Shown: piece by piece, positions 1 through 64,000 of the stretch
How positions within the stretch are numbered: the stretch's first letter is position 1
How the letters are laid out: each line of letters starts with the position of its first letter
Assembly: GCF_001005215.1 (NCBI RefSeq)
Contig: NZ_LBNQ01000020.1
Span: 62,001-126,000, forward strand
Direction: 5' to 3'
DNA from: Lampropedia cohaerens
Lineage (GTDB): Bacteria > Pseudomonadota > Gammaproteobacteria > Burkholderiales > Burkholderiaceae_C
Length of the DNA: 64,000 nt
Notes under the pieces: model-generated
Seen by the model: only the letters and a program-made list of their open reading frames with translations
Databases searched by the model: none
Told to the model about the DNA's origin: nothing
Made by a program: the position numbers and the translations under genes

Positions 1-1086
1 CTCCATGGCAAGCAGGGCATCGCGGTAGGCGGTGTACTGTTCCTGCTCATCGGGCAGGGCGCCGTGCCTGCCCATGAACAGAAACTCGCTGCGAAACAGC
101 CCTATGCCGGCAGCGCCGCTGCGCAGTGCCGCCGTGCAGTCGCCGGGCAGTTCGACGTTGGCCAGCAGCGCAATCGCCTGGCCGTCGCGGGTCACTGACG
201 GAGTATGCAAGAGCGACTGCTGGCGCTGGCGCACCTGTGCCAATTCCTCCTGCAGCAGGCGGTAGGCCTGCAGCGTCTGCGCGTCAGGATTGACGATGAC
301 CAGTCCGACGTCGGCGTAGACGATCAGCATGTCATCTTGGTGGATGCGCCGCGATGCCTCGCGGGTGCCGACGACTGCGGGAATGTCCATGCTGCGCGCG
401 ACGATGGCCGTGTGGGAGGTTTGTCCTCCGGTGTCGGCGACAAAGCCGGCAAAGGCATCGAGGCGAAAGTGCAGCATGTCCGCCGGGCCGAGGTCGTGGG
501 CGACGACGATGAACGGCTGAGCCGGTGGGGACGCCGCGCCGTCGCCTGCATCCGCATGCGCTGTCTGCGGCGGCTGCATTGCCGACAGTGCCTGCCCCAA
601 CGGGCCGGGCGGTGGTGTGCTTCCGCTAGGGCTGTCAGTGGGCATGCGCATGCAGCGCACGACCCAGCCGACGATTTGTTCGAGATCGGCCTTGCGTTCG
701 CGCAGGTAGCTGTCGTCCATCGCATCGAACTCGCGCGCCAGCTCGCCCAGCTGGTGCAGCAGCGCCCACTCGGCGTTGTAGCGCCGCGCACGCACTACCG
801 CCTCGGCGCCCTCGCGCAATGCCTCGTCCTCCAGCAGCATGGCGTGCACGTCCAGCAGGGCGTGCAGCTCCGCCGAGGCGGGATCGCCCTCGATGCGCAG
901 CTGGATGCGGCGCAGCTCGGCCAGAGCCAGGGTGAAGCCGCGTTGCAGGCGCTGCAGCTCCGCCTCGACCTGTGCGGGCGCTACCAGATAGTGCTTGACC
1001 TGCAGCGCCTCACGGCCCAGTACCATCGCGCGGCCTATGGCAATCCCGCGGGATACGGCAATGCCCTTGATGCGTTGGTTCGTCAT
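1..1086 (-). CDS. ptsI: PTS enzyme I, C-terminal part cut by window edge
   Basis: Phosphoenolpyruvate-protein phosphotransferase, which takes phosphate from PEP and passes it to HPr in the cytoplasm. The first 362 codons are present. The gene starts at ATG 1086 with GGAGA about 6 nt upstream and runs off the left end, so most of the PEP-binding barrel is missing. The phospho-histidine motif GGQTSHTAIVARSMDIPAVV is clear, with the active His near residue 225. The start of the barrel domain follows (GLFRSEFLFMGR). The histidine is about 35 residues later than in E. coli EI because a Pro/Ala/Gly-rich linker (about residues 149-190) is inserted before the swivelling domain. It is the last gene of an EIIA-HPr-EI set. 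No sugar EIIB/EIIC lies nearby, which suggests a regulatory relay. Confidence 0.95.
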   Translation of the reverse strand, partial: MTNQRIKGIAVSRGIAIGRAMVLGREALQVKHYLVAPAQVEAELQRLQRGFTLALAELRRIQLRIEGDPASAELHALLDVHAMLLEDEALREGAEAVVRARRYNAEWALLHQLGELAREFDAMDDSYLRERKADLEQIVGWVVRCMRMPTDSPSGSTPPPGPLGQALSAMQPPQTAHADAGDGAASPPAQPFIVVAHDLGPADMLHFRLDAFAGFVADTGGQTSHTAIVARSMDIPAVVGTREASRRIHQDDMLIVYADVGLVIVNPDAQTLQAYRLLQEELAQVRQRQQSLLHTPSVTRDGQAIALLANVELPGDCTAALRSGAAGIGLFRSEFLFMGRHGALPDEQEQYTAYRDALLAME

Positions 1087-1158
1087 GATTGTCTCCAACG
1101 GTTTGCGCGGTGCCACGGGTGCGCCGCACAGACTGCTGCGGCACGCCGGGGACATCGG

Positions 1159-1428
1159 CTATTCCTCTTCGCCGAAACGGTCGGCAATCAGTGCCAGCAG
1201 TGCGTCCATCGCTTCCTGCTCCTGTGCGCCATCGGTTTCGATGACCACTTCGCTGCCCTTGCCGGCGGCCAGCATCATCACGCCCATGATGCTCTTGGCA
1301 TTGATGCGCCGGCCATTGCGTGTCATCCAGACCTGACAGGGAAAGCGACTGGCCAGCTTGGTGAGCTTGGCCGATGCCCTTGCATGCAGCCCGAGCTTAT
1401 TGATGATGGTGGTGGTGGCCTGGATCAT
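1159..1428 (-). CDS. ptsH: PTS phosphocarrier protein HPr
   Basis: 89-residue phosphocarrier that relays phosphate from enzyme I to EIIA. The active-site His15 sits in GLHARASAKL, and Ser46, the site used by HPr kinase in species that have it, is in NAKSIMGVM. ATG 1428 was chosen because it gives the standard HPr N-terminus; the open frame continues upstream but only inside the preceding EIIA gene. The first 32 nt overlap the 3' end of that gene in another frame, so translation is probably coupled. The ptsI start lies 72 nt downstream of the stop. Confidence 0.95.
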   Translation of the reverse strand: MIQATTTIINKLGLHARASAKLTKLASRFPCQVWMTRNGRRINAKSIMGVMMLAAGKGSEVVIETDGAQEQEAMDALLALIADRFGEEE

Positions 1429-1861
1429 GGGCGGGTCGGTTGGCTTGTTGTACGCCCCGCTTGGGCGAGACGTGGATGACGCCCTGCACGGCGCCGGATT
1501 CGGCCCGCTCGAGCAGCTCGGGCAGGCTCTCATCGCGGTAGGTCATGGCGCGCAGCAGCATCGGCACGTTGGCGCCGGTCAGCATCTGCGCAGGCACCCC
1601 GCGCGCGCAGCTCCAGTCGGCCAGCGCGCGTGCCACGTTGAACGGGGTGGCGCCGAAGACGTCCGTGAGGATCAGCAGCGGCGCCTGGCTGGCGCCCAGC
1701 AGCTGTGGCGCCTGCGCCAGCCAGTGCGTGACGTCGTGCTCGGGCCGCACATCCAGCGCCAGCACATCGTCTGCCTGTGCGCCGAATACATGCACGGCGC
1801 ATGCCTTCAGTGCCGCCGCCAGCGGCGCGTGGGCAACAACGAGAATGCGGCAATCGGACAT
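1397..1861 (-). CDS. PTS EIIA component, mannose/fructose (EIIA-Man) family
   Basis: 154-residue EIIA-Man-fold protein. The phosphorylatable His11 is in LVVAHAPL, and the family core ILTDVFGATPFNVAR is present. In betaproteobacteria such lone EIIA proteins sit with HPr and EI without a membrane permease and are thought to act as regulatory phosphate acceptors; that role is inferred here. The protein ends in a run of five histidines and a Gln just before TAA. This tail is encoded by the 32 nt that also encode the start of HPr. The order EIIA, HPr, EI on one strand implies one operon. Confidence 0.88.
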   Translation of the reverse strand: MSDCRILVVAHAPLAAALKACAVHVFGAQADDVLALDVRPEHDVTHWLAQAPQLLGASQAPLLILTDVFGATPFNVARALADWSCARGVPAQMLTGANVPMLLRAMTYRDESLPELLERAESGAVQGVIHVSPKRGVQQANRPAHDPGHHHHHQ

Positions 1862-1983
1862 GAAGATGGTGGCAAGGCAGGTTCAGGGGCTCAGGGTGAG
1901 CGGCCAATCATACGCAAATAAAGTGTCCGTCCGCTGCGGAAGATTACTGGTGCACGGGGGCAGCTGTGGCAGCCAGGGCCATC

Positions 1984-2772
<789 letters not shown>

Positions 2773-2986
2773 CGTTGTACTGTAGGCAAGCGCTGCCGGC
2801 TTGCGCATGGGATGTGTCGTGTGCCGGCGCAAGCGTGACAGGGCCAAAGCATTTGCGCCATTATCCGTAATCGGAACCAGTGGACGTGCGGTGGCGGACA
2901 TGGTGGCGTGCGCGCTCACCCAACATCTGCCTGAAAAACGGTGCAGAATCGCGCCTGCCTGATTCGGGTAAACCCTTAAATTTTCC

Positions 2987-4183
2987 ATGAACGACCTCTC
3001 GCTGAGCGTGCAGGCGCGCTGGCTGGGCGTGCTCGCCCTGTCGGCCGCCGCTTTCATTTTCAACACCACGGAGTTCGTGCCGGTCGGGCTGCTCACCGGC
3101 ATTGCCGCCTCCTTCGATATGCGAGTGGCACAGGTTGGCCTGATGCTGACGATCTACGCCTGGCTGGTGGCGCTGGCCTCGCTGCCGCTGATGCTGGCCA
3201 CGCGCGCCGTCGAGCGGCGCAGGTTGCTGGCGTGGGTGTTCGTGCTGTTCGCGCTCAGCCACGTCGTATGCGCAGTAGCGCCGAATTTCGCGGTGCTCGT
3301 CGCGGGGCGATTGGGGATTGCCTGTGCGCATGCGGTGTTCTGGTCGATCACGGCATCGTTGGTGGTGCGCATTGCGCCAGCTGGCCGCAAGGGGCAGGCA
3401 CTGGGCATGCTGGCGACGGGCACGTCGCTGGCGATGGTGCTGGGCATCCCATTTGGCCGCATGATCGGCGAGCAGCTGGGCTGGCGCATGACCTTTGCCA
3501 TGATTGGCGCGGCGGCGGTGTTGATCCTGCTGGTGCTGCTGCGGCTACTGCCACGTTTGCCCAGCCTGCACAGTGGCGACCTGCGCAGCCTGCCGCAATT
3601 GCTGCGGCGCCCGGCGCTGCTGAGCATCTACGGACTGACGATTGTCGGGGTGACGGCGCACTTCACGGCCTACAGCTATCTGGAGCCATTCATTCTCGGC
3701 ATTGCCCGCCAGGATGCGCATATGGTTACCGTTGTGCTGCTGCTGTTTGGGGGCGCGGGGCTGCTGGGCAGCATGGTCTTTGGCTGGCTGGGGCTGAGGC
3801 ACCCGAATGCCTTCACGATGGGAGCGCTGGGGACACTGACCGTCTGCCTGCTGCTGCTGTGGCCGGTGGCGCTGCATCCGCTTTGGCTGTTGGTGCTGGC
3901 CGTCGTCTGGGGCGCGGTGTTTGTGTGCTTTGCGCTCGCCATGCAGGCGCGCACGCTGGGGCTGGCCAGTGACGCCAGCGATGTGGCGATGGCGTTGTAC
4001 TCCGGCCTGTTCAATGTGGGAATTGGTGCGGGTGCGTTGCTGGGCAGCCGTGTCGGCGATGGCGTGGGGCTGCAGTACGTGGGGCTGGTGGGGGCGCTGT
4101 TTGCGCTGCTGGCACTGGCCGCCAGCCTGTGGGCACTGCGCCGCTATCGCGCGGGGTTCAGCGCCGGGGCGTTGCAGGGGTGA
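2987..4183 (+). CDS. sotB: Sugar efflux MFS transporter, SotB-like
   Basis: 398-residue major facilitator protein with about 12 hydrophobic segments. The N-terminus has the DHA1/SotB-type pattern [14 protein letters not shown], and the helix 4-5 region reads [20 protein letters not shown], which matches the SotB/YdeA drug and sugar exporter branch. It probably exports small polar compounds, such as sugars or chloramphenicol-like drugs, across the inner membrane; the substrate cannot be read from sequence. The last 26 nt overlap the end of the convergent tyrosine phosphatase gene. No regulator gene is adjacent. Confidence 0.8.
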
Positions 4184-4970
4184 CGTCCAGATAGCGGTGA
4201 CGCAGTTCGGTGATCGCCGCGTTGTTCAGCCCCAGCGCCTCGGCAGCGTAGTTCTGTACCGAACCCCATGCGTGTTCGATCTCGCGGTAGGCGGTATGCA
4301 GGAAGTCCGGGTGGACCCGCCAGAGCACGTCGAGCACCGGCGCGGGCAGATGGTTGTCGGGCAACTGCGGCTGGCGATACAGCAGATTGGTCAACAGGTA
4401 ATCGGCCTCAATGGTGGCACGCGGCACGCCCAGCAGTTCCAGCAGGAGGGCGGCGGCAAAGCCAGTGCGGTCTTTGCCGGCGGTGCAGTGAAACAGCAGC
4501 GGCGTCTCGTGGCGCAGCAGCACTTCAAAGAACTGCCGGTATTGCGCCGTGTTCTCGTGTACGAAGGCGACGTAGGTCTGCTGCATCAGCCGGTGGGCGG
4601 TGGCAGCGTCGAGCGCGTCGCCGGCGGCAAGCAGCGCCTGCATGTCCTGCACCACCTGCGGTTCGATGGGAATGGCGATGCGCTGCAAGGTGGCAATGGT
4701 GTAGGCGTGCGTGCGCTGCTCGTCAGCGCCGCGAAAGTCAATGCTGTGGCGCACGGCCAGCTGCGCGAGCGTGGCCTGGTCCGCGGCGGTCAGTTCCGAG
4801 AGACGGTCCGAGCGAAACAGCGTACGCCAGCGCACCTGCTGGCCCGCGGCGGTGCGGTAGCCGCCTAGATCGCGGAAATTGCTCGCACCCTCAAGGGGCA
4901 CGTGTCGGGAGGGTTGGCCAGGCGCGGTCGCAAGCGCGCGCTGCAGGGCGTCGACGGCAGGTGAGGACAT
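4158..4970 (-). CDS. Tyrosine/serine protein phosphatase (Y_phosphatase3 family)
   Basis: 270-residue cytoplasmic phosphatase. The N-terminal family signature [11 protein letters not shown] is followed by the Cys-dependent active site [10 protein letters not shown], with nucleophile C162 and the Arg of the P-loop at residue 168. The motif order and length fit the bacterial tyrosine/serine or phosphoinositide phosphatase family typified by Mycobacterium PtpB. Substrates are unknown. The gene stands alone, converging on sotB with a 26-nt overlap of coding ends and diverging from the amino-acid decarboxylase. Confidence 0.85.
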
Positions 4971-5137
4971 GGCACTATTGTGACCGGGGATGGTGCCATC
5001 TGTATGACAGCTGCCCGTCGCAGAATGTAGGTATTGCCAAACCGCTGCACGGTGTGTCGTACAGGCGACGGCGAGCGGGCGATTGCGCGTTTTTCATACG
5101 CAGGCCGGGGCATTTGTTTACACTGCGCAGACTTTTG

Positions 5138-5170
5138 ACCGCCCGCCCAGTTCGCTGTTGCGCGGGCGGT
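5138..5170 (+). promoter_or_regulatory. Stem-loop in the leader of the decarboxylase gene
   Basis: A perfect 9-bp inverted repeat (ACCGCCCGC / GCGGGCGGT, 15-nt loop) lies about 47 nt before the decarboxylase start codon. It is followed by TGCTCGTTTG, a poor U-tract. It could be an mRNA leader structure of the downstream gene or a weak terminator for transcription entering from the left; sequence alone does not decide. Confidence 0.4.
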
Positions 5171-5216
5171 TGCTCGTTTGCCATTGCGTTGGCCTCAGGG
5201 CCGGGAGTGCAACCCC

Positions 5217-7517
5217 ATGAAATTTCGCTTTCCCATCATCATCATCGATGAGGATTACCGGTCAGAGAACACTTCTGGCCTTGGCATCCGTGCGTTGGCG
5301 CATGCGATCGAGGAGGAGGGCTTCGAAGTCGTTGGCGTGACCAGTTATGGGGACCTGAGCCAGTTTGCGCAGCAGCAAAGCCGTGCCAGTGCCTTCATCC
5401 TCTCCATTGACGACGAGGAACTGGCCAGCAGTGATGAGAGCGAGCCACTGGTTATTCAGAGCCTGCGCGACTTCATCGGCGAGGTGCGGCGGCGCAACGA
5501 GGAGGTGCCGATCTACATCCACGGCGAGACCAAGACCGCGCGCCATCTGCCCAACGACATCCTGCGCGAGCTGCACGGCTTCATCCACATGTTCGAGGAC
5601 ACGCCCGAGTTCGTGGCCAAGCACATCATCCGCGAGGCGAAGAATTACCTGGAGACGATCCAGCCACCGTTCTTCAAGGCGCTGCTCGATTACGCCGAGG
5701 ACGGTTCCTACTCCTGGCACTGCCCGGGACATTCGGGCGGTGTGGCATTTCTCAAGTCGCCGATCGGCCAGATGTACCACCAGTTCTATGGCGAGAACAT
5801 GCTGCGTGCCGATGTCTGCAATGCGGTGGAGGAGCTGGGCCAGTTGCTCGACCACAACGGCGCCATCGGCGAGAGCGAGCGCAATGCCGCGCGCATCTTC
5901 AACGCCGACCATTGCTTTTTTGTCACCAACGGCACCAGCACCTCCAACAAGATCGTCTGGCACCACAATGTCGCGCCGGGCGATGTTGTCGTGGTCGACC
6001 GCAACTGTCACAAGTCGGTACTGCACAGCATCATCATGACCGGCGCGATCCCGGTATTCCTCAAGCCCACGCGCAACCATTACGGCATCATCGGTCCAAT
6101 CCCGAAAAGCGAGTTCGAGCCGGCCAACATCCAGAAGAAGATCAAGGCCAACCCGCTGATGAAGGACTTGCTCAAGGAAGTCAACGTCAAGGACATCAAG
6201 CCACGCGTGCTGACGCTGACGCAGTCAACCTACGACGGGGTGCTCTACAACACCGAAGCCATCAAGCAGATGCTCGATGGCTACGTCGACAACCTGCACT
6301 TTGACGAGGCCTGGCTTCCGCATGCGGCCTTCAACCCGTTCTACGGTACCTACCATGCCATGGGCAGGAAGCGCGCGCGGCCCAAGCAGAGCGTGGTCTA
6401 TGCCACGCAGTCCATCCACAAGCTGCTGGCCGGCATCAGCCAGGCCAGCCACGTGCTGGTGCAGGACTCGCAGGAACGCGCGCTGGACATCGCGCTGTTC
6501 AACGAGGCCTATCTGATGCACACCTCGACCAGCCCGCAGTACAGCATCATCGCCAGCTGCGATGTGGCCGCGGCCATGATGGAGCTGCCCGGTGGCGAGG
6601 CACTGGTGGAGGAAAGCCTGCTGGAGGCACTGGACTTTCGACGCGCGATGCGCAAGGTCGAGGAGGAGTTCGGCAAGAACGACTGGTGGTTCAAGGTCTG
6701 GGGCCCCGAGAAGTTGGCCGAAGAAGGGGTAGGGCGCTCGGCCGACTGGATTATCCGCGGCAACGGCAGCCGGTCCCGCAAGGCGTCCAGCAGCTGGCAT
6801 GGCTTTGGCAACCTGGCCGATGGCTTCAACATGCTTGATCCCATCAAGGCCACCATCGTCACCCCAGGGCTGGATCTGGACGGCAACTTCGCCAAGACCG
6901 GCCTGCCGGCCTCGATCGTCACCAAGTACCTGGCGGAAAACGGCGTGGTGGTCGAGAAAACCGGTCTCTACAGCTTCTTCGTGATGTTCACCATTGGCAT
7001 CACCAAGGGGCGCTGGAACACGCTGCTGACTGCGCTGCAGCAGTTCAAGGACGATTACGACAAGAACCATCCACTCTGGCGCGTGATGCCGGAATTCTCG
7101 GCGCAGCACCGTCGCTACGAGAAGATGGGCCTGCGCGACCTGTGCCAGCACGTGCACCAGCTCTATGCCAAGCACGACATTGCGCGCCTGACTACCGAGA
7201 TCTACCTCTCCGATCTGACGCCTGCGATGCGCCCGGCCGACGCCTATGCGCACATCGCCCGCCGCAAGACCGAGCGCGTGGAAATTGACCATTTAGAAGG
7301 CCGCATAACCGTCGGGCTGGTCACGCCCTATCCGCCGGGCATCCCGTTGCTGATTCCCGGTGAAGTCTTCAACCGCAAGATCGTTGACTATCTCAAGTTC
7401 GCACGCGAGTTTGCCAAGCAGCTGCCGGGCTTCGAGACCGACATCCACGGCCTGGTCGTGGAAAAGGACGCGGACGGCAACAAGCGCTTCTTCGCTGACT
7501 GCGTGGCATATAACTGA
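5217..7517 (+). CDS. Orn/Lys/Arg decarboxylase, class III PLP enzyme
   Basis: 766-residue decarboxylase of the large AdiA/LdcC/SpeF fold type I family. The order is an N-terminal wing domain, the PLP core with SWHCPGHSGG, the internal-aldimine lysine K402 in ATQSIHKLLAGISQAS, and the C-terminal domain ending near residue 766. It converts arginine, lysine or ornithine to the diamine plus CO2 in the cytoplasm. The substrate cannot be assigned from motifs alone, so I give no symbol. ATG 5217 was chosen because GGGAG sits about 9 nt upstream and MKFRFPIIIIDEDYRSENT is the family N-terminus. The gene appears monocistronic, with a hairpin upstream and a terminator-like hairpin downstream. A polyamine pathway lies elsewhere in the window (37-40 kb). 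Confidence 0.92.
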   Translation: MKFRFPIIIIDEDYRSENTSGLGIRALAHAIEEEGFEVVGVTSYGDLSQFAQQQSRASAFILSIDDEELASSDESEPLVIQSLRDFIGEVRRRNEEVPIYIHGETKTARHLPNDILRELHGFIHMFEDTPEFVAKHIIREAKNYLETIQPPFFKALLDYAEDGSYSWHCPGHSGGVAFLKSPIGQMYHQFYGENMLRADVCNAVEELGQLLDHNGAIGESERNAARIFNADHCFFVTNGTSTSNKIVWHHNVAPGDVVVVDRNCHKSVLHSIIMTGAIPVFLKPTRNHYGIIGPIPKSEFEPANIQKKIKANPLMKDLLKEVNVKDIKPRVLTLTQSTYDGVLYNTEAIKQMLDGYVDNLHFDEAWLPHAAFNPFYGTYHAMGRKRARPKQSVVYATQSIHKLLAGISQASHVLVQDSQERALDIALFNEAYLMHTSTSPQYSIIASCDVAAAMMELPGGEALVEESLLEALDFRRAMRKVEEEFGKNDWWFKVWGPEKLAEEGVGRSADWIIRGNGSRSRKASSSWHGFGNLADGFNMLDPIKATIVTPGLDLDGNFAKTGLPASIVTKYLAENGVVVEKTGLYSFFVMFTIGITKGRWNTLLTALQQFKDDYDKNHPLWRVMPEFSAQHRRYEKMGLRDLCQHVHQLYAKHDIARLTTEIYLSDLTPAMRPADAYAHIARRKTERVEIDHLEGRITVGLVTPYPPGIPLLIPGEVFNRKIVDYLKFAREFAKQLPGFETDIHGLVVEKDADGNKRFFADCVAYN

Positions 7518-7856
7518 ACAGGCACGCGGCATAACATCGTGACTAACGAGCGTCCTGCGTGCTTCGCCAAGCCCGCTGTTGGGCGGGCATGCAGTGTTTT
7601 CGCAAGCCGCTGGTGCCTAAAACAGGGCTAATGGCGTCGTAGTCAAGCGCATAGCCGACGTGTCCGGTCTGGACAGGGGCCGTGGTGATCGGATCCTGGC
7701 TCGATCAGGTGCCGCGATTGCCATTGGCGGTCGGCGGTCTTGTTCATCATCGCGGCGGTTGTGGCGCAGCGGCACGGCCTCACCCGCAGTCAGGGAGCAG
7801 GCAGCAACTATCCCGTTACCAGAGGAACGGTGCGTGCGGTGTTCTTTGGGACGTTC
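7518..7856. other. Intergenic stretch between convergent genes
   Basis: About 340 nt between the decarboxylase stop and the ybiB stop. It holds the terminator-like hairpin at 7571-7588. The rest has only frames that run on into ybiB antisense and show no protein family pattern. No other signal was recognised. Confidence 0.5.
7571..7588 (+). terminator. Terminator-like hairpin after the decarboxylase
   Basis: GCCCGC / GCGGGC stem of 6 bp with a 6-nt loop, 53 nt after the stop codon, followed by ATGCAGTGTTTT. The stem is short and the T-run is delayed, so it is probably a weak intrinsic terminator. Confidence 0.45.
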
Positions 7857-8774
7857 TCAGGCAGGTACCTGCTGCGACAGTTGCTCCAGCAGCGACACCT
7901 GCGCAAGCACAGGAGGCGGCGCTACTTGGGCGCCCGCCACTATTTCGCGGATGTATTGCGCCGTGGCTCCGGCCGAAACATCGCTTGGCCATGAGGGCAT
8001 GGCAGAGATCCGCTCCTGTTGGGCCTGCTGCAGGCAACGATGTTGCCCGCCTATGTAGGCATCAATTTGCTGAAAGCGGCGTGCGTCTGCGACTGCTTCC
8101 CCCTCCAGACCACGCAGCAAAATGGCATCGGACTGCAAGTGCCGATACATGGCGTCCATAAAGACGCGGTACTCTGCATGTGTGTAGCTGCCGACGACGA
8201 TGGCGCGTCTCCTGCAGGGATTCATCAGCTTGACCAAGCTGTGGGCACTGTTGCGAAGCCCGATGGTGTAGCGCACACGCAGCAGCCAATGCAAACTGGG
8301 TGCCAGCACTTCAATCGGTAGAAAGTTGACACCCGTATCGGATACTTGCGCAATCGACGTCAATGGCGAAATTCCCAGTGCCGCCAATACCTGTGCCGAT
8401 GTTGTACGCCCCGATTCCTGCACGACGCCGTGCATGATGACGCGCACGCCGCGCTGCACCAGTAACAGAGCCAGCAATGGCGTAAGTACAGGGTATCTTC
8501 TCGCGCCGTTGTAGCAGGGGATGACCACGGTACTGCAGCCCGACGCGGAAGGCGCGATCAGCTCCATGCTGGCGCGGGCGGCGTCCATGAAGCCATGCAT
8601 CTCCGCGACGGTTTCGCCTTTTATGCGCATGGCAACGCAGAAAGCGCCGATTTCCAGGTCAGTGGCTTGGCGGTTTAAGACCTGTGCGAAAAGATCCGTC
8701 GCTTGTTCACGCGTGAGGGCTCTGGCTCCGTCCCTGCCGCGACCAATTTCCTTGATGTACTTTTGAATGCTCAT
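7857..8774 (-). CDS. ybiB: YbiB/TrpD2 family DNA-binding phosphoribosyltransferase-like protein
   Basis: 305-residue protein of the glycosyltransferase family 3 fold (anthranilate phosphoribosyltransferase-like). The N-terminal helical part is MSIQKYIKEIGRG...ALTREQA, and the fold core reads VVIPCYNGARRYPVLTPLLA. It lacks the clear GTGGD phosphoribosyl loop of TrpD; the corresponding position is the PCYNGAR stretch, which is typical of the TrpD2/YbiB branch. E. coli YbiB is known to bind nucleic acid and is LexA-regulated; that role here is inferred. The gene follows nirBD on the same strand after a 283-nt gap with no recognisable feature, so it may have its own promoter. Confidence 0.85.
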   Translation of the reverse strand: MSIQKYIKEIGRGRDGARALTREQATDLFAQVLNRQATDLEIGAFCVAMRIKGETVAEMHGFMDAARASMELIAPSASGCSTVVIPCYNGARRYPVLTPLLALLLVQRGVRVIMHGVVQESGRTTSAQVLAALGISPLTSIAQVSDTGVNFLPIEVLAPSLHWLLRVRYTIGLRNSAHSLVKLMNPCRRRAIVVGSYTHAEYRVFMDAMYRHLQSDAILLRGLEGEAVADARRFQQIDAYIGGQHRCLQQAQQERISAMPSWPSDVSAGATAQYIREIVAGAQVAPPPVLAQVSLLEQLSQQVPA

Positions 8775-9057
8775 GAATGGGGGAAGATGCGGTCAGGGCC
8801 GCCTTGATTCGTTGGGGTGCGCCGAATGCATGAAAGGCCAGTTTTGTTACTCCAGCAGCGCGGGTGTCGTGCTATCGATAGGTCCGGCCTTGCGCAAAAG
8901 CACGCACTATTTGCGCCTCTATGGCTGCACTAGCCAGCCGTCGGTGTGGGTCGCTGTGGGGCCACTTATCATGCGTCGTGTCGGAAAGTGCCGAAGGCGC
9001 AGACTGAAACATATCCGGTATGGCGTGTTGGGGTTATGGGCGCGTCGCGGACGGCGC

Positions 9058-9441
9058 TTATACGTTTATCCACACCACGCCGTCGCGTACTTCCACAGTG
9101 TATGTGCGTAGAGTGATTGCCTCATCTTCCATACACGTGCCGGTGCGCAGCTGGTAATGTTGTTTGTAGATCGGCGATGCCACCACCGGTTCGCCAGCGA
9201 TGTCGCCAAGGATGCCACGTGAGAGCACGTTGGCGCAGCTTTTGGGGTCGTAGTTGTCAATGGCGAACAGACGTCCGTCTGGGAGGTGGAAGATGGCGAT
9301 CTGACGGCCCTGCACCAGTGCGCACACGCCAGTGTTGAGCCAGATCTCGGCCAGCGGGCAAATCGGTTGCCAGCCGGCAGAGGCGGTGCCGGGATCGGGT
9401 GCTACGGTGTGAATGGGGGGTGTGGTGGTTACGGCGGTCAT
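9058..9441 (-). CDS. nirD: Nitrite reductase (NADH) small subunit NirD
   Basis: 127-residue Rieske-fold subunit of the cytoplasmic NADH-dependent siroheme nitrite reductase, which reduces nitrite to ammonium. Recognisable blocks are WQPICPLAEI, FAIDNYDP, ILGDIAGEPVVASPIYKQHY and the C-terminal VEVRDGVVWINV. As in other NirD proteins the Rieske iron-sulfur ligands are not conserved. It starts 4 nt after the nirB stop, so the two are co-transcribed and probably translationally coupled. The N-terminal 20 residues are an unconserved Thr/Pro-rich extension. Confidence 0.95.
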   Translation of the reverse strand: MTAVTTTPPIHTVAPDPGTASAGWQPICPLAEIWLNTGVCALVQGRQIAIFHLPDGRLFAIDNYDPKSCANVLSRGILGDIAGEPVVASPIYKQHYQLRTGTCMEDEAITLRTYTVEVRDGVVWINV

Positions 9442-9445
9442 GGCG

Positions 9446-12007
9446 TTACTTCGTCACAGCAGGTTGCGCGAGGGCAGTCGCATGTTTTTCCTCTGGTCTG
9501 GCAGGCCGGATCTGGCGGCGCTCGGGCACAAACCGGATGTTTTCATCCTGCGCGTCGCTATTGACGAAGGTGCGAAAGCGCTTGCGTGTTTCAGGATCGC
9601 GAATGGCGCTTTCCCATTCGTCTTGATAGGTGTTCACCACATGCTGCATCTGTGCTTCGAGTTCAGCGCACAGGCCCAGGCTGTCTTCGAGCAGCACAGC
9701 CTGTAAATACTCCAGACCGCCTTCGAGGTTGTCGCGCCAGGTGCTGGTGCGTTGCAGACGGTCGGCGGTGCGTATGTAGAACATCAGGAAGCGATCGATG
9801 AGTGCAATCAGTTGCGCCTTGCTCAGATCGCTGGCCAGTAGTTCGGCGTGGCGTGGCTTCATGCCGCCGTTGCCGCAGACGTAGAGATTCCAGCCTCTTT
9901 CGGTGGCAATGATGCCAACGTCCTTGCCTTGCGCTTCGGCGCATTCACGCGTGCAGCCGGAAACACCAAACTTGATCTTGTGCGGCGCACGCAGGCCCTT
10001 GTAGCGGTTCTCCAGCTCCACTGCCAGACCGACGCTGTCGTCCACGCCGTAGCGGCACCAGGTGGACCCCACGCAGCTTTTGACGGTGCGCAGCGACTTG
10101 CCGTAGGCGTGGCCGGACTCGAAGCCCGCCGCGATGAGTTCCTCCCAGATCAGGGGTAGCTGCTCGACGCGCGCGCCGAACATGTCCACCCGTGCGCCGC
10201 CGGTGATCTTGGTGTAGAGGCCGTACTTCTTCGCAATGCGGCCCACCGCGATCAGCCCATCGGGCGTGACCTCGCCGCCTGGCATGCGTGGCACGACCGA
10301 GTAGCTGCCATCTTTCTGAATGTTGCCGAGAAAGTAGTCGTTGGAGTCCTGCAGGCCGGCCAGCTCCTTTTTCAGCACGAATTCGTTCCAGCAGGAGGCA
10401 AAGATGCTGGCTGCAGTGGGTTTGCAGATGTCGCAGCCCAACCCTTTGCCGTGTTTGGCCAGCAGCTCCTCGAAGGTTTTGATTGCACCCACGCGGATGA
10501 GGTGAAACAGCTCCTGGCGCGAGTAGGCAAAGTGTTCGCACAAGTGGTTGTTGATGGCCAGGCCGCGCTTGGCCATTTCGGCCTTCATCACCTGGGTGAC
10601 CAGCGGCACGCAGCCGCCACAGCTGGTGCCTGCCTTGGTGCAGGCTTTGAGCGCGCCAATCGTGCAGGCGCCGTCCTGCACCGCCAGGACAATCTGGCCT
10701 TTGGTGACGTTGTTGCACGAGCACAGCACGGCGCTGTCTGGCAGCGCATTTGCGCCTAGGCCGGGCCTGGGCTTGCCATCACCAGCAGGTAGGATGAGCG
10801 ATTGCGGATCCTCGGGCAGCGCCATGGCGTTGCGCGCCATTTGCTGCAAGGTGCCGAACTCCTGCGCATCGCCCACCAGTACGGCACCGAGCAGGGTTTT
10901 GCCATCGGCGCTGACGACAATTTTCTTGTAGATGTTGCGCAGCTCATCAGTGAAGTGAAAGCTGCGGCAGCCAGCGGTGCTGCCGTGTGCATCGCCGACG
11001 CTGGCGACATCCACCCCCATCAGTTTGAGCTTGGTGGACAGGTCTGCACCTTGGAACGCGGCATCGGCCTGGCCACTGATATGGACTGCGGCTACGCGCG
11101 CCATGTCGTAGCCGGGCGCCACCAGTCCGTAGGTCTGCCCATGCCAGCTGGCACATTCCCCGATGGCGTAGATGGCGGGGTCGCTGCTGCGGCATTGGTC
11201 ATCAATGACGACGCCGCCACGCGGGCCGATGGCCAGCACGCATTGGCGCGCCAGTTCGTCACGGGGCCGGATGCCGGCGGAGAACACGATCATGTCCGCC
11301 TCCAGCCAGGTGTCATCGGCAAACACCATGCGGTGGCGTGCCGTCGCGCCATCGGTGATTTGCACGGTGTTGCGGCTGGTGTGGACCTGCAGGCCCAGTG
11401 CTTCGATCCTGCGGCGCAGCACCGCGCCGCCATTGGCATCCACCTGCACGGCCATCAGGCGCGGGGCAAATTCGACCACATGCGTCTGCAACCCCATGTC
11501 CCTGAGCGCCTTGGCACATTCCAGCCCCAGCAGGCCGCCGCCCACTACCACGCCACTGCGCGAGCGCGCGCCAGCCGCCTGCATGGCTTCGAGGTCTTCA
11601 ATGGTGCGATAGACCAGGCAATCGGCGCGGTCCTTGCCCGGCACGGCGGGGACGAAAGGCATGGAGCCGGTTGCCAGTACTAGCTTGTCGTAGTGCAGGG
11701 TCTGGCCATCTGCCAGCGCGACAGTGCGGCGGCGACGGTCGATCCGGATGCACCTGGCTTGAAGGCACAGCTCCAGGCCGGGGCGATCGTAGAAGCCAGG
11801 CTCTACCAGGGACAGCTGCTCGGCCGTGGTGCCACTGAAGAAGCGCGAAAGATGCACCCGGTCATAGGCGGGGCGCGGTTCCTCCCCCAGTACGGTGATA
11901 TGCAGGCCAGCATTGGGCAAGTCAGGGTGATGGCGCACCATCTCCTGCACAAAGTAGTGGCCGACCATGCCGTTGCCGATTACCAGGATTTTCGTTGTGT
12001 CGCTCAT
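9446..12007 (-). CDS. nirB: Nitrite reductase (NADH) large subunit NirB
   Basis: 853-residue assimilatory-type nitrite reductase large subunit. Domains in order: FAD/NAD(P) oxidoreductase (ILVIGNGMVGHYFVQEM; VVVGGGLLGLECAKALR), a BFD-like [2Fe-2S] domain with CxC and CGGC (SAVLCSCNNVTKGQI, GTSCGGC), the ferredoxin-like half, and the siroheme/[4Fe-4S] domain with STWCRYG and GVSGCTRECAEAQGKDVG. ATG 12007 is preceded by AGGAA and starts at the conserved FAD domain. The frame stays open a further 66 codons upstream, but that stretch is the regulatory leader. Expression is likely controlled by the sigma-54 promoter and the attenuator described upstream. Confidence 0.97.
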   Translation of the reverse strand: MSDTTKILVIGNGMVGHYFVQEMVRHHPDLPNAGLHITVLGEEPRPAYDRVHLSRFFSGTTAEQLSLVEPGFYDRPGLELCLQARCIRIDRRRRTVALADGQTLHYDKLVLATGSMPFVPAVPGKDRADCLVYRTIEDLEAMQAAGARSRSGVVVGGGLLGLECAKALRDMGLQTHVVEFAPRLMAVQVDANGGAVLRRRIEALGLQVHTSRNTVQITDGATARHRMVFADDTWLEADMIVFSAGIRPRDELARQCVLAIGPRGGVVIDDQCRSSDPAIYAIGECASWHGQTYGLVAPGYDMARVAAVHISGQADAAFQGADLSTKLKLMGVDVASVGDAHGSTAGCRSFHFTDELRNIYKKIVVSADGKTLLGAVLVGDAQEFGTLQQMARNAMALPEDPQSLILPAGDGKPRPGLGANALPDSAVLCSCNNVTKGQIVLAVQDGACTIGALKACTKAGTSCGGCVPLVTQVMKAEMAKRGLAINNHLCEHFAYSRQELFHLIRVGAIKTFEELLAKHGKGLGCDICKPTAASIFASCWNEFVLKKELAGLQDSNDYFLGNIQKDGSYSVVPRMPGGEVTPDGLIAVGRIAKKYGLYTKITGGARVDMFGARVEQLPLIWEELIAAGFESGHAYGKSLRTVKSCVGSTWCRYGVDDSVGLAVELENRYKGLRAPHKIKFGVSGCTRECAEAQGKDVGIIATERGWNLYVCGNGGMKPRHAELLASDLSKAQLIALIDRFLMFYIRTADRLQRTSTWRDNLEGGLEYLQAVLLEDSLGLCAELEAQMQHVVNTYQDEWESAIRDPETRKRFRTFVNSDAQDENIRFVPERRQIRPARPEEKHATALAQPAVTK

Positions 12008-12055
12008 CGTGATGGTTCCTGTGCATGAGGGCATTCGCGCAGGCGCAAATGCAAA

Positions 12056-12111
12056 ACGGCGTCCATTGCTGTCGGCCGCTGCGGTGCGGGGCCGGGAGCA
12101 ATGGACGCCGT
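12056..12111 (-). terminator. Intrinsic terminator in the nirB leader (attenuator)
   Basis: On the minus strand, a perfect 15-bp stem (arms 12097-12111 and 12056-12070) is capped by a nested GC stem and followed by TTTTGCATTT. It lies between the predicted start site (about 12193) and the nirB ATG (12007), 48 nt before the gene. A strong terminator here only makes sense if read-through is regulated. The neighbouring gene encodes a NasR-type ANTAR protein, whose known relative in Klebsiella relieves exactly such a leader terminator. Confidence 0.75.
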
Positions 12112-12120
12112 TGTCCTGAA

Positions 12121-12192
12121 GCGCTGCTGCGATGTGCGTCGCAGCAGCGCAAATGATTGGCTGTTGTGTCACTTGCCCAAACGGGCAGGTGA
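12121..12192 (-). promoter_or_regulatory. Two tandem stem-loops at the 5' end of the nirB leader
   Basis: Read on the minus strand: first, TCACCTGCCC paired with GGGCAAGTGA (12169-12192, one G-U pair, 4-nt loop). Then after 18 nt a perfect 12-bp stem with hexaloop CGCACA (12121-12150). The leader terminator follows 9 nt later. Two hairpins before a terminator is the arrangement recognised by ANTAR-domain antiterminators. The loops do not show the A at position 1 and G at position 4 described for many ANTAR targets, so direct binding is an inference. Confidence 0.6.
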
Positions 12193-12204
12193 TGCGGGCA
12201 GTCA

Positions 12205-12220
12205 AGCAAACTCTGTGCCG
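12205..12220 (-). promoter_or_regulatory. Sigma-54 (-24/-12) promoter of nirBD
   Basis: The minus strand reads CGGCAC-AGAGT-TTGCT, against the sigma-54 consensus TGGCAC-N5-TTGCW, with the invariant GG and GC ten bases apart. The predicted start is near 12193, exactly at the foot of the first leader stem-loop. This gives an independent positional check between promoter and leader. Confidence 0.68.
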
Positions 12221-12282
12221 GAATGTGGGAGGTGCCGTGGGCCAGGAACTGCAGAACGCTGCCGGTGCCTCGCCGCCATGCG

Positions 12283-12339
12283 TGAACTAAATTGGTGCAT
12301 TGCGGCGTCGGTGTAGGGCGGATGCACTACTTTGGTTGA
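12283..12339. promoter_or_regulatory. Pair of NtrC-like enhancer sites upstream of nirBD
   Basis: Two dyads resemble the NtrC consensus TGCACC-N5-GGTGCA: TGAACTAAATTGGTGCA at 12283-12299 (13 of 17 against TGCACCATAATGGTGCA) and TGCACTACTTTGGTTGA at 12323-12339 (11 of 17). Centres are 40 nt apart and lie about 98 and 138 nt upstream of the predicted start, the usual distance for NtrC enhancers. The second overlaps the nasR stop codon. Confidence 0.55.
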
Positions 12340-13601
12340 TGGGCGTTGGCCAACAATTGCTCGGCAACAGCGCTCAGCGGCATGCGTTGGTCCATCGCGG
12401 TGCGCTGCATCTGCTCGTAGGCGGCGGACTCTGTCAGCCCCGCATGACGCACCAGCAGCCACTTGGCCTGTTCGATGCGAATACGTTCCTGCTGTGCGCG
12501 GCGCGCCTGCAGCAGTGCCTGGTCTGCCTGCTGCAGGCGCGCCGCCTGGGCCTGCAGCAGATCCAGCAGCGAGCGCGACAGGCCTGCATTGATGCCGTCA
12601 TCCGGCAAGGAGGATTCCAGTGGGCGCCCCTGCAGGCTGTACAGCACGGCGGTGGGAGGCTCGGGCGTTTCGGGCCGACTGCTCGCAACCGGTGCTCTCC
12701 CGCGCAGGCGGGCGTGTTCGCGGCAGGTGGCCGACAGCACACCCGCAAGCCGGACTTCGAGGCTGTGCATGGCGTCCATGCGCGCGCTGCAGAGATGAAA
12801 CCAGGTGTCTGCCAGGCTGGGGTCGAGCGGCTGAGGTCCGCGCGGGGCGAGTACCAGCTGGCGCATGCGTTGCAGCGCGGTCTCGTCCTGGCGAAGCTCC
12901 GACCATGGCTGCAGCAGCGAGGTCGGCGCGTAATGCTGGAAGCCTTCGAAGCAACGCTCCTGGCCCTGCTGCAGGTTTTGCAGTGTGGCTTGCTGCAGTT
13001 TGTTGAAGCTGCCCATGGCAAAGCCACTCACGCCCAGCGCGCGTTCCTGGCCACACAGCTCTTTGCCTTGCATGAAATTCAGCAGGGCGACCATCATCCG
13101 TGTGATGTCGGGATCGGTCACACCATCCATGGCCTCGAGAACGGCATTGAGCAGGCTGGCAATGCTCTGGCTGAACAGCTGGAAGGCATGCGCGTCGTCG
13201 ATGTCGTGATGACGAACGCGTCTGCGCAGGGCGGGCATCTCGTCGAGCCTGTACAGTGCATGCGCGATCGCGTTCATCAGCCGTGCACTGCGCCAGATGC
13301 CCAGCGTCGCGAGGGCTGGTTGCTGGAGCATGGCGCGCCACTGTGCCTCGATTTGGCTGGCGCCTTCGCTGAGTTGATCCAATGCAGGCAGACGCTGGGC
13401 ATCGCTGCGGCATAGCAGCAAGTTGGAGTAGCCGCGCTCCTTTTGCAGGGCGTGGATGAGCTGCCCTGTCAGCACCACGAAGTCGCAGGTCTGCGCCAGC
13501 TCCGTAAGGGCCTGTTGCTCCTGCGCGCGTGCCGCGAGCATGTACTGGCGCGTCAGCGCGCCCGGACTGATTCTGTCGTGGGTCTTGTTCATGGCGTCCA
13601 A
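12327..13601 (-). CDS. nasR: Nitrate/nitrite-sensing ANTAR antiterminator, NasR type
   Basis: 424-residue regulator. The large N-terminal part (about residues 40-300) is an all-helical nitrate- and nitrite-sensing (NIT) domain with LIHALQKERGYSNLLLC near its start and a MQGKELCGQERALG segment. The C-terminal 60 residues form an ANTAR RNA-binding domain (IRIEQAKWLLVRHAGLTESA...YEQMQRTAMDQRMPLSAVA). Its Klebsiella relative binds nas leader RNA and prevents termination when nitrate or nitrite is present. The gene starts 16 nt after cobA on the same strand and ends about 130 nt before the nirBD start site, so the nirC-cobA-nasR transcript probably carries it and it would control its own operon. 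Confidence 0.88.
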   Translation of the reverse strand: MDAMNKTHDRISPGALTRQYMLAARAQEQQALTELAQTCDFVVLTGQLIHALQKERGYSNLLLCRSDAQRLPALDQLSEGASQIEAQWRAMLQQPALATLGIWRSARLMNAIAHALYRLDEMPALRRRVRHHDIDDAHAFQLFSQSIASLLNAVLEAMDGVTDPDITRMMVALLNFMQGKELCGQERALGVSGFAMGSFNKLQQATLQNLQQGQERCFEGFQHYAPTSLLQPWSELRQDETALQRMRQLVLAPRGPQPLDPSLADTWFHLCSARMDAMHSLEVRLAGVLSATCREHARLRGRAPVASSRPETPEPPTAVLYSLQGRPLESSLPDDGINAGLSRSLLDLLQAQAARLQQADQALLQARRAQQERIRIEQAKWLLVRHAGLTESAAYEQMQRTAMDQRMPLSAVAEQLLANAHQPK

Positions 13602-13617
13602 TCCGTGGCAGATCGCG

Positions 13618-14406
13618 TCATGCCTGCCGGCGTCGGCGAGGCGCGTGCGACTGCGCCGTGCGTGCTGCGGCTACAACGTCGCCGACGATCATGATGGCTG
13701 GGCTGCGCAGCCCAAAGGCGGTGGCATCGGCCTGCATCTGCGCGAGCGTGGTTCGGCATAGGCGCTGCTGCGGCAGGCTGGCATTCTCGATCAGTGCGAC
13801 AGGGGTGGCAGCTGCCATGCCGGCTGACAGCAGCTGCCTGCGCGTGTTGGCCAGCGTGGCGACGCCCATGTAGATGACCAGGGTTGTTCCGGCGCGCACC
13901 AGCGCCTGCCAGTCGGGACTGCGCCCGTCCTCGGTATGGGCGGTCAGGAACGTGGCTCCCAGCGTGATGCCGCGCATGGTCAGTGCGATGCCGCACCCTG
14001 TGGCCGCAGCCAGACCTGCCGTGATGCCATTGACGACGCCGCAGTCAATGCCGTGGCGGGCAAGGCGGGCCATTTCCTCGCCCGCTCGGCCAAATATGCA
14101 TGGGTCGCCGCCCTTGAGGCGCACCAATCGCACCCCCTGGCGCGCGTAGCGCAGCATCAGACGCTCAATGAATGCCTGTGGCGTTGAGCGACAGCCGCCG
14201 CGTTTGCCGACATGGATGATGCGGGCCTGGGGGCAGTGTTCAAGGACGCGTGGGTTGACCAGGTCGTCGGTCAGCACAACGTGGGCTGCGCGCAGGATGC
14301 GCACGGCCTTGAGGGTCAAGAGTTCGGGGTCGCCCGGGCCTGCGCCTACCAGCCAGACAGCGGGCTCCTGATCGTGGCCGGGCAGAGGTTTTGCGATATG
14401 GTGCAT
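13618..14406 (-). CDS. cobA: Uroporphyrinogen-III C-methyltransferase (siroheme synthesis)
   Basis: About 262-residue SUMT that methylates uroporphyrinogen III at C2 and C7 using SAM, giving precorrin-2, the precursor of the siroheme needed by NirB. Motifs: VWLVGAGPGDPELLTLKAVR at the N-terminus, VRLVRLKGGDPCIFGRAGEE, GITAGLAAATGCGIALTMRG, and VIYMGVATLA. It is a single-domain CobA form with no CysG dehydrogenase/ferrochelatase domain, so those steps must be encoded elsewhere. The start is uncertain: ATG 14406 is the first ATG, and an in-frame TTG at 14436 would add 10 residues. Neither has a clear Shine-Dalgarno sequence. Confidence 0.93.
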   Translation of the reverse strand: MHHIAKPLPGHDQEPAVWLVGAGPGDPELLTLKAVRILRAAHVVLTDDLVNPRVLEHCPQARIIHVGKRGGCRSTPQAFIERLMLRYARQGVRLVRLKGGDPCIFGRAGEEMARLARHGIDCGVVNGITAGLAAATGCGIALTMRGITLGATFLTAHTEDGRSPDWQALVRAGTTLVIYMGVATLANTRRQLLSAGMAAATPVALIENASLPQQRLCRTTLAQMQADATAFGLRSPAIMIVGDVVAAARTAQSHAPRRRRQA

Positions 14407-14457
14407 AGCATTATGTGGCAAGCACGAAGTGGGCAAGCGCGAGCAAGTGTTCAGCGG

Positions 14458-15273
14458 TCAGCCGAGCACATGCTTGCGGGGCGCGGTCTTCAGATGCGTC
14501 ACGTATAACGAAAGGCCTGTGATCGAGAGCCCTCCCACCAGGTTGCCTAGCACCACGGGAATCTCGTTCCAGATCAGATAGTCCATGATGGAAAAATTGC
14601 CACCCAGCATGATTCCTGACGGAAACAGGTACATGTTGACCACCGAGTGCTCGAACCCCATGCCGAAGAACAGCATGATGGGCATCCACATGGCGATGAC
14701 CTTGCCGCTGACGGTGGTGGAGATCATGGCGCTGACTACGCCGAGCGACACCATCCAGTTGCACAGCACGCCGCGAATGAAGATAGTGAACCATCCGCCG
14801 ACGCCATGCGCGGCATAGCCGAGCGTGCGGTTCTCGCCGATGTGCGATATGAACGCGCCCATGTCCCCGGGATCGCTGGTAAAGCCGTAGGTGTAGGTCA
14901 CAGCCATCATGAAGGCGACGGCCAGCGCGCCGGTGAAATTGCCGGCGAAGACAATTCCCCAGTGCTTGAGAATGGCCGTGACGGTGACGCCGGGACGCCG
15001 ATCCAGCCATGCCAACGGGGTAAGCATGAACACGCCCGTGAGCAAGTCAAAGCCCATCAGATACAACATGCAAAAACCGACCGGGAACAGTGCGGCGCCG
15101 AGGATCGGGATTCCCGTCTGCGCCGTCACGGTGATGGCAAACACGGCAGCGATGGCGAGTATCGCACCGGCCATCGCCGCACGGATGAAGGCATCGCGCG
15201 TGGCCATGTAGAGCTTCGACTCCCCGGCATCCACCATTTTGGTGACGAACTCGGCAGGGACGATGTAGGACAT
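14458..15273 (-). CDS. nirC: Formate/nitrite transporter family protein (NirC-like)
   Basis: 271-residue FNT-family channel with six predicted membrane helices, probably a pentamer conducting nitrite across the inner membrane. Family features: an N-terminal amphipathic part, the P-loop-like segments GFDLLTGVFMLTP and VLCNWMVSLGVV, AGNFTGALAVAFMM, and GFEHSVVNMYLFPSGIM. The start is well supported by AAAGGAAA just before ATG 15273. It is the first gene of nirC-cobA-nasR, which suggests import of nitrite for the assimilatory reductase next door. The central helix pair is conserved with both FocA and NirC, so substrate choice rests on context. Confidence 0.9.
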   Translation of the reverse strand: MSYIVPAEFVTKMVDAGESKLYMATRDAFIRAAMAGAILAIAAVFAITVTAQTGIPILGAALFPVGFCMLYLMGFDLLTGVFMLTPLAWLDRRPGVTVTAILKHWGIVFAGNFTGALAVAFMMAVTYTYGFTSDPGDMGAFISHIGENRTLGYAAHGVGGWFTIFIRGVLCNWMVSLGVVSAMISTTVSGKVIAMWMPIMLFFGMGFEHSVVNMYLFPSGIMLGGNFSIMDYLIWNEIPVVLGNLVGGLSITGLSLYVTHLKTAPRKHVLG

Positions 15274-15325
15274 GCAGGTTTCCTTTCGGACAACGAATTG
15301 GTGGAGGATGCAGCGTCAGATAGCA

Positions 15326-15363
15326 AAAGGCGCCATGAACCCCGCGGGGTTCATGGCGCCTTT
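15326..15363 (-). terminator. Perfect palindromic terminator between purH and nirC
   Basis: An 18-bp perfect inverted repeat with a 2-nt loop, beginning AAAGGCGCC and ending GGCGCCTTT, followed on the minus strand by TGCTATC. It is 53 nt before the nirC start and 133 nt after the purH stop. It could simply end purH. However, it also lies inside the leader of nirC as predicted from the sigma-54 site at 15417-15433, at nearly the same distance from the gene as the nirB attenuator (48 nt). Confidence 0.75.
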
Positions 15364-15416
15364 GCCAGTTGACGAATGAATTTGTTAGGACGGCCTCCGC
15401 GGCCGACATTTTTTCC

Positions 15417-15433
15417 AAGCAGGAAGCATGCCA
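15417..15433 (-). promoter_or_regulatory. Sigma-54 promoter of nirC-cobA-nasR
   Basis: The minus strand reads TGGCAT-GCTTC-CTGCT with the correct GG-N10-GC spacing. The predicted start is near 15407. The nascent RNA would begin with a small stem-loop (CGGCC-GCGGA-GGCCG, 15391-15405) and then meet the terminator at 15326-15363, repeating the layout of the nirB leader. Confidence 0.55.
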
Positions 15434-15460
15434 AGGAAAATCCGCCACTGCGCAGGTGAC

Positions 15461-15477
15461 TGCACCAGCGCAGTGCA
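15461..15477. promoter_or_regulatory. NtrC-like site upstream of nirC
   Basis: TGCACC-AGCGC-AGTGCA matches 11 of 12 positions in the two half-sites of the NtrC consensus. Its centre is about 62 nt upstream of the predicted nirC start site. The same bases lie within a longer inverted repeat (15446-15475), which would be untranscribed if the sigma-54 promoter is correct, so a DNA operator is the better reading than an RNA hairpin. Confidence 0.55.
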
Positions 15478-15496
15478 GCGTGCACGGATTGGGGGG

Positions 15497-17104
15497 TCAG
15501 TGCAGGAAGTGACGCACGCCCGAGAACACCATCACCACGCCGCGCTCGTTGGCTGCGTCGATGACTTCCTGATCGCGCACCGAGCCGCCGGGCTGGATGA
15601 CGCAGCTGGCGCCGGCATCGACGACCACGTCCAGGCCGTCACGGAAGGGAAAGAACGCGTCGCTGGCCACGGCCGTGCCCTGCAAGCTGAGCTTGGCGTG
15701 CTCGGCCTTGATGCTGGCGATGCGTGCCGAGTCGAGCCGGCTCATCTGGCCGGCGCCTACGCCCATGGTCATGCCGTTCTTGCAGAAGACGATGGCGTTG
15801 CTTTTGACGAACTTGGCCACCTTCCAGGCAAACAGCAGGTCATCGATTTGTTCGGCGGTGGGCTGACGTTCGGTCACGACCTTGAGGTCGCTGGCTTTGA
15901 GGACATGGTTGTCCGAGCTCTGCACCAGAATGCCCGAGCCCACGCGCTTGACCTCCTGGGCGTTGCGGCCGTTGTCCCATGGGCGTGGGCCGCCGGGCGG
16001 CAGGGCGATCTTGAGCAGGCGCACGTTGGCCTTGCTGCGGAAGACTTCCAGCGCTTCGGCGCTGAAGTCCGGTGCCATCAGCACTTCGACGAACTGCTTG
16101 GCCACGGCCTGCGCAGCGCGCCCGTCCAACGGCCGGTTGAAGGCGATGATGCCGCCGAAGGCGCTGGTCGGGTCGGTCTGGAAGGCCTTGGAGTAGGCCT
16201 CCAATGGATCGGCTCCGATGGCCACGCCGCAGGGATTGGCATGCTTGACGATGACGCAGGCGGGCACGTCGAAGCTCTTGACGCATTCCCAGGCGGCATC
16301 GGAATCGGCGATGTTGTTGTAGCTTAGGGCCTTGCCCTGCAACTGCTCGGCCGTCACCAGCGAGCCGGGTGCCGGTTGCAGGTCGCGGTAGAACGCCGCC
16401 TGCTGGTGTGGATTCTCGCCATAGCGCAGGTCCTGCAGCTTGACGAAGCTGCTGCTGAGCTGGGCTGGAAAGTCGCTACGTTCGGGCGCATAGCGCTCGT
16501 CGCTGGCACGGCTGTCATCGAAGGACAGGGCAGACAGGAAATTGCTGATGGCTGCGTCATACTGGGCGATGCGGTTGAAGGCAGCCACGGCCAGTTCAAA
16601 GCGCAGCCTGGTTGGCAGTGCGCCCTGCTGCAGCGCTGCGAGCACGGCCGCGTATTGCGAGGCATCGGTGACGACACCAACATCCTTCCAGTTCTTGGCG
16701 GCGCTGCGCACCATGGCGGGGCCGCCGATGTCGATGTTCTCGATGGCTTCGGCCAGCGTCACGTCAGGCTTGGCCACGGTAGCCTCGAACGGGTAGAGGT
16801 TGACCACCAGCAGATCGATGGTCTCGATGCCGTGCGCCTTGAGCGCTTCCATGTGGCTGGGCTGGTCACGCCGCGCCAGCAGTCCACCATGAATCTTGGG
16901 GTGCAGCGTCTTGACCCGCCCGTCGAGCATTTCGGGAAACTGGGTGACTTCGGCAACTTCCGTTGCCGGGATACCGGCTTCGGCCAGCAGTCTGGCGGTT
17001 CCGCCAGTGGAAAGAATGCGCACGCCATGCTGCGTGTGAAGGGCCCGGGCGAAGTCAACAATGCCGGTTTTGTCAGAGACGGAAATCAGAGCGGTCAGAG
17101 CCAT
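15497..17104 (-). CDS. purH: Bifunctional AICAR formyltransferase / IMP cyclohydrolase
   Basis: 535-residue enzyme for the last two steps of purine synthesis. The N-terminal MGS-like IMP cyclohydrolase domain ([36 protein letters not shown]) is followed by the larger AICAR transformylase domain ([44 protein letters not shown]). The C-terminus ends [15 protein letters not shown], as in other PurH. ATG 17104 gives the normal N-terminus; an in-frame extension upstream has no similarity. It precedes the nitrite island on the same strand, but the palindromic terminator probably separates them. Confidence 0.97.
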
Positions 17105-17245
17105 GGCTGAATGGGCGTTGGTGGGAAAACCCGCCATTGTAGGTTGTAGGGCAACTTCATCAGATGCGCGCTGCCGCGCAGCGGCCGTGGCAAACTGCAT
17201 CCTGGTCCGCGATGACCATGAACTGTTTTCGAGAGGATTGTTTCG

Positions 17246-17431
17246 ATGCGCTTGCTGCTTGCCATCTTTTTACCGTTTCTGGCGTTTTTCACCATTGGCC
17301 GTCCGATTGCGGGCATCGTCTGCCTGATTTTGCAGATTACGTTGATTGGCTGGCTGCCAGCTGCGTTGTGGGCGGTGTATGCGTTGAGCCAGTACAACAC
17401 CGACAAGAAGATTCGTTCTCTGGGCCAGTAA
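17246..17431 (+). CDS. Pmp3/YqaE family small membrane protein
   Basis: 61-residue hydrophobic peptide with two membrane-spanning segments and the UPF0057/Pmp3 pattern: [19 protein letters not shown], then [18 protein letters not shown]. The family comprises stress-related proteolipids that affect membrane potential in yeast; the bacterial function is unclear. GAGAGGA lies about 8 nt before the ATG. The gene is divergent from purH and convergent with the DAHP synthase gene. Confidence 0.88.
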
Positions 17432-17507
17432 GACTCACATCTGTGCCTCTCAGCTGGCGCGGCCTGTGCGATTGCCTGGTGTCGCACAGATGGCGCCTGG
17501 GCCGTTT

Positions 17508-18614
17508 TTAGCGTTGTGTGCCGCTGCGCTGGCGCCGCGTGCGCACCGCGTCAGCCAGTTGCTGCAGCACGGGGATCGTCTGCTCCATGCTGATGCAGGC
17601 ATCGGTGACTGACACGCCCCAGGCCAGCGGCTGCCCGGGCACGATGTCCTGTCGGCCCTCGTTGAGATGGCTCTCGATCATGAGGCCGGTGATGCGTGCA
17701 TCGCCGGCGGCAATCTGGCTGGCCACGTCCTGCGCAACATCGATCTGGCGCAAGTACTGCTTGTTGCTGTTGGCGTGCGAGACGTCGATCATGACCTGTT
17801 CGCGCAGGCCGGCTTTGCGCAGCAGGGCGCAGGCGGCATCGACATCGGCGGCGCTGTAATTGGGTTGCTTGCCACCGCGCAGGATGACGTGGCAGCGCTG
17901 GTTGCCGGTGGTCTCGAAGATGGCCGACTGCCCCATCTGCGTCATGCCGATGAAGGCGTGCGGCGCGCGCGCAGCCAGGATGGCATCGACTGCGACCTTG
18001 ACGCCGCCATCCGTGCCATTCTTGAAGCCGACCGGGCATGACAGGCCGCTGGCAAGCTGGCGGTGGCTCTGGCTTTCGGTTGTGCGCGCGCCGATCGCGC
18101 CCCAGCTGACCAGGTCGCTGATGAACTGCGGCGACAGCAGATCCAGAAACTCGGTGCCGACCGGCAGCCCCAGCGCAAGAATCTCCAGCAGCAGGGCGCG
18201 CGCCTTCTGCAGTCCGTCGTTGATGGCAAAGCTGCCGTCCATGTTTGGATCGTTGATGAAGCCCTTCCAGCCAACGGTGGTGCGCGGCTTCTCGAAGTAG
18301 ACGCGCATCACCACCAGCAGGTCCTTGGCCAGGGCGTCCGCCTGTTGTTTGAGCCGGGTGGCGTACTCGATGGCCTGCGCATGGTCGTGGATGGAGCAGG
18401 GGCCGACGACTACGATCAGCCGGTCATCACGGCCCTCCAGCACATTGGTCAATGCGCTGCGACTGGCTGCGACCAGCGCGTGCGTGGCTGCGGGCGCCGG
18501 CAACCACTCCCGCAACAGGGCAGGGGTGATCAACGGCCGGATGGACTTGATGTGCGTGTCTTCAACGGAGTTGCTGGCTTCGGGCGCTAGGCAAGAGGGT
18601 CTGGATGGGGTCAC
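17508..18614 (-). CDS. aroG: 3-deoxy-7-phosphoheptulonate synthase, class I AroF/G/H type
   Basis: DAHP synthase joining PEP and erythrose 4-phosphate, the first step of aromatic amino-acid synthesis. Family blocks: VVGPCSIHDHAQAIEYATRL, RVYFEKPRTTVGWKG, SCPVGFKNGTDGGVKVAVD, HVILRGGKQPNYSA and IDVSHANSNKQY. Which aromatic amino acid inhibits it cannot be told, so the AroG label is nominal. The start is uncertain: GTG 18614 gives 368 residues, close to the family length, but neither it nor ATG 18722 has a convincing ribosome site. It is divergent from the Crp/Fnr gene. Confidence 0.93.
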   Translation of the reverse strand: MTPSRPSCLAPEASNSVEDTHIKSIRPLITPALLREWLPAPAATHALVAASRSALTNVLEGRDDRLIVVVGPCSIHDHAQAIEYATRLKQQADALAKDLLVVMRVYFEKPRTTVGWKGFINDPNMDGSFAINDGLQKARALLLEILALGLPVGTEFLDLLSPQFISDLVSWGAIGARTTESQSHRQLASGLSCPVGFKNGTDGGVKVAVDAILAARAPHAFIGMTQMGQSAIFETTGNQRCHVILRGGKQPNYSAADVDAACALLRKAGLREQVMIDVSHANSNKQYLRQIDVAQDVASQIAAGDARITGLMIESHLNEGRQDIVPGQPLAWGVSVTDACISMEQTIPVLQQLADAVRTRRQRSGTQR

Positions 18615-18811
18615 GGTTGGAGTGCTGGCGTGCAGACAGAGAAATGGAACGACGGGCGCAATTATTCCAGCTTGTCTGACGCGCGTGCGCGTATGCCCTG
18701 ATGGTGCAGTGCAGGATGGCATGCCATCATGGCCAGTGGGCATCATTTGTAGTTCCAGCGTGCACTTGCAGCAGCGCCCTCTCCCCTCTCCAGTCACCGA
18801 AAAGACAGGCC

Positions 18812-19531
18812 ATGGACGAACCCATTCTTACCATGCACGAACGTGAAGCGATCAACGGTGGTCGCTGGTTCAATACCCTCTCTCCCACACTCCGACACGA
18901 CATTCTGCGATGTGCCAACGTCAGACGCTTCAAAGATGGTGCCCTGATCTGCGCGCGTGGCGACACGCCCGAGGAGTGGATTGCCTGCGCCAAGGGCGCA
19001 GTGCGGGTGAGCTCGACCTCGCTGACCGGCAAGCAGATCACCCTGACCTATGTGGAACCGGGCGTGTGGTTTGGCGATGTGGCGCTGCTCGATGGCGACA
19101 AGCGCACGCACGATGCCTATGCGCATGGCGACACGACGGTGCTGCAGGTCTCCAAGAGCGATTTCTTTCGCATCCTGGAGACGCACGTGGAGTTCTACCG
19201 CGCGATTTTGCGCCTGCATGCACGACGCATCCGGGGGCTCTTCGGGCTCGTGGAGGACCTCAACACGCTGCCCTTGCGCGCGCGGCTGGCCAAGCAACTG
19301 CTCCATCTCGCGCGCAGTTACGGCATTGCCGATCTGGCCGATGGCAGCCACATCCGCATTGGGCTGCAGCTGGCACAGGAGGAGCTGGCCCAGTTGCTGG
19401 GCGCTTCGCGCCAGCGCGTCAACCAGGAGCTCAAGGCGATGGAGCGCGAGGACATTCTGCGCATCGAGACGGGCGGGCTGGTGATCCGCGATCGCGACGC
19501 GTTGCTGCGGGTGACGCAGGCGGTGGATTAG
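18812..19531 (+). CDS. Crp/Fnr family transcriptional regulator
   Basis: 239-residue regulator with an N-terminal cyclic-nucleotide-binding-like beta-roll (FKDGALICARGDTPEEWIACAKGAVRV, VEPGVWFGDVALLDG) and a C-terminal winged helix-turn-helix of the Crp type (LAQEELAQLLGASRQRVNQE). The four-cysteine iron-sulfur pattern of true FNR is absent, and the cAMP-contact residues of CRP are not obvious, so the effector is unknown. ACAGG precedes ATG 18812. The next gene, an APH-like kinase, starts 58 nt downstream on the same strand, followed by an acyl-CoA dehydrogenase, which makes these the most likely targets. Confidence 0.88.
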   Translation: MDEPILTMHEREAINGGRWFNTLSPTLRHDILRCANVRRFKDGALICARGDTPEEWIACAKGAVRVSSTSLTGKQITLTYVEPGVWFGDVALLDGDKRTHDAYAHGDTTVLQVSKSDFFRILETHVEFYRAILRLHARRIRGLFGLVEDLNTLPLRARLAKQLLHLARSYGIADLADGSHIRIGLQLAQEELAQLLGASRQRVNQELKAMEREDILRIETGGLVIRDRDALLRVTQAVD

Positions 19532-19589
19532 CGACGCTGGCTTCTGTCGGCGTGTGGGATGGAGCGACAACCGGTGGACAGGAGCGGCG

Positions 19590-20687
19590 ATGAGCGAATT
19601 TGACCATTTCGTTGGCACCCGCGCAGTGCCGACGCAGCACGCCTTCGACGCGCCAGCGCTGCAACGCTGGCTCACTGCCAACCTAGAGGGCTTCGAGGGA
19701 CCCTTGACGGCGGAGCTGTTCCAGGGAGGGCAGTCGAACCCGACCTACAAGCTCATCACACCGACGCGGAGCTACGTTATGCGCTCCAAGCCTGGCCCAT
19801 CCGCCAGGCTGCTGCCATCGGCCCATGCCATCGAGCGTGAGTTTGCCGTCATGCGTGCGCTGGCGGACACAGATGTGCCGGTGCCCCGCATGCTGGCACT
19901 GTGCGAGGATGAGGCGGTCATCGGTCGCGCCTTCTACGTCATGGAGTTCAAGCAGGGGCGAGTGCTCTGGGACCAGGCGTTGCCTGGAATGACTGCGGGC
20001 GAGCGTGCCGCCATCTATGACGAGATGAACCGCGTCATCGCCGCGCTGCATAGCGTCGACTACCGTGCCAGCGGATTGGCCGATTTCGGGCGACCCGGCA
20101 ATTATTTCGAGCGCCAGATCGGGCGCTGGAGCAAGCAGTACCGGGCCTCCGAGACGCGACCCATCGAGGCCATGCATCGCCTGATGGAGTGGCTGCCTGA
20201 CAATATTCCGGCATCGGCCAGCGATGCGGACCTGAGTGCCATCGTGCATGGGGACTATCGCATGGACAACCTGATGTTTGCGCACGATGCTACGGCAGTG
20301 GTGGCTGTGCTGGATTGGGAGTTGTCCACCATCGGTCACCCGTTTGCCGACTTCAGCTATCACTGCATGAGCTGGCACATACCGAGCGGGGTGTTCCGCG
20401 GTATTGCCGACCTGGATCTGCCCGCACTGGGCATCCCCGATGAGCAGAGTTACATACGCCGCTACTGCGAACGTACTGGTTTTGCGTCAGTGGAGCAGCT
20501 GACCGCAGACTGGAACTTCTACCTCGCCTACAACATGTTTCGCCTGGCTGCCATCCTGCAGGGTATTGCCAAGCGCGCCGAGCAGGGGCTTGCCAGCAGC
20601 GCACGTGCCAAGTTGCAGGGCGAGAACGCCGCGCCGCTGGCGGAGATGGCTTGGCGCAAGGCCCAGCAAAGCAGCGTTGGCCGCTGA
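19590..20687 (+). CDS. Phosphotransferase family protein, ACAD10/11 kinase-like
   Basis: 365-residue aminoglycoside-phosphotransferase/choline-kinase-fold protein. The Brenner motif is HGDYRMDNLMF (catalytic D222) and the metal-binding motif is LDWELSTIGHPFADFSYHC (D242). Such proteins are paired with, or fused to, ACAD10/11-type dehydrogenases and phosphorylate 4-hydroxyacyl-CoA intermediates in that pathway. Here an acyl-CoA dehydrogenase follows 78 nt downstream, matching that arrangement. It is not an antibiotic-resistance gene by any visible feature. ATG 19590 is preceded by AGGAG. Confidence 0.85.
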   Translation: MSEFDHFVGTRAVPTQHAFDAPALQRWLTANLEGFEGPLTAELFQGGQSNPTYKLITPTRSYVMRSKPGPSARLLPSAHAIEREFAVMRALADTDVPVPRMLALCEDEAVIGRAFYVMEFKQGRVLWDQALPGMTAGERAAIYDEMNRVIAALHSVDYRASGLADFGRPGNYFERQIGRWSKQYRASETRPIEAMHRLMEWLPDNIPASASDADLSAIVHGDYRMDNLMFAHDATAVVAVLDWELSTIGHPFADFSYHCMSWHIPSGVFRGIADLDLPALGIPDEQSYIRRYCERTGFASVEQLTADWNFYLAYNMFRLAAILQGIAKRAEQGLASSARAKLQGENAAPLAEMAWRKAQQSSVGR

Positions 20688-20765
20688 ACCCTTCTCGCGC
20701 CCGCACCGTCCCTGGGCGAGCGATCCCCGCAGCATTTGCCGCCCCATCACGACCAAGGAGTACGC

Positions 20766-22043
20766 ATGGATTTCGACTATTCCGCCCGGACCAGGGAACT
20801 GCAGCAGAAGCTGTTGCGCTTCATGGACGCGCATATCTACCCCAACGAGCTCGCCTACCAGCAGGAGCTCCAGGCCAATACCGTCGCCGGTAAGCGCTGG
20901 ATGCCGCTGCAGACCATCGAGACACTCAAGCCCAAGGCTCGTGAGGCTGGGCTGTGGAACCTGTTCCTGCCCGTTGATACGGCCGAGCAGTCGGGCTACA
21001 GCGGCGCCGGACTGACGAACCAGGAGTACGCGCCGCTGGCGGAGATCATGGGCCGCGTGACCTGGGCCTCGGAAGTGTTCAACTGCTCCGCGCCCGATAC
21101 CGGCAACATGGAAACGCTGGCACGTTATGGCAGTGATGCGATCAAGCAGCGCTGGCTCAAACCCTTGCTGGAGGGGCAGATCCGCTCGGCCTTTGCGATG
21201 ACGGAACCGGCAGTCGCATCATCGGATGCGACCAATATCGAAACCCGCATCGAACGCGATGGCGACAGCTACGTCATCAATGGCCGCAAGTGGTGGATCT
21301 CCGGCGCCGGAGACCCTCGCTGCCAGGTCTACATCACCATGGGCAAGACCGACCCGCAGGCGCCACGTCATGCCCAGCAGAGCATGATTGTCGTGCCTGC
21401 AGATACCCCGGGCGTCAAGGTACTCCGTCCACTTACGGTGTTTGGCTACGACGACGCGCCGCACGGCCACATGGAAATGGTGTTTGAGAATGTGCGTGTA
21501 CCGGCCGATCACATTCTTCTTGGGGAGGGGCGCGGTTTCGAGATCGCGCAGGGGCGCCTTGGGCCGGGCCGCATCCATCACTGCATGCGCCTGATTGGCC
21601 AGGCCGAGCGTGCGCTGGAATATATGTGCCGTCGGGCACTGGCGCGCACCCCGTTTGGCAAGCCGCTGGCCGAGCAGACCGTGACCCAGGAGCGTATTGC
21701 AGAGGCGCGCTGCCGCATCGACATGGCACGCCTGCTCACACTCAAGGCCGCATGGATGATGGACATGGCCGGCAACAAGGCGGCGCGCACCGAAATCGCG
21801 ATGATCAAGGTCGTGGCACCGAGCATGGCGTTGCAGGTGATCGACTGGGCCATGCAGGTGCATGGGGCGGGGGGCCTGTGCGAGGACTTCCCGCTCGCCT
21901 ACCACTATGCCAATGCCCGCACCTTGCGTTTTGCCGACGGGCCCGACGAGGTGCATCGCAATGCCATAGCAAAATGGGAACTTGGCAAGTACGGGGAGAC
22001 ACTGGATCGCCATGCAGAGCCTCCCGTGACACGGGGTTGTTGA
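20766..22043 (+). CDS. Acyl-CoA dehydrogenase, ACAD10/11-like
   Basis: 425-residue FAD flavoprotein. Signature blocks: the [22 protein letters not shown] flavin/substrate segment, [36 protein letters not shown], and the C-terminal [20 protein letters not shown] with [20 protein letters not shown]. The pattern is the ACAD10/11 branch rather than a short-chain dehydrogenase. AAGGAG lies 6 nt before the ATG. With the kinase upstream it suggests catabolism of hydroxylated fatty acids. Confidence 0.92.
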
Positions 22044-22128
22044 CGTGCCGCCGAAGGGATGGCGGTGGCAGGGCCAACTACAATGGGGTATGCGCTCTGC
22101 GCAGCCACTTTTTACTTGCCCGATCACT

Positions 22129-22446
22129 ATGCCTACCGAAATCCTTCCCGTTGCTTCCGTCTCAACCAAGGCCAATGTCTATTTCGATGGCAAGTGCGTT
22201 AGCCACGATCTGCTGACCGCAGGTGGACAACGCAAGTCGGTGGGAGTGATTTTTCCGGCCCAACTGACCTTTGCCACTGCCGCGCCAGAGACGATGGAGT
22301 GCGTCGGTGGTGCATGTGAGTACCAACTTCAAGAGAGCGGCCCCTGGCTGCGTTGTGAGCCGGGCCAATCGTTCCAGATTGCGGGTAATGCCCGGTTCAA
22401 TATCCGAGTGCCGGAAATTTTTCATTACATTTGTCATTACGGCTGA
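22129..22446 (+). CDS. ppnP: Pyrimidine/purine nucleoside phosphorylase PpnP
   Basis: 105-residue cupin-fold enzyme (formerly YaiE/DUF1255) that phosphorolyses several nucleosides. Conserved segments: KANVYFDGKCVSH near the N-terminus, RKSVGVIFPAQLTFAT, MECVGGACEYQL and the C-terminal NARFNIRVPEIFHYICHYG. ATG 22129 gives the family N-terminus. The frame is open a little further upstream from a GTG, but that stretch is not conserved. The next gene starts 53 nt downstream on the same strand. Confidence 0.93.
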   Translation: MPTEILPVASVSTKANVYFDGKCVSHDLLTAGGQRKSVGVIFPAQLTFATAAPETMECVGGACEYQLQESGPWLRCEPGQSFQIAGNARFNIRVPEIFHYICHYG

Positions 22447-22499
22447 AGTTGCGGGCGCTTGACTGCGCTCGCCGTCAGTTCTGGGCGAGGAGGCAGGCG

Positions 22500-24434
22500 A
22501 TGGCAAGCAACCGGACCGCTACGGCTGCGGGCAGGCAGGCGGTGATGCAGAACCTGCAGGCGTTGCAGGCATTCCTGCAGCAGTATCCGCCGTTCGACCA
22601 AATGGACGCGGTCCATGTGCTGTATCTGCTGGAGCATTCGCGCCTGGTGTTCTTCGCGCAGGGGCAGGTCATCCTTGCGCCCGGCGATGGCAAGGTGGCG
22701 CACTGGTACGTGGTGCGCCAGGGCCATGTCATTGCGCGACGTGGCGATAGTGGCAGCGAACCGGACGTGCCGCTGGACCTGCTGCCTGGCGACAGCTTTC
22801 CCTTCGCCGCCATCATTGGCGAACGCGCTTCGCGCCGTACCTACACCGCAGCCGAGGACAGCTTCTGCCTGCAGTTGCCAGTTGCTGATTTCGCCCGGCT
22901 GATGGAAGCGTCCGAGCCCTTTCGGCAGTACGCCTTGCGTGGCGTCAGCACTTTACTTGGACGTGTGGCTGCACAGCTTCAGGCCAACGCCACGCAATCG
23001 CTCAGTACTGGAGAGTCGCTGGACACGCCCCTGGCTGAACTGGTGTTGCGCCAGCCGGTCACCTGCCCGCCGAGTGCGACCATTCGTGAGGCGGTCGGCA
23101 TCATGGATGCGCAGCGCACCAGCAGCATCGCGGTCGTAGACGGGCAGATGCAGCTGCAGGGCATCTTCACACTGCGGGACCTGCGGCGCGTGGTGGTGCG
23201 CGATGAGCCGCAGCTGGAAGCGCCGATCACGCAGGCCATGACGCCGCACCCCGTGAGCCTGTCGCCGCAGGCCACTGTGTTCGATGCGACGCTTGTGATG
23301 GCGCAGAGACAGATTTCGCATCTGTGCGTTGTCGAAGGCGGCCGCCTGTTGGCGGTAGTGTCTGAGCGTGATCTGTTCGCGCTGCGGCGTCTGGATCTCG
23401 TGCATCTCGCGCGGGCGATCCGTGCGGCACCGGATATGCCTGCGCTCAAGCAGGCGCGGCAGGACATGACACGGCTTGTGGCCGCCATGCTGGCGCATGG
23501 CGGCAGCGCCGCGCAGGTGCTGCGTATCGTCACCCAGCTCAACGACCACACCGTAGCCCGCACGATCGAGCTCGTGCTGGCAGCGCATGGCCAGCCGGAA
23601 GTTGACTTTGGCTGGATCGCGTTTGGCAGCGAGGCGCGCGGTGAGCAGACGCTGCTGACCGATCAGGACAACGGTCTGATTTTCCGGGCTGACAACGAGG
23701 CGCACGCGCAGACCCTGCAAGCGCAATTGTTGCCATTGGCACAGGCCATCAACCAAGCGCTGGACGAAGTGGGGCTGAACTGGTGCGCGGGCAACATCAT
23801 GGCCGGCAATCCGGCGCTGTGCCGGGCCGATTTCCAGTGGCAGCGTTTTTTTGCGCAAATGCTGCGCGAGTCCAGCGCGCAGGATGTGCTGCATTCGACC
23901 ATCTTTTTCGATGCCAGGCTGGTATGGGGCGAGGACTGCGGTTTCGCTCAGATGCAGCGCCTGGCGGTCGATGCCGTGCAGCAGGAAACAGTCTTTCAGC
24001 GATTGATGGCCACCCACGCGCTGGCACGCAGGCCGCCGCCAGTCGGGGGACTCAGGAAAAAGTTGCTGAACGTGATGGGGGTGGGGCAGGAGCGGCTGGA
24101 TCTTAAAAAGGACGCCATCACGCTTTTCGTCGATGCCGTACGCGTGCTGGCATTGGCGCATGGCATTACCGCGGCCTCCACGGTGCGGCGCCTGCAGCTG
24201 CTGGGGCAGCAAGGCGCGCTGACGCCCGCGCGCGTGCAGGCCTGTGAAACAGCATTCAACTACCTGCAGCAACTGCGCCTGCACCAGCATCAGCAACAGG
24301 CGTTGCGCGCAGCGCCACTGGACAACGGAATTGACGTGGCCACCCTCAATACGCTGGAGCAGCGCGTTTTGCGCGGCGCTCTGGTCGAAGCCGCGCGTCT
24401 GCAGGATGTGCTGCGGCTGCGTTACCAACTATGA
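22500..24434 (+). CDS. cNMP-binding / CBS / DUF294 nucleotidyltransferase-like protein
   Basis: 644-residue cytoplasmic signalling protein. Order: a cyclic-nucleotide-binding-like domain (about 30-150; LVFFAQGQVILAPGDGKVAHW), paired CBS domains (about 180-300), a DUF294 putative nucleotidyltransferase domain with GSEARGEQTLLTDQDNGLIF from residue 376, and a helical DUF294 C-terminal domain. The GSxxRxExxxxxDxD pattern is the GlnD-like active site, so it may modify a protein or nucleotide. Members usually pair with a DnaQ-like exonuclease gene, as here (43 nt downstream), often beside acetate-uptake genes; no actP or acs is present in this window. GAGGAGG precedes the ATG. Confidence 0.88.
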   Translation: MASNRTATAAGRQAVMQNLQALQAFLQQYPPFDQMDAVHVLYLLEHSRLVFFAQGQVILAPGDGKVAHWYVVRQGHVIARRGDSGSEPDVPLDLLPGDSFPFAAIIGERASRRTYTAAEDSFCLQLPVADFARLMEASEPFRQYALRGVSTLLGRVAAQLQANATQSLSTGESLDTPLAELVLRQPVTCPPSATIREAVGIMDAQRTSSIAVVDGQMQLQGIFTLRDLRRVVVRDEPQLEAPITQAMTPHPVSLSPQATVFDATLVMAQRQISHLCVVEGGRLLAVVSERDLFALRRLDLVHLARAIRAAPDMPALKQARQDMTRLVAAMLAHGGSAAQVLRIVTQLNDHTVARTIELVLAAHGQPEVDFGWIAFGSEARGEQTLLTDQDNGLIFRADNEAHAQTLQAQLLPLAQAINQALDEVGLNWCAGNIMAGNPALCRADFQWQRFFAQMLRESSAQDVLHSTIFFDARLVWGEDCGFAQMQRLAVDAVQQETVFQRLMATHALARRPPPVGGLRKKLLNVMGVGQERLDLKKDAITLFVDAVRVLALAHGITAASTVRRLQLLGQQGALTPARVQACETAFNYLQQLRLHQHQQQALRAAPLDNGIDVATLNTLEQRVLRGALVEAARLQDVLRLRYQL

Positions 24435-24477
24435 GCAGGTTTTGAGAGCGCGCAGATTGGCGTGATCTGGAGCAGCA

Positions 24478-25275
24478 ATGGCACGCAAGCGAGCACGAAC
24501 CGGTTTTCTGCGCCAGTGGCAGCACTGGCTGGCACGGCTGTCAGGCCGCGCTGACAACGGCGGCTTGGCGCCGCAGTCATTGCCGGCAGGCCTAGATGCG
24601 GCGCAGATGCGTGCGCGCCTGGCCGCGCTGCCGGCATTGGCCTCTGCTGCCGACCAGCGCCTGGATGCGCAGCCTATCGTTGTGCTGGATCTGGAGACCA
24701 CCGGACTTAACCGTCGCCGCGATGTGGTGCTCTCCATAGGCGCCATCCGCATCGAGGCGCAGGGCATCGTGCTGGGCAAGACATTCGCGCGCGTGCTCAA
24801 CGTGGAGACGGCGTTGCCGCTTACTGGGCAGCTGTTTCACAGCCTGACGAAGGAGGATCTGCGACAGGGTGACGATCCGCGCCAGGCACTGCTGGAATTG
24901 CTGGAGTGGGGGCACGATGCAATCTGGCTGGCCTGGCACGCCTGGTTCGACGAAGCCATGCTGCATCGTGCGGCAGGCCAGTGGCTAGGCTTGTCGCCCG
25001 CGGTGCTGCCGCGCCTGCATGATCTGGCGCATATCATGCCCGCACTGCTGCCCGAGCATGCCCGCTGCGGGGGCGATCTGGATGCATGGCTGCAGGCCAT
25101 GCGTCTTGGCAACAGTGCGCGCCATGACGCGGTGGCGGACGCGATGGCTACCGCCGAGCTTGCGCTGATTGCACTGCAGCGTGCCAGGGCATGTGGGCTG
25201 ACGACCTGGAGCGAGGTGATTGCTGCCGCGGCGAAGCAGCGCAGGCAGGGAGATACGGCGCCGCTGGCGTTCTGA
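24478..25275 (+). CDS. DnaQ-like DEDDh 3'-5' exonuclease
   Basis: 265-residue exonuclease with all DEDDh residues visible: D71 and E73 in VVLDLETTGLNRRRDVV, D158 in WHAWFDEAM, and H216 with D221 in GNSARHDAVAD. A basic N-terminal extension of about 65 residues precedes the fold. It is not the replicative epsilon subunit; this form is typically encoded next to a CBS/DUF294 protein, as here. The stop codon is embedded in the following stem-loop. Confidence 0.88.
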   Translation: MARKRARTGFLRQWQHWLARLSGRADNGGLAPQSLPAGLDAAQMRARLAALPALASAADQRLDAQPIVVLDLETTGLNRRRDVVLSIGAIRIEAQGIVLGKTFARVLNVETALPLTGQLFHSLTKEDLRQGDDPRQALLELLEWGHDAIWLAWHAWFDEAMLHRAAGQWLGLSPAVLPRLHDLAHIMPALLPEHARCGGDLDAWLQAMRLGNSARHDAVADAMATAELALIALQRARACGLTTWSEVIAAAAKQRRQGDTAPLAF

Positions 25276-25308
25276 GTAACCGTCTTGACTTTCAAGACGG
25301 TTACTCAG
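25272..25308. terminator. Long perfect stem-loop between convergent genes
   Basis: A 17-bp perfect inverted repeat (CTGAGTAACCGTCTTGA with its complement, 3-nt loop) covers the exonuclease stop codon and ends 4 nt before the stop of the convergent methyltransferase gene. There is no T-run on either side, so it is probably a bidirectional mRNA 3'-end structure rather than a canonical intrinsic terminator. Confidence 0.6.
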
Positions 25309-25312
25309 GTTC

Positions 25313-26020
25313 TCAGAACTCGAATGCGTTGGCTTCAGGAAAATTCTGCAGGCGTGGCAGGTTGTAATCCCATGGCGTTTGCACGTCGAACTGACCGTCG
25401 CGCTTGGTGACGACGTGTATGCGCATGATGGGATCTTCGCCCACGCAGGCAATCAGGCGTCCGCCATCGTTGAGGGCGGCGAGAAGATGCTGCGGCAGCT
25501 CTGCCACCGAGCCAGACAGAGCGATGACGTCAAAGCCACCGGCTGGCACGTCCACAGCGGCGTCGCGTTGCAGGACCTGGACATTGTCCACGCCGTTGTC
25601 ACGCAGATTCGTGCTGGCCATCGCGACCATGTCTGGCGCAATGTCCACGGCCACGACTTCCTGGGCCATGGCCGCCAGCAGCGCTGCGAAGTGACCCGAT
25701 CCGGCACCGACCAGCAGGACTCGCTCATGGGACTGCACATCCAGGTTCTGCAGCATGCGCGCCTCAATCTTGGGCGGCAGCATGACGGCATCCGGGCGCT
25801 CCAGCAGTTGTTCCTCGGGCACCAGCGGCACGGCGATGTCCATGAAGGCCAGTGAATAGTAGGCCGGTGGCACGAACCGTTCCCGTTTGACGCGCGCCAG
25901 CACCGCCAGCACCATGCTGTTGTCAACGTTCCATGGGCGGATCTGCTGCTCGATCATGTTAAAGCGCGCGACATCCTCGGGACGGACAAATTCCTGAAGG
26001 CGGTTTTGTGGCAATGTCAT
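25313..26020 (-). CDS. pcm: Protein-L-isoaspartate O-methyltransferase family protein
   Basis: 235-residue Rossmann methyltransferase. The N-terminus (ARFNMIEQQIRPWNVDNSMVL), FVPPAYYSLAFMDIAVPL and the SAM motif VLLVGAGSGHFAALLAAMAQ follow the PCMT family. The SAM loop departs from the common VGTGSGYQ, as in the shorter PCMT-like group of betaproteobacteria, so repair of isoaspartyl residues is not certain. AGGGAG lies before ATG 26020. The gene is convergent with the exonuclease and divergent from the MFS gene. Confidence 0.82.
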   Translation of the reverse strand: MTLPQNRLQEFVRPEDVARFNMIEQQIRPWNVDNSMVLAVLARVKRERFVPPAYYSLAFMDIAVPLVPEEQLLERPDAVMLPPKIEARMLQNLDVQSHERVLLVGAGSGHFAALLAAMAQEVVAVDIAPDMVAMASTNLRDNGVDNVQVLQRDAAVDVPAGGFDVIALSGSVAELPQHLLAALNDGGRLIACVGEDPIMRIHVVTKRDGQFDVQTPWDYNLPRLQNFPEANAFEF

Positions 26021-26429
26021 CGTGGTTACTCCCTGAACCAAGGATTGGCGCCGCAAGATATGGCGGCGTGCTCTTGCGATTTTAATGGTGCTTGGACGCA
26101 GTCCTTTCAACGCCTTCGCTTTCCGGATGCTGTAGGCACTTTCGGCGTCCGCCTGTTACTGCACAGTGCACAAGTGCAGCGGTGCCTCTGCCCAGGTGCT
26201 TGGCGGCGTGGCCTTTCATTCGCCTTGCATGGGGTGACGCGAGGATGTGCGCGCCTTGTCGCTGCGGAAACCTGTTCGGCCCGGGAATCTTGAGAGGGAC
26301 GGTGCGCCGACACGGCCGGTCGGGGAGCATGTCCGCCGGCGCGATTCGGCCGGTTTGGGGATAATCGCGCAGCCGCCACTGTGGCTGGTTCCGTTTTCTT
26401 CCCGCGCGCACATGCCGCGCCATTGCATC
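26021..26429. other. Divergent intergenic region between pcm and the MFS gene
   Basis: About 410 nt. A possible -10 hexamer for the MFS gene is GATAAT at 26360-26365, without a good -35. Several short GC-rich repeats occur (for example CTGCACAGTGCACAAGTGCAG near 26160), but nothing I can assign. I see no riboswitch or RNA-gene pattern, and the open frames have no family similarity. Confidence 0.3.
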
Positions 26430-27686
26430 ATGTCCACCGTATCTGCATCCAGCGCACACCCCGCCTCCTCGCCCCTGCGTCAGGATGTCCAGGTCATCGG
26501 CATTGTGGGCCTGGTGCATGCCAGCAGCCACTTCACGCAGCTGGTGTTGCCGCCGCTGTTTCCGTTGCTGCAGCCGTACTTCGGCGTCAGCTACGCTGCG
26601 CTTGGTGCCGTGCTGACGGTATTTTTCATTGCCTCGTGCCTGATGCAGGCACTGTCGGGGTTCATCGTCGATCGTTGGGGCCCCAGGCCGGTTCTCTATG
26701 CGGGGCTGGCCTGCATGGCATTGGGGATTTTGGCCTTCGCAGCGGCGACGTCCTATGGCGTGCTGCTGGCGGCTGCCGTGCTGGCCGGTGTGGGCAACGG
26801 CGTGTTCCATCCGGTGGACTTTACCTTGCTCAATCGCAAGGTCAGCAGCAGTCGGCTTGGCCACGCTTACAGCGTGCATGGCATCACGGGCAGTCTGGGC
26901 TGGGCCCTTGCGCCAGTGCTGGTGGTGCCGCTGGCACAGCTGGCAGGCTGGCGCGTTGCCCTGCTGGCGGCAGCTGCCGTGGTGGCGGTGGTGCTGCTGA
27001 TGGCGTTGACAGCCCATCGCTTGCTCGATTCTCAGGCGCTGCCCGTGGGCAGGATGGGGGCGAAGCCCGCTGCGCAGGTGCGGCCCGTCATGCCGTCGCC
27101 GGCGACCTCGCCGCTGGGCTTTCTGGCGCTGCCTGCAGTGTGGATATGCATGCTGTTTTTCTTCCTCTACGCCATGGTTTTGAGCGTGGTGCAGACGTTT
27201 GCCGGTCCTGCTGCCGCGCATTTGCATGCCATGCCTCTGGCGTGGGTGGCATTATGCGTAACGGTGTACATGGTCGCCAATGCCGTTGGCATGCTCGTTG
27301 GCGGCTTTCTCGTGCAGCGCGCGCTGCGTGCCGAGCGCATCGTGGCAGGCGGCTTTGTTGTGGCGGCAGTGTTTGCTGCGGTGGTAGCGCTCGCTCCCGT
27401 GCCGACGTTGCTGGTGCCCGCGGTGTTTGGGCTGATGGGGTTTGTCACGGGGCTGGCAGGCCCGTCGCGCGATATGCTGGTCAAGCAGTCCACCCCGGTG
27501 CAGGCCAGCGGCCGGGTGTATGGCGTTGTCTATAGCGGGCTGGACATCGGGCAGGCCAGCGCGCCGCTGCTGTTTGGCTGGCTGATGGACCATGGCCACC
27601 CGCAGGCAGTATGGGTGGGGCTGGTGCTGGTTCAGTTGGCGTTGGTTGCGAGCGCGGCGCTGGTGGCGCGGTTTCAGCGGACGTGA
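26430..27686 (+). CDS. MFS transporter
   Basis: 418-residue major facilitator with 12 likely helices, starting at HASSHFTQLVLPPLFPLLQP and ending AALVARFQRT. Motif A-like residues occur after helix 2 (SGFIVDRWGPRPVLY), with GNGVFHPVDFTLLNRKV in helices 4-5. The HASSHF and NGVFHPVD pattern resembles the fosmidomycin-resistance (Fsr)-like branch of bacterial MFS exporters; the substrate is unknown. The start is ambiguous between ATG 26430 and ATG 26412, neither with a clear ribosome site. The 3' end is convergent with aapP. Confidence 0.8.
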   Translation: MSTVSASSAHPASSPLRQDVQVIGIVGLVHASSHFTQLVLPPLFPLLQPYFGVSYAALGAVLTVFFIASCLMQALSGFIVDRWGPRPVLYAGLACMALGILAFAAATSYGVLLAAAVLAGVGNGVFHPVDFTLLNRKVSSSRLGHAYSVHGITGSLGWALAPVLVVPLAQLAGWRVALLAAAAVVAVVLLMALTAHRLLDSQALPVGRMGAKPAAQVRPVMPSPATSPLGFLALPAVWICMLFFFLYAMVLSVVQTFAGPAAAHLHAMPLAWVALCVTVYMVANAVGMLVGGFLVQRALRAERIVAGGFVVAAVFAAVVALAPVPTLLVPAVFGLMGFVTGLAGPSRDMLVKQSTPVQASGRVYGVVYSGLDIGQASAPLLFGWLMDHGHPQAVWVGLVLVQLALVASAALVARFQRT

Positions 27687-27702
27687 CCGGCGCAGCTGTG
27701 CA

Positions 27703-28470
27703 TCAGTGAAGGATCTGCCCGAGAAAGGCGATCGTGCGATCGGACTGTGGATTCGTGAAGAACTGCTCGGGCGGCGCGATCTCGACGATTTCTCCCTTGT
27801 CCATGAAGATGACGCGGTCGGCGACGGTGCGCGCAAAGCCCATCTCGTGGGTCACGCATAGCATGGTCATGCCACTTTCGGCCAGGCTGACCATGGTGTC
27901 CAGCACTTCCTTGACCATCTCCGGATCCAGAGCCGAGGTGGGCTCGTCAAACAGCATGATGCGCGGCTTCATGCACAGGGAGCGGGCGATGGCCACGCGC
28001 TGCTGCTGGCCTCCGGAGAGCTGACCGGGGTACTTGCCCGCCTGCTCGGGAATGCGCACGCGCTCCAGGAAATGCATGGCGATTTCCTCGGCCTCCTTCT
28101 TGGGGAGGTTGCGCACCCACATCGGTGCCAGTGTGCAGTTCTGCAGCACCGTCAGATGGGGAAAGAGGTTGAAATGCTGGAACACCATGCCGACCTCGCG
28201 GCGGATTTTCTCGATCTGCTTGAGATCGTTGGTCAGCTCCACGTCATCGACGACGATGCGGCCCTTCTGGTGCTCCTCCAGACGGTTGATGCAGCGGATG
28301 GTGGTGGACTTGCCTGACCCGGAAGGTCCGCACAGCACAATGCGTTCGCCTTGCCTGACCTTGAGGTTGATGTCCTTGAGAACGTGGAAATCGCCGTACC
28401 ACTTGTTGACGTCTTCCATCAGGATGATGTCCTTGGGGGCGTGTTCAGCAGCGTGTGTCTGGGTGCTCAT
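27703..28470 (-). CDS. aapP: General L-amino acid ABC transporter, ATP-binding subunit
   Basis: 255-residue ABC ATPase of the polar amino-acid uptake class. Walker [21 protein letters not shown], signature [19 protein letters not shown], Walker [15 protein letters not shown], and switch His in [11 protein letters not shown]. It powers the AapQM permease at the cytoplasmic face. ATG 28470 follows the family N-terminus; an upstream extension is not conserved. It is the last gene of aapJ-aapQ-aapM-aapP, 35 nt after aapM. Confidence 0.94.
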
Positions 28471-28505
28471 GAGAACGGTTCCTAGTTTGAACGAGGCGAT
28501 GGGAG

Positions 28506-29633
28506 TCAGCGTGCGTGGCCGCGGTTGAGCTTTTTCTCCAGGTGTATCGAGTAACGGGACATGCCAAAGCAAAAGAGCCAGAAGACGAATGCAGCGAACA
28601 CATAGCCTTCGACCGACATGCCCAGCCAGGCGGGGTCGACCGTGGCCTGATGGATGCTGTTGAAAAGGTCGAACAGCCCGATGATGATCACCAGACTGGT
28701 GTCCTTGAACAGCGCGATGAAGGTGTTGACGATGCCCGGTATCACCAGCTTGAGCGCCTGTGGCAGGATGACCAGTCCCATCATGCGCCAGTAGCCCAGA
28801 CCGAGTGCGGCGGCGGCCTCATACTGGCCCTTGGGCAGCGCCTGCAGCCCGCCGCGTACGACCTCCGCGATGTAGGCCGCCTCGAACAGGATCACGGCAA
28901 TCAGCGCGCGCAGCAGCTTGTCGAAGTTCATGCCTTCTGGCAGGAACATCGGCAGCATGACCGATGACATGAACAGCACCGTGATCAGCGGCACGCCGCG
29001 CCAGAATTCAATGAAGGTGATGCAGATCACCCGCAAGGCCGGCATGTCGGAGCGCCTGCCAAGTGCCAGGAGAATGCCAAGTGGCATAGCTCCGGTGATG
29101 CCTGCTGCGGCAATGACCAAGGTCAGCATCAGGCCACCCCACTGAGCGGTGGGGACGGTCTCAAGGCCCAGGATGCCGCCGCCATACAGCAGCCACCATG
29201 CAATGACGGGATAGAGCACGATGTAGCCGATGCCATAGAGCATCTTGCGTTGGAACTGCCTGAGAAACAGCGGCACGGCGGCGACGATGGCCAGGATGAC
29301 CGTCAGATCGACGCGCCAGCGCAGCTCCTGCGGATAAAAGCCGTACATGAACTGCGCAAAGCGCATCTTGATGAACACCCAGCATGCGCCGCCGCTGACG
29401 CAATCTTCGCGGGTGGTGCCTGCGAGGTCGGCGTCAACCAGGGCCCAGCGCAGCAGCGGCGGGATGACCAGATACAGCAGGTACAGCGACAGCAGCGTCA
29501 GCAGCGTGTTGTACCAGCTGGAAAACAGGTTGCTGCGCATCCACGCCAACGGGCCGACGGTGGAGTGGGGCGCTGGCAGGCTCTCCTTGAAGTGGTGAAC
29601 CTTGCCGCGATGTCCTTGGGGTAGTGGGCTCAT
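28506..29633 (-). CDS. aapM: General L-amino acid ABC transporter, permease AapM
   Basis: 375-residue inner-membrane permease. The N-terminal half carries the long extra region typical of AapM/BztC ([20 protein letters not shown], periplasmic loop with two cysteines, CVSGGACW). The C-terminal half is the HisM-type translocation domain with the EAA loop [20 protein letters not shown]. It pairs with AapQ to form the channel. The start at ATG 29633 lies 13 nt after the aapQ stop, consistent with one operon. Confidence 0.93.
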
Positions 29634-29646
29634 GGTGGCGCCTTCC

Positions 29647-30831
29647 TCAGCGTTCGACCAGCGCAATGCGCTTGTTGTACCAATTCATCAGCAGCGAGAT
29701 GCTGATGCTGATGGCGAGATAGACAGACATGGTGATGGCGATGGTCTCGATGGCCTGACCGGTCTGGTTGAGCACGGTGCCTGCGAACAGGCCAACCAGA
29801 TCGGGATAGCCGATGGCCGCAGCCAGTGACGAGTTTTTCACCAGATTCAGGTACTGGCTGGTCAGTGGCGGGATGATGACGCGCAGCGCCTGCGGAATGA
29901 TGACCAGGCGCATGGTGGTGCCCGGACGCAGGCCCAGCGAGCGGGCTGCCTCCGTCTGGCCGTGACTGACCGACTGGATGCCCGAGCGCACGGTCTCGGC
30001 AATGAAAGCGGCGGTATAGATGGACAGGGCCAGCGTGATCGAGAACAGTTCGGGAATCAATACCCAGCCGCCGACGAAGTTGAAGCCGCGCAGCTGCGGC
30101 AGGTTCCAGTGAAATGGTGCCGAGAACAGCAGTGTGCTCAGCAGTGGCAGTCCCACGATGGCAGCCAGCGCACACCACAGCACTGGAAAGTTCTGCCCCG
30201 TGGCCTCCTTGCGCTGGCGCGCCCAGCGCCGCAGAAAAAAGATGCCCACGGCAGCAATCAGCAGGGCAACCACGAAGGGAATGAAACCGTCGGCCTTGAC
30301 CGGCTCGGGCAAATACAGGCCACGCACGTTAAGGAACAGCACGTCGCTGACCGCATAGCTGTCGCGTGGGTTGGGCATGGCCCGCAGCACGGCGAAGTAC
30401 CAGAAGAAGATCTGCAGCAACGGCGGGATGTTGCGAAATATTTCGATGTAGACCGCCGCCAGCGTGCGTACCAGCCAGTTGGTGGAAAGCCGGGCTACCC
30501 CGATGATGAAGCCCAGGATGGTAGCGGCCACGATGCCTAGCGCCGACACCAGCAAAGTGTTGAGCAGGCCAATCCAGAAGACGCGGCCATACGTATCCGT
30601 TGGCGCGTAATCGATCAGCGATTGCAGGATGCCGAAGCCGGCTGTGTTGCTGAGGAAACCGAAGCCGGACGTGATGCCGCGGCTGGCGAGGTTGGACTGG
30701 GTGTTGTGGTAGATGGTCCAGCCGAAGAAAAGGACGGCCACTACGGCTACAGTCTGGAACAGCCACGCTCTGGCTTTGGGATCGGTCCAGAGAGAGCGCC
30801 CGCTGGACTGGTGGGAGGAGGAAATGGACAT
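29647..30831 (-). CDS. aapQ: General L-amino acid ABC transporter, permease AapQ
   Basis: 394-residue inner-membrane permease. An N-terminal helix is followed by a conserved GFGFLSNTAGFGILQSLIDY segment of the AapQ/BztB type. Family hallmarks are EIFRNIPPLLQIFFWYF and the EAA loop SHGQTEAARSLGLRPGTTMR. ATG 30831 matches the family start. The 215-nt gap to aapJ contains a stem-loop, as often seen where the binding protein is made in excess of the permeases. Confidence 0.93.
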   Translation of the reverse strand: MSISSSHQSSGRSLWTDPKARAWLFQTVAVVAVLFFGWTIYHNTQSNLASRGITSGFGFLSNTAGFGILQSLIDYAPTDTYGRVFWIGLLNTLLVSALGIVAATILGFIIGVARLSTNWLVRTLAAVYIEIFRNIPPLLQIFFWYFAVLRAMPNPRDSYAVSDVLFLNVRGLYLPEPVKADGFIPFVVALLIAAVGIFFLRRWARQRKEATGQNFPVLWCALAAIVGLPLLSTLLFSAPFHWNLPQLRGFNFVGGWVLIPELFSITLALSIYTAAFIAETVRSGIQSVSHGQTEAARSLGLRPGTTMRLVIIPQALRVIIPPLTSQYLNLVKNSSLAAAIGYPDLVGLFAGTVLNQTGQAIETIAITMSVYLAISISISLLMNWYNKRIALVER

Positions 30832-30985
30832 GGGCGGAAGTGCAGGTCGGGTGGAACGAACGGCCACCGTCACGTGCGCCGGTGGCTTACGGACACGACG
30901 AAGCCGGCAAGACCATGCCCGAGCAACTGCGGCGCATCCGGTTGACCGGACAACACCGCAGCCGCGCATGGTGCATGGAGGACCC

Positions 30986-31029
30986 GGGCAGCGCGCCAGG
31001 GGCGGTTTAGCGCCGCCTCGGTGCTGCCC
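30986..31029 (-). other. Stem-loop between aapJ and aapQ
   Basis: GGGCAGC / GCTGCCC arms enclose an inner GGCGG / CCGCC stem. It begins 18 nt after the aapJ stop and has no T-run. It probably protects the 3' end of the aapJ message or lowers read-through into the permease genes, giving more binding protein than channel. That role is inferred from position. Confidence 0.4.
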
Positions 31030-31046
31030 CGCGCAGAACCGTCCGG

Positions 31047-32075
31047 TCAGCGCACGGGCGGGGCGTACTGGATGCCGCCAGCATTCCAGAGTGCATTCAG
31101 ACCGCGGGCGATCTTCAGTTCACTGCCCTGGCCGACATTGCGCTCGAACATCTCGCCGTAATTGCCCACCTGCTTGATGATGTTGACGGCCCAGTTCGGC
31201 TCCAGGTTCAGGTCCTTGCTGAATTCCCCTTCCACGCCGAGCAGCCGGCGCACGTCCGGGCTGGTGGAGCTCTTGGCCATTTCTTCCACGTTCTCCGAGG
31301 TAATGCCCAATTCCTCGGCATTGAGCTGTGCAAACAGGGCCCAGCGCACGATGTTGAACCATTCGATATCACCCTGGCGTACCGCCGGGCCGAGTGGTTC
31401 CTTGGAAATCACTTCCGGCAGCACGATGTAATCGTCCGGATTCCCCAATTTGGTGCGTTGTGCGTACAGCTGCGACATGTCGGAGGTCAGGGCGTCGCAG
31501 CGGCCTGCTTCCAGCCCCTTGGCGGTCTCGTCCGACTTGTCGTAGGTGATGGGCGTATAGCTCATGCCGTTGCTGCGGAAATAGTCCGTCAGGTTGAGCT
31601 CGGTCGTGGTGCCTGCCTGAATGCAGAAGGAGGCGCCATCGAGTTCCTTGGCGCTGGCGACGCCGAGGCTCTTGTTGACCAGAAAGCCCTGGCCGTCGTA
31701 GTAAGACACGCCGGTGAACGTCAGGCCCATGCCGGTATCGCGGGAGCTCGTCCACGTCGTGTTGCGCGAGAGCATGTCGACTTCGCCAGACTGCAGTGCC
31801 GTGAAGCGCTCCTTGGCCGTCAGGGGGCTGAAGCGGACTTTGGTGGCATCGCCCAGTACCGCTGCGGCCACAGCGCGGCAGACATCGACGTCCAGTCCGC
31901 GGTAGGTGCCTTCGTCGTCCGTATAGGAGAACCCAGGTAGTCCATCGCTGACACCGCATTGCACGTACCCCTTGGACTTCACGCCATCGAGCACCGGGCC
32001 GGCAATGGCCTGGCTTGCAATGCCCGAACCCATGACCAAGGCTGCGGCGGCTACGGTTGTCTTGATTGCTTTCAT
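31047..32075 (-). CDS. aapJ: General L-amino acid ABC transporter, periplasmic binding protein
   Basis: 342-residue solute-binding protein. A Sec signal peptide (about 1-29, with Lys residues near the start, a hydrophobic core and SQAIAGPV) precedes a family 3 binding fold: VQCGVSDGLPGFSYTDDEGT, RGLDVDVCRAVAAAVLGD, DMLSRNTTWTSSRDTGMGL, and SDMSQLYAQRTKLGNPDDY. It binds broad-range L-amino acids in the periplasm and delivers them to AapQM. AGGAGA precedes ATG 32075. It is the first gene of the operon, with a candidate sigma-54 promoter about 75 nt upstream of the start codon. Confidence 0.95.
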   Translation of the reverse strand: MKAIKTTVAAAALVMGSGIASQAIAGPVLDGVKSKGYVQCGVSDGLPGFSYTDDEGTYRGLDVDVCRAVAAAVLGDATKVRFSPLTAKERFTALQSGEVDMLSRNTTWTSSRDTGMGLTFTGVSYYDGQGFLVNKSLGVASAKELDGASFCIQAGTTTELNLTDYFRSNGMSYTPITYDKSDETAKGLEAGRCDALTSDMSQLYAQRTKLGNPDDYIVLPEVISKEPLGPAVRQGDIEWFNIVRWALFAQLNAEELGITSENVEEMAKSSTSPDVRRLLGVEGEFSKDLNLEPNWAVNIIKQVGNYGEMFERNVGQGSELKIARGLNALWNAGGIQYAPPVR

Positions 32076-32159
32076 TGAGAATCTCTCCTGTTGCATAAGA
32101 AATGGAGCCCTTGCGAATCCAGCCATGCTGTGGCCGGACAGTGGCAAGTGGCAGACTTC

Positions 32160-32176
32160 AAGCAAGCGTCATGCCA
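32160..32176 (-). promoter_or_regulatory. Sigma-54 promoter of aapJQMP
   Basis: The minus strand reads TGGCAT-GACGC-TTGCT, nine of ten core positions of the -24/-12 consensus, with exact GG-N10-GC spacing. The predicted start is near 32150. Upstream NtrC sites are unclear: only a half-site (ATGGTG at 32289-32294) lies at the expected distance. Confidence 0.6.
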
Positions 32177-32373
32177 TGTTCGGCATGGGCAGGTAACAGG
32201 TGACAATCCTTCACATTCGCTGTTCTGCGGCATTCACGGCAGCCGATGCTGGCGACAGCAGCGCATGGGATGGCCACGGCGCGGACGGATGGTGTTAGGC
32301 TTGTCACCATCGATCATGCATGTGGCCGCATGCATTGCATCTCCGTTGTTGCACTGAGTCGTCGATTGCTGCC

Positions 32374-33396
32374 ATGCTTACCTACATTGCCAAACGCCTG
32401 CTGCTGATGGTGCCAACGCTGCTGGGCGTGCTGCTGCTCACGTTCGTGATCGTGCAGTTCGTGCCGGGGGGGCCGGTCGAGCAGTATCTGGCCGAGTCGC
32501 GCGCCGGATTGGGCGGCGAGGGCGCAGCCCTGACTTATCGCGGCAACGAGGGCGTTGATGAGGAGCGACTGCAAGCGATCAAGGCGCTGTATGGGTTCGA
32601 CAAGCCGGCGCACGAGCGGTTCTTTCAGATGCTGGGGCAGTTTGCGCGCTTTGACCTGGGACGCAGCTTCATGCACAACAAGGATGTGTGGACGCTGATC
32701 AAGGAGAAGCTGCCGGTCTCGGCGAGCCTGGGGCTGTGGACCTTTTTCATCAGCTACCTGGTGGCCGTGCCACTGGGTGTGGCCAAGGCGGTGCGCGCCG
32801 GCAGCCGCTTTGATTTCGTCACGACCTTGTTGGTGCTGGTTGGCTACGCAGTGCCGGGATTCGTGCTTGGCGTCATCCTGCTGGTGATTTTCGGCGGCCA
32901 GTTGGAATGGTTCCCGCTGCGCGGACTGACGTCACCGGGCTGGGAGGAGATGTCGTGGGGCCAGCGCATCATCGACTACCTCTGGCACCTCACGCTGCCT
33001 GTGATCTCCATGGTGGCAGGCAGCTTCGCGGTGACGGCGCTTCTGACCAAGAACGCCGTTCTTGAGGAAATCCGCAAGCAGTACGTCCTGACCGCCTATG
33101 CAAAGGGGCTGGGGCAGGGCCAGGTCCTGTGGGGGCACGTGTTTCGCAACGCGCTGATTCCCATCGTGACGGGGTTTCCTGCTGCGTTCATCGGCGCGTT
33201 CTTTGCTGGCTCGCTGCTCATCGAGACGCTGTTCACGCTCGATGGCCTGGGTCTGCTGGGCTATGAAAGCATCATTCGCCGCGATTACCCCGTGGTGCTA
33301 GGCACGCTCTACCTGTTCACCCTGATCGGCCTGCTGACCAAGTTGGTCAGCGACCTGTGCTATGTCTGGGTGGACCCACGGGTCAGATTCGACTGA
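32374..33396 (+). CDS. yejB: YejB-like microcin C/oligopeptide ABC transporter permease
   Basis: 340-residue permease of the DppB/YejB family with six membrane segments. Features: the N-terminal IAKRLLLMVPTLLGVLLLTF, the long YejB-type periplasmic insertion after helix 1 (about residues 40-85), and the EAA-type loop LTAYAKGLGQGQVLWGHVFR. The C-terminus YVWVDPRVRFD is characteristic. In other bacteria it works with YejA (binding protein), YejE and YejF. None of these is adjacent: upstream is divergent aapJ, downstream a GST gene. It therefore must borrow partners encoded elsewhere or be a leftover of an operon. Confidence 0.9.
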   Translation: MLTYIAKRLLLMVPTLLGVLLLTFVIVQFVPGGPVEQYLAESRAGLGGEGAALTYRGNEGVDEERLQAIKALYGFDKPAHERFFQMLGQFARFDLGRSFMHNKDVWTLIKEKLPVSASLGLWTFFISYLVAVPLGVAKAVRAGSRFDFVTTLLVLVGYAVPGFVLGVILLVIFGGQLEWFPLRGLTSPGWEEMSWGQRIIDYLWHLTLPVISMVAGSFAVTALLTKNAVLEEIRKQYVLTAYAKGLGQGQVLWGHVFRNALIPIVTGFPAAFIGAFFAGSLLIETLFTLDGLGLLGYESIIRRDYPVVLGTLYLFTLIGLLTKLVSDLCYVWVDPRVRFD

Positions 33397-33584
33397 AGGC
33401 TGCGCCTGGCAAGGGCATTGAAAGCCGACTAATCTTTGCCGTGCATGGCACGGTGTCAAAGGTTCCGGTTGCTAGTCTGCACTGACCGATGCGGTGCAAC
33501 CGTCGACGCTGTGGGGCTGGAGTATCGCAGCGCTTGCACGGCGCCATCGTGATGAAGTTTCCAAAGAATAGAAGGCATATTTCC

Positions 33585-34295
33585 ATGACGCATCCACTGG
33601 ACGAGTTCCCGATTACCCGCAAATGCTCGCCCCGTCATCCCGACCGCATCCAGTTGTATTCGCTGGCTACGCCCAATGGCGTGAAGGTTTCGATTGCGTT
33701 GGAAGAGCTGGGCCTGCCCTACGAAGCGCACAAGATCGACATCATGGCAGGAGACCAGTTCACACCCGAATTCCTCTCACTCAACCCCAACAACAAGATT
33801 CCGGCGATCATCGATCCGGACGGTCCCGGCGGACAGCCGCTGGGACTGTTCGAGACCGGCGCCATCCTGGTGTATCTGGCGGACAAGACGGGCCGTCTTT
33901 TGCCAAGTGATGCGGCGGACCGCTACCGGGCCCTGCAATGGCTGATGTGGCAGATGGGGGGCGTAGGGCCCATGTTCGGTCAGCTGGGCTTCTTCCACAA
34001 GTTTGCTGGCCGGGAGATTGCCGATCCCCGCCCGCGCGAACGCTACGCCAAGGAGTCGCGCCGCCTCCTCGGCGTGCTGGACCGGCAACTTGCCGGGCAC
34101 GACTGGCTGCTGGGCCAGGGCGAGGAGGCGTACTCGATTGCCGATATCGCTGTGCTGCCGTGGGTGCGCAATCTAGTAGGCTTTTACGGCGCGGCCGAAC
34201 TGGTTGGCTATAACGATTTTCGGGAAGTGCAGCGGGTGCTGGCTGCCTTCGAGGCGCGCCCTGCGGTGCAGAAGGGGTTGGCCGTGCCGGCCTGA
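33585..34295 (+). CDS. Glutathione S-transferase, YghU/nu-class-like
   Basis: 236-residue GST with an N-terminal thioredoxin-like domain (QLYSLATPNGVKVSIALEEL, SLNPNNKIPAIIDPD, SNAIL-like GLFETGAILVYLADKTG) and a helical C-terminal domain (EEAYSIADIAVLPWVRN). The start (MTHPLDEFPITRK) and the TPNG glutathione motif follow the YghU/YfcG group, which tends to have disulfide-bond reductase activity with glutathione. ATG 33585 was preferred; ATG 33552 would add 11 residues. Confidence 0.88.
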   Translation: MTHPLDEFPITRKCSPRHPDRIQLYSLATPNGVKVSIALEELGLPYEAHKIDIMAGDQFTPEFLSLNPNNKIPAIIDPDGPGGQPLGLFETGAILVYLADKTGRLLPSDAADRYRALQWLMWQMGGVGPMFGQLGFFHKFAGREIADPRPRERYAKESRRLLGVLDRQLAGHDWLLGQGEEAYSIADIAVLPWVRNLVGFYGAAELVGYNDFREVQRVLAAFEARPAVQKGLAVPA

Positions 34296-34362
34296 GCGTG
34301 TAACGCCGCCTAGCGCGGCGCAGCCCAGGGCGGCGCGATGCCTACCGCCCTTGGGCGGAGGT

Positions 34363-36669
34363 TCAGCGCCTGCGGCCCTTGCGGCGCGGCGTCGGCGTTG
34401 ACGGGCTGGTCTGGGCAGGCTTGCCGCCAGCGCTGCCCTTGTGCTCGACACTGGCTGCGGAGGGCGTTGCTTCGCTGTGCGTGCGCGCCGAGGGAGTGCC
34501 CCCACGGCGCTGGCTGCTCTTGCTGTTGCGGCCGTTTTTGCCATTGTGGCGCCCGTTGCCAGATGCTGCCGAGGCCTCGCCGGTGTCGCGCTCCAACTCG
34601 TCGCGCGCAGGCACAAAATCGATGTTGCGTGCATCAAGATCCACGCGGCTGACCTGGATCTGCAGCCGCGAGCCGACGGCGTACCGCGTGCCGGTGCGCT
34701 CGCCGCGCAGTTCCTGGCGGGCCTCGTCGTAGCGGAAGTATTCGCCCCCCAGCTCGGTGATATGTACCAGCCCTTCGACGTACATCGCGTCCAGCGTGAC
34801 GAACAGCCCGAAAGAGGTGACAGCCGTGACGGTGCCGGCAAACACCTCGCCGAGGTGCTCGCGCATGTACATGCATTTGAGCCAGGACTCGACGTCGCGG
34901 CTGGCCTCGTCCGCGCGGCGCTCGTTGGCGCTGCAGTGCAGGCCGGCAGCCTCCCAAGCCTGCAGTTCGGCCTGGTCGGACGGTTTGCTGCCGCGGCGAG
35001 AGCGCCGCTTGTCGGTGGCGGATGGCGCATCGTCACTGCCCATGCGCTCGGGCGCAGCCACCTTGGCGGCGAGTTTCTTGCGGAACTGCTCGGTGGCAGG
35101 GCCGGCGTCGGGGACGGCCGGCAGGCGGTAATGCCCATCGCTGAGTACCGCCTTGATGACGCGGTGTACCAGCAGATCGGGATAGCGACGGATGGGACTG
35201 GTGAAGTGGGTGTAGGCCTCGAAGGCCAGCCCGAAGTGGCCGCTGTTGTGCGGGGTGTAGATGGCCTGCTGCATTGAGCGCAGCAGCATCGAGTGGATTT
35301 GCTGGGCGTCTGGGCGGTCCTTGGTGGCTTCGGCAATCGCCTGGAAGTCCTGTGGCTTGGGGTCATCGCCGATCGTTAGGTTCAGACCCAGCGCCTTGAG
35401 GTAGGCGCGCAGTGTGTTCTGCCGCTCGGGGGTGGGGCCTTCGTGGACGCGGTACAGCGCCGGATGGCCGCTGGCCTGCAGGAATTCGGCGCTGCAGACG
35501 TTGGCCGCCAGCATGCATTCCTCGATCAGCTTGTGCGCTTCGGTGCGTGCGCGCGGCACAATCTGCGCGATGCGTCCGTTGTCGTCGCAAAGGATCTGCG
35601 TCTCGGTGGTCTCGAAGTCCACCGCACCGCGTGCCTTGCGCGCGGTCAGCAACGCCTGATAGACCCCGTGCAGGTGCAGGAATTCGGGCAGCAGGGCGCT
35701 GTATTGCAACGCCAGCGGGCCGCGGGTGTTGGCGAGGATGTCGGCCACCTGCTGATAGGTCATGCGCGCATGGCTGTGCATGACGGCCGGATAGAACTGG
35801 TAGGCGTGCACCTGACCCTTGGCTGTGATCAGCATGTCGCACACCATACACAGTCGATCCACGCCGGGATTGAGCGAGCACAGGCCGTTGGAGAGCTTTT
35901 CCGGCAGCATCGGAATAACGCGGCGCGGAAAGTAGATGCTGGTGGCGCGCTCGAAGGCGTCGCCATCGATGGCATCGCCCGATTTGACGTAATGGCTGAC
36001 GTCGGCAATGGCCACCAGCAGACGCCAGCCCTTGCCCCGGCCTACGCGCGCAGGCTCGCAGTAGACGGCATCGTCGAAGTCGCGTGCGTCCTCGCCATCG
36101 ATGGTCAGCAGCGGCACGTCGCGCAGGTCGACACGGCCCCTGCGGTCGGCGGGCCGCACCGTGCTGGGCAGTTTGGCGGCCGCCTTTTCGCAGGCAGGCG
36201 AGAAGGCGTGCGGCACTTCGTACTTGCGCACGGCAATTTCGATTTCCATGCCGGCATCGTCCGTCTCGCCGAGTACCTCGACAATGCGCCCGACCGGCTG
36301 GCCATGCAGCGTGGGCGGCTCGGTGAGTTCGACGACGACGATCTGGCCCGTCTTGGCATGCGCGGTGGCATTGGGCGGCACCAGCACATCCTGGCCATAG
36401 CGCTTGTCTTCCGGCGCGACCAGCCAGACGCCGTTTTCCTGCAGCAGCCGACCGATGATGGTCTTGGTCTGGCGCTCGAGAATTTCCAGCACCTGCGCTT
36501 CGGGGCGACCACGCCGGTCCAGCCGAACAATGCGTGCGCGCACGCGGTCACGGTGCACAAGATGGTGCATTTCACTCGGTGGCAGGTAGATGTCGTCGGA
36601 GCCGTCGTCCGGCGTGATGAAACCGTGTCCCTCGCGGCGGCCTTGCACCAGGCCGGTGATTTCTTGCAT
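34363..36669 (-). CDS. rnr: Ribonuclease R
   Basis: 768-residue processive 3'-5' exoribonuclease of the RNB family. Order: N-terminal cold-shock-like domains (QGRREGHGFITPDD), the RNB catalytic domain with LLTIDGEDARDFDDAV (acidic metal ligands near residue 190), HFTSPIRRYPDLLVHR, then an S1 domain (AGTVTAVTSFGLFVTLDAMY), and a basic, low-complexity tail ending RRKGRRR. About 60 residues (518-577) of charged, Ser/Lys/Arg-rich sequence are inserted before LHCSANERRADEA. The start at ATG 36669 excludes an open frame that would run through the upstream tRNA gene. Confidence 0.96.
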   Translation of the reverse strand: MQEITGLVQGRREGHGFITPDDGSDDIYLPPSEMHHLVHRDRVRARIVRLDRRGRPEAQVLEILERQTKTIIGRLLQENGVWLVAPEDKRYGQDVLVPPNATAHAKTGQIVVVELTEPPTLHGQPVGRIVEVLGETDDAGMEIEIAVRKYEVPHAFSPACEKAAAKLPSTVRPADRRGRVDLRDVPLLTIDGEDARDFDDAVYCEPARVGRGKGWRLLVAIADVSHYVKSGDAIDGDAFERATSIYFPRRVIPMLPEKLSNGLCSLNPGVDRLCMVCDMLITAKGQVHAYQFYPAVMHSHARMTYQQVADILANTRGPLALQYSALLPEFLHLHGVYQALLTARKARGAVDFETTETQILCDDNGRIAQIVPRARTEAHKLIEECMLAANVCSAEFLQASGHPALYRVHEGPTPERQNTLRAYLKALGLNLTIGDDPKPQDFQAIAEATKDRPDAQQIHSMLLRSMQQAIYTPHNSGHFGLAFEAYTHFTSPIRRYPDLLVHRVIKAVLSDGHYRLPAVPDAGPATEQFRKKLAAKVAAPERMGSDDAPSATDKRRSRRGSKPSDQAELQAWEAAGLHCSANERRADEASRDVESWLKCMYMREHLGEVFAGTVTAVTSFGLFVTLDAMYVEGLVHITELGGEYFRYDEARQELRGERTGTRYAVGSRLQIQVSRVDLDARNIDFVPARDELERDTGEASAASGNGRHNGKNGRNSKSSQRRGGTPSARTHSEATPSAASVEHKGSAGGKPAQTSPSTPTPRRKGRRR

Positions 36670-36730
36670 GAGGCTTGATTTATTCAATGGTTGTCCATTT
36701 TTTGCATTAGAATTCGCGCTTTCCTGAAGT

Positions 36731-36817
36731 GCCCAGGTGGCGGAATTGGTAGACGCACTAGCTTCAGGTGCTAGCGGGGGCAACTCCGTGGAGGTTCGAG
36801 TCCTCTCCTGGGCACCA
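36731..36817 (+). tRNA. tRNA-Leu (CAG), copy 1
   Basis: 87 nt including encoded CCA. The acceptor stem GCCCAGG pairs with CCTGGGC. The D-loop region is GGCGGAATTGGTAGACGC, and the anticodon loop TTCAGGT is closed by CTAGC/GCTAG, giving anticodon CAG. A long class II variable arm (GGGGGCAACTCC) and TTCGAGTC in the T-loop follow. A -10-like TAGAAT lies at 36708-36713. A terminator follows at 36837. Confidence 0.97.
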
Positions 36818-36836
36818 CAGTCGGAGTTTAACGAAG

Positions 36837-36870
36837 AAAGCCGCCCGCGTTGGCGGCTTTGTCGTTTTTT
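36837..36870 (+). terminator. Intrinsic terminator after tRNA-Leu copy 1
   Basis: AAAGCCGCC / GGCGGCTTT, a 9-bp stem with a 6-nt loop, followed by GTCGTTTTTT. It separates the two tRNA genes, so copy 2 needs its own promoter. Confidence 0.85.
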
Positions 36871-36987
36871 GCGAAGGCATCCCAGATGCGCCATACTGGC
36901 GCCGGGAGCGTGATTATTTTTTCAATGCAGGTGCGCGAATTCCTTTGCGGCAAAAAATATCCGCTACAATACGCGCTTTCCTGAAGT

Positions 36988-37074
36988 GCCCAGGTGGCGG
37001 AATTGGTAGACGCACTAGCTTCAGGTGCTAGCGGGGGCAACTCCGTGGAGGTTCGAGTCCTCTCCTGGGCACCA
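36988..37074 (+). tRNA. tRNA-Leu (CAG), copy 2
   Basis: 87 nt with encoded CCA, identical in sequence to copy 1, including the CAG anticodon and the long variable arm. The -10-like hexamer TACAAT at 36965-36970 sits 23 nt before the gene, the same offset as in copy 1. A terminator follows at 37091. Confidence 0.97.
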
Positions 37075-37090
37075 ATTGACATATAACAGC

Positions 37091-37120
37091 AGGCCGCTTG
37101 TTTTCAAGCGGCCTTTTGTT
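37091..37120 (+). terminator. Intrinsic terminator after tRNA-Leu copy 2
   Basis: AGGCCGCTTG / CAAGCGGCCT, a 10-bp perfect stem with TTTT loop, followed by TTTGTTTTTT. Confidence 0.9.
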
Positions 37121-37224
37121 TTTTACTGCATTTGTCCGCAGCGGGGCAGGTGTGAAAAAGCCGATCGCCGCAGATTGCGGGGATCGGCTCCGGCGGGGCG
37201 CTGCAATGCAGCTGGCGTCATCCG

Positions 37225-38493
37225 TCAGGCAGCCGCGGCCAGTGCCTCGTCGCTGAAGGAAACCAGTGCATCCTCGCCGTTTTCACGGATCTGCGTGGGC
37301 AGCCCGATGTCGTTCATCAGGTTGATGAACGGCTGATAGGGCAGCTCCTCGACGTTGACCATCTTGCGCACGTCCCAGACGCCCTGGGCGATCAGGATCG
37401 CCGCTGCGGCAGCGGGAATGCCTGCAGTGTACGAGATGCCCTGGCTGCCCACTTCGGCATAGGCCTCGACATGGTCGGCGACGTTGTAGACGAACACCTC
37501 GCGTGGCTTGCCATCCTTGGTGCCCTTGACAATGTTGCCGATGCAGGTCTTGCCGACGTAGCTGGGGGCCAGCGAGGCAGGGTCGGGCAGCACGGCCTTG
37601 ACCAACTGCAGTGGCACCACCTCCTGGCCGTTATCCAGCCGGACTGGTTTTTCCGACAGCAGGCCGAGGTTGCGCAACACCGTAAAGACGTTGATGTAGT
37701 GCTCGCCAAAGCCCATCCAGAAACGGATGTTGGGCACATCCAGATGCTGTGACAGCGAGTGCAGCTCGTCATGCCCTGTCAGGTAGGCCGTTTGCTGGCC
37801 AACCACTGGCAGGTCGTCGGTGCGCTTGACCTCGAACATCTTGTTGGACTTCCATTGCCCATCCTGCCAGGACCACACCTGTCCGGTGAACTCGCGGAAG
37901 TTGATCTCCGGATTGAAATTGGTGGCAAAGTACTTGCCGTGGCTGCCCGCATTGATGTCGATGATATCGATGGAGTCAACCTGGTCGAAATACTCCCGCA
38001 CCGCCAGCGCCGCGTAGGCATTGACGACGCCGGGGTCGAACCCGCAGCCCAGGATTGCCGTGACGCCTTTTTCTGCACAGAGGGCTTTGCGCTTCCACTC
38101 GTAGTTGGCGTACCAGGGCGGGGTCTCGCAGATCTTGGTGGGATCTTCGTGAATGGCCGTGTCGATGTAGGCTGCGCCGGTCTCGATGCAGGCCTGCAGC
38201 ACCGACATGTTCACGAACGCATGGCCGACGTTGATGACGATCTGCGCGCCCGTGGCTTCGATCAGCTCGCGCGTGGCGTGCGTGTCCATCGCATCAAGCC
38301 GATGGGCCTTGAGCACGCCCTTGCGGTTTTGCAGTGCGCCCTTTTCGTGGATGCTGTCGATGATGGCCAGGCACTTGTTGATGTTGCGTGAGGCGATATG
38401 GATGTCGCCGAGCAGGCGATTGTGCTGGGCACACTTATGTGCCACTACCTGCCCAACTCCACCAGCGCCGATAATCAAGACATTTTTCTTCAT
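37225..38493 (-). CDS. Carboxynorspermidine synthase/dehydrogenase, saccharopine dehydrogenase family
   Basis: 422-residue NADPH-dependent enzyme that condenses aspartate semialdehyde with a diamine to give carboxyspermidine or carboxynorspermidine. The Rossmann motif VLIIGAGGVGQVVAHKCAQ is at the N-terminus. Other conserved stretches are VINVGHAFVNMSVLQACIE, AILGCGFDPGVVNAYAALA and GISYTAGIPAAAAAILIAQG. The length and the next gene (nspC, 77 nt upstream on the same strand) separate it from lysine-pathway saccharopine dehydrogenases. ATG 38493 starts directly at the Rossmann fold. Confidence 0.92.
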   Translation of the reverse strand: MKKNVLIIGAGGVGQVVAHKCAQHNRLLGDIHIASRNINKCLAIIDSIHEKGALQNRKGVLKAHRLDAMDTHATRELIEATGAQIVINVGHAFVNMSVLQACIETGAAYIDTAIHEDPTKICETPPWYANYEWKRKALCAEKGVTAILGCGFDPGVVNAYAALAVREYFDQVDSIDIIDINAGSHGKYFATNFNPEINFREFTGQVWSWQDGQWKSNKMFEVKRTDDLPVVGQQTAYLTGHDELHSLSQHLDVPNIRFWMGFGEHYINVFTVLRNLGLLSEKPVRLDNGQEVVPLQLVKAVLPDPASLAPSYVGKTCIGNIVKGTKDGKPREVFVYNVADHVEAYAEVGSQGISYTAGIPAAAAAILIAQGVWDVRKMVNVEELPYQPFINLMNDIGLPTQIRENGEDALVSFSDEALAAAA

Positions 38494-38570
38494 TTCGCAC
38501 AAAGCCCCCTGTAAGAAAAGCACCGCGATACTGCGGCAAACATCGCGCAAGCGAGAGATAACGCTAGCGC

Positions 38571-39692
38571 CTACGAAAGACTGTTGACGTAGTCATCAAA
38601 CCCGAATTGCCGTACGACTTCCAGATGGCCGTCAAGGCGTCGCACCACGATGGCGGGCATGGCCACGCCGTTGAACCAGTTTTTCTTCACCATCGTGTAG
38701 CCTGCGGCATCCTGGATGCTGATGCGGTCGCCAACCTGCAGCGGCTCGGCGAAGCGGAACTCGCCGAAGATATCGCCGGCCAGGCAGGTCTTGCCGCAGA
38801 CCAGGTAGCTGTGCGGCCCCGCATCGGGCACGATGCGCGCGGGCAGGTCATAGACCAGCAGATCCAGCATGTGCGCCTCGGTGGAGCTGTCGACGATGGC
38901 CAACGGCTTGCCATTGAAGCCAACGTCCAGCACGGAGACTTCCAGCGTTGCCGCGCCAGCGACGGCGGCCTCACCCGGCTCCAGATAGACCTGTACGTTG
39001 TACTGCTGCGCAAACGCCTTCAGCCGTGCAGCCAGAGCCTCCAGTGGGTAGCCGGGCTCGGCGAAGTGGATGCCGCCGCCCAGGCTGACCCACTGCACCC
39101 GGGCCAGCAGGTGGCCAAAGCGCTGCTCGATCTGGCCCAGCATGGCATCGAAGCTCTCGAAACTGCGGTTCTCGCAGTTGTTGTGAAACATCAGTCCACT
39201 GAGCTGCTCGATCACTTCCTCGATTCTGGCAGGGTCGGCTTCGCCCAGGCGGCTGTGAGGCCGGGCGGGGTCAGCAAGCAAATAGGGCGAGTTGCTGGTG
39301 CCCGGATTGACGCGCAGGCCCATGGGCTTGCCGGCAGCGCGTGTCTTGTCCGCAAAGCGCGTGAGCTGCCCCAGCGAGTTGAAGATGATCTTGTCGCTGT
39401 GCTGCAGCACCTCGTCGATTTCATGGTCGGCGAAGGCGACGCTGTAGGCGTGTGTCTCCCCACCGAACTTCTGATGCCCCAGCTTGACTTCGTATAGCGA
39501 CGAGGAGGTGGTGCCGTCGAGGTATTGGCGCATCAACGGGAACACTGACCATGTAGCAAAGCACTTGAGCGCCAGCAGCGCCTTGGCGCCCGAGAGCGCA
39601 CGCACGCGCTCGATGCGCTGCATGTTCGCGAGTAGCGCCTGCTCGTCAATGCAGTAGTAGGGTGTGGCAAGTTCGGCGGAGGCAGGGGGCAA
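38571..39692 (-). CDS. nspC: Carboxynorspermidine decarboxylase
   Basis: 373-residue alanine-racemase-fold PLP decarboxylase that releases CO2 from carboxy(nor)spermidine to give the triamine. Motifs: the PLP lysine in LLALKCFATWSVFPL, FNSLGQL, the HNNCENRSFESF substrate region, VSLGGGIHF, LEPGEAAV and the CGKTCLAGDIFGEF C-terminal catalytic Cys segment. I chose TTG 39692 because AGGAG lies about 8 nt upstream and the length matches the family. ATG 39839 or 39773 would add 49 or 27 unconserved residues. Together with the dehydrogenase it makes spermidine without SAM decarboxylase. Confidence 0.9.
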   Translation of the reverse strand: MPPASAELATPYYCIDEQALLANMQRIERVRALSGAKALLALKCFATWSVFPLMRQYLDGTTSSSLYEVKLGHQKFGGETHAYSVAFADHEIDEVLQHSDKIIFNSLGQLTRFADKTRAAGKPMGLRVNPGTSNSPYLLADPARPHSRLGEADPARIEEVIEQLSGLMFHNNCENRSFESFDAMLGQIEQRFGHLLARVQWVSLGGGIHFAEPGYPLEALAARLKAFAQQYNVQVYLEPGEAAVAGAATLEVSVLDVGFNGKPLAIVDSSTEAHMLDLLVYDLPARIVPDAGPHSYLVCGKTCLAGDIFGEFRFAEPLQVGDRISIQDAAGYTMVKKNWFNGVAMPAIVVRRLDGHLEVVRQFGFDDYVNSLS

Positions 39693-40238
39693 TTCGGTGG
39701 CTCCTGTACAAAAAACCAAGTTCCGGCGCGTTGGCGTGCCGCTGGCTTCGACTGACGTCACATGTGGGTGCATGCGGCCATGCAGCTGCGCGGCAGCACT
39801 TCTAACGTGCCGGTTGGGGAAATCGGTCGGGGCTGGCATCCAATGGATGCCTGGAAGCCTGATCGGCAGCAGGGCCGCCGATCAGCGTAACCGGGCAATG
39901 GCGCGGTCAAACGAATGCTGTGGACGCGCCAAGTGGTTTACCAGACGATCAGCGCGCGGTGAATGCGATAGGCGCGGGCATTGCGCAGTGCCGGAGTCTG
40001 GCATGCGCAACCATAGACGGGGGTCAAGGCAAAAGTCATGGCGATTCATCAACCTCGTAATGGGGGAAGGGGTTGCGACCAACCAAGGAACTGCCAGACC
40101 ACAGCCTGGGCAGAACGATTTTGGATTGAGGGGGCGATTATAGCCTGCGCCTACAGTGCCTGCGTGACAGCCTGATGACGGTGATGGACACGTGCCATGG
40201 GCTGCGGGCGCCGCAGCGAGACTGCGCGCAGGTGTGAC
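39693..40238. other. Long leader/intergenic region upstream of nspC
   Basis: About 545 nt between nspC and thrC, both on the minus strand. A consensus -10 hexamer TATAAT is present on the minus strand at 40142-40137, without a strong -35, so the nspC transcript could have a leader of more than 400 nt. Inside it a small minus-strand frame (40049-39882, 55 codons, starting MNRHDFCLDP, with GAGG 3 nt before its ATG) could be a leader peptide. It has no recognised family, and its Arg/His-rich composition may just reflect high GC. Confidence 0.35.
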
Positions 40239-41684
40239 TCATGCCGTGTCGGCGCCTGCCTGCTGGGCAATGAGATTCTTGACGGCCTGCACGTCAGCGG
40301 GCATCACCGTCACGCGCTTGGGCAGGCTCTCGATGCCGTCAAACCGAGCAGGGCGTGCGGGCTCGTGGCCCAGCGCCTCGACCAGCGTGGCGCTGAACTT
40401 CACAGGCAGCGCCGTCTCGAGCACGATCATTGGCACTGCGGCGGCATCGCCACTGCGGTGCGCGCGTGCGACCTTGACGCCATCGGCGGTGTGTGGATCG
40501 ATCTCTTGCCCATGCTGCTGCCAGACATCGCGGATGGTGGCAAGCCGGTCGGCATGGGTGCTGGCGCCGCTGGTAAATCCGAAGCGGCTTCTACATTGCT
40601 GAAAGCGCGCATCGCCGCTCAGGTCGAAATAGCCCTGAGTCGGCAGCGTTTGCGCAAACAGCGTGCGCAGTGCATTCGCATCGCGATCCAGCAGGTCAAA
40701 GACGAAGCGCTCGAAGTTGCTGGCCTTGGAAATGTCCATCGACGGGCTGGAGGTCTCCAGCGTATCGGCGGCGCTGCGCGGGCGGTAGATGCCCGTGCGG
40801 AAGAACTCGTCGAGCACATCGTTTTCGTTGGTGGCCACGACCAGCTCCGCAATCGGCAGGCCCATCTGGCGCGCGACATGGCCGGCGCAGACATTGCCGA
40901 AGTTGCCGCTTGGCACCGTGAACGACACGCGCTGCGCGTCGCTGTCCGTGACCTGGAAGTAGCCGGCAAAGTAGTACACCACCTGCGCCAGCAGTCGCGC
41001 CCAGTTGATGGAGTTGACCGTGCCGATGTGAAACTGCTGCTTGAACGCCAGGTCGTTGCTCACGGCCTTGACGATGTCCTGGCAGTCGTCGAAGACTCCT
41101 TCGATGGCGATGTTGTGGATGTTGGGGTCCTGCAGGCTGAACATCTGGGCCTGCTGGAACGGGCTCATGCGCCCGTGCGGGCTGAGCATGAATACGCGCA
41201 CGCCGCGCTTGCCGCGCATGGCGTATTCGGCGGCACTGCCGGTGTCGCCCGATGTGGCGCCCAGGATGTTGAGCACGCTGCCGCGGCGCGCCAGTTCGTA
41301 CTCGAACAGGTTGCCCAGCAGCTGCATGGCCATGTCCTTGAAGGCCAGCGTCGGGCCGTTGGACAGGCCCTGCAGCCACAGGCCCGGTTCAAGCTGGCGC
41401 ACCGGCGTAATGGCTTGCGTGCCGAATACGGCCTTGGTGTAGGTCTTCTCGCAGATCGCGCGCAGGTCTGTCGCGGGAATGTCATCGATGTAGAGCGAGA
41501 GCAGGGCGTGCGCCAGCGCGGCGTAGCCCTGCTCGCGGTAGATGCGCCGCAGTTGGGGCAGTTGGGTCTTTATCTGCGGATAGTGTTCCGGCAGGTACAG
41601 CCCGCCGTCGGGCGCCAGCCCTTCGAGCAGGATGTCGCTGAAGCGTTTGGGGTCGGCATGGCCGCGGGTCGAGAGATAGCGCAT
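40239..41684 (-). CDS. thrC: Threonine synthase
   Basis: 481-residue PLP enzyme converting O-phosphohomoserine to threonine. Landmarks: the N-terminal RYLSTRGHADPKRFSDILLE, the PLP lysine in GPTLAFKDMAMQLLGNLFEY, ILGATSGDTGSAAEYAMRGK, NSINWARLLAQVVYYF and PSGNFGNVCAGHVARQMGLP. This is the long type found in proteobacteria and fungi. It is co-oriented with hom, but a membrane-protein gene of unknown function lies between them. Confidence 0.96.
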   Translation of the reverse strand: MRYLSTRGHADPKRFSDILLEGLAPDGGLYLPEHYPQIKTQLPQLRRIYREQGYAALAHALLSLYIDDIPATDLRAICEKTYTKAVFGTQAITPVRQLEPGLWLQGLSNGPTLAFKDMAMQLLGNLFEYELARRGSVLNILGATSGDTGSAAEYAMRGKRGVRVFMLSPHGRMSPFQQAQMFSLQDPNIHNIAIEGVFDDCQDIVKAVSNDLAFKQQFHIGTVNSINWARLLAQVVYYFAGYFQVTDSDAQRVSFTVPSGNFGNVCAGHVARQMGLPIAELVVATNENDVLDEFFRTGIYRPRSAADTLETSSPSMDISKASNFERFVFDLLDRDANALRTLFAQTLPTQGYFDLSGDARFQQCRSRFGFTSGASTHADRLATIRDVWQQHGQEIDPHTADGVKVARAHRSGDAAAVPMIVLETALPVKFSATLVEALGHEPARPARFDGIESLPKRVTVMPADVQAVKNLIAQQAGADTA

Positions 41685-41790
41685 GGCAGGTAGGAGCGGG
41701 ATAAAGTGCCGGCGAGGCCGATACCTTCACCGGTGCAGTCAATGAAAAGGGCTGTCTCCAACACGAATAATGGTGGCGCAACCTGACGGC

Positions 41791-42516
41791 TTAGCTGGTG
41801 AGGAAGATGATCAACATCATGATCCCCAGCGTTGCTGTGCACGCAATGCAGTAGGAGATAAACCGTTGACGGTAAAGCGGCTGGTGGCTTTGCGGGTCAA
41901 TAAAAAAATGGGTGTAGACGGTATCACTGATGCGCAGTTCGGGGCGAAAAGTCCTGATGCCCCGGATGAAATGGCCGATCAGGGTCAGGCGATTCATGGT
42001 AAACCTGAAGTCGAGGGCACAGTTGACCGTGTGTGGCTGCGCAAGCGCACGGCCTGGCTGCGCCATATGGACCTTCAGTCGCGACGGCCTGCGGTAAACG
42101 GTCTGTATGTAGACGTCATAGGCACTGGCTGGCGCGGGCCGCAAATCGCTGTAGCGGATGGTCTCGACGTGTCCGTCGGCAAGGCGGCGATGCAACCCCA
42201 GTGCGTCGACCGCCACACTGACGCAGCGACGCTTGAACGCTTTGCGGGCCATTTTCACGACGGCATAGCTGATGCCAAAACACAGTGCCGAGAGCGTGAC
42301 CATCAGCAGCACCATTCCTGCCGACAGGTCAGGCCTTTCCAGCGTCACCATCAGGATGCTGATGCCAGCGCCGACCGTACACAGCATTATCAGGCACCAG
42401 AAGCCCGTTTGCAGGACAAGCTGCAGCGGTCGCAGGCCCGAGGTCGCCTCCATGCAGGGAAAGGCGCTGATCTCTTCTTGCCCGGAGTGGCGTTGCGGCA
42501 CTGGGTTGGCGGTCAT
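41791..42516 (-). CDS. Hypothetical membrane protein between hom and thrC
   Basis: 241 residues, no family recognised. An N-terminal soluble stretch is followed by two adjacent hydrophobic segments (about 33-57 and 66-86). A basic, beta-rich-looking cytoplasmic region of about 125 residues comes next (ALGLHRRLADGHVETIRYSD, VYIQTVYRRPSRLKVHM), then a C-terminal hydrophobic segment (YCIACTATLGIMMLIIFLT). The layout of paired helices followed by a short PH/YcxB-like beta domain suggests a membrane sensor or anchor, but this is only by shape. It begins 15 nt after hom and ends 106 nt before thrC, so it is probably co-transcribed with both. Confidence 0.65.
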   Translation of the reverse strand: MTANPVPQRHSGQEEISAFPCMEATSGLRPLQLVLQTGFWCLIMLCTVGAGISILMVTLERPDLSAGMVLLMVTLSALCFGISYAVVKMARKAFKRRCVSVAVDALGLHRRLADGHVETIRYSDLRPAPASAYDVYIQTVYRRPSRLKVHMAQPGRALAQPHTVNCALDFRFTMNRLTLIGHFIRGIRTFRPELRISDTVYTHFFIDPQSHQPLYRQRFISYCIACTATLGIMMLIIFLTS

Positions 42517-42530
42517 GCGGCCAGGCCTCT

Positions 42531-43877
42531 TCAGTCCAGCTCTTCCTTGCGGATGCGCACGATGCTGCCCAGCACGCTGGGCAGCTGCTGAATCTTCTCC
42601 AGTGCGGCGTTGAAGGTACCTTCGCGGGTTTCGTGCGTAAGGATGATCAGGTCGGTCTGGGGCTGGCTGGCCTGGCCTTCGCTGAAATCGGTGACTTCGT
42701 CGGCCTCGCGCTGCAGCAGTGCATCGACGCTGATGCCTGCATCGGCCAGCAGGCTGGTGATGGTGGCCAGCACGCCCGCCTGATCAGCGACCCGCGCGCG
42801 CAGGTAGTAGCTGGTGACGACGTCCTCCATCGGCAGCACAGGTGGCGGCGCCTCTGCGGGTTGACAATCGTGATGGTAGGCGAGCGCCGGCACCTGATGG
42901 CTGGCATCGGCGCCTTGCAGGCGGGCGATGTCGACCAGATCGGCAATCACTGCGCTGGCCGTGGGTTCGGCGCCAGCCCCCTGGCCGTAGTAGAGCGTGG
43001 TGCCGACGGCATCACCTTTGACGACGACCGCGTTCATGGCGCCTTCAACACTGGCGATCAGGCGTTTGGCCGGAATCAGCGTGGGGTGCACGCGCAGTTC
43101 GACGCCGCGTTCGGTGCGCTTGGCAACGCCCAGCAGCTTGATGCGGTAGCCAAGCTGCTCGGCATAGCGGATGTCCGGGCGATGCAGCGCGGTGATGCCC
43201 TCGACGTAGGCCTTGTCAAACTGCACCGGTATGCCAAAGGCAATGGCGCTGAGCAGGGTGATCTTGTGCGCGGCGTCAATGCCCTCGATATCGAAGGTCG
43301 GGTCGGCCTCGGCATAGCCCAGCTGCTGCGCCTGCTTGAGCACGGCCTGGAAGTCCAGCCCCTTGTCGCGCATTTCCGAGAGGATGAAGTTGGTGGTGCC
43401 GTTGATGATGCCGGCCACCCACTGCACGCGGTTGGCCACCAGCCCTTCACGCAATGCCTTGACAATCGGGATGCCTCCGGCGACGGCGGCCTCGTAGGCG
43501 ACGATGACGCCCTTGCGCGCGGCGGCCGCGAAGATCTCGGTGCCGTGCACGGCCAGCAGCGCCTTGTTGGCCGTGACCACATGCTTGCCGCTCTCAATGG
43601 CCGCCAGCACCAGCTCCCGCGCAATCCCGTAGCCGCCGATGAGTTCGATGACCACGTCGATGTCCGGGCGTGCCACCACGCTGCGGGCGTCCGAAACGAC
43701 CTCAACGTCGTCGCCGACGATCTGGCGGGCTCGCTCGGCGTTCAGGTCCGCGACGACGGCAATGTCGATGCCGCGTCCGGCCCGGCGGCTGATTTCCTGC
43801 TGATTACGCTTGAGTACCTGAAATGTGCCGGCACCGACGGTGCCGATGCCGAGAAGGCCAATTCGGATGTTGGTCAT
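42531..43877 (-). CDS. hom: Homoserine dehydrogenase
   Basis: 448-residue NAD(P)-dependent enzyme reducing aspartate semialdehyde to homoserine. Domains: Rossmann (IRIGLLGIGTVGAGTFQVL), catalytic/dimerisation (VVTANKALLAVHG, GIINGTTNFILSEMRDKG, AEADPTFDIEGIDAAHKITL), and a C-terminal ACT domain (YLRARVADQAGVLATITSLL) that usually mediates threonine inhibition. It precedes the unknown membrane gene and thrC, and follows alaA on the same strand, a common betaproteobacterial order. Confidence 0.96.
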   Translation of the reverse strand: MTNIRIGLLGIGTVGAGTFQVLKRNQQEISRRAGRGIDIAVVADLNAERARQIVGDDVEVVSDARSVVARPDIDVVIELIGGYGIARELVLAAIESGKHVVTANKALLAVHGTEIFAAAARKGVIVAYEAAVAGGIPIVKALREGLVANRVQWVAGIINGTTNFILSEMRDKGLDFQAVLKQAQQLGYAEADPTFDIEGIDAAHKITLLSAIAFGIPVQFDKAYVEGITALHRPDIRYAEQLGYRIKLLGVAKRTERGVELRVHPTLIPAKRLIASVEGAMNAVVVKGDAVGTTLYYGQGAGAEPTASAVIADLVDIARLQGADASHQVPALAYHHDCQPAEAPPPVLPMEDVVTSYYLRARVADQAGVLATITSLLADAGISVDALLQREADEVTDFSEGQASQPQTDLIILTHETREGTFNAALEKIQQLPSVLGSIVRIRKEELD

Positions 43878-43937
43878 GGTCGAGAGAGGTCGGAAGAAAA
43901 GCGTTGAGGCAGGCCGGATGATCGCGTGTGCGGGGTC

Positions 43938-45236
43938 TCAGGCGTTGCCGGCTGCCTTGGTGGCAGGGCGTTTGAGCGGTTGCACATTGGCCGGTGTGGC
44001 CAGCGCCCGCGCGCGCTGGGTCCGTTCGCGCACCGTCTTGAGAAAGCGCGCAATGCGCTCGATGGCTTCGCGCAGATCCGGCTCGTGCGGCAGAAAGACG
44101 ATGCGGAAATGGTCGGGGTCCGGCCAGTTGAAGCCCGTGCCCTGCACCAGCATCACCCGCGTTTCCTTGAGCAGCTCGAGAAAGAACAAGCGGTCATCCT
44201 CGATCGGGTACATCTCGCGATCGAGCTTGGGAAACATGTACAGCGTCGCCTGAGGCTTGACGCAGCTCACGCCCGGGATGGCGGTGATCATCTCGTAGGC
44301 CAGATCGCGCTGGCGGCGCAGGCGCCCGCCCTCGCAGGTGAGCTCGTTGATGCTCTGATAACCGCCCAGCGCGGTCTGGATGGCCCACTGGCCCGGCACA
44401 TTCGAGCACAGCTTCATGTTGGCCAGCATATCCAGCCCCTCGATGTAGTCGCGCGCGTTGGCCTTGTCGCCGGAGACGATCATCCAGCCGGCGCGATAGC
44501 CGCAGGAGCGGTAGCTCTTGGACAGGGAGTTGAAGGTCAGCGTCAGCACATCGGTAGACAGACTCGCCAGCGCGATGTGGGTGTTGCCGTCGTAGAGCAC
44601 CTTGTCGTAGACCTCGTCGGCCAGCAACACTAGGTTGTGCTCGCGGGCCAGCTCGACGATGGCCACCAGGGTTTCCAGCGGATAGATCACGCCAGTGGGA
44701 TTGTTGGGGTTGATGACGACGATGCCCTTGGTACGCGGCGTGATCTTGGCGCGGATGTCCTCCAGGTCAGGGGCCCAGTTGTTGCTTTCGTCGCAGCGGT
44801 AATGCACGGGCGTGCCGCCAGAGAGGTTGGTCACTGCCGTCCACAACGGGTAGTCCGGCGCGGGCAGCAGCAGTTCATCGCCATCGTCAAGCAGGGCGTT
44901 GGTGGCCATGGCGATCAGCTCACTGGCACCGTTGCCCAGATAGATGTCATCAAGCGTGACGCCGACAATCCCCTGGCGCTGCGTCTCGTGCATCACCGCC
45001 TTGCGGGCAGCGAAGATGCCCTTGCTGTCGGAGTAGCCGGCCGAGGCGGGCAGGTTGCGGATCATGTCCTGCTGCACTTCCTCTGGCGCATCGAAGCCGA
45101 ATGCCGCCAGATTGCCGATGTTGAGCTTGATGATCTTCTGGCCTTCCTCCTCCATGCGACGCGCCTGCTCGACGATCGGACCGCGAATGTCGTAGAGAAC
45201 GTGCGCCAGCTTGGCGGACTTGTGGATGGGCTTCAT
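43938..45236 (-). CDS. alaA: Alanine/glutamate-pyruvate aminotransferase, AlaA-like
   Basis: 432-residue fold type I aminotransferase. Conserved: LYDIRGPIVEQARRMEEEGQ, YLGNGASELIAMATNALLDD, LLPAPDYPLWTAVTNLSGG, VINPNNPTGVIYP, the PLP lysine in NSLSKSYRSCGYRAGW, and FNWPDPDHFRIVFLPH. The sequence tracks E. coli AlaA closely, so pyruvate/glutamate to alanine is the likely reaction. A 30-residue Arg/Ala/Pro-rich C-terminal tail is extra. ATG 45236 gives the family start. It lies 60 nt upstream of hom. Confidence 0.92.
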   Translation of the reverse strand: MKPIHKSAKLAHVLYDIRGPIVEQARRMEEEGQKIIKLNIGNLAAFGFDAPEEVQQDMIRNLPASAGYSDSKGIFAARKAVMHETQRQGIVGVTLDDIYLGNGASELIAMATNALLDDGDELLLPAPDYPLWTAVTNLSGGTPVHYRCDESNNWAPDLEDIRAKITPRTKGIVVINPNNPTGVIYPLETLVAIVELAREHNLVLLADEVYDKVLYDGNTHIALASLSTDVLTLTFNSLSKSYRSCGYRAGWMIVSGDKANARDYIEGLDMLANMKLCSNVPGQWAIQTALGGYQSINELTCEGGRLRRQRDLAYEMITAIPGVSCVKPQATLYMFPKLDREMYPIEDDRLFFLELLKETRVMLVQGTGFNWPDPDHFRIVFLPHEPDLREAIERIARFLKTVRERTQRARALATPANVQPLKRPATKAAGNA

Positions 45237-45310
45237 GGCAAACCTCGGGCTGAAAAGTGCAATGGGCAAAAGGCAATTTGTAGCTGCACCCGCAGGCAAA
45301 TCGCAAAACC

Positions 45311-45316
45311 TATAAT
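45311..45316 (+). promoter_or_regulatory. Candidate -10 element for the MTH938-like gene
   Basis: TATAAT, a perfect -10 hexamer, lies 57 nt before the ATG at 45373 in the divergent region between alaA and that gene. No good -35 is visible at 16-18 nt, so an activator or extended -10 may be needed. Confidence 0.4.
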
Positions 45317-45372
45317 TTGACCACAGTTGCCGGCGACTTCCCAATCAGCCGGCCGCCAATGCAGGCCGCGCC

Positions 45373-45750
45373 ATGAAACTTCAAGCTGATACTCCGCAAC
45401 CGACCTCCATCATCGCCTACGGCGAGGGCTGGTTGCAACTGCCCGAGCATCGCTACGAGCAGAGCGTGCTGCTGACCAGTGACGGGGAGCACCACGTCTG
45501 GGCTTGCAGCAGCTTCGAGGCGCTGACGCAGCAGCAGATGGCGGATCTGGCGGTGGTGGCCCGCTCTGCGCAGGTCGTGCTGCTGGGCAGCGGCAAGCGC
45601 ACGCGGTTTCCGCCGGCAGCGTGGCTACGCCCCTTCATGGCGATGCAGGTCGGTCTGGAGTCCATGGACACCGCCGCCGCCTGCCGCACCTTCAACGTGC
45701 TCGCAGGAGAAGGGCGCAAGGTGGTAGCAGCACTGATCGTCGAGCGCTGA
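45373..45750 (+). CDS. MTH938-like / Xcc1710-like domain protein (DUF498)
   Basis: 125-residue protein of the small MTH938-like fold. Characteristic stretches are ADTPQPTSIIAYGEGWLQL, LLTSDGEHHVWACSSFEAL, VVLLGSGKRTRFP and the terminal DTAAACRTFNVLAGEGRKVV. Homologues in mitochondria (NDUFAF3) assist complex I assembly; the bacterial function is unproven. It is divergent from alaA and upstream of bcp on the same strand. Confidence 0.88.
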   Translation: MKLQADTPQPTSIIAYGEGWLQLPEHRYEQSVLLTSDGEHHVWACSSFEALTQQQMADLAVVARSAQVVLLGSGKRTRFPPAAWLRPFMAMQVGLESMDTAAACRTFNVLAGEGRKVVAALIVER

Positions 45751-46267
45751 GAATCTATTCACCACGGCCCGCGCACGCGCCGTGTTGGCGTGCCAGGCGA
45801 GGGAGATGCAGGCGCATGCCGCAGGTGCTGCGCAGCGCACGAAAACAACCGGAACAGGTCGAGAGATGGAGCGCCACCGCGCTTGCGCCATCGCACACTG
45901 GCTGGCTCAAAGCCGACGCCGTGATTGGAAAATGCGAATCAAGTATAATCGGCAATTGCGCCGGGCCTGCAACTAGCAATACCGCCCGCTCAACGCCGAA
46001 AGCGCTGCATGGTCTAGAGGCCGGTTTTATCCGGGAATATGCAATATGTATTGCGCAACAGGGCAGAAGGTGTTGACTGGCGGCGCAGTGTGTAGCGACT
46101 GCTGCAGCGAGAGATCAGAAAGCCTGTGCCAATGGGCGCTTCTCGCCTATCCTGGTGAGGCAGTGCGCATCTTTGAGCGCCGGTTTCGCGTTGTCAAGCG
46201 TTTTTTGAACTTTCGCGCCAGGTTCGACATTTTTCAACGACACATTAGATTGAGAGACCCTGAAAAC
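45751..46267. other. Long leader/intergenic region upstream of bcp
   Basis: About 515 nt. A perfect TATAAT occurs on the plus strand at 45943-45948, preceded by a relatively AT-rich stretch, so bcp may have a leader of about 310 nt. A frame open from 46046 runs into bcp but has no family similarity before ATG 46268. No tRNA, riboswitch or hairpin-plus-T-run pattern was recognised in it. Confidence 0.35.
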
Positions 46268-46756
46268 ATGGCGATCGTTGTCAACAAACCACTGCCCGAG
46301 TTTGAAGCCTGCGCAACCGGCGGAGTCACTGTCACCAACACTTCTCACCTCGGCCAGATCCTTGTTCTTTATTTCTACCCGAAGGACAACACGCCCGGTT
46401 GCACGACCGAAGCGATGCAGTTTCGAGACAAGTACGACAAGTTTGTCAAGCTCGGCGCGGTGGTATTTGGAGTGTCGCGCGACAACATGAAGTCGCACGA
46501 GGCCTTCAAGGAGAAGCTGGATCTGCCGTTCGAGCTCATTGCCGATACCGAGGAGAAGATGTGCCACATGTTCGGTGTCGTGAAGAACAAGATCATGTAC
46601 GGCAAGAAGGTCAAGGGCATCGAGCGCAGCACCTTCCTTGTTGCGCCGGACGGCACGCTGGCGCAGGAATGGCGTGGCCTGAAGGTGCCCGGGCATGTGG
46701 ATGAAGTGCTCAAGGCGGTCAAGGCCCTCAAGAATGCGGAGAAGCAGGTCGCCTGA
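46268..46756 (+). CDS. bcp: Thiol peroxidase / bacterioferritin comigratory protein
   Basis: 162-residue PrxQ-type peroxiredoxin that reduces hydroperoxides. The peroxidatic Cys45 is in FYPKDNTPGCTTEA. The resolving Cys found five residues later in E. coli Bcp is missing (Met at that position). Another Cys at residue 99 (EEKMCHMFGV) could serve instead, or the enzyme may be of 1-Cys type. ATG 46268 yields the family N-terminus. A bidirectional terminator follows. Confidence 0.94.
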   Translation: MAIVVNKPLPEFEACATGGVTVTNTSHLGQILVLYFYPKDNTPGCTTEAMQFRDKYDKFVKLGAVVFGVSRDNMKSHEAFKEKLDLPFELIADTEEKMCHMFGVVKNKIMYGKKVKGIERSTFLVAPDGTLAQEWRGLKVPGHVDEVLKAVKALKNAEKQVA

Positions 46757-46807
46757 GCGCTGTTGCAGAGTCAGCCGGCGCCGATCGCAAATTGGGCGCA
46801 GGCACAC

Positions 46808-46840
46808 ACAAAAAGGAGCACATCACGTGCTCCTTTTTGT
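46808..46840. terminator. Bidirectional terminator between bcp and fumC
   Basis: A perfect 14-bp stem ACAAAAAGGAGCAC / GTGCTCCTTTTTGT with a 5-nt loop. The built-in A-run and T-run let it act for bcp on the plus strand and for fumC on the minus strand. Confidence 0.88.
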
Positions 46841-46893
46841 CGTCTGGCGCATGGTGTGCAGCCATGCAAGCCATGCTTGCATGTGCGTCGCGC

Positions 46894-48282
46894 TCAACGT
46901 CCGATCATCTTCTCCGGCACCACCCACTGGTCGAACTGCTCGGCGGTCAGGTAACCGGAGGCGATAGCCGCCTCGCGCAGTGTCGTGCCTTCCTTGTGGG
47001 CCTTCTTGGCGATGAAGGCGGCCTTGTCATAGCCGATGTGCGGATTGAGCGCCGTCACCAGCATCAGCGAGTTGCTGACCAGTTCCCGGATACGCTCGCG
47101 GTTGGGCGCAATGCCCACTGCGCAGTTGTTGTTGAAGCTGAGCATGCCGTCGGCCAGCAGGCGCACGCTCTGCAGGAAATTGTGTGCCACCAGGGGGCGG
47201 AACACGTTCAGCTCGAAGTTGCCGGACATGCCGCCGATGTTGATGGCCACGTCATTGCCCATCACCTGCGCGGCCAGCATGGTCAGGGCCTCACTTTGCG
47301 TGGGGTTGACCTTGCCAGGCATGATCGATGAGCCGGGCTCGTTTTCAGGGATGCTGATTTCGCCAATGCCGCTGCGCGGGCCGCTGGCGAGCCAGCGGAC
47401 ATCGTTGGCGATCTTGTTGAGACTGGCCGCCAGCGTCTTGAGCGCGCCATGGGCATGCACCAGCGCGTCTTGCGATGCCAGCGCCTCGAACTTGTTGGGA
47501 GCTGTCACGAAGGGCAGGCCGGTGATATTTGCCAGCTCCTCGGCAACGGCTTGCGCGTAACCCTTGGGCGCATTCAGGCCGGTACCGACGGCAGTTCCGC
47601 CCAGCGCCAGCTCGCACAGGTGGGGCTGGGCATCCTGCACGTGCTTCTTGCCATGCTCAAGCTGCGCAACCCAGCCGGAGATTTCCTGGCCCAGCGTCAG
47701 CGGCGTGGCGTCTTGCAAATGGGTGCGGCCGATCTTGACGATGTCATCGAACGCCTCGGACTTCTGCGCCAGCGTCTGTCTGAGCGTGTCGATCGCCGGC
47801 AACAACCGGTTGGTCAGCGCATCGACCGCAGCGACATGCGCAGCGGTAGGAAACACATCGTTGGACGACTGGCTCTTGTTCACATCGTCGTTGGGGTGCA
47901 CCAGGCGGCCTTCGCCGCGCACGCCACCCAGCAACTCGCTGGCGCGATTAGCAATGACCTCGTTGAGGTTCATATTGGTCTGCGTGCCCGAGCCGGTCTG
48001 CCAGACTACCAGCGGGAACTCGTCATCATGCTTGCCGTCGATGACTTCCTGCGCGGCAGCGATAATGGCCTGCGCCTTTTGCTCGTCCAGCAGCCCCAGC
48101 GCGTGGTTGACCGTTGCAGAGGCGCGCTTGACCTGCGCCAACGCGCGGATGATCTCGCGCGGCTGCCTCTCGCCGGAGATGTTGAAGTTCTGCAGCGAAC
48201 GCTGCGTTTGCGCGCCCCAGAGTTTGTCAGCTGGAACTTCGATGGGGCCGAAAGTGTCCTTTTCCGTGCGGGTTTGAGTCAT
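46894..48282 (-). CDS. fumC: Fumarate hydratase class II
   Basis: 462-residue iron-independent fumarase interconverting fumarate and malate. Signature [15 protein letters not shown], with other blocks [11 protein letters not shown]-like N-terminus, [38 protein letters not shown] and [21 protein letters not shown] 48282 gives the standard start. It is divergent from the phosphomannomutase gene; a Fur-box-like element lies in between, which fits the known use of FumC when iron is scarce. Confidence 0.96.
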
Positions 48283-48373
48283 GGCAATGCTGTAAGAAGT
48301 GAAACTAAAAAACGCAGCCAGCATGCTGCAACCATCAGGCGGCGCAGCAGCATTCGCGCGTAAGTGAGACGCT

Positions 48374-48394
48374 GAAAATAATTCCCATTCATTC
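48374..48394. promoter_or_regulatory. Fur-box-like element upstream of fumC
   Basis: On the minus strand AATGGGAATTATTTTC agrees at 12 of 16 positions with the Fur core AATGATAATCATTATC. It lies about 95 nt before the fumC ATG and next to a -10-like TAGAAT. It stands out as AT-rich in an otherwise GC-rich neighbourhood. Confidence 0.45.
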
Positions 48395-48486
48395 TAGTCG
48401 GTATCCATCATCGGGTGATGGCGCGCGTCAACGCATGTGGCGCACACGCATACAATCGCCGCGACGGCAACAACTCAGGAGTTTGC

Positions 48487-49872
48487 GTGCAAGTTTCCGC
48501 TTCGATCTTCAAGGCTTATGACATCCGCGGCATCGTGCCCACCACGCTGACGCCAGACATTGCCCGTGCGCTGGGGCGCGCCTTTGGCACGGTGGCGCTG
48601 CAACAAGGCGAGCGGGAAGTCGCCGTTGGTCGCGATGGTCGGTTGAGCGGCCCGCAACTGTCCGCGGCGCTGATTGCCGGTCTGACGGATGTGGGGGTTG
48701 ACGTGCTGGACATCGGGATGGTGACCACACCGATGCTGTACTTTGCCGCAGCCACCCATACGCGCAGCGGCATCCAGATTACCGGCAGCCACAATCCCAG
48801 GGACTACAACGGCTTCAAAATGGTGCTGGCCGGCAAGGCCATTTACGGCGAGGAAATCCAGCAGCTGCGCACGTTGATCGAGACCGATGGCTGGCAGCAG
48901 GCCAGCGCGCCAGGGCGCGTGCGGCAGCTGGACGTGTTTCCGCAATATCTGCAGCGCATTGCCTCGGACATCCGGCTGGCGCGCCCCATCAAGGTCATTG
49001 TCGATGCCGGCAACGGCGTGGCTGGCGCCAGCGCGCCGCAGGTGCTGCGCGCCATCGGCTGCGAGGTCACCGAGCTGTTCACGGACGTTGACGGCAACTT
49101 TCCCAACCACCACCCCGATCCCAGCAAGCCGGAAAACCTGCAGGACCTCATCGCCGCGTTGCGCGACAGCGATGCGGAGCTTGGCCTAGCGTTCGATGGC
49201 GACGGCGACCGCCTTGGCATCGTCACCAAGGATGGCAAGAACATCTTCCCCGACCGGCAGATCATGCTGTTTGCCAGGGATGTGCTCTCGCGCGTTCCGG
49301 GCGGTGAAATCATCTACGATGTCAAGTGCACGCAGCAGCTGGCGCCAGCCATCGAGGCAGCGGGCGGCAAGCCCGTGATGTACAAGACTGGGCATTCGCT
49401 CATCAAGGCGCGCATGCGCGAGACCGATGCGCCCCTGGGTGGGGAGATGAGCGGGCACATCTTCTTCAAGGAGCGCTGGTACGGCTTCGATGACGGCACC
49501 TATGCGGCCTGCCGGCTGCTGGAGATCCTCAGTCGCAGCGCGGACGTCTCGGTCGTTCTGAACGACCTGCCCAGCAGCCACAGCACGCCGGAGATGAATA
49601 TCGCCTGCGCCGAAGGCGAGCCCCACGCGCTGGTCGCCCAGCTGGTTGAGCGCGCGCGGTTCGACGCGCCGGCCAAGGTCTGCACCATCGATGGTTTGCG
49701 GGTGGACTGGCCCGATGGCTTTGGCCTAGTACGCGCCTCCAACACCACCCCGGTCCTGGTACTGCGATTCGAGGGGCAGACGCCCGAGGCACTGCAGCGC
49801 ATCCAGGCGCAGTTTCTTGCGCTGGTGCGCAGCGTCAAGCCTGACGCGCAGGTGGCGGCCGCAGCGCACTGA
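48487..49872 (+). CDS. manB: Phosphomannomutase/phosphoglucomutase
   Basis: 461-residue alpha-D-phosphohexomutase of the AlgC/ManB type, interconverting mannose or glucose 6-phosphate and 1-phosphate for surface polysaccharide precursors. The phosphoserine is S101 in TGSHNPRDYNG, the metal loop DGDGDR is at 237-242, the sugar-binding loop is GGEMSGHIFF, and RASNTTPVLVLRFE is the phosphate site. GTG 48487 was chosen: CAGGAG sits 6 nt upstream and the length matches the family. The waaA gene follows 6 nt after the stop. Confidence 0.93.
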   Translation: MQVSASIFKAYDIRGIVPTTLTPDIARALGRAFGTVALQQGEREVAVGRDGRLSGPQLSAALIAGLTDVGVDVLDIGMVTTPMLYFAAATHTRSGIQITGSHNPRDYNGFKMVLAGKAIYGEEIQQLRTLIETDGWQQASAPGRVRQLDVFPQYLQRIASDIRLARPIKVIVDAGNGVAGASAPQVLRAIGCEVTELFTDVDGNFPNHHPDPSKPENLQDLIAALRDSDAELGLAFDGDGDRLGIVTKDGKNIFPDRQIMLFARDVLSRVPGGEIIYDVKCTQQLAPAIEAAGGKPVMYKTGHSLIKARMRETDAPLGGEMSGHIFFKERWYGFDDGTYAACRLLEILSRSADVSVVLNDLPSSHSTPEMNIACAEGEPHALVAQLVERARFDAPAKVCTIDGLRVDWPDGFGLVRASNTTPVLVLRFEGQTPEALQRIQAQFLALVRSVKPDAQVAAAAH

Positions 49873-49878
49873 CGCGGC

Positions 49879-51243
49879 ATGGCCGATCCTGCTCAGGCCG
49901 CCGACGCGACTGGCTCGCGGCGTGCGCGCCGCCTCACTGGCATCGAGCGGGCCGCGCTGGCCTTCTACAGCTCGGCCATGTGGCTGGTGCAGCCGCTGTA
50001 TCGGCGCAAGCTGCGCCGGCGTGCGCGCGCAGAAAGCGGCTATGGCCATGCGTTGCCCGAGCGCTTTGCGCGCTATGGCGCTACAGCCACTGTGCAGCGT
50101 GGCGATCCGGCCCACCCCGTGGTGTGGCTGCACGCGGTGTCGCTTGGTGAGACCCGCGCCGCAGGGGCATTGATTGCGGCGTTGCGCGAGCGCATTCCGG
50201 CAGTCCGGTTCGTGCTGACCAGCGGCACCGCGACCGGCTGGCAGGAGGCTACCCGACATTTGCGCGCGGGCGATGCGCAGACCTGGCTGCCGTGGGACAC
50301 GCCTGGTGCCGTGCGCCGCTTTCTCGAGCATTTCCAGCCTCAGCTGGGCCTGCTGATGGAAACAGAGGTCTGGCCGAACATGGTGGAGGCCTGCGCGCGT
50401 CGTGGGCTGCCGCTCTGGCTGGTCAATGCCCGACTCAACGCCCGCTCGGCCCAGCGCATTGCGCGGGCGCGCTGGCTGATGGGACCCGCCTACCGGCACC
50501 TGGACGCTGTGCTGGCGCAGTCGGAGGCAGATGCGACGCGTCTGCGCGCCGTCGGCGCGCCGGTGCGACAGGTGAGCGGCAACATCAAGTTCGACGCCCG
50601 CCCCGATCCCCTGCAGGTGCAGCAGGGACGCCAATGGGCCGGTGCGTTCAAGGGCGAGACCGGCCGCGCCATCGTCATGCTCGCCAGCAGTCGTGATGGG
50701 GAAGAGGCCCAGTGGCTGGCCGCGTTGCAGGCGCGCACGCGCAGGGAGGGTATCCAGTGGCTGGTGGTGCCGCGTCATCCCCAGCGGTTCGATGCGGTTG
50801 CGCAGCTTTGCGTGCAGGCCGGTTTTGCGGTCTCCAGGCGCAGTGCCTGGCAGGATGCGCCGACCACGGATGGGTCAATTTGGCTGGGCGACTCGATGGG
50901 CGAGATGGCGCTGTACTACGCCATGGCGGATGTGGCGCTGCTGGGCGGCTCCTTCCTGCCACTGGGCGGGCAGAATCTGATTGAAGCCTGCGCCTGCGGC
51001 TGCCCTGTGGTGATGGGCCCGCATACCTTCAACTTCGCACAGGCGGCGCAGGACGCCGAGCACTGCGGCAGTGCCCTGCGCGTTGCGGATATGCGCCAGG
51101 CCGTGGATACCGCACAGGCGCTCGTGGCTGATGGCGAACGCCTAGCCGCCATGCGCGCATGCGCCGCAAGTTTCGCAGTCAGCCATCAAGGCGCCTTGGG
51201 CAGGACGGTCGACGCCATTGCGCGGGCGCTGGAGCGCGCATGA
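49879..51243 (+). CDS. waaA: 3-deoxy-D-manno-octulosonic acid (Kdo) transferase
   Basis: 454-residue inner-membrane glycosyltransferase adding Kdo to lipid A precursor. An N-terminal membrane anchor (LAFYSSAMWLVQPLYRRKL) precedes two GT-B domains: WLHAVSLGETRAAGALI, FVLTSGTATGW, METEVWPNMVEACARRGLPL, SGNIKFD, and the C-terminal SMGEMALYYAMADVALLGGS and GGQNLIEACACGCPVVMGPH. It sits 6 nt after manB, giving a short LPS-related operon. Confidence 0.94.
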   Translation: MADPAQAADATGSRRARRLTGIERAALAFYSSAMWLVQPLYRRKLRRRARAESGYGHALPERFARYGATATVQRGDPAHPVVWLHAVSLGETRAAGALIAALRERIPAVRFVLTSGTATGWQEATRHLRAGDAQTWLPWDTPGAVRRFLEHFQPQLGLLMETEVWPNMVEACARRGLPLWLVNARLNARSAQRIARARWLMGPAYRHLDAVLAQSEADATRLRAVGAPVRQVSGNIKFDARPDPLQVQQGRQWAGAFKGETGRAIVMLASSRDGEEAQWLAALQARTRREGIQWLVVPRHPQRFDAVAQLCVQAGFAVSRRSAWQDAPTTDGSIWLGDSMGEMALYYAMADVALLGGSFLPLGGQNLIEACACGCPVVMGPHTFNFAQAAQDAEHCGSALRVADMRQAVDTAQALVADGERLAAMRACAASFAVSHQGALGRTVDAIARALERA

Positions 51244-51267
51244 TGCCCGCCACCGCGTGGTGGGCAA

Positions 51268-52221
51268 TCAGTAAGCGCTGGCCATGCTCAACTCCTGCAC
51301 CGCATCCGGGTCAAGCTTGAGCCTTGCCGCAAAAAGCAGCTCATCCAGTTGTTCAGGCGTGCTGGCACTGACAATCGCCGATGCCACGGAGGGTTGACGC
51401 AGCAGCCACGCAATCGCGACCTGGGAGGGTTTGGCCACATAACGGTCGGCGATTTCGTCGAGCTTTTCCAGGATGATGCGGCCGCGCTCGTTGAGGTAGC
51501 GCTCCACTACCGCCGGCCCGCGTGGGCTTTTTGCTGCATCTGCCGCGCTGCGGTACTTGCCGCTAAGAAAACCGGAGGCCAGCGCATAGTAGGGAGCAAC
51601 GGCCAGCCCCAGTTGCTTGACGGCGGGCGCAAGGTCGGTCTCGTACGCCTGACGGTCGTAGAGGTTGTACTCGGGTTGCAGTACCGTAAAGCCCGGGATA
51701 CCCATTTGCTGGGCGACCTTGCCTGCCTCCAGCAGGCGACTGCCGCTGTAGTTGGATGCGCCGTAGGCGCGGAGCTTGCCTGCGTTAACCAGGTCCTGCA
51801 AGGCGCCCAGCGTTTCCTCCAGCGGCACCGCAGGGTCATCCTCATGCGTGTAGTAGAGGTCGATATAGTCGGTCTGCAGCCGCAGGAGGGACGCATCGAC
51901 TGCCTCGCGCAGATAGCGCGCACTTAAGCCAGCCTTGCCTTGGCCCATTGACTTGCCACCCTTGGTGGCAAGGACGATGCGCTCGCGGGGGCCTGTCTTG
52001 AGCCACTTGCCGAGAATTACTTCCGATTCACCCCCTTGGTTGCCGGGTACCCAGTTGGAATAGATGTCTGCCGTGTCGACAAAGTTGAAGCCGGCATCCA
52101 CGAAAGCATCGAGCAGTCGGTGCGACATGCGTTCGTCCGCCGTCCAGCCGAAGACATTGCCGCCAAAACAAAGTGGCGAGACCGTCAGGCCACTGGCTCC
52201 GAGTGTGCGCATTTCAAACAT
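51268..52221 (-). CDS. Aldo/keto reductase
   Basis: 317-residue TIM-barrel NADPH oxidoreductase. The catalytic tetrad appears as D49 or D52 with Y54 (FVDTADIYSNW), K87 (IVLATKGGK) and H126 (YYTHEDDP). The C-terminal cofactor region reads IAWLLRQPSVASAIVSASTP. It resembles the YajO/general-stress group; the substrate is unknown. A perfect AGGAGG precedes ATG 52221. It is convergent with waaA, 24 nt away. Confidence 0.92.
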   Translation of the reverse strand: MFEMRTLGASGLTVSPLCFGGNVFGWTADERMSHRLLDAFVDAGFNFVDTADIYSNWVPGNQGGESEVILGKWLKTGPRERIVLATKGGKSMGQGKAGLSARYLREAVDASLLRLQTDYIDLYYTHEDDPAVPLEETLGALQDLVNAGKLRAYGASNYSGSRLLEAGKVAQQMGIPGFTVLQPEYNLYDRQAYETDLAPAVKQLGLAVAPYYALASGFLSGKYRSAADAAKSPRGPAVVERYLNERGRIILEKLDEIADRYVAKPSQVAIAWLLRQPSVASAIVSASTPEQLDELLFAARLKLDPDAVQELSMASAY

Positions 52222-52355
52222 GTATGCCCTCCTGATGTGTTGATCAAAGGTCAGACAGTCTAGCCTGATCGATCAGCGGGCCTTGTAACGCCGCGTTTCC
52301 CGAAGGGCAGCGGCCAACGTGCAGGGGGGGAGGGGCGGAGGATGGCGGGCTGCGC

Positions 52356-52946
52356 CTACAGCTCGTCGGCAGGCATTTTTCCCAGCAGGAACAGCGACAG
52401 CGCATCGCCCAGCCAGATCTGGATGTTGTGTTCGCGCGCAAAGCGCTGTGCCGGTGGGCTGAGTTCACCGCCTGTGGCGATGTACAGGCCCTGGCCGATC
52501 TCCTCGGCGTCCATGGCCGCGGCCAGCTGGCGCAGTGGCTCCAGTCCGTGCACCGATGCCTTCCAGCGCCGCGCATGTACCAGGGTGTAGCGGCCTTCCC
52601 GGGCGATGCGCCAGTCCGCGCCAGGGTGCTCGGCAGCAGTGATGTGCACCCCGTGGATGCGCCAGCTGTCGCGCAGGGCCTTCTGGAACTGCTCCCAGTT
52701 CATCTGACGGGCCTGCTCCAGCGCGGCGGCGCGTTTCTCGTCGCTGGGCGTGCGCAGCTGGCGCCAGGCGGCAATCAGTCCCACAACGAAAAGCGGGAAG
52801 GTGCCGACAATGGCAAAGAACACATATTCGCGCGGTATTAACGCTGCCAGCAGTGCAGAAATGGCCAGCGCCAGCATAATGCTGACCCACCACGGCGAAC
52901 GCAGCAGCAGGCCAAAGAGCGAATGGCGGGGAATGGTGAATTTCAC
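52356..52946 (-). CDS. Membrane-anchored Mrr-like (restriction endonuclease fold) protein
   Basis: 196 residues from GTG 52946: MKFTIPRHSLFGLLLRSPWW, two membrane helices (about 22-38 and 43-60), a charged linker, then an Mrr_cat-like domain (NWEQFQKALRDSWRIHGVHI, GADWRI, TLVHARRWKA, IATGGELSPPAQRFA, IQIWLGDALSLFLLG). The usual D-x(n)-(E/Q)-x-K nuclease motif is only partly kept: D111 is present, but the expected Q/E-x-K is H124-A-R126, so DNA cleavage is doubtful. It stands alone with no methylase. The start is uncertain, since no Shine-Dalgarno sequence is seen. Confidence 0.75.
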   Translation of the reverse strand: MKFTIPRHSLFGLLLRSPWWVSIMLALAISALLAALIPREYVFFAIVGTFPLFVVGLIAAWRQLRTPSDEKRAAALEQARQMNWEQFQKALRDSWRIHGVHITAAEHPGADWRIAREGRYTLVHARRWKASVHGLEPLRQLAAAMDAEEIGQGLYIATGGELSPPAQRFAREHNIQIWLGDALSLFLLGKMPADEL

Positions 52947-53156
52947 GGCGTTGGAAGTCTCGTTGGTGCGGCGCTGGCTGCAATGAACGTGCGCCGATGT
53001 ATTCTCGTGCAATGGGCCACAGCAGCGCCTGAGTAGGCAGCACAGCGCCACAGGCTCGCCGCTGCAAGCTGGCGCGGAGTCGGCCAGCCCATCCGGTCAG
53101 AGATCCGCAGGGCAGCACGGGCCATCTTCTTTTTTTCATTCAACTAGTGGTAGACG

Positions 53157-54242
53157 ATGCCAGAGCAGCAGGCTTTGCTCGCGGAACTCGCGAGTGTAAG
53201 AGATATTTTTACCGGTGATCCGTTGGTGGATACCAAGCGTTTGGTAGGGCTGGAAGTGCATGCGCACAACGCAAGGCTGCAGCTCAAGGTCCCCTATGCC
53301 GCGCAGTCCCTGCAGCCGCAGTGGCAGACGCAGCTTCAGGAGGCTGCGCGGCGCGCCGGGGTGGCGCAGTTGGAGGTGACGTTCGTGCAGGAGGTGCTGG
53401 CGCATGCGGTGCAGCCTGGCGTGCAGGTGCAGCCGCAGGTGCGCAATGTCATTGCCGTCGCATCTGGCAAAGGTGGTGTGGGCAAAAGCACCACCGCCGT
53501 CAACCTGGCGCTGGCACTGCGGCAGGAAGGCGCGCGCGTGGGCATTCTGGATGCCGACATTTACGGTCCCAGCCTTCCGGCGATGCTGGGCTTGCAGCAG
53601 CGTCCGGAAAGCCGCGATGGCAAAAGCATGGAGCCGCTCGAAGCCCATGGGCTGCAGGCGATGTCGATCGGTTTTCTGATCAAGAAAGATGACGCCATGA
53701 TCTGGCGAGGCCCCATGGCCGTGCAGGCCATGGAGCAGATGTTTCGTCAGACCAACTGGCGCGATCTGGATTACCTCGTGATCGACCTGCCGCCCGGCAC
53801 CGGCGACATTCATCTGAGTCTGAGCCAGAAGCTTCCGGTGACAGGCGCGGTCATCGTCACCACACCGCAGGACATCGCACTGCTGGACGCACGCAAGGGC
53901 ATCCGCATGTTCGAGAAGGTCAAGGTGCCCATTCTCGGCCTCGTCGAGAACATGGCCGTCCATGTCTGTAGCCAGTGCGGCCATGCCGAGCACATCTTCG
54001 GTGAGGGCGGTGGCAAGGCGCTGTCGGCCGACGTGGGGGTCGCGTATCTCGGCGCGCTGCCGCTGGATGTGCAGATTCGCCTGCAGGCCGATGGCGGCAC
54101 TCCCATCGTCGCCAGCGCACCTGATGGCGCTGTGGCGCAGACGTACCGCGACATTGCTCACCGCGTGGGCGCCAGACTCTCCCAGTTCCCCAAGGACTAC
54201 AGCCACAAGTTCGGCAACATTGCCGTCAGCCAAAGCAGCTGA
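53157..54242 (+). CDS. apbC: Iron-sulfur cluster carrier ATPase Mrp/ApbC
   Basis: 361-residue P-loop scaffold/carrier of [4Fe-4S] clusters. An N-terminal DUF59/MIP18-like domain (about 1-90) is followed by the deviant Walker A GKGGVGKS (from residue 104), IYGPSLPAMLG, LDYLVIDLPPGTGD, and the cluster-binding CxxC in VHVCSQCGHAEHIFGEGGG. It would serve the many Fe-S enzymes of the cell, including NirB; that link is inferred. It is a single gene, divergent from the Mrr-like gene. Confidence 0.95.
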   Translation: MPEQQALLAELASVRDIFTGDPLVDTKRLVGLEVHAHNARLQLKVPYAAQSLQPQWQTQLQEAARRAGVAQLEVTFVQEVLAHAVQPGVQVQPQVRNVIAVASGKGGVGKSTTAVNLALALRQEGARVGILDADIYGPSLPAMLGLQQRPESRDGKSMEPLEAHGLQAMSIGFLIKKDDAMIWRGPMAVQAMEQMFRQTNWRDLDYLVIDLPPGTGDIHLSLSQKLPVTGAVIVTTPQDIALLDARKGIRMFEKVKVPILGLVENMAVHVCSQCGHAEHIFGEGGGKALSADVGVAYLGALPLDVQIRLQADGGTPIVASAPDGAVAQTYRDIAHRVGARLSQFPKDYSHKFGNIAVSQSS

Positions 54243-54272
54243 ACATAGGCGCGGCGCGGCCTGCCTTCGGTT

Positions 54273-54869
54273 TCAGTATCTGGAGGCACCGAGCATCCTG
54301 CGCGCCGTATCGTCTTTCCAGATGCAGTGGTGCACCAGTACCATGGCAATGTGGCCGACGATCAGCGCCAGCAGCAGCCAGCCCAGAAAACCGTGTGCGG
54401 TAGCGCCCAGCGCGTCGCTGGTGCCGTTGATGCGTGCGACCAGTTCCGGCTGTGGCGTGCCGGGGGCAAACACCGGGATCTGACCCAACCAGGTAAAGCC
54501 ACGCCCCGACCCGTATTGGCGCAGCAGGGCCGTTGCCGGCACCAGCAGCATCAGCACGTACAGCATGCAGTGCCCGGCGCCAGCGCAACGGGCGATGAAC
54601 CCACTGCCGTAGGAGGGGCGGTTGCGCAGATTGCCCAGTGCCCATGCAGCGCGCAGGCTGAGTACCAGCAGCAGTGCAAAGCCGACGTGGGCATGGGTGC
54701 CCAGCATCCAGGAGTCACGCGGATGCCAGCCCAGCAAGACCTTGAGAATCATGCCGGCGAACTGCCAGGCAAACAGCAGCGCCATGCTCCAGTGGAGTAT
54801 CCGGCTGATGCGGCCATAGCGCTGGGGCGTATCCAGCCACGGATTGGTTGAAGCGGGCATGGAGGGCAT
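54273..54869 (-). CDS. Cytochrome b561
   Basis: 198-residue four-helix membrane protein of the prokaryotic cytochrome b561 (CybB) family. Candidate haem-ligand histidines lie in RILHWSMALLFAWQF (H26), GTHAHVGFALLL, TAHGFLGWLLLALIVGH and VHHCIWKDDT. It transfers electrons in the inner membrane, and relatives oxidise superoxide or quinol. It starts 27 nt after the ubiA stop on the same strand, suggesting joint expression with ubiquinone synthesis. An alternative ATG lies three codons in. Confidence 0.9.
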   Translation of the reverse strand: MPSMPASTNPWLDTPQRYGRISRILHWSMALLFAWQFAGMILKVLLGWHPRDSWMLGTHAHVGFALLLVLSLRAAWALGNLRNRPSYGSGFIARCAGAGHCMLYVLMLLVPATALLRQYGSGRGFTWLGQIPVFAPGTPQPELVARINGTSDALGATAHGFLGWLLLALIVGHIAMVLVHHCIWKDDTARRMLGASRY

Positions 54870-54896
54870 GGGTCTTGGTTACGGATGTCGGGAGGC

Positions 54897-55796
54897 CTAA
54901 CCGCTCGCAGGCGTCCGCAGCACAAAGCCCACCACAATGCCGGCAAAGAGCGTGAAGCCCAGCCAGTGGTTCTGGGTAAAGGCGCGAAAGCACGATTCAC
55001 GACGGCGATGGCGTATCAGCCGCCAGTGCCAGCCGACCTGCAGCAACGCGACCAGCACTGCGAGCAGCCAGGGCCAGCCCAGATCGTAGGATGCCAGTAC
55101 CCAGACCCACAGCGCAATGAACACCAGGTAGAACAAGGTAATCGCCATCACATCCCAACGCCCCAGCGTGATGGCGGAGGTCTTGAGGCCAAGACGCAGA
55201 TCGTCGTCGCGGTCCACCATGGCGTACTCCGTGTCATAGGCGATCACCCACAGCAGGTTGCCAATGACCAGCAGCCAGGCCTCGGCAGGTACATGGTTTT
55301 GCACCGCTGCGAACGCCATGGGGATGCCAAATGAAAAGGCCACGCCCAGGACGGCCTGCGGCATCGCAAAAAACCGCTTGGTGAAGGGGTAGAAAACCGT
55401 CACTGCCACGGCCAGAAAAGACATTGCGATGGTCAGCGCGTTGGTCGTCAGCACCAGTGCGAAGGCTGCCAGCGTCAGCACCAGGCCCACCAGCAGCGCT
55501 TCGCGCACGGAAATGCGTCCCGCCGTGATGGGGCGTTGCACGGTCCGCTTGACGTGGCGATCAAACTCTCGGTCGGCCACATCGTTGATGCAGCAGCCGG
55601 CGCTGCGCATCAGGATGGTGCCCAGCGTGAATACCGCCAGCAAATGCCAGCCGGGAAAGCCTTCTGCGGCAATCCACAGGGCGCTGAGGGTGGGCCACAG
55701 CAGCAGCAACCAGCCGGCTGGACGATTCCAGCGAATCAGATCAAGGTAGTTGCGCCAGCGTTCGGCAGGGCGGGGGGAGGCAACGGAAGTGGACAT
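54897..55796 (-). CDS. ubiA: 4-hydroxybenzoate octaprenyltransferase
   Basis: 299-residue polytopic prenyltransferase that attaches the polyprenyl chain to 4-hydroxybenzoate in ubiquinone synthesis. The two Asp-rich Mg/diphosphate motifs are visible: [13 protein letters not shown] (N71-D79) and [15 protein letters not shown]. Nearby family blocks are [20 protein letters not shown] and [12 protein letters not shown]. No ubiC lies beside it. It is separated by 102 nt from the codA stop. Confidence 0.96.
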
Positions 55797-55898
55797 GTAG
55801 CGAAGCTCTGGACGGGCTCAACGGAATGGACAAAGCCGATCAGACGCATTGTCGCCGCGAATCGAAAACCCGCGCCAGCAAGGACTTTGAACGGGCGC

Positions 55899-57206
55899 TC
55901 AATGGCGCGAAGCAGCAGGCGTTTGCGGTGCCGGTGCAGCCAGCAGCGAGACGCTGGCCGGTCGGCCGGGCAACTGCAGCTGCGCAACCGGCGCAGGGGT
56001 GGCGGCGATCACTTTCCCCGCCTTCCACACCTGCAGCCGGGTGGCGCGCAGGCGGATGGCCTCGATGGGATCGCGGGCATGCAGCAGCACGAAGTCGGCC
56101 CTGGCGCCCGGCTGCAGGCCATAGCCTTCCAGCCCCAGGATGGCTGCGGGCGTGGTGGTGACGGCGTCAAAGCACTGGCGCATGGCACTCTGGCTTGTCA
56201 TCTGCGCCACGTGCAGCCCCATGTGGGCAACTTCCAGCATGTCACCGCTGCCCAGGCTGTACCAGGGGTCCATCGCGCAGTCCTGACCGAATGCCACTGG
56301 AATGCCGGCTGCCAGCAGCTCGGGCACGCGGGTCATGCCCCGACGCTTGGGATAGCTGTCATGGCGGCCCTGCAGGGTGATGTTGATGAGCGGGTTGGCA
56401 ATGGCCGCCACACCGGCTTCCTTCATCAGTGGCAGCAGCTTGGAGACGTAATAGTTGTCCATGCTGTGCATGGAGGTCAGGTGCGAGCCAACGACGCGCC
56501 CCTGCAAACCCAGTCTCTGCGTTTCATAGGCCAGGCTTTCGATGTGGCGGCTCAGCGGATCGTCGCTTTCGTCACAGTGCATGTCCACGCGCAGGCCGCG
56601 CTCGGCGGCCAACTCGCACAGCCAGCGCACGCTCTCGGCGCCGTCGGCCATCGTGCGCTCGAAATGCGGAATGCCGCCGACGACATCGACGCCCATGTCC
56701 AGCGCGCGGACTAGGTTCTCCCGCGCCGCGGGGCTGCGCAGCAGGCCGTCCTGCGGAAAGGCAACGAGCTGCAGGTCGATGTAGGGCCTGACTTGTTCGC
56801 GCACGTGCAGCAGCGCCTCGACGGCCAACAGGCGCGGGTCGCACACATCCACATGGCTGCGGATGGCCAGTAGTCCGCGCGCGGCAGCCCAGTCGCAGTA
56901 GGCCAGCGCGCGCGCCACGATGGCTTCCTGCGTCAGCAGTGGCTTGAGCTCACCCCACAGCGCGATGCCTTCCAGAAGCGTGCCGCTCTGGTTGACGCGG
57001 GGCAGGCCAAAGCTGAGCGTCGAATCCATGTGGAAGTGCGCGTCGACAAAGGGTGGCGACAGCAGCAGGCCCTGGGCGTCCACCACTTCATGGGCAGGGG
57101 CCAGCAGGCCCGGCGTAAGTTCGACGATACGGCCCTGCTGGACAGCCACCGACATGTCGGTGCGGCCATCGGGCAGGCTGGCGTGGGTGATGAGCAGATC
57201 AAGCAT
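55899..57206 (-). CDS. codA: Cytosine deaminase (amidohydrolase family)
   Basis: 435-residue metal-dependent amidohydrolase converting cytosine to uracil and ammonia. Metal and substrate residues line up with E. coli CodA: the H57-x-H59 pair in PPFVDAHFHMDST, LQLVAFPQDGL, DMHCDESDDP, and FGQDCAMDPWYSLGSGDML. Exact substrate is not proven; related members act on isoguanine or other azines. It is the last gene of the BMP-type transporter operon (17 nt after the permease stop), so imported pyrimidines can be deaminated for nitrogen. ATG 57206 gives the family start. Confidence 0.88.
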   Translation of the reverse strand: MLDLLITHASLPDGRTDMSVAVQQGRIVELTPGLLAPAHEVVDAQGLLLSPPFVDAHFHMDSTLSFGLPRVNQSGTLLEGIALWGELKPLLTQEAIVARALAYCDWAAARGLLAIRSHVDVCDPRLLAVEALLHVREQVRPYIDLQLVAFPQDGLLRSPAARENLVRALDMGVDVVGGIPHFERTMADGAESVRWLCELAAERGLRVDMHCDESDDPLSRHIESLAYETQRLGLQGRVVGSHLTSMHSMDNYYVSKLLPLMKEAGVAAIANPLINITLQGRHDSYPKRRGMTRVPELLAAGIPVAFGQDCAMDPWYSLGSGDMLEVAHMGLHVAQMTSQSAMRQCFDAVTTTPAAILGLEGYGLQPGARADFVLLHARDPIEAIRLRATRLQVWKAGKVIAATPAPVAQLQLPGRPASVSLLAAPAPQTPAASRH

Positions 57207-57223
57207 GGTTGCGTAGGGGAGGT

Positions 57224-58150
57224 TCAGCGTTCGCCCTTGCGGTAGGGCTTCATCAGGGCCTGCGGGTAGCTGGCGCGGCGCGCCATGACTATCAGCGCGA
57301 GGATGGAGAGCAGATACGGCAGCATCAGGTAGATCTGGTAGGGCAGCAGGCCGCCGCCTGTGCCCTGTTGCAGGCGCAGCTGCAGCGCATCGAAGAAGGC
57401 AAACAGCAGTGCGCCCAGCAGCGCCTTGCCCGGGCGCCAGGACGCAAATACGACGAGTGCCACGCAAATCCAGCCTCGGCCGTTGACCATGTCGAAATAG
57501 AACGCGTTGAAGGCGGCCAGCGTCAAGAATGCGCCCGCTACGCCCATCAGCGCCGAGCCACAGGCAATGGCGCCGGTGCGCACCCAGACTACCGGAATGC
57601 CCTGGCTTTCTGCTGCCTGCGGGCTTTCGCCCACCATGCGGATAGCCAGGCCCAGTGGCGTGCGCATCAGCACATAGGCCAGCAGCGGCACCAGCAGCAG
57701 CGCGAGCAGGGTCAGGGGCGTCTGCGCATTGAGCACCGGGATCGGCAGCCAGTCCATGGCGGCAAAAGGCGTGATGGTCGGTGGCGTATCGACGCTGGGC
57801 AGCTGCACCCGGTAGGCGTAGGAGGCCAGCGCCGTGGCCAGCATGGTGATACCCAGCCCGACGACATGCTGTGACAGTGCCAGCCCAACCGTCAGCGCAG
57901 CGTGCAGCAGGCCGAAGGCAGCACCCGTTAGCGCCGCGGCGAGCACGCCCGTCCACAGTCCGTGCCCGGCATACACCGTGAACCAGCCTGCAAACGCGCC
58001 AGCCACCATGATGCCCTCGATGCCCAGGTTCAGCACGCCGGCGCGCTCGCACAGCAGCACACCCAGGGTGCCGAGAATCAGCGGCGTGGCCAGTCGCAGC
58101 ACTGCTGCCCAGAAGGGTAGGCTGGCCAGCGTATCGAACAGTTCCTGCAT
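57224..58150 (-). CDS. Nucleoside-type ABC transporter permease (NupQ/BmpC-like)
   Basis: 308-residue permease of the branched-chain/RbsC-like class found with BMP binding proteins. About nine helices; hallmarks LATPLILGTLGVLLCERAGV, NLGIEGIMVAGAFAGWFTVY, TPLGLAIRMVGESPQAAES and FNAFYFDMVNGRGWICVALV. It forms the channel together with the permease encoded 34 nt upstream. ATG 58150 gives the normal start. Confidence 0.92.
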   Translation of the reverse strand: MQELFDTLASLPFWAAVLRLATPLILGTLGVLLCERAGVLNLGIEGIMVAGAFAGWFTVYAGHGLWTGVLAAALTGAAFGLLHAALTVGLALSQHVVGLGITMLATALASYAYRVQLPSVDTPPTITPFAAMDWLPIPVLNAQTPLTLLALLLVPLLAYVLMRTPLGLAIRMVGESPQAAESQGIPVVWVRTGAIACGSALMGVAGAFLTLAAFNAFYFDMVNGRGWICVALVVFASWRPGKALLGALLFAFFDALQLRLQQGTGGGLLPYQIYLMLPYLLSILALIVMARRASYPQALMKPYRKGER

Positions 58151-58184
58151 GGTAGGGTTCCGATCTAGTTGGGGTCCGGGCCGC

Positions 58185-59255
58185 TCAGGTGGATTTGCCA
58201 AGCCGCACGCGGTACTGCACCAGCAGTCCTGCAACCAGCACGGCCAGCAGCGCCATGGCGACGATCACGTCGGCAATGTAGGTCGGCACGCCCACGGCGC
58301 GGCTCATGCTGTCCGAACCTACCTGCACGCCTGCAACGAAGATGGCCGCAGCCACCACGCCCAGCGGGCGCAGCCCGGCGAGCATCGCAATCACGATGCC
58401 GGTGTAGCCGTAGCCAGGGGAGAGGTCCAGCGTCACGTAGCCGGTGCGCCCGGCCACCTCGATGGCGCCAGCCAGTCCGGCCAGCGCCCCTGAGAGCAAT
58501 GCCGCACAGACGACGGTGCGCGTGCTGGCAACCCCCACGAATGCTGCTGCACGCGGGTTGGCCCCCGTGGCACGGATGTCAAACCCCAGTACGCTGCGCG
58601 AGAGCAGCAGCCACAGCAGCAACGCCAGCCCCACCGCCCACAGCAGGCCAGTGTGCAGCCGCGTGCCCTGCAGCAGGCGGGCCAGTTCCAGCTCCGGCTG
58701 CAGCGCCACGGTCTGCGGCCAGCCCAGCGCCAGCGGATCCTTCATCGCGCCATCAAGCAACGCCGAGACGGCCAGCAGCACGATGAAGTTCAGCAGCAAG
58801 GTGGTGACCACCTCATCCACCCCCAGCTGCAGTTTCAGCAACGCGGGGCCCAGTAGCAGGGCTGCGCCCGCCAGCGCCGCGGCCAGCAGCATCAGCGGAA
58901 ACAGCAACCACGCTGGCAGGCCAAGGCCGCTGCCCCCGTGCATGCCACCAATGGCGATGGCTGCGATGGCGCCGGCATACAGCTGCCCTTCGGCACCGAT
59001 GTTGAACAGCCGGGCGCGGAATGCCACGGTGACGGCCAGTCCGGTGAGAATGAGCGGAACAGCGCGTGTGAGCGTCTCGCTCCAGGCAAAGCGCGAGCCA
59101 AAGCCCCCTTGGAGCAGCAGCGCAAAGGTCTGGTCCACGGGCTTACCAGCCCACAGCACCAGCAGGGTCACCAGCAGCATGGTCACCAGCAGTGCCAGCA
59201 GGGGCGCAGCCAGCATGGCCGTGCGCGAGGGGGCGTGGCGTTTCTCCAGCCTCAT
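58185..59255 (-). CDS. Nucleoside-type ABC transporter permease (NupP/BmpB-like)
   Basis: 356-residue second permease. Hallmarks: RAVPLILTGLAVTVAFRARL, FNIGAEGQLYAGAIAAIA, GVDEVVTTLLLNFI, FDIRATGANPRAAAFVG and LSPGYGYTGIVIAMLAGLRP. Its ATG overlaps the stop of the ATPase gene by 4 nt (ATGA), which indicates translational coupling. About ten hydrophobic segments. Confidence 0.93.
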   Translation of the reverse strand: MRLEKRHAPSRTAMLAAPLLALLVTMLLVTLLVLWAGKPVDQTFALLLQGGFGSRFAWSETLTRAVPLILTGLAVTVAFRARLFNIGAEGQLYAGAIAAIAIGGMHGGSGLGLPAWLLFPLMLLAAALAGAALLLGPALLKLQLGVDEVVTTLLLNFIVLLAVSALLDGAMKDPLALGWPQTVALQPELELARLLQGTRLHTGLLWAVGLALLLWLLLSRSVLGFDIRATGANPRAAAFVGVASTRTVVCAALLSGALAGLAGAIEVAGRTGYVTLDLSPGYGYTGIVIAMLAGLRPLGVVAAAIFVAGVQVGSDSMSRAVGVPTYIADVIVAMALLAVLVAGLLVQYRVRLGKST

Positions 59256-60826
59256 GCCGGTGCCTCCGCAGGCTCGCCAGCCGGGGAAGGTACCGCGGCA
59301 TCCGGCGCGGCGCCGGCCATGGCCAGCCCGATCGAGGCGCGGGTCCACTCCTGCGCGGGCCGTGCGCGTGTAAGCGTGCCGGCGTGCAGCACGGCGATGC
59401 GGTCCCCCATCAGCATGACTTCGTCGAGGTCGTCGGAGATCAGCAGCACGGCCGCGCCCGCATCGCGGGCAGCCAGCAATTGCTGCTGCACATAGCGCAC
59501 TGCGCCGATATCCAGTCCCCAGGTAGGCTGGTGGGCAACGATGAGTGCCGGAGCCTTGCCATCACTGCGCGCCAGCACGCGGCCGAGAATGAGTTTTTGC
59601 ATGTTGCCGCCCGACAGCGCGCGGGCTGGCACATCCAGCCCGCCGCCACGTACGTCGAAAGCCTGCACGATGCGCGCTGCCTCGGCGCGAGCGGCCTTGC
59701 GGCGAACAAAGCCCCAGCGACGCAACGCACTGCCTGGCACATGGAACTGTTCGGCCACGGCGTTTTCCCAGACTGGCAGATCGCCGACCACACCGGTGCC
59801 ATGCCGGTCCTCAGGGATGCGCGCCACGCCTTGCGCCACCAGCCAGCTGGGCTCGGCACGCAGCGGCACGCCGTGCAGCGTGACGTCGCCCTGCGTGCAG
59901 CGCGAAGTGCCGCACAGCAGGCCCGCCAGCGCGATCTGGCCATTGCCGGAGACCCCTGCAATGGCCACGATCTCCCCGGCATGCAGTGTCAGGTCCACGC
60001 CGCGCAGGCCATCGTCCGTGTGGGCGGCTCGCAACTGGCACACCGGTTTCGGTGCGGAGACTGCGGCAGCAGGCCTGCGCGCGCCGATGGCCACGCTTTG
60101 CCCGACCATGGCCGCGGCCAGATCGGCTTGCGTGGCGCCGGCAGCGGGCATTTGCGCGACCAGCTTGCCGCCGCGCAGCACCGCAATGCGGTGGGAGACG
60201 CGCAGCACCTCGGCGAGCTTGTGGCTGATGAAGATGATCGACAGGCCCATGGCGACCATTTGTGCCAGCGTGGCAAACAGCGATTCGCTCTCCTGCGGCG
60301 TCAGCACCGCAGTGGGTTCATCGAGAATCAGGATGCGTGCCCCCCGGTAAAGCGCCTTGAGGATTTCCACGCGCTGGCGCTCGCCCACGCTGAGGGCGCC
60401 CACCCGTGCCTCGGGCTGCACGGTGAGACCGAACTGTTGCGCCACCGCCTGCAGCTTTGCGCGCGCGGCATCACGCGCGCAGCGCAAGGCCCACAGTGGC
60501 TCGGTGCCGAGCATGACGTTGTCCAGCACACTGAGGTTGTCGGCCAGCGCGAAATGCTGGTGCACCATGCCGATGCCGGCAGCCAGCGCCGCCTTGGGAT
60601 TGCCGGGCGGCAGCGTCTGGCCAAAAACCTCGATGCGGCCCTCGTCAGCCACGTAATGGCCGAACAGGATGGACATCAGCGTGGACTTGCCCGCGCCGTT
60701 TTCGCCCAACAGCGCCAGCACCTCGCCCGGCATCAGCTGCAGCGAAATGCGATCGTTGGCGAGCAATGTCCCGAAGCGCTTGGTAATGCCCTCAAGGCGC
60801 AGCACTGGCTGCGGTGTCGTTTCCAT
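59252..60826 (-). CDS. Nucleoside-type ABC transporter ATPase with two ABC domains
   Basis: 524-residue tandem ATPase as in ribose and BMP-type systems. First domain: GENGAGKSTLMSILFGHYVA, LSVGERQRVEILKALYRGA, ILILDEPTAVLTP. Second domain: a degenerate Walker A (AGVSGNGQIALAGLLCG) lacking the GKS lysine, LSGGNMQKLILGRVL, and ALIVAHQPTWGLDIGA, with Gln/His changes in Walker B. The second site is therefore probably catalytically weak, as is usual in this family. It starts 23 nt after the binding-protein stop. Confidence 0.93.
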   Translation of the reverse strand: METTPQPVLRLEGITKRFGTLLANDRISLQLMPGEVLALLGENGAGKSTLMSILFGHYVADEGRIEVFGQTLPPGNPKAALAAGIGMVHQHFALADNLSVLDNVMLGTEPLWALRCARDAARAKLQAVAQQFGLTVQPEARVGALSVGERQRVEILKALYRGARILILDEPTAVLTPQESESLFATLAQMVAMGLSIIFISHKLAEVLRVSHRIAVLRGGKLVAQMPAAGATQADLAAAMVGQSVAIGARRPAAAVSAPKPVCQLRAAHTDDGLRGVDLTLHAGEIVAIAGVSGNGQIALAGLLCGTSRCTQGDVTLHGVPLRAEPSWLVAQGVARIPEDRHGTGVVGDLPVWENAVAEQFHVPGSALRRWGFVRRKAARAEAARIVQAFDVRGGGLDVPARALSGGNMQKLILGRVLARSDGKAPALIVAHQPTWGLDIGAVRYVQQQLLAARDAGAAVLLISDDLDEVMLMGDRIAVLHAGTLTRARPAQEWTRASIGLAMAGAAPDAAVPSPAGEPAEAPA

Positions 60827-60849
60827 GGCGGGGTCTCAATCGAGGCGGG

Positions 60850-61842
60850 TCAGGGCTTGGGCTGGGCGTCGTTGATCTCGACCTCGAACGTTCCGGCGAG
60901 GATCTCGGCCTGACGGGCGGCGACTTTTTCCTTGATCTCAGCAGGCACCTTGTCCTCGAAGGTGCCCAACGGCGCAAGCGAGGCGCCCTTGTGCTGCATC
61001 ATCGAATACGGGCCGTAGTTCTCGGCGGTATAGCTGCCCGTCCTGATCTTCTCAAGGGCGGCAGCCACCGTCGGCTCGAAATGCCAGATGGCCGAAGCCA
61101 CGACGGTGTCTGGGTACTGGTCCTGCGTGTTGACGACGTTGCCAATGGCCAGCACGCCACGCTCCTTGGCCGCGTCACTGACGCCAAAGCGCTCGGCATA
61201 CAGCACATCGACGCCGGCGTCGACCATGGCGAACGCGGCTTCCTTGGCCTTGGGCGGATCGAACCAGCTGTTGATGAAGGTGACGGTGAACTGCACCTGT
61301 GGATTGATCGCGCGCGCGCCGTCCATGAATGCGTTCATCAAGCGGTTGACCTCGGGGATGGGAAAGCCGCCGACCAGGCCGATCTTGCCGCTTTGGCTCA
61401 TGCCGGCGGCAATCATGCCGGTAAGGTAGGCAGGCTCGTGGATGTAGTTGTCAAACACGCTGAAGTTGGGCGCTTGCGGGCCACCGGACGAGCCCATGAT
61501 GAAGGCCGTCTGCGGAAAGTCGCGCGCCACGCGGCGTGCGGCGGTCTCGATGGCAAAGGCTTCGCCGAAGATGAGCTGGTGACCGGCCGAGGCATATTCA
61601 CGCAGCACACGCTCGTAATCCGCATTTGCGACGTTCTCGGTGGCCTCGTAATCGATCTCTCCGCGCGCCTGCGCTGCCTGCAGGGCGGCATGAATGCGGC
61701 CAACCCATTGCTGCTCGAACGGAACAGTGTAGACGCCGGCCACTTTGATCTTTTCCTGTGCCAGCGAAGGCAAGTGCACGCTGGCGCCCAGAACGGCGGC
61801 GACGAATGCGGCCAGCGTGGCACGACGGGTAGGGGTGAACAT
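60850..61842 (-). CDS. BMP-family ABC transporter substrate-binding protein
   Basis: 330-residue periplasmic binding protein of the basic membrane protein (PnrA/Med) family, which binds nucleosides or nucleobases. The signal peptide (about 1-28) begins MFTPTRRATLAAF; with twin Arg but no full Tat motif it is probably Sec. No lipobox cysteine is seen, so it should be soluble. Family stretches: KVAGVYTVPFEQQWVGRIHA, FGEAFAIETAARRVARDFP, GLVGGFPIPEVNRLMNAFM and GVDVLYAERFGVSDAAKERG. AAGGAG precedes the ATG. First gene of the operon ending in codA. Confidence 0.93.
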   Translation of the reverse strand: MFTPTRRATLAAFVAAVLGASVHLPSLAQEKIKVAGVYTVPFEQQWVGRIHAALQAAQARGEIDYEATENVANADYERVLREYASAGHQLIFGEAFAIETAARRVARDFPQTAFIMGSSGGPQAPNFSVFDNYIHEPAYLTGMIAAGMSQSGKIGLVGGFPIPEVNRLMNAFMDGARAINPQVQFTVTFINSWFDPPKAKEAAFAMVDAGVDVLYAERFGVSDAAKERGVLAIGNVVNTQDQYPDTVVASAIWHFEPTVAAALEKIRTGSYTAENYGPYSMMQHKGASLAPLGTFEDKVPAEIKEKVAARQAEILAGTFEVEINDAQPKP

Positions 61843-62023
61843 GGGCGACTCCTTGGGAATAGACGGACACAATAGGAAAAAAAGGGCGCTCGCGCGCAAG
61901 CTGCTGACACAAGCGAAAGCCATGCCAGATGCCACGGTGTGTTGCAAGGCTGCAGCGTCTGGCGGTGGCAGCGGGCCCTGGGGCCTGCTAACGATGGCTG
62001 CCCACCACGTGCACGTTGCAGGT

Positions 62024-62037
62024 GCGTGATTCGTGCC
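62024..62037 (-). promoter_or_regulatory. Candidate sigma-54 promoter of the BMP transporter-codA operon
   Basis: The minus strand reads CGGCAC-GAATC-ACGCA, with a strong -24 element, correct GG-N10-GC spacing and a weak -12 element. A second candidate, TGGCAT-GGCTT-TCGCT (61911-61927), is nearer the gene. I prefer the first because two NtrC-like sites lie about 90 and 131 nt upstream of its predicted start, as at nirB. Confidence 0.42.
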
Positions 62038-62092
62038 GATGCCCGATAAGGGGCAATTTTCGCGGATAAAAGTAGCCTGTCAGGCCAGGTTT

Positions 62093-62151
62093 TGCATTTT
62101 GATGGTGCGAATTGATCAAGGCGATTCTTTGAGAAGCACTGTTATGGTGCG
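62093..62151. promoter_or_regulatory. Pair of NtrC-like sites upstream of the BMP transporter operon
   Basis: TGCATTTTGATGGTGCG (62093-62109) and AGCACTGTTATGGTGCG (62135-62151) each match 12 of 17 positions of TGCACCATAATGGTGCA, with intact GGTGC half-sites. The centre spacing of 42 nt is close to the 40 nt seen at nirB. The rest of the 337-nt region 61843-62179 holds nothing else I can assign. Confidence 0.5.
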
Positions 62152-62179
62152 TTCTCGCGTGTGATGCCAGTGCAGCATG

Positions 62180-63484
62180 CTAGGACCCCGCAGCGGTGGC
62201 AGCTTCCGGCAGCGCCGCATCCAATGCCCGCAGCAAATCCGTCTGCGTGATGATGCCCAGCAGATGGTGCTGGGCGTCTACCACCGGAACGTGGTAGCGT
62301 CCGCCCTGACTGAGTACGGGAATGATCTCCAGCAAAGGCTGGCTGGCATGGGCAATGACGAGTGAGGGCACCATGACATCGCGTACGGTGCGTGCCTGCG
62401 CCGCGGGGCCAGCCGGGTTGTGCAACGGGCGACGCGCTCTGCCACCGCGTGCACCCAGCCATTTCCCGGCATCCATGAAGCCCAGCCACTTGCTGCGCGC
62501 CGAAGCCGGTGCGCGCGTGTTCGCCTGCATGGGCGCAGCGAGTGACTTGTCGGCTGAAGGAGCTGCAGGCGTCAGCGTCGTCATCCATTCCTTCAGGCCA
62601 ACGCTGCCGAGCAGCCGGTTTTCCGCATCGACCACTGGCAGTTCGCGATGATGGCTGCTTGCCAGCAGGCTATGCAGCTCGGAAAGTGGCAGATCGGCCG
62701 GCACGCTGTCCACCGGCGTGCGCATGGCATCGCCGCAGGTCAGGTCGCCCAGATGGCGCTGGAAAGCGGCGCCGCTGGCGGTATGCAGCAATTCCGTGAG
62801 GTCTTCCCGGCTGATGGCCAGCACCTCGTTGTAGCGCGCCAGCGCAGCATCGACATCTGCCTGCGAAATGTGGCCGCGCGCGGAGGATGAGCCCTCGGAG
62901 ACCACCTGCCGGTGCGGGTAGCGCCGGCCTGTCGCCCTGTTGTAGGCGGATCCCACCAGCACCAGCAGCAGCAGGTTGAAGCCAAGGGGGAACAGCAGCA
63001 GCGATGGCTGCTGGATGTGGTTGAGCACCATGTACAGCGAAATTGCCGCACCGGGCGGGTGCACCGCGCGCAGCTGGATCATCAGCAGGATGGCCAGCGG
63101 CACGGCCAGCGCAGCGGCCAGGACGGTGTTGTCGATCAGTATCGAGACCATCATGCCGCACGCGGCAGAGGCGATGTTGCCGACCAGTACCGACCAGGGC
63201 TGGGCGATGGGGCTGGAGGGCATGGCAAAAATCAGCAGCGCCGAGGCGCCCAGCGATGCGCCGTGCCAGAACATCTCCAGCTGGTCGTGCGCCACCCATT
63301 GGCTAAGAAAGGCCGCCAGGCCAATGGCAATCGCGGTGCCGCCCATGGTGCGCAGACATTCGCGCAGGGTGACATTGGCCGGCGCAGGTCGCAGATCCTG
63401 CACGAAATGGATCAGGCGGCGGGACAGCGAATCAGGCAGTGGCAGCATCACGATGCGGCGGCGGACCTTGCGCCAGGGCAGCAT
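62180..63484 (-). CDS. HPP family membrane protein with C-terminal CBS domains
   Basis: 434 residues. The N-terminal half is an HPP integral membrane domain with four helices and the family motif RAVHPPGAAISLYMVLNHI. The C-terminal half has two CBS motifs (TCGDAMRTPVDSVPADLPLS; VRDVMVPSLVIAHASQPLLE) separated by an Ala/Pro/Arg-rich linker of about 65 residues. Plant and cyanobacterial HPP proteins have been linked to nitrite transport; for bacterial members the substrate is open. The CBS pair suggests adenine-nucleotide gating. The gene stands alone, on the same strand as ackA. Confidence 0.88.
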   Translation of the reverse strand: MLPWRKVRRRIVMLPLPDSLSRRLIHFVQDLRPAPANVTLRECLRTMGGTAIAIGLAAFLSQWVAHDQLEMFWHGASLGASALLIFAMPSSPIAQPWSVLVGNIASAACGMMVSILIDNTVLAAALAVPLAILLMIQLRAVHPPGAAISLYMVLNHIQQPSLLLFPLGFNLLLLVLVGSAYNRATGRRYPHRQVVSEGSSSARGHISQADVDAALARYNEVLAISREDLTELLHTASGAAFQRHLGDLTCGDAMRTPVDSVPADLPLSELHSLLASSHHRELPVVDAENRLLGSVGLKEWMTTLTPAAPSADKSLAAPMQANTRAPASARSKWLGFMDAGKWLGARGGRARRPLHNPAGPAAQARTVRDVMVPSLVIAHASQPLLEIIPVLSQGGRYHVPVVDAQHHLLGIITQTDLLRALDAALPEAATAAGS

Positions 63485-63656
63485 TGCGCATCGCAGGCGG
63501 CTGCGCAGTGCCTGCCCCTGCGCGCAGGTGCACCGACTTGGGGATTAGGCAGGGCAGCGAGTGTAGCGCGCAGTGGCTGCACGTGCAGTGGCGTTGGCGT
63601 CTCGCTGCGGCGGTTGGAGCCCCTGAACAGCTTCTGAGGCCCGCGCCGCAGGAGAT

Positions 63657-64000
63657 TCAAGCCGCCCTGTGCTCCGCGTCCTCGGGTACGCCTGCTGCAG
63701 CGCGGGCGGCGCGGGCAATTATCAGATCCTCGCGGGTGGGCACGATCATGACGGTTGTGCGCGCCAGCTCGGAGGAGATGACGGTTGCACCCTCGGCGTT
63801 GCGGCCATGGTCGATCTCGATGCCGATCCAGCCCAGCCGTTCGCAGACCCGCCTGCGTATCATGCGCGAGTTCTCGCCAATGCCGCCGCAGAACACCAGC
63901 AGATCAATGCCGCCCATCACCGCTGCCATTGCACCCAGCTCGCGCTGGACGCGGAAGACGAAGTAATCGATGGCGCGATGGGACTGGGCATTGTCGGCTT
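63657..64000 (-). CDS. ackA: Acetate kinase, C-terminal fragment (cut by window edge)
   Basis: The last 113 codons of acetate kinase, which interconverts acetyl phosphate and acetate with ADP/ATP. Visible: AIDYFVFRVQRELGAMAAVM, the ATPase-fold motif DLLVFCGGIGENS, and the C-terminal EDLIIARAARAAAG. The frame is open to the right edge, so the gene starts outside the window. The 172 nt to the HPP gene show no clear terminator. Confidence 0.92.
   Translation of the reverse strand, partial: ADNAQSHRAIDYFVFRVQRELGAMAAVMGGIDLLVFCGGIGENSRMIRRRVCERLGWIGIEIDHGRNAEGATVISSELARTTVMIVPTREDLIIARAARAAAGVPEDAEHRAA

Follow-up and report, generated by a model that had tools for sequence, protein, structure and literature searches.

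Upstream of the nirC-cobA-nasR genes of Lampropedia cohaerens, our analysis points, with good probability, to a sigma-54 promoter followed by an ANTAR-type attenuator that NasR would open, thereby reinforcing its own synthesis. The arrangement appears to belong to a NasR branch whose nasR genes lie within their own operon and whose leaders have apparently lost P1, one of the two hexaloop hairpins of known ANTAR leaders. An earlier, sequence-only reading of the window (the whole 64,000-nucleotide stretch of DNA analysed here) was right in outline and has more support than it had claimed; the novelty lies in a self-controlled variant that apparently lacks P1.

Gene order and leader structure

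The region is read on the minus strand in the order purH (stop at 15497), NtrC-like dyad, sigma-54 site, small hairpin, palindrome, nirC, cobA, nasR, nirB leader, and nirB, with the following genes and elements:

15436 to 15496, minus strand, hairpin just 3' of the purH stop, possibly purH's own terminator, overlapping the NtrC-like dyad (-27.3 kcal/mol, z -2.9)
15461 to 15477, no strand assigned, NtrC-like dyad TGCACTGCGCTGGTGCA (11 of 12 consensus positions)
15418 to 15433, minus strand, sigma-54 (-24/-12) site TGGCATGCTTCCTGCT of nirC-cobA-nasR (GG-N10-GC intact, 9 of 11 positions)
15391 to 15405, minus strand, small 5' hairpin CGGCC-GCGGA-GGCCG, in the P1 position, without an ANTAR hexaloop
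15354 to 15367, minus strand, predicted ANTAR P2 antiterminator mini-hairpin of nirC, UGGC-AAAGGC-GCCA (A1, G4, C:G closing)
15326 to 15363, minus strand, nirC attenuator terminator, a 38-nt perfect palindrome with a 17-bp stem, CGCG loop, and T tail
14458 to 15273, minus strand, nirC, formate/nitrite transporter (Pfam PF01226, Form_Nir_trans; ATG at 15273)
13618 to 14406, minus strand, cobA, tetrapyrrole methylase (Pfam PF00590, TP_methylase)
12327 to 13592, minus strand, nasR, NIT + ANTAR nitrate/nitrite-responsive antiterminator (Pfam PF08376 and PF03861)
12205 to 12220, minus strand, sigma-54 site CGGCACAGAGTTTGCT of nirB (10 of 11 positions)
12121 to 12150, minus strand, 12-bp hairpin of the nirB leader, loop CGCACA, in the P1 position, not A1/G4
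12103 to 12116, minus strand, predicted ANTAR P2 mini-hairpin of nirB, GGAC-AACGGC-GUCC
12055 to 12112, minus strand, nirB attenuator terminator
9446 to 12007, minus strand, nirB, nitrite reductase large subunit (Pfam domains), second predicted NasR target

The identity of purH was confirmed with Pfam, and the cobA product is one that we take to be of the uroporphyrinogen-III methyltransferase type, supplying siroheme. The nasR product is a NIT domain fused to an ANTAR domain (PF08376, 1.7e-43; PF03861, 1.4e-14) and matches PDB 4akk (phmmer E 7.9e-38). The genes nirC, cobA, and nasR are presumably cotranscribed. The genome also encodes rpoN, and an Rfam search over window positions 8000 to 19000 returned just one sub-threshold miRNA match.

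Known ANTAR leaders contain two hexaloop hairpins with A at position 1, G at position 4, and a preferred C:G closing pair, of which P2 overlaps the foot of the terminator (PMC3369931 and PMC7496416). Both terminators in the window carry a C-AANGGC-G mini-hairpin at the 5' foot, an element that the sequence-only reading had missed. Specifically, the loop and 3' stem of the nirC P2 constitute the 5' foot of the terminator, so that P2 and the terminator are mutually exclusive. The nirC terminator forms a 17-bp RNA hairpin with a CGCG tetraloop (-33.0 kcal/mol), and both leader folds are more stable than all 200 of their shuffles (z -5.2 at nirC and z -7.6 at nirB). Several details of the earlier reading can be adjusted on this basis: its perfect palindrome stands, with the stem corrected from 18 to 17 bp and the distance to nirC from 53 to 52 nt, which is, as it had held, nearly the distance at nirB (47 nt), and its small 5' hairpin is present at nirC, although the stability of the stretch that carries it does not clearly exceed chance (z about -1.0). 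Its proposal of the same promoter-attenuator design at nirC and nirB is supported, as a P2 hexaloop begins both terminators. A further C-ACCGCA-G hexaloop hairpin occupies the apex of the nirB terminator (12076 to 12089, minus strand), but few leaders of the branch described below have any downstream hexaloop of this kind (2/27).

The combination of P2 and terminator occurs twice in the window, directly before nirC and directly before nirB, versus one occurrence in 60 dinucleotide-shuffled windows, and a chance origin of P2 was rejected on these counts. A scan of NasR or nirC neighbourhoods, 723 kb in all, found the same combination 35 times; because P2 and the terminator were both search criteria, their pairing in these leaders is not independent evidence. 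Exact-pattern scans of the genome gave 27 matches (25 + 2, both strands, with nirC in both sets), among which the nirB and nirC stems have 16 and 18 pairs and the next best has 11. The 11-pair match was rejected as a further NasR target, since it falls within an ABC-transporter coding frame (by eye), and two 9-pair matches are also among the 27. Thus, no third convincing P2 leader was found by these scans, which, being restricted to exact patterns, would miss leaders with a mismatch or another spacing. Among eight nirC relatives at 67 to 73% identity (L028-L035), a P2 leader lies directly before nirC in two (L033, genome G056, and L034, genome G048) and in none of the other six; G056 and G048 both encode a NasR relative, and P1 is present in their nirC leaders. 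A relaxed scan gave one isolated match in L115, away from nirC.

Both promoter elements of the sequence-only reading, a near-perfect NtrC dyad at 15461 to 15477 and a sigma-54 match at 15417 to 15433, were recovered, the latter with the placement 15418 to 15433. The score of the dyad was equalled in 0 of 100 first-order shuffles of its own upstream region, and dyads with at most one mismatch number 35 genome-wide, versus 4 for a reversed control pattern. A leader scan of 71 sources yielded 65 unique P2 leaders; in 64, a sigma-54 site lies 38 to 93 nt 5' of P2. A best dyad of at least 10/12 lies upstream of 35 of these 64 leaders, versus 2.2% of first-order shuffles, with divergent leader pairs sharing one dyad; for the NasR branch that includes the window (clade A, below), the corresponding count is 24 of 27. 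An NtrC gate on nirC-cobA-nasR is a candidate that we grade as plausible, because the dyad lies near the promoter, ending just 27 bp from the -24 box, and overlaps the hairpin at 15436 to 15496, which 1 of 200 shuffles equalled in stability. Two perfect NtrC dyads occur elsewhere in the genome, one inside a recG-like frame and about 290 bp from the ABC substrate-binding gene that it precedes, the other within an oxidoreductase-like reading frame (both by eye); as both sit inside coding-like frames, they offer little support as a positive control for NtrC. Six Achromobacter loci (L073, L081, L083, L085, L089, and L097) have two back-to-back sigma-54/P2 leaders, one before nirB and one divergent, with a common NtrC-like dyad.

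Position of the leader in two NasR branches

A NasR tree of 71 rows (quick method, midpoint root, with flags on long branches, including that of the window row) contains two groups. Clade A, with 35 rows and an SH-aLRT of 99, unites the window, G128 and G277 (from other genera), Bordetella, Achromobacter, and kin, and clade B holds the other 36 rows. Every clade-A locus with a detected leader (19/19) has one 5' of nasR on the same strand, and all 41 clade-B leaders are 3' of nasR, both counts keeping duplicate loci (L092 and L197 are identical). The remaining nine clade-A leaders are either 3' of nasR (three) or on the other strand (six). The 16 clade-A loci without a leader all fall short of the operon start and so do not bear on position: 15 start inside or just before nirB, and at the sixteenth, L087 from Corticimicrobacter populi, the 5 kb upstream of cobA does not reach that far (by eye). 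The frames that precede cobA-nasR at L087 and run on into cobA resemble, on inspection by eye, those of an ABC transporter and a nitrate reductase, not nirB, suggesting that clade-A nasR also occurs at the end of a nitrate operon.

The consistent 5' same-strand position of the leader in 19/19 loci places nasR inside its own target operon, and self-control, as predicted from this arrangement, is a trait of clade A. The earlier suggestion that NasR may control its own operon gains further support from NasR being the only ANTAR protein found in the genome.

One match at L164 (6036), which has no sigma-54 site and is probably coding, judging by the neighbouring frame, was left out of the 64- and 37-leader sets; it is still counted in the clade-B totals of 38 (for P1) and 41 (for position), not in that of 40. 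A congener, G003 (L123), has a clade-B NasR with the leader 3' of nasR and, further on, a nirB at 87% identity, with no nirC found; the genus therefore has two different NasR systems. On inspection by eye, an unpaired, ACAAC-type stretch with GC after it recurs in many nirB leaders of the Alcaligenaceae (L068-L097), where it is placed between the 5' hairpin and P2.

Apparent loss of P1 and changes in the ANTAR domain

Clade A also differs in the leader itself. A canonical P1 within 60 nt was found in 0/27 clade-A leaders, those of the window included, versus 34/38 in clade B. With U:G closing allowed, a sigma-54 site required, and duplicates kept, the counts were 0/28 and 36/40. When any closing pair was accepted, P1 appeared in 4/27 clade-A leaders (4.7 expected by chance), versus 34/37 in clade B (5.5 expected). 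Other forms of P1 stayed near expectation in clade A, whether as loops of 5 to 8 nt (15/27 versus 13.9) or as 2-bp stems (9/27 versus 10.2), and a second hexaloop downstream, inside the terminator, was seen in 2/27 versus 0.7 expected. Where P1 is present in clade B, the P1-P2 linker spans 2 to 59 nt and is at most 30 nt in 23 of 34 leaders. These counts are non-independent because the species are related, and the absence of P1 amounts to a single change at the level of the clade, to which L096 and L098 are to be added; L106 and L107 are borderline.

The ANTAR domain has changed in the same branch (residues are numbered as in Klebsiella oxytoca NasR; the EutV mapping uses chain numbering offset from that of the EutV paper). 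R366 is retained in 0/35 clade-A proteins (Q in 34, L in 1; Q396 in the window) and in 32/36 clade-B proteins. N373 is G or R throughout clade A (35/35), with R403 in the window, as at EutV R175, and N in 27/36 of clade B. R375, the equivalent of EutV R177, is S, P, T, or A in all 35 (P405 in the window) and R or K in 35/36 of clade B. The substitutions R366A and N373A each abolished RNA binding by K. oxytoca NasR (PMC7496416). Other positions have been kept: K347, E358, and M370 (EutV K149, E160, and M172) are invariant in clade A, and R340 is retained in 21 of the 35 proteins, including that of the window, and lost in 14, six of them with K. The NIT-side partners Q194, D201, and Q204 are altered in most clade-A proteins. 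Taken together, the residue and leader changes indicate a joint shift, within one branch, of the RNA contacts, the autoinhibitory interface, and the RNA target. Loss of R366 and loss of P1 are not strictly linked, however: L120 has Q366 with P1, L098 has Q366 without P1, and L106 and L107 have R366 without P1 under the rule applied here.

Relation to known ANTAR systems

The closest comparison is with NasR and nasF of K. oxytoca, which share with the window a NIT + ANTAR protein, an A1/G4 hexaloop formed by the 5' foot of the terminator, and nitrogen-oxyanion genes as targets. The K. oxytoca nasF leader has both P1 and P2, whereas no P1 was found in the window leaders. The window further differs in that nasR is inside the controlled operon, nirC and nirB are the targets, and R366, N373, and R375 are replaced. 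EutV of Enterococcus faecalis resembles the window system in its ANTAR domain, in the P2 hexaloop embedded in the terminator, and in the invariance within clade A of the equivalents of the G4-contacting K149 and E160 and of the plug M172. The window R403 matches EutV R175, although this position is G in 26 of the 35 clade-A proteins, and the R168 and R177 equivalents are replaced (Q396 and P405 in the window). EutV differs, too, in being a phosphorylated response regulator and in needing P1 in vivo for antitermination (PMC8934654).

The clade-B NasR leaders (Variovorax, Thioalkalivibrio, the congener G003, and others) share the AANGGC hexaloops, the sigma-54 promoter, and a long terminator, and differ in possessing P1 (in all but four of 38) and in their position relative to nasR. 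NasS-NasT leaders, as in Azotobacter and Paracoccus, also control nitrate genes by ANTAR antitermination, but with a two-protein sensor; this comparison is by description rather than by sequence.

In the EutV-RNA structure study, a single hexaloop is the minimal motif and the dimer binds only one, with the need for both left open (PMC8934654). Clade A is a natural branch with, seemingly, the antiterminator hexaloop only and a changed ANTAR domain, and it makes the two-hexaloop requirement testable. It is, further, a natural case of an antiterminator protein apparently controlling its own gene, and it would widen the predicted reach of NasR beyond nitrate assimilation, to the uptake of nitrite and the supply of siroheme. 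Among the papers listed in searches of the open-licence literature, none was seen to describe ANTAR leaders lacking P1 or a NasR that controls itself.

Proposed mechanism and alternative explanations

The following sequence of events can be proposed. Under nitrogen limitation, NtrC and sigma-54 would start transcription near position 15407. Without nitrate or nitrite, the terminator would halt it 52 nt before nirC; with either present, NasR would bind P2 in the nascent RNA, no terminator would form, and nirC-cobA-nasR would be made, while nirB would be opened alongside through its own leader. Because nasR belongs to the opened operon, NasR would raise its own supply, a positive feedback that could provide the higher NasR level needed by a P2-only leader. 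Such a need can be gauged from K. oxytoca NasR, whose affinity is about 12-fold weaker for P2 alone than for P1P2 (approximately 12 uM versus 1 uM; PMC7496416).

How clade-A NasR recognizes its leader is less certain. Our tentative reading, held with a little less than even confidence, is that it antiterminates with a single hexaloop (P2 only), the supposedly obligatory recruitment hairpin P1 having been dropped and the ANTAR-RNA and NIT-ANTAR contacts remodelled, with the weak binding offset by the position of nasR in its own operon. If so, nitrite would switch on nirC-cobA-nasR and nirB in a self-reinforcing and possibly bistable manner.

A more doubtful explanation keeps NasR control and two-hairpin binding, with a non-canonical P1 in which the 5' hairpin recruits NasR by shape rather than through an A1/G4 hexaloop. 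Some hairpin of at least 4 pairs does occur in the 62 nt before P2 in 27/27 clade-A leaders, the RNA contacts of the ANTAR domains are altered, and the stretch before P2 at the window nirB is strongly folded (z -5.3). However, loop length (3 to 10 nt), loop sequence, and distance to P2 (2 to 23 nt) all vary freely among these hairpins, and the pre-P2 stretch has a mean z of just -1.4, with the nirC stretch of the window lower still in stability.

It is improbable that the attenuator is vestigial, with clade-A NasR no longer binding P2 and NtrC alone in control. The universal loss of R366, N373, and R375 and the eroded NIT-ANTAR pairs would fit such a decay; yet P2 and a long terminator persist upstream in 19 clade-A loci, which are all those covering the operon start, and K347, E358, and M370 have not changed. 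Further, a strong terminator that is never opened would shut off the nitrite genes and should, for that reason, have been lost.

The alternative raised by the sequence-only reading, that the nirC palindrome is only the purH terminator and that nirC depends on read-through or an unseen promoter, is very improbable. In its favour, no other terminator-like hairpin between purH and nirC is as strong, and purH transcripts reaching the palindrome would stop there too. However, the palindrome is absent from 8/8 congeners with purH (longest common run 6 to 11 nt), 4 of which have other terminator-like hairpins within 350 nt, a near-identical palindrome precedes nirC in G128 and G277 behind purD, the sigma-54 site is located between purH and the palindrome, and a separate hairpin (15436 to 15496) directly follows the purH stop. 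Within the genus, purH is present in 9/10 genomes (this one included), and nirC was found in 0/9 congeners searched (two of them only 77 to 80% complete).

The attenuator reading also fits what is seen in G128 and G277, whose nirC leaders carry GGCAAAGGCGCCATGAACC...GGTTCATGGCGCCTTT and GGCAAAGGCGCCATGGACC...GGTTCATGGCGCCTTT, with a sigma-54 site 48 nt 5' of P2. The gene order in both, after purD, is nirC, a phosphatase-kinase gene, cobA, nasR, and nirB. The gene between nirC and cobA is a fused PP2C phosphatase and Ser/Thr kinase (L154:7784-9532 and L155:8087-9922, both on the minus strand), identified by Pfam in G128 and by a similar reading frame in G277, and several Achromobacter loci have a gene-sized gap at the same position.
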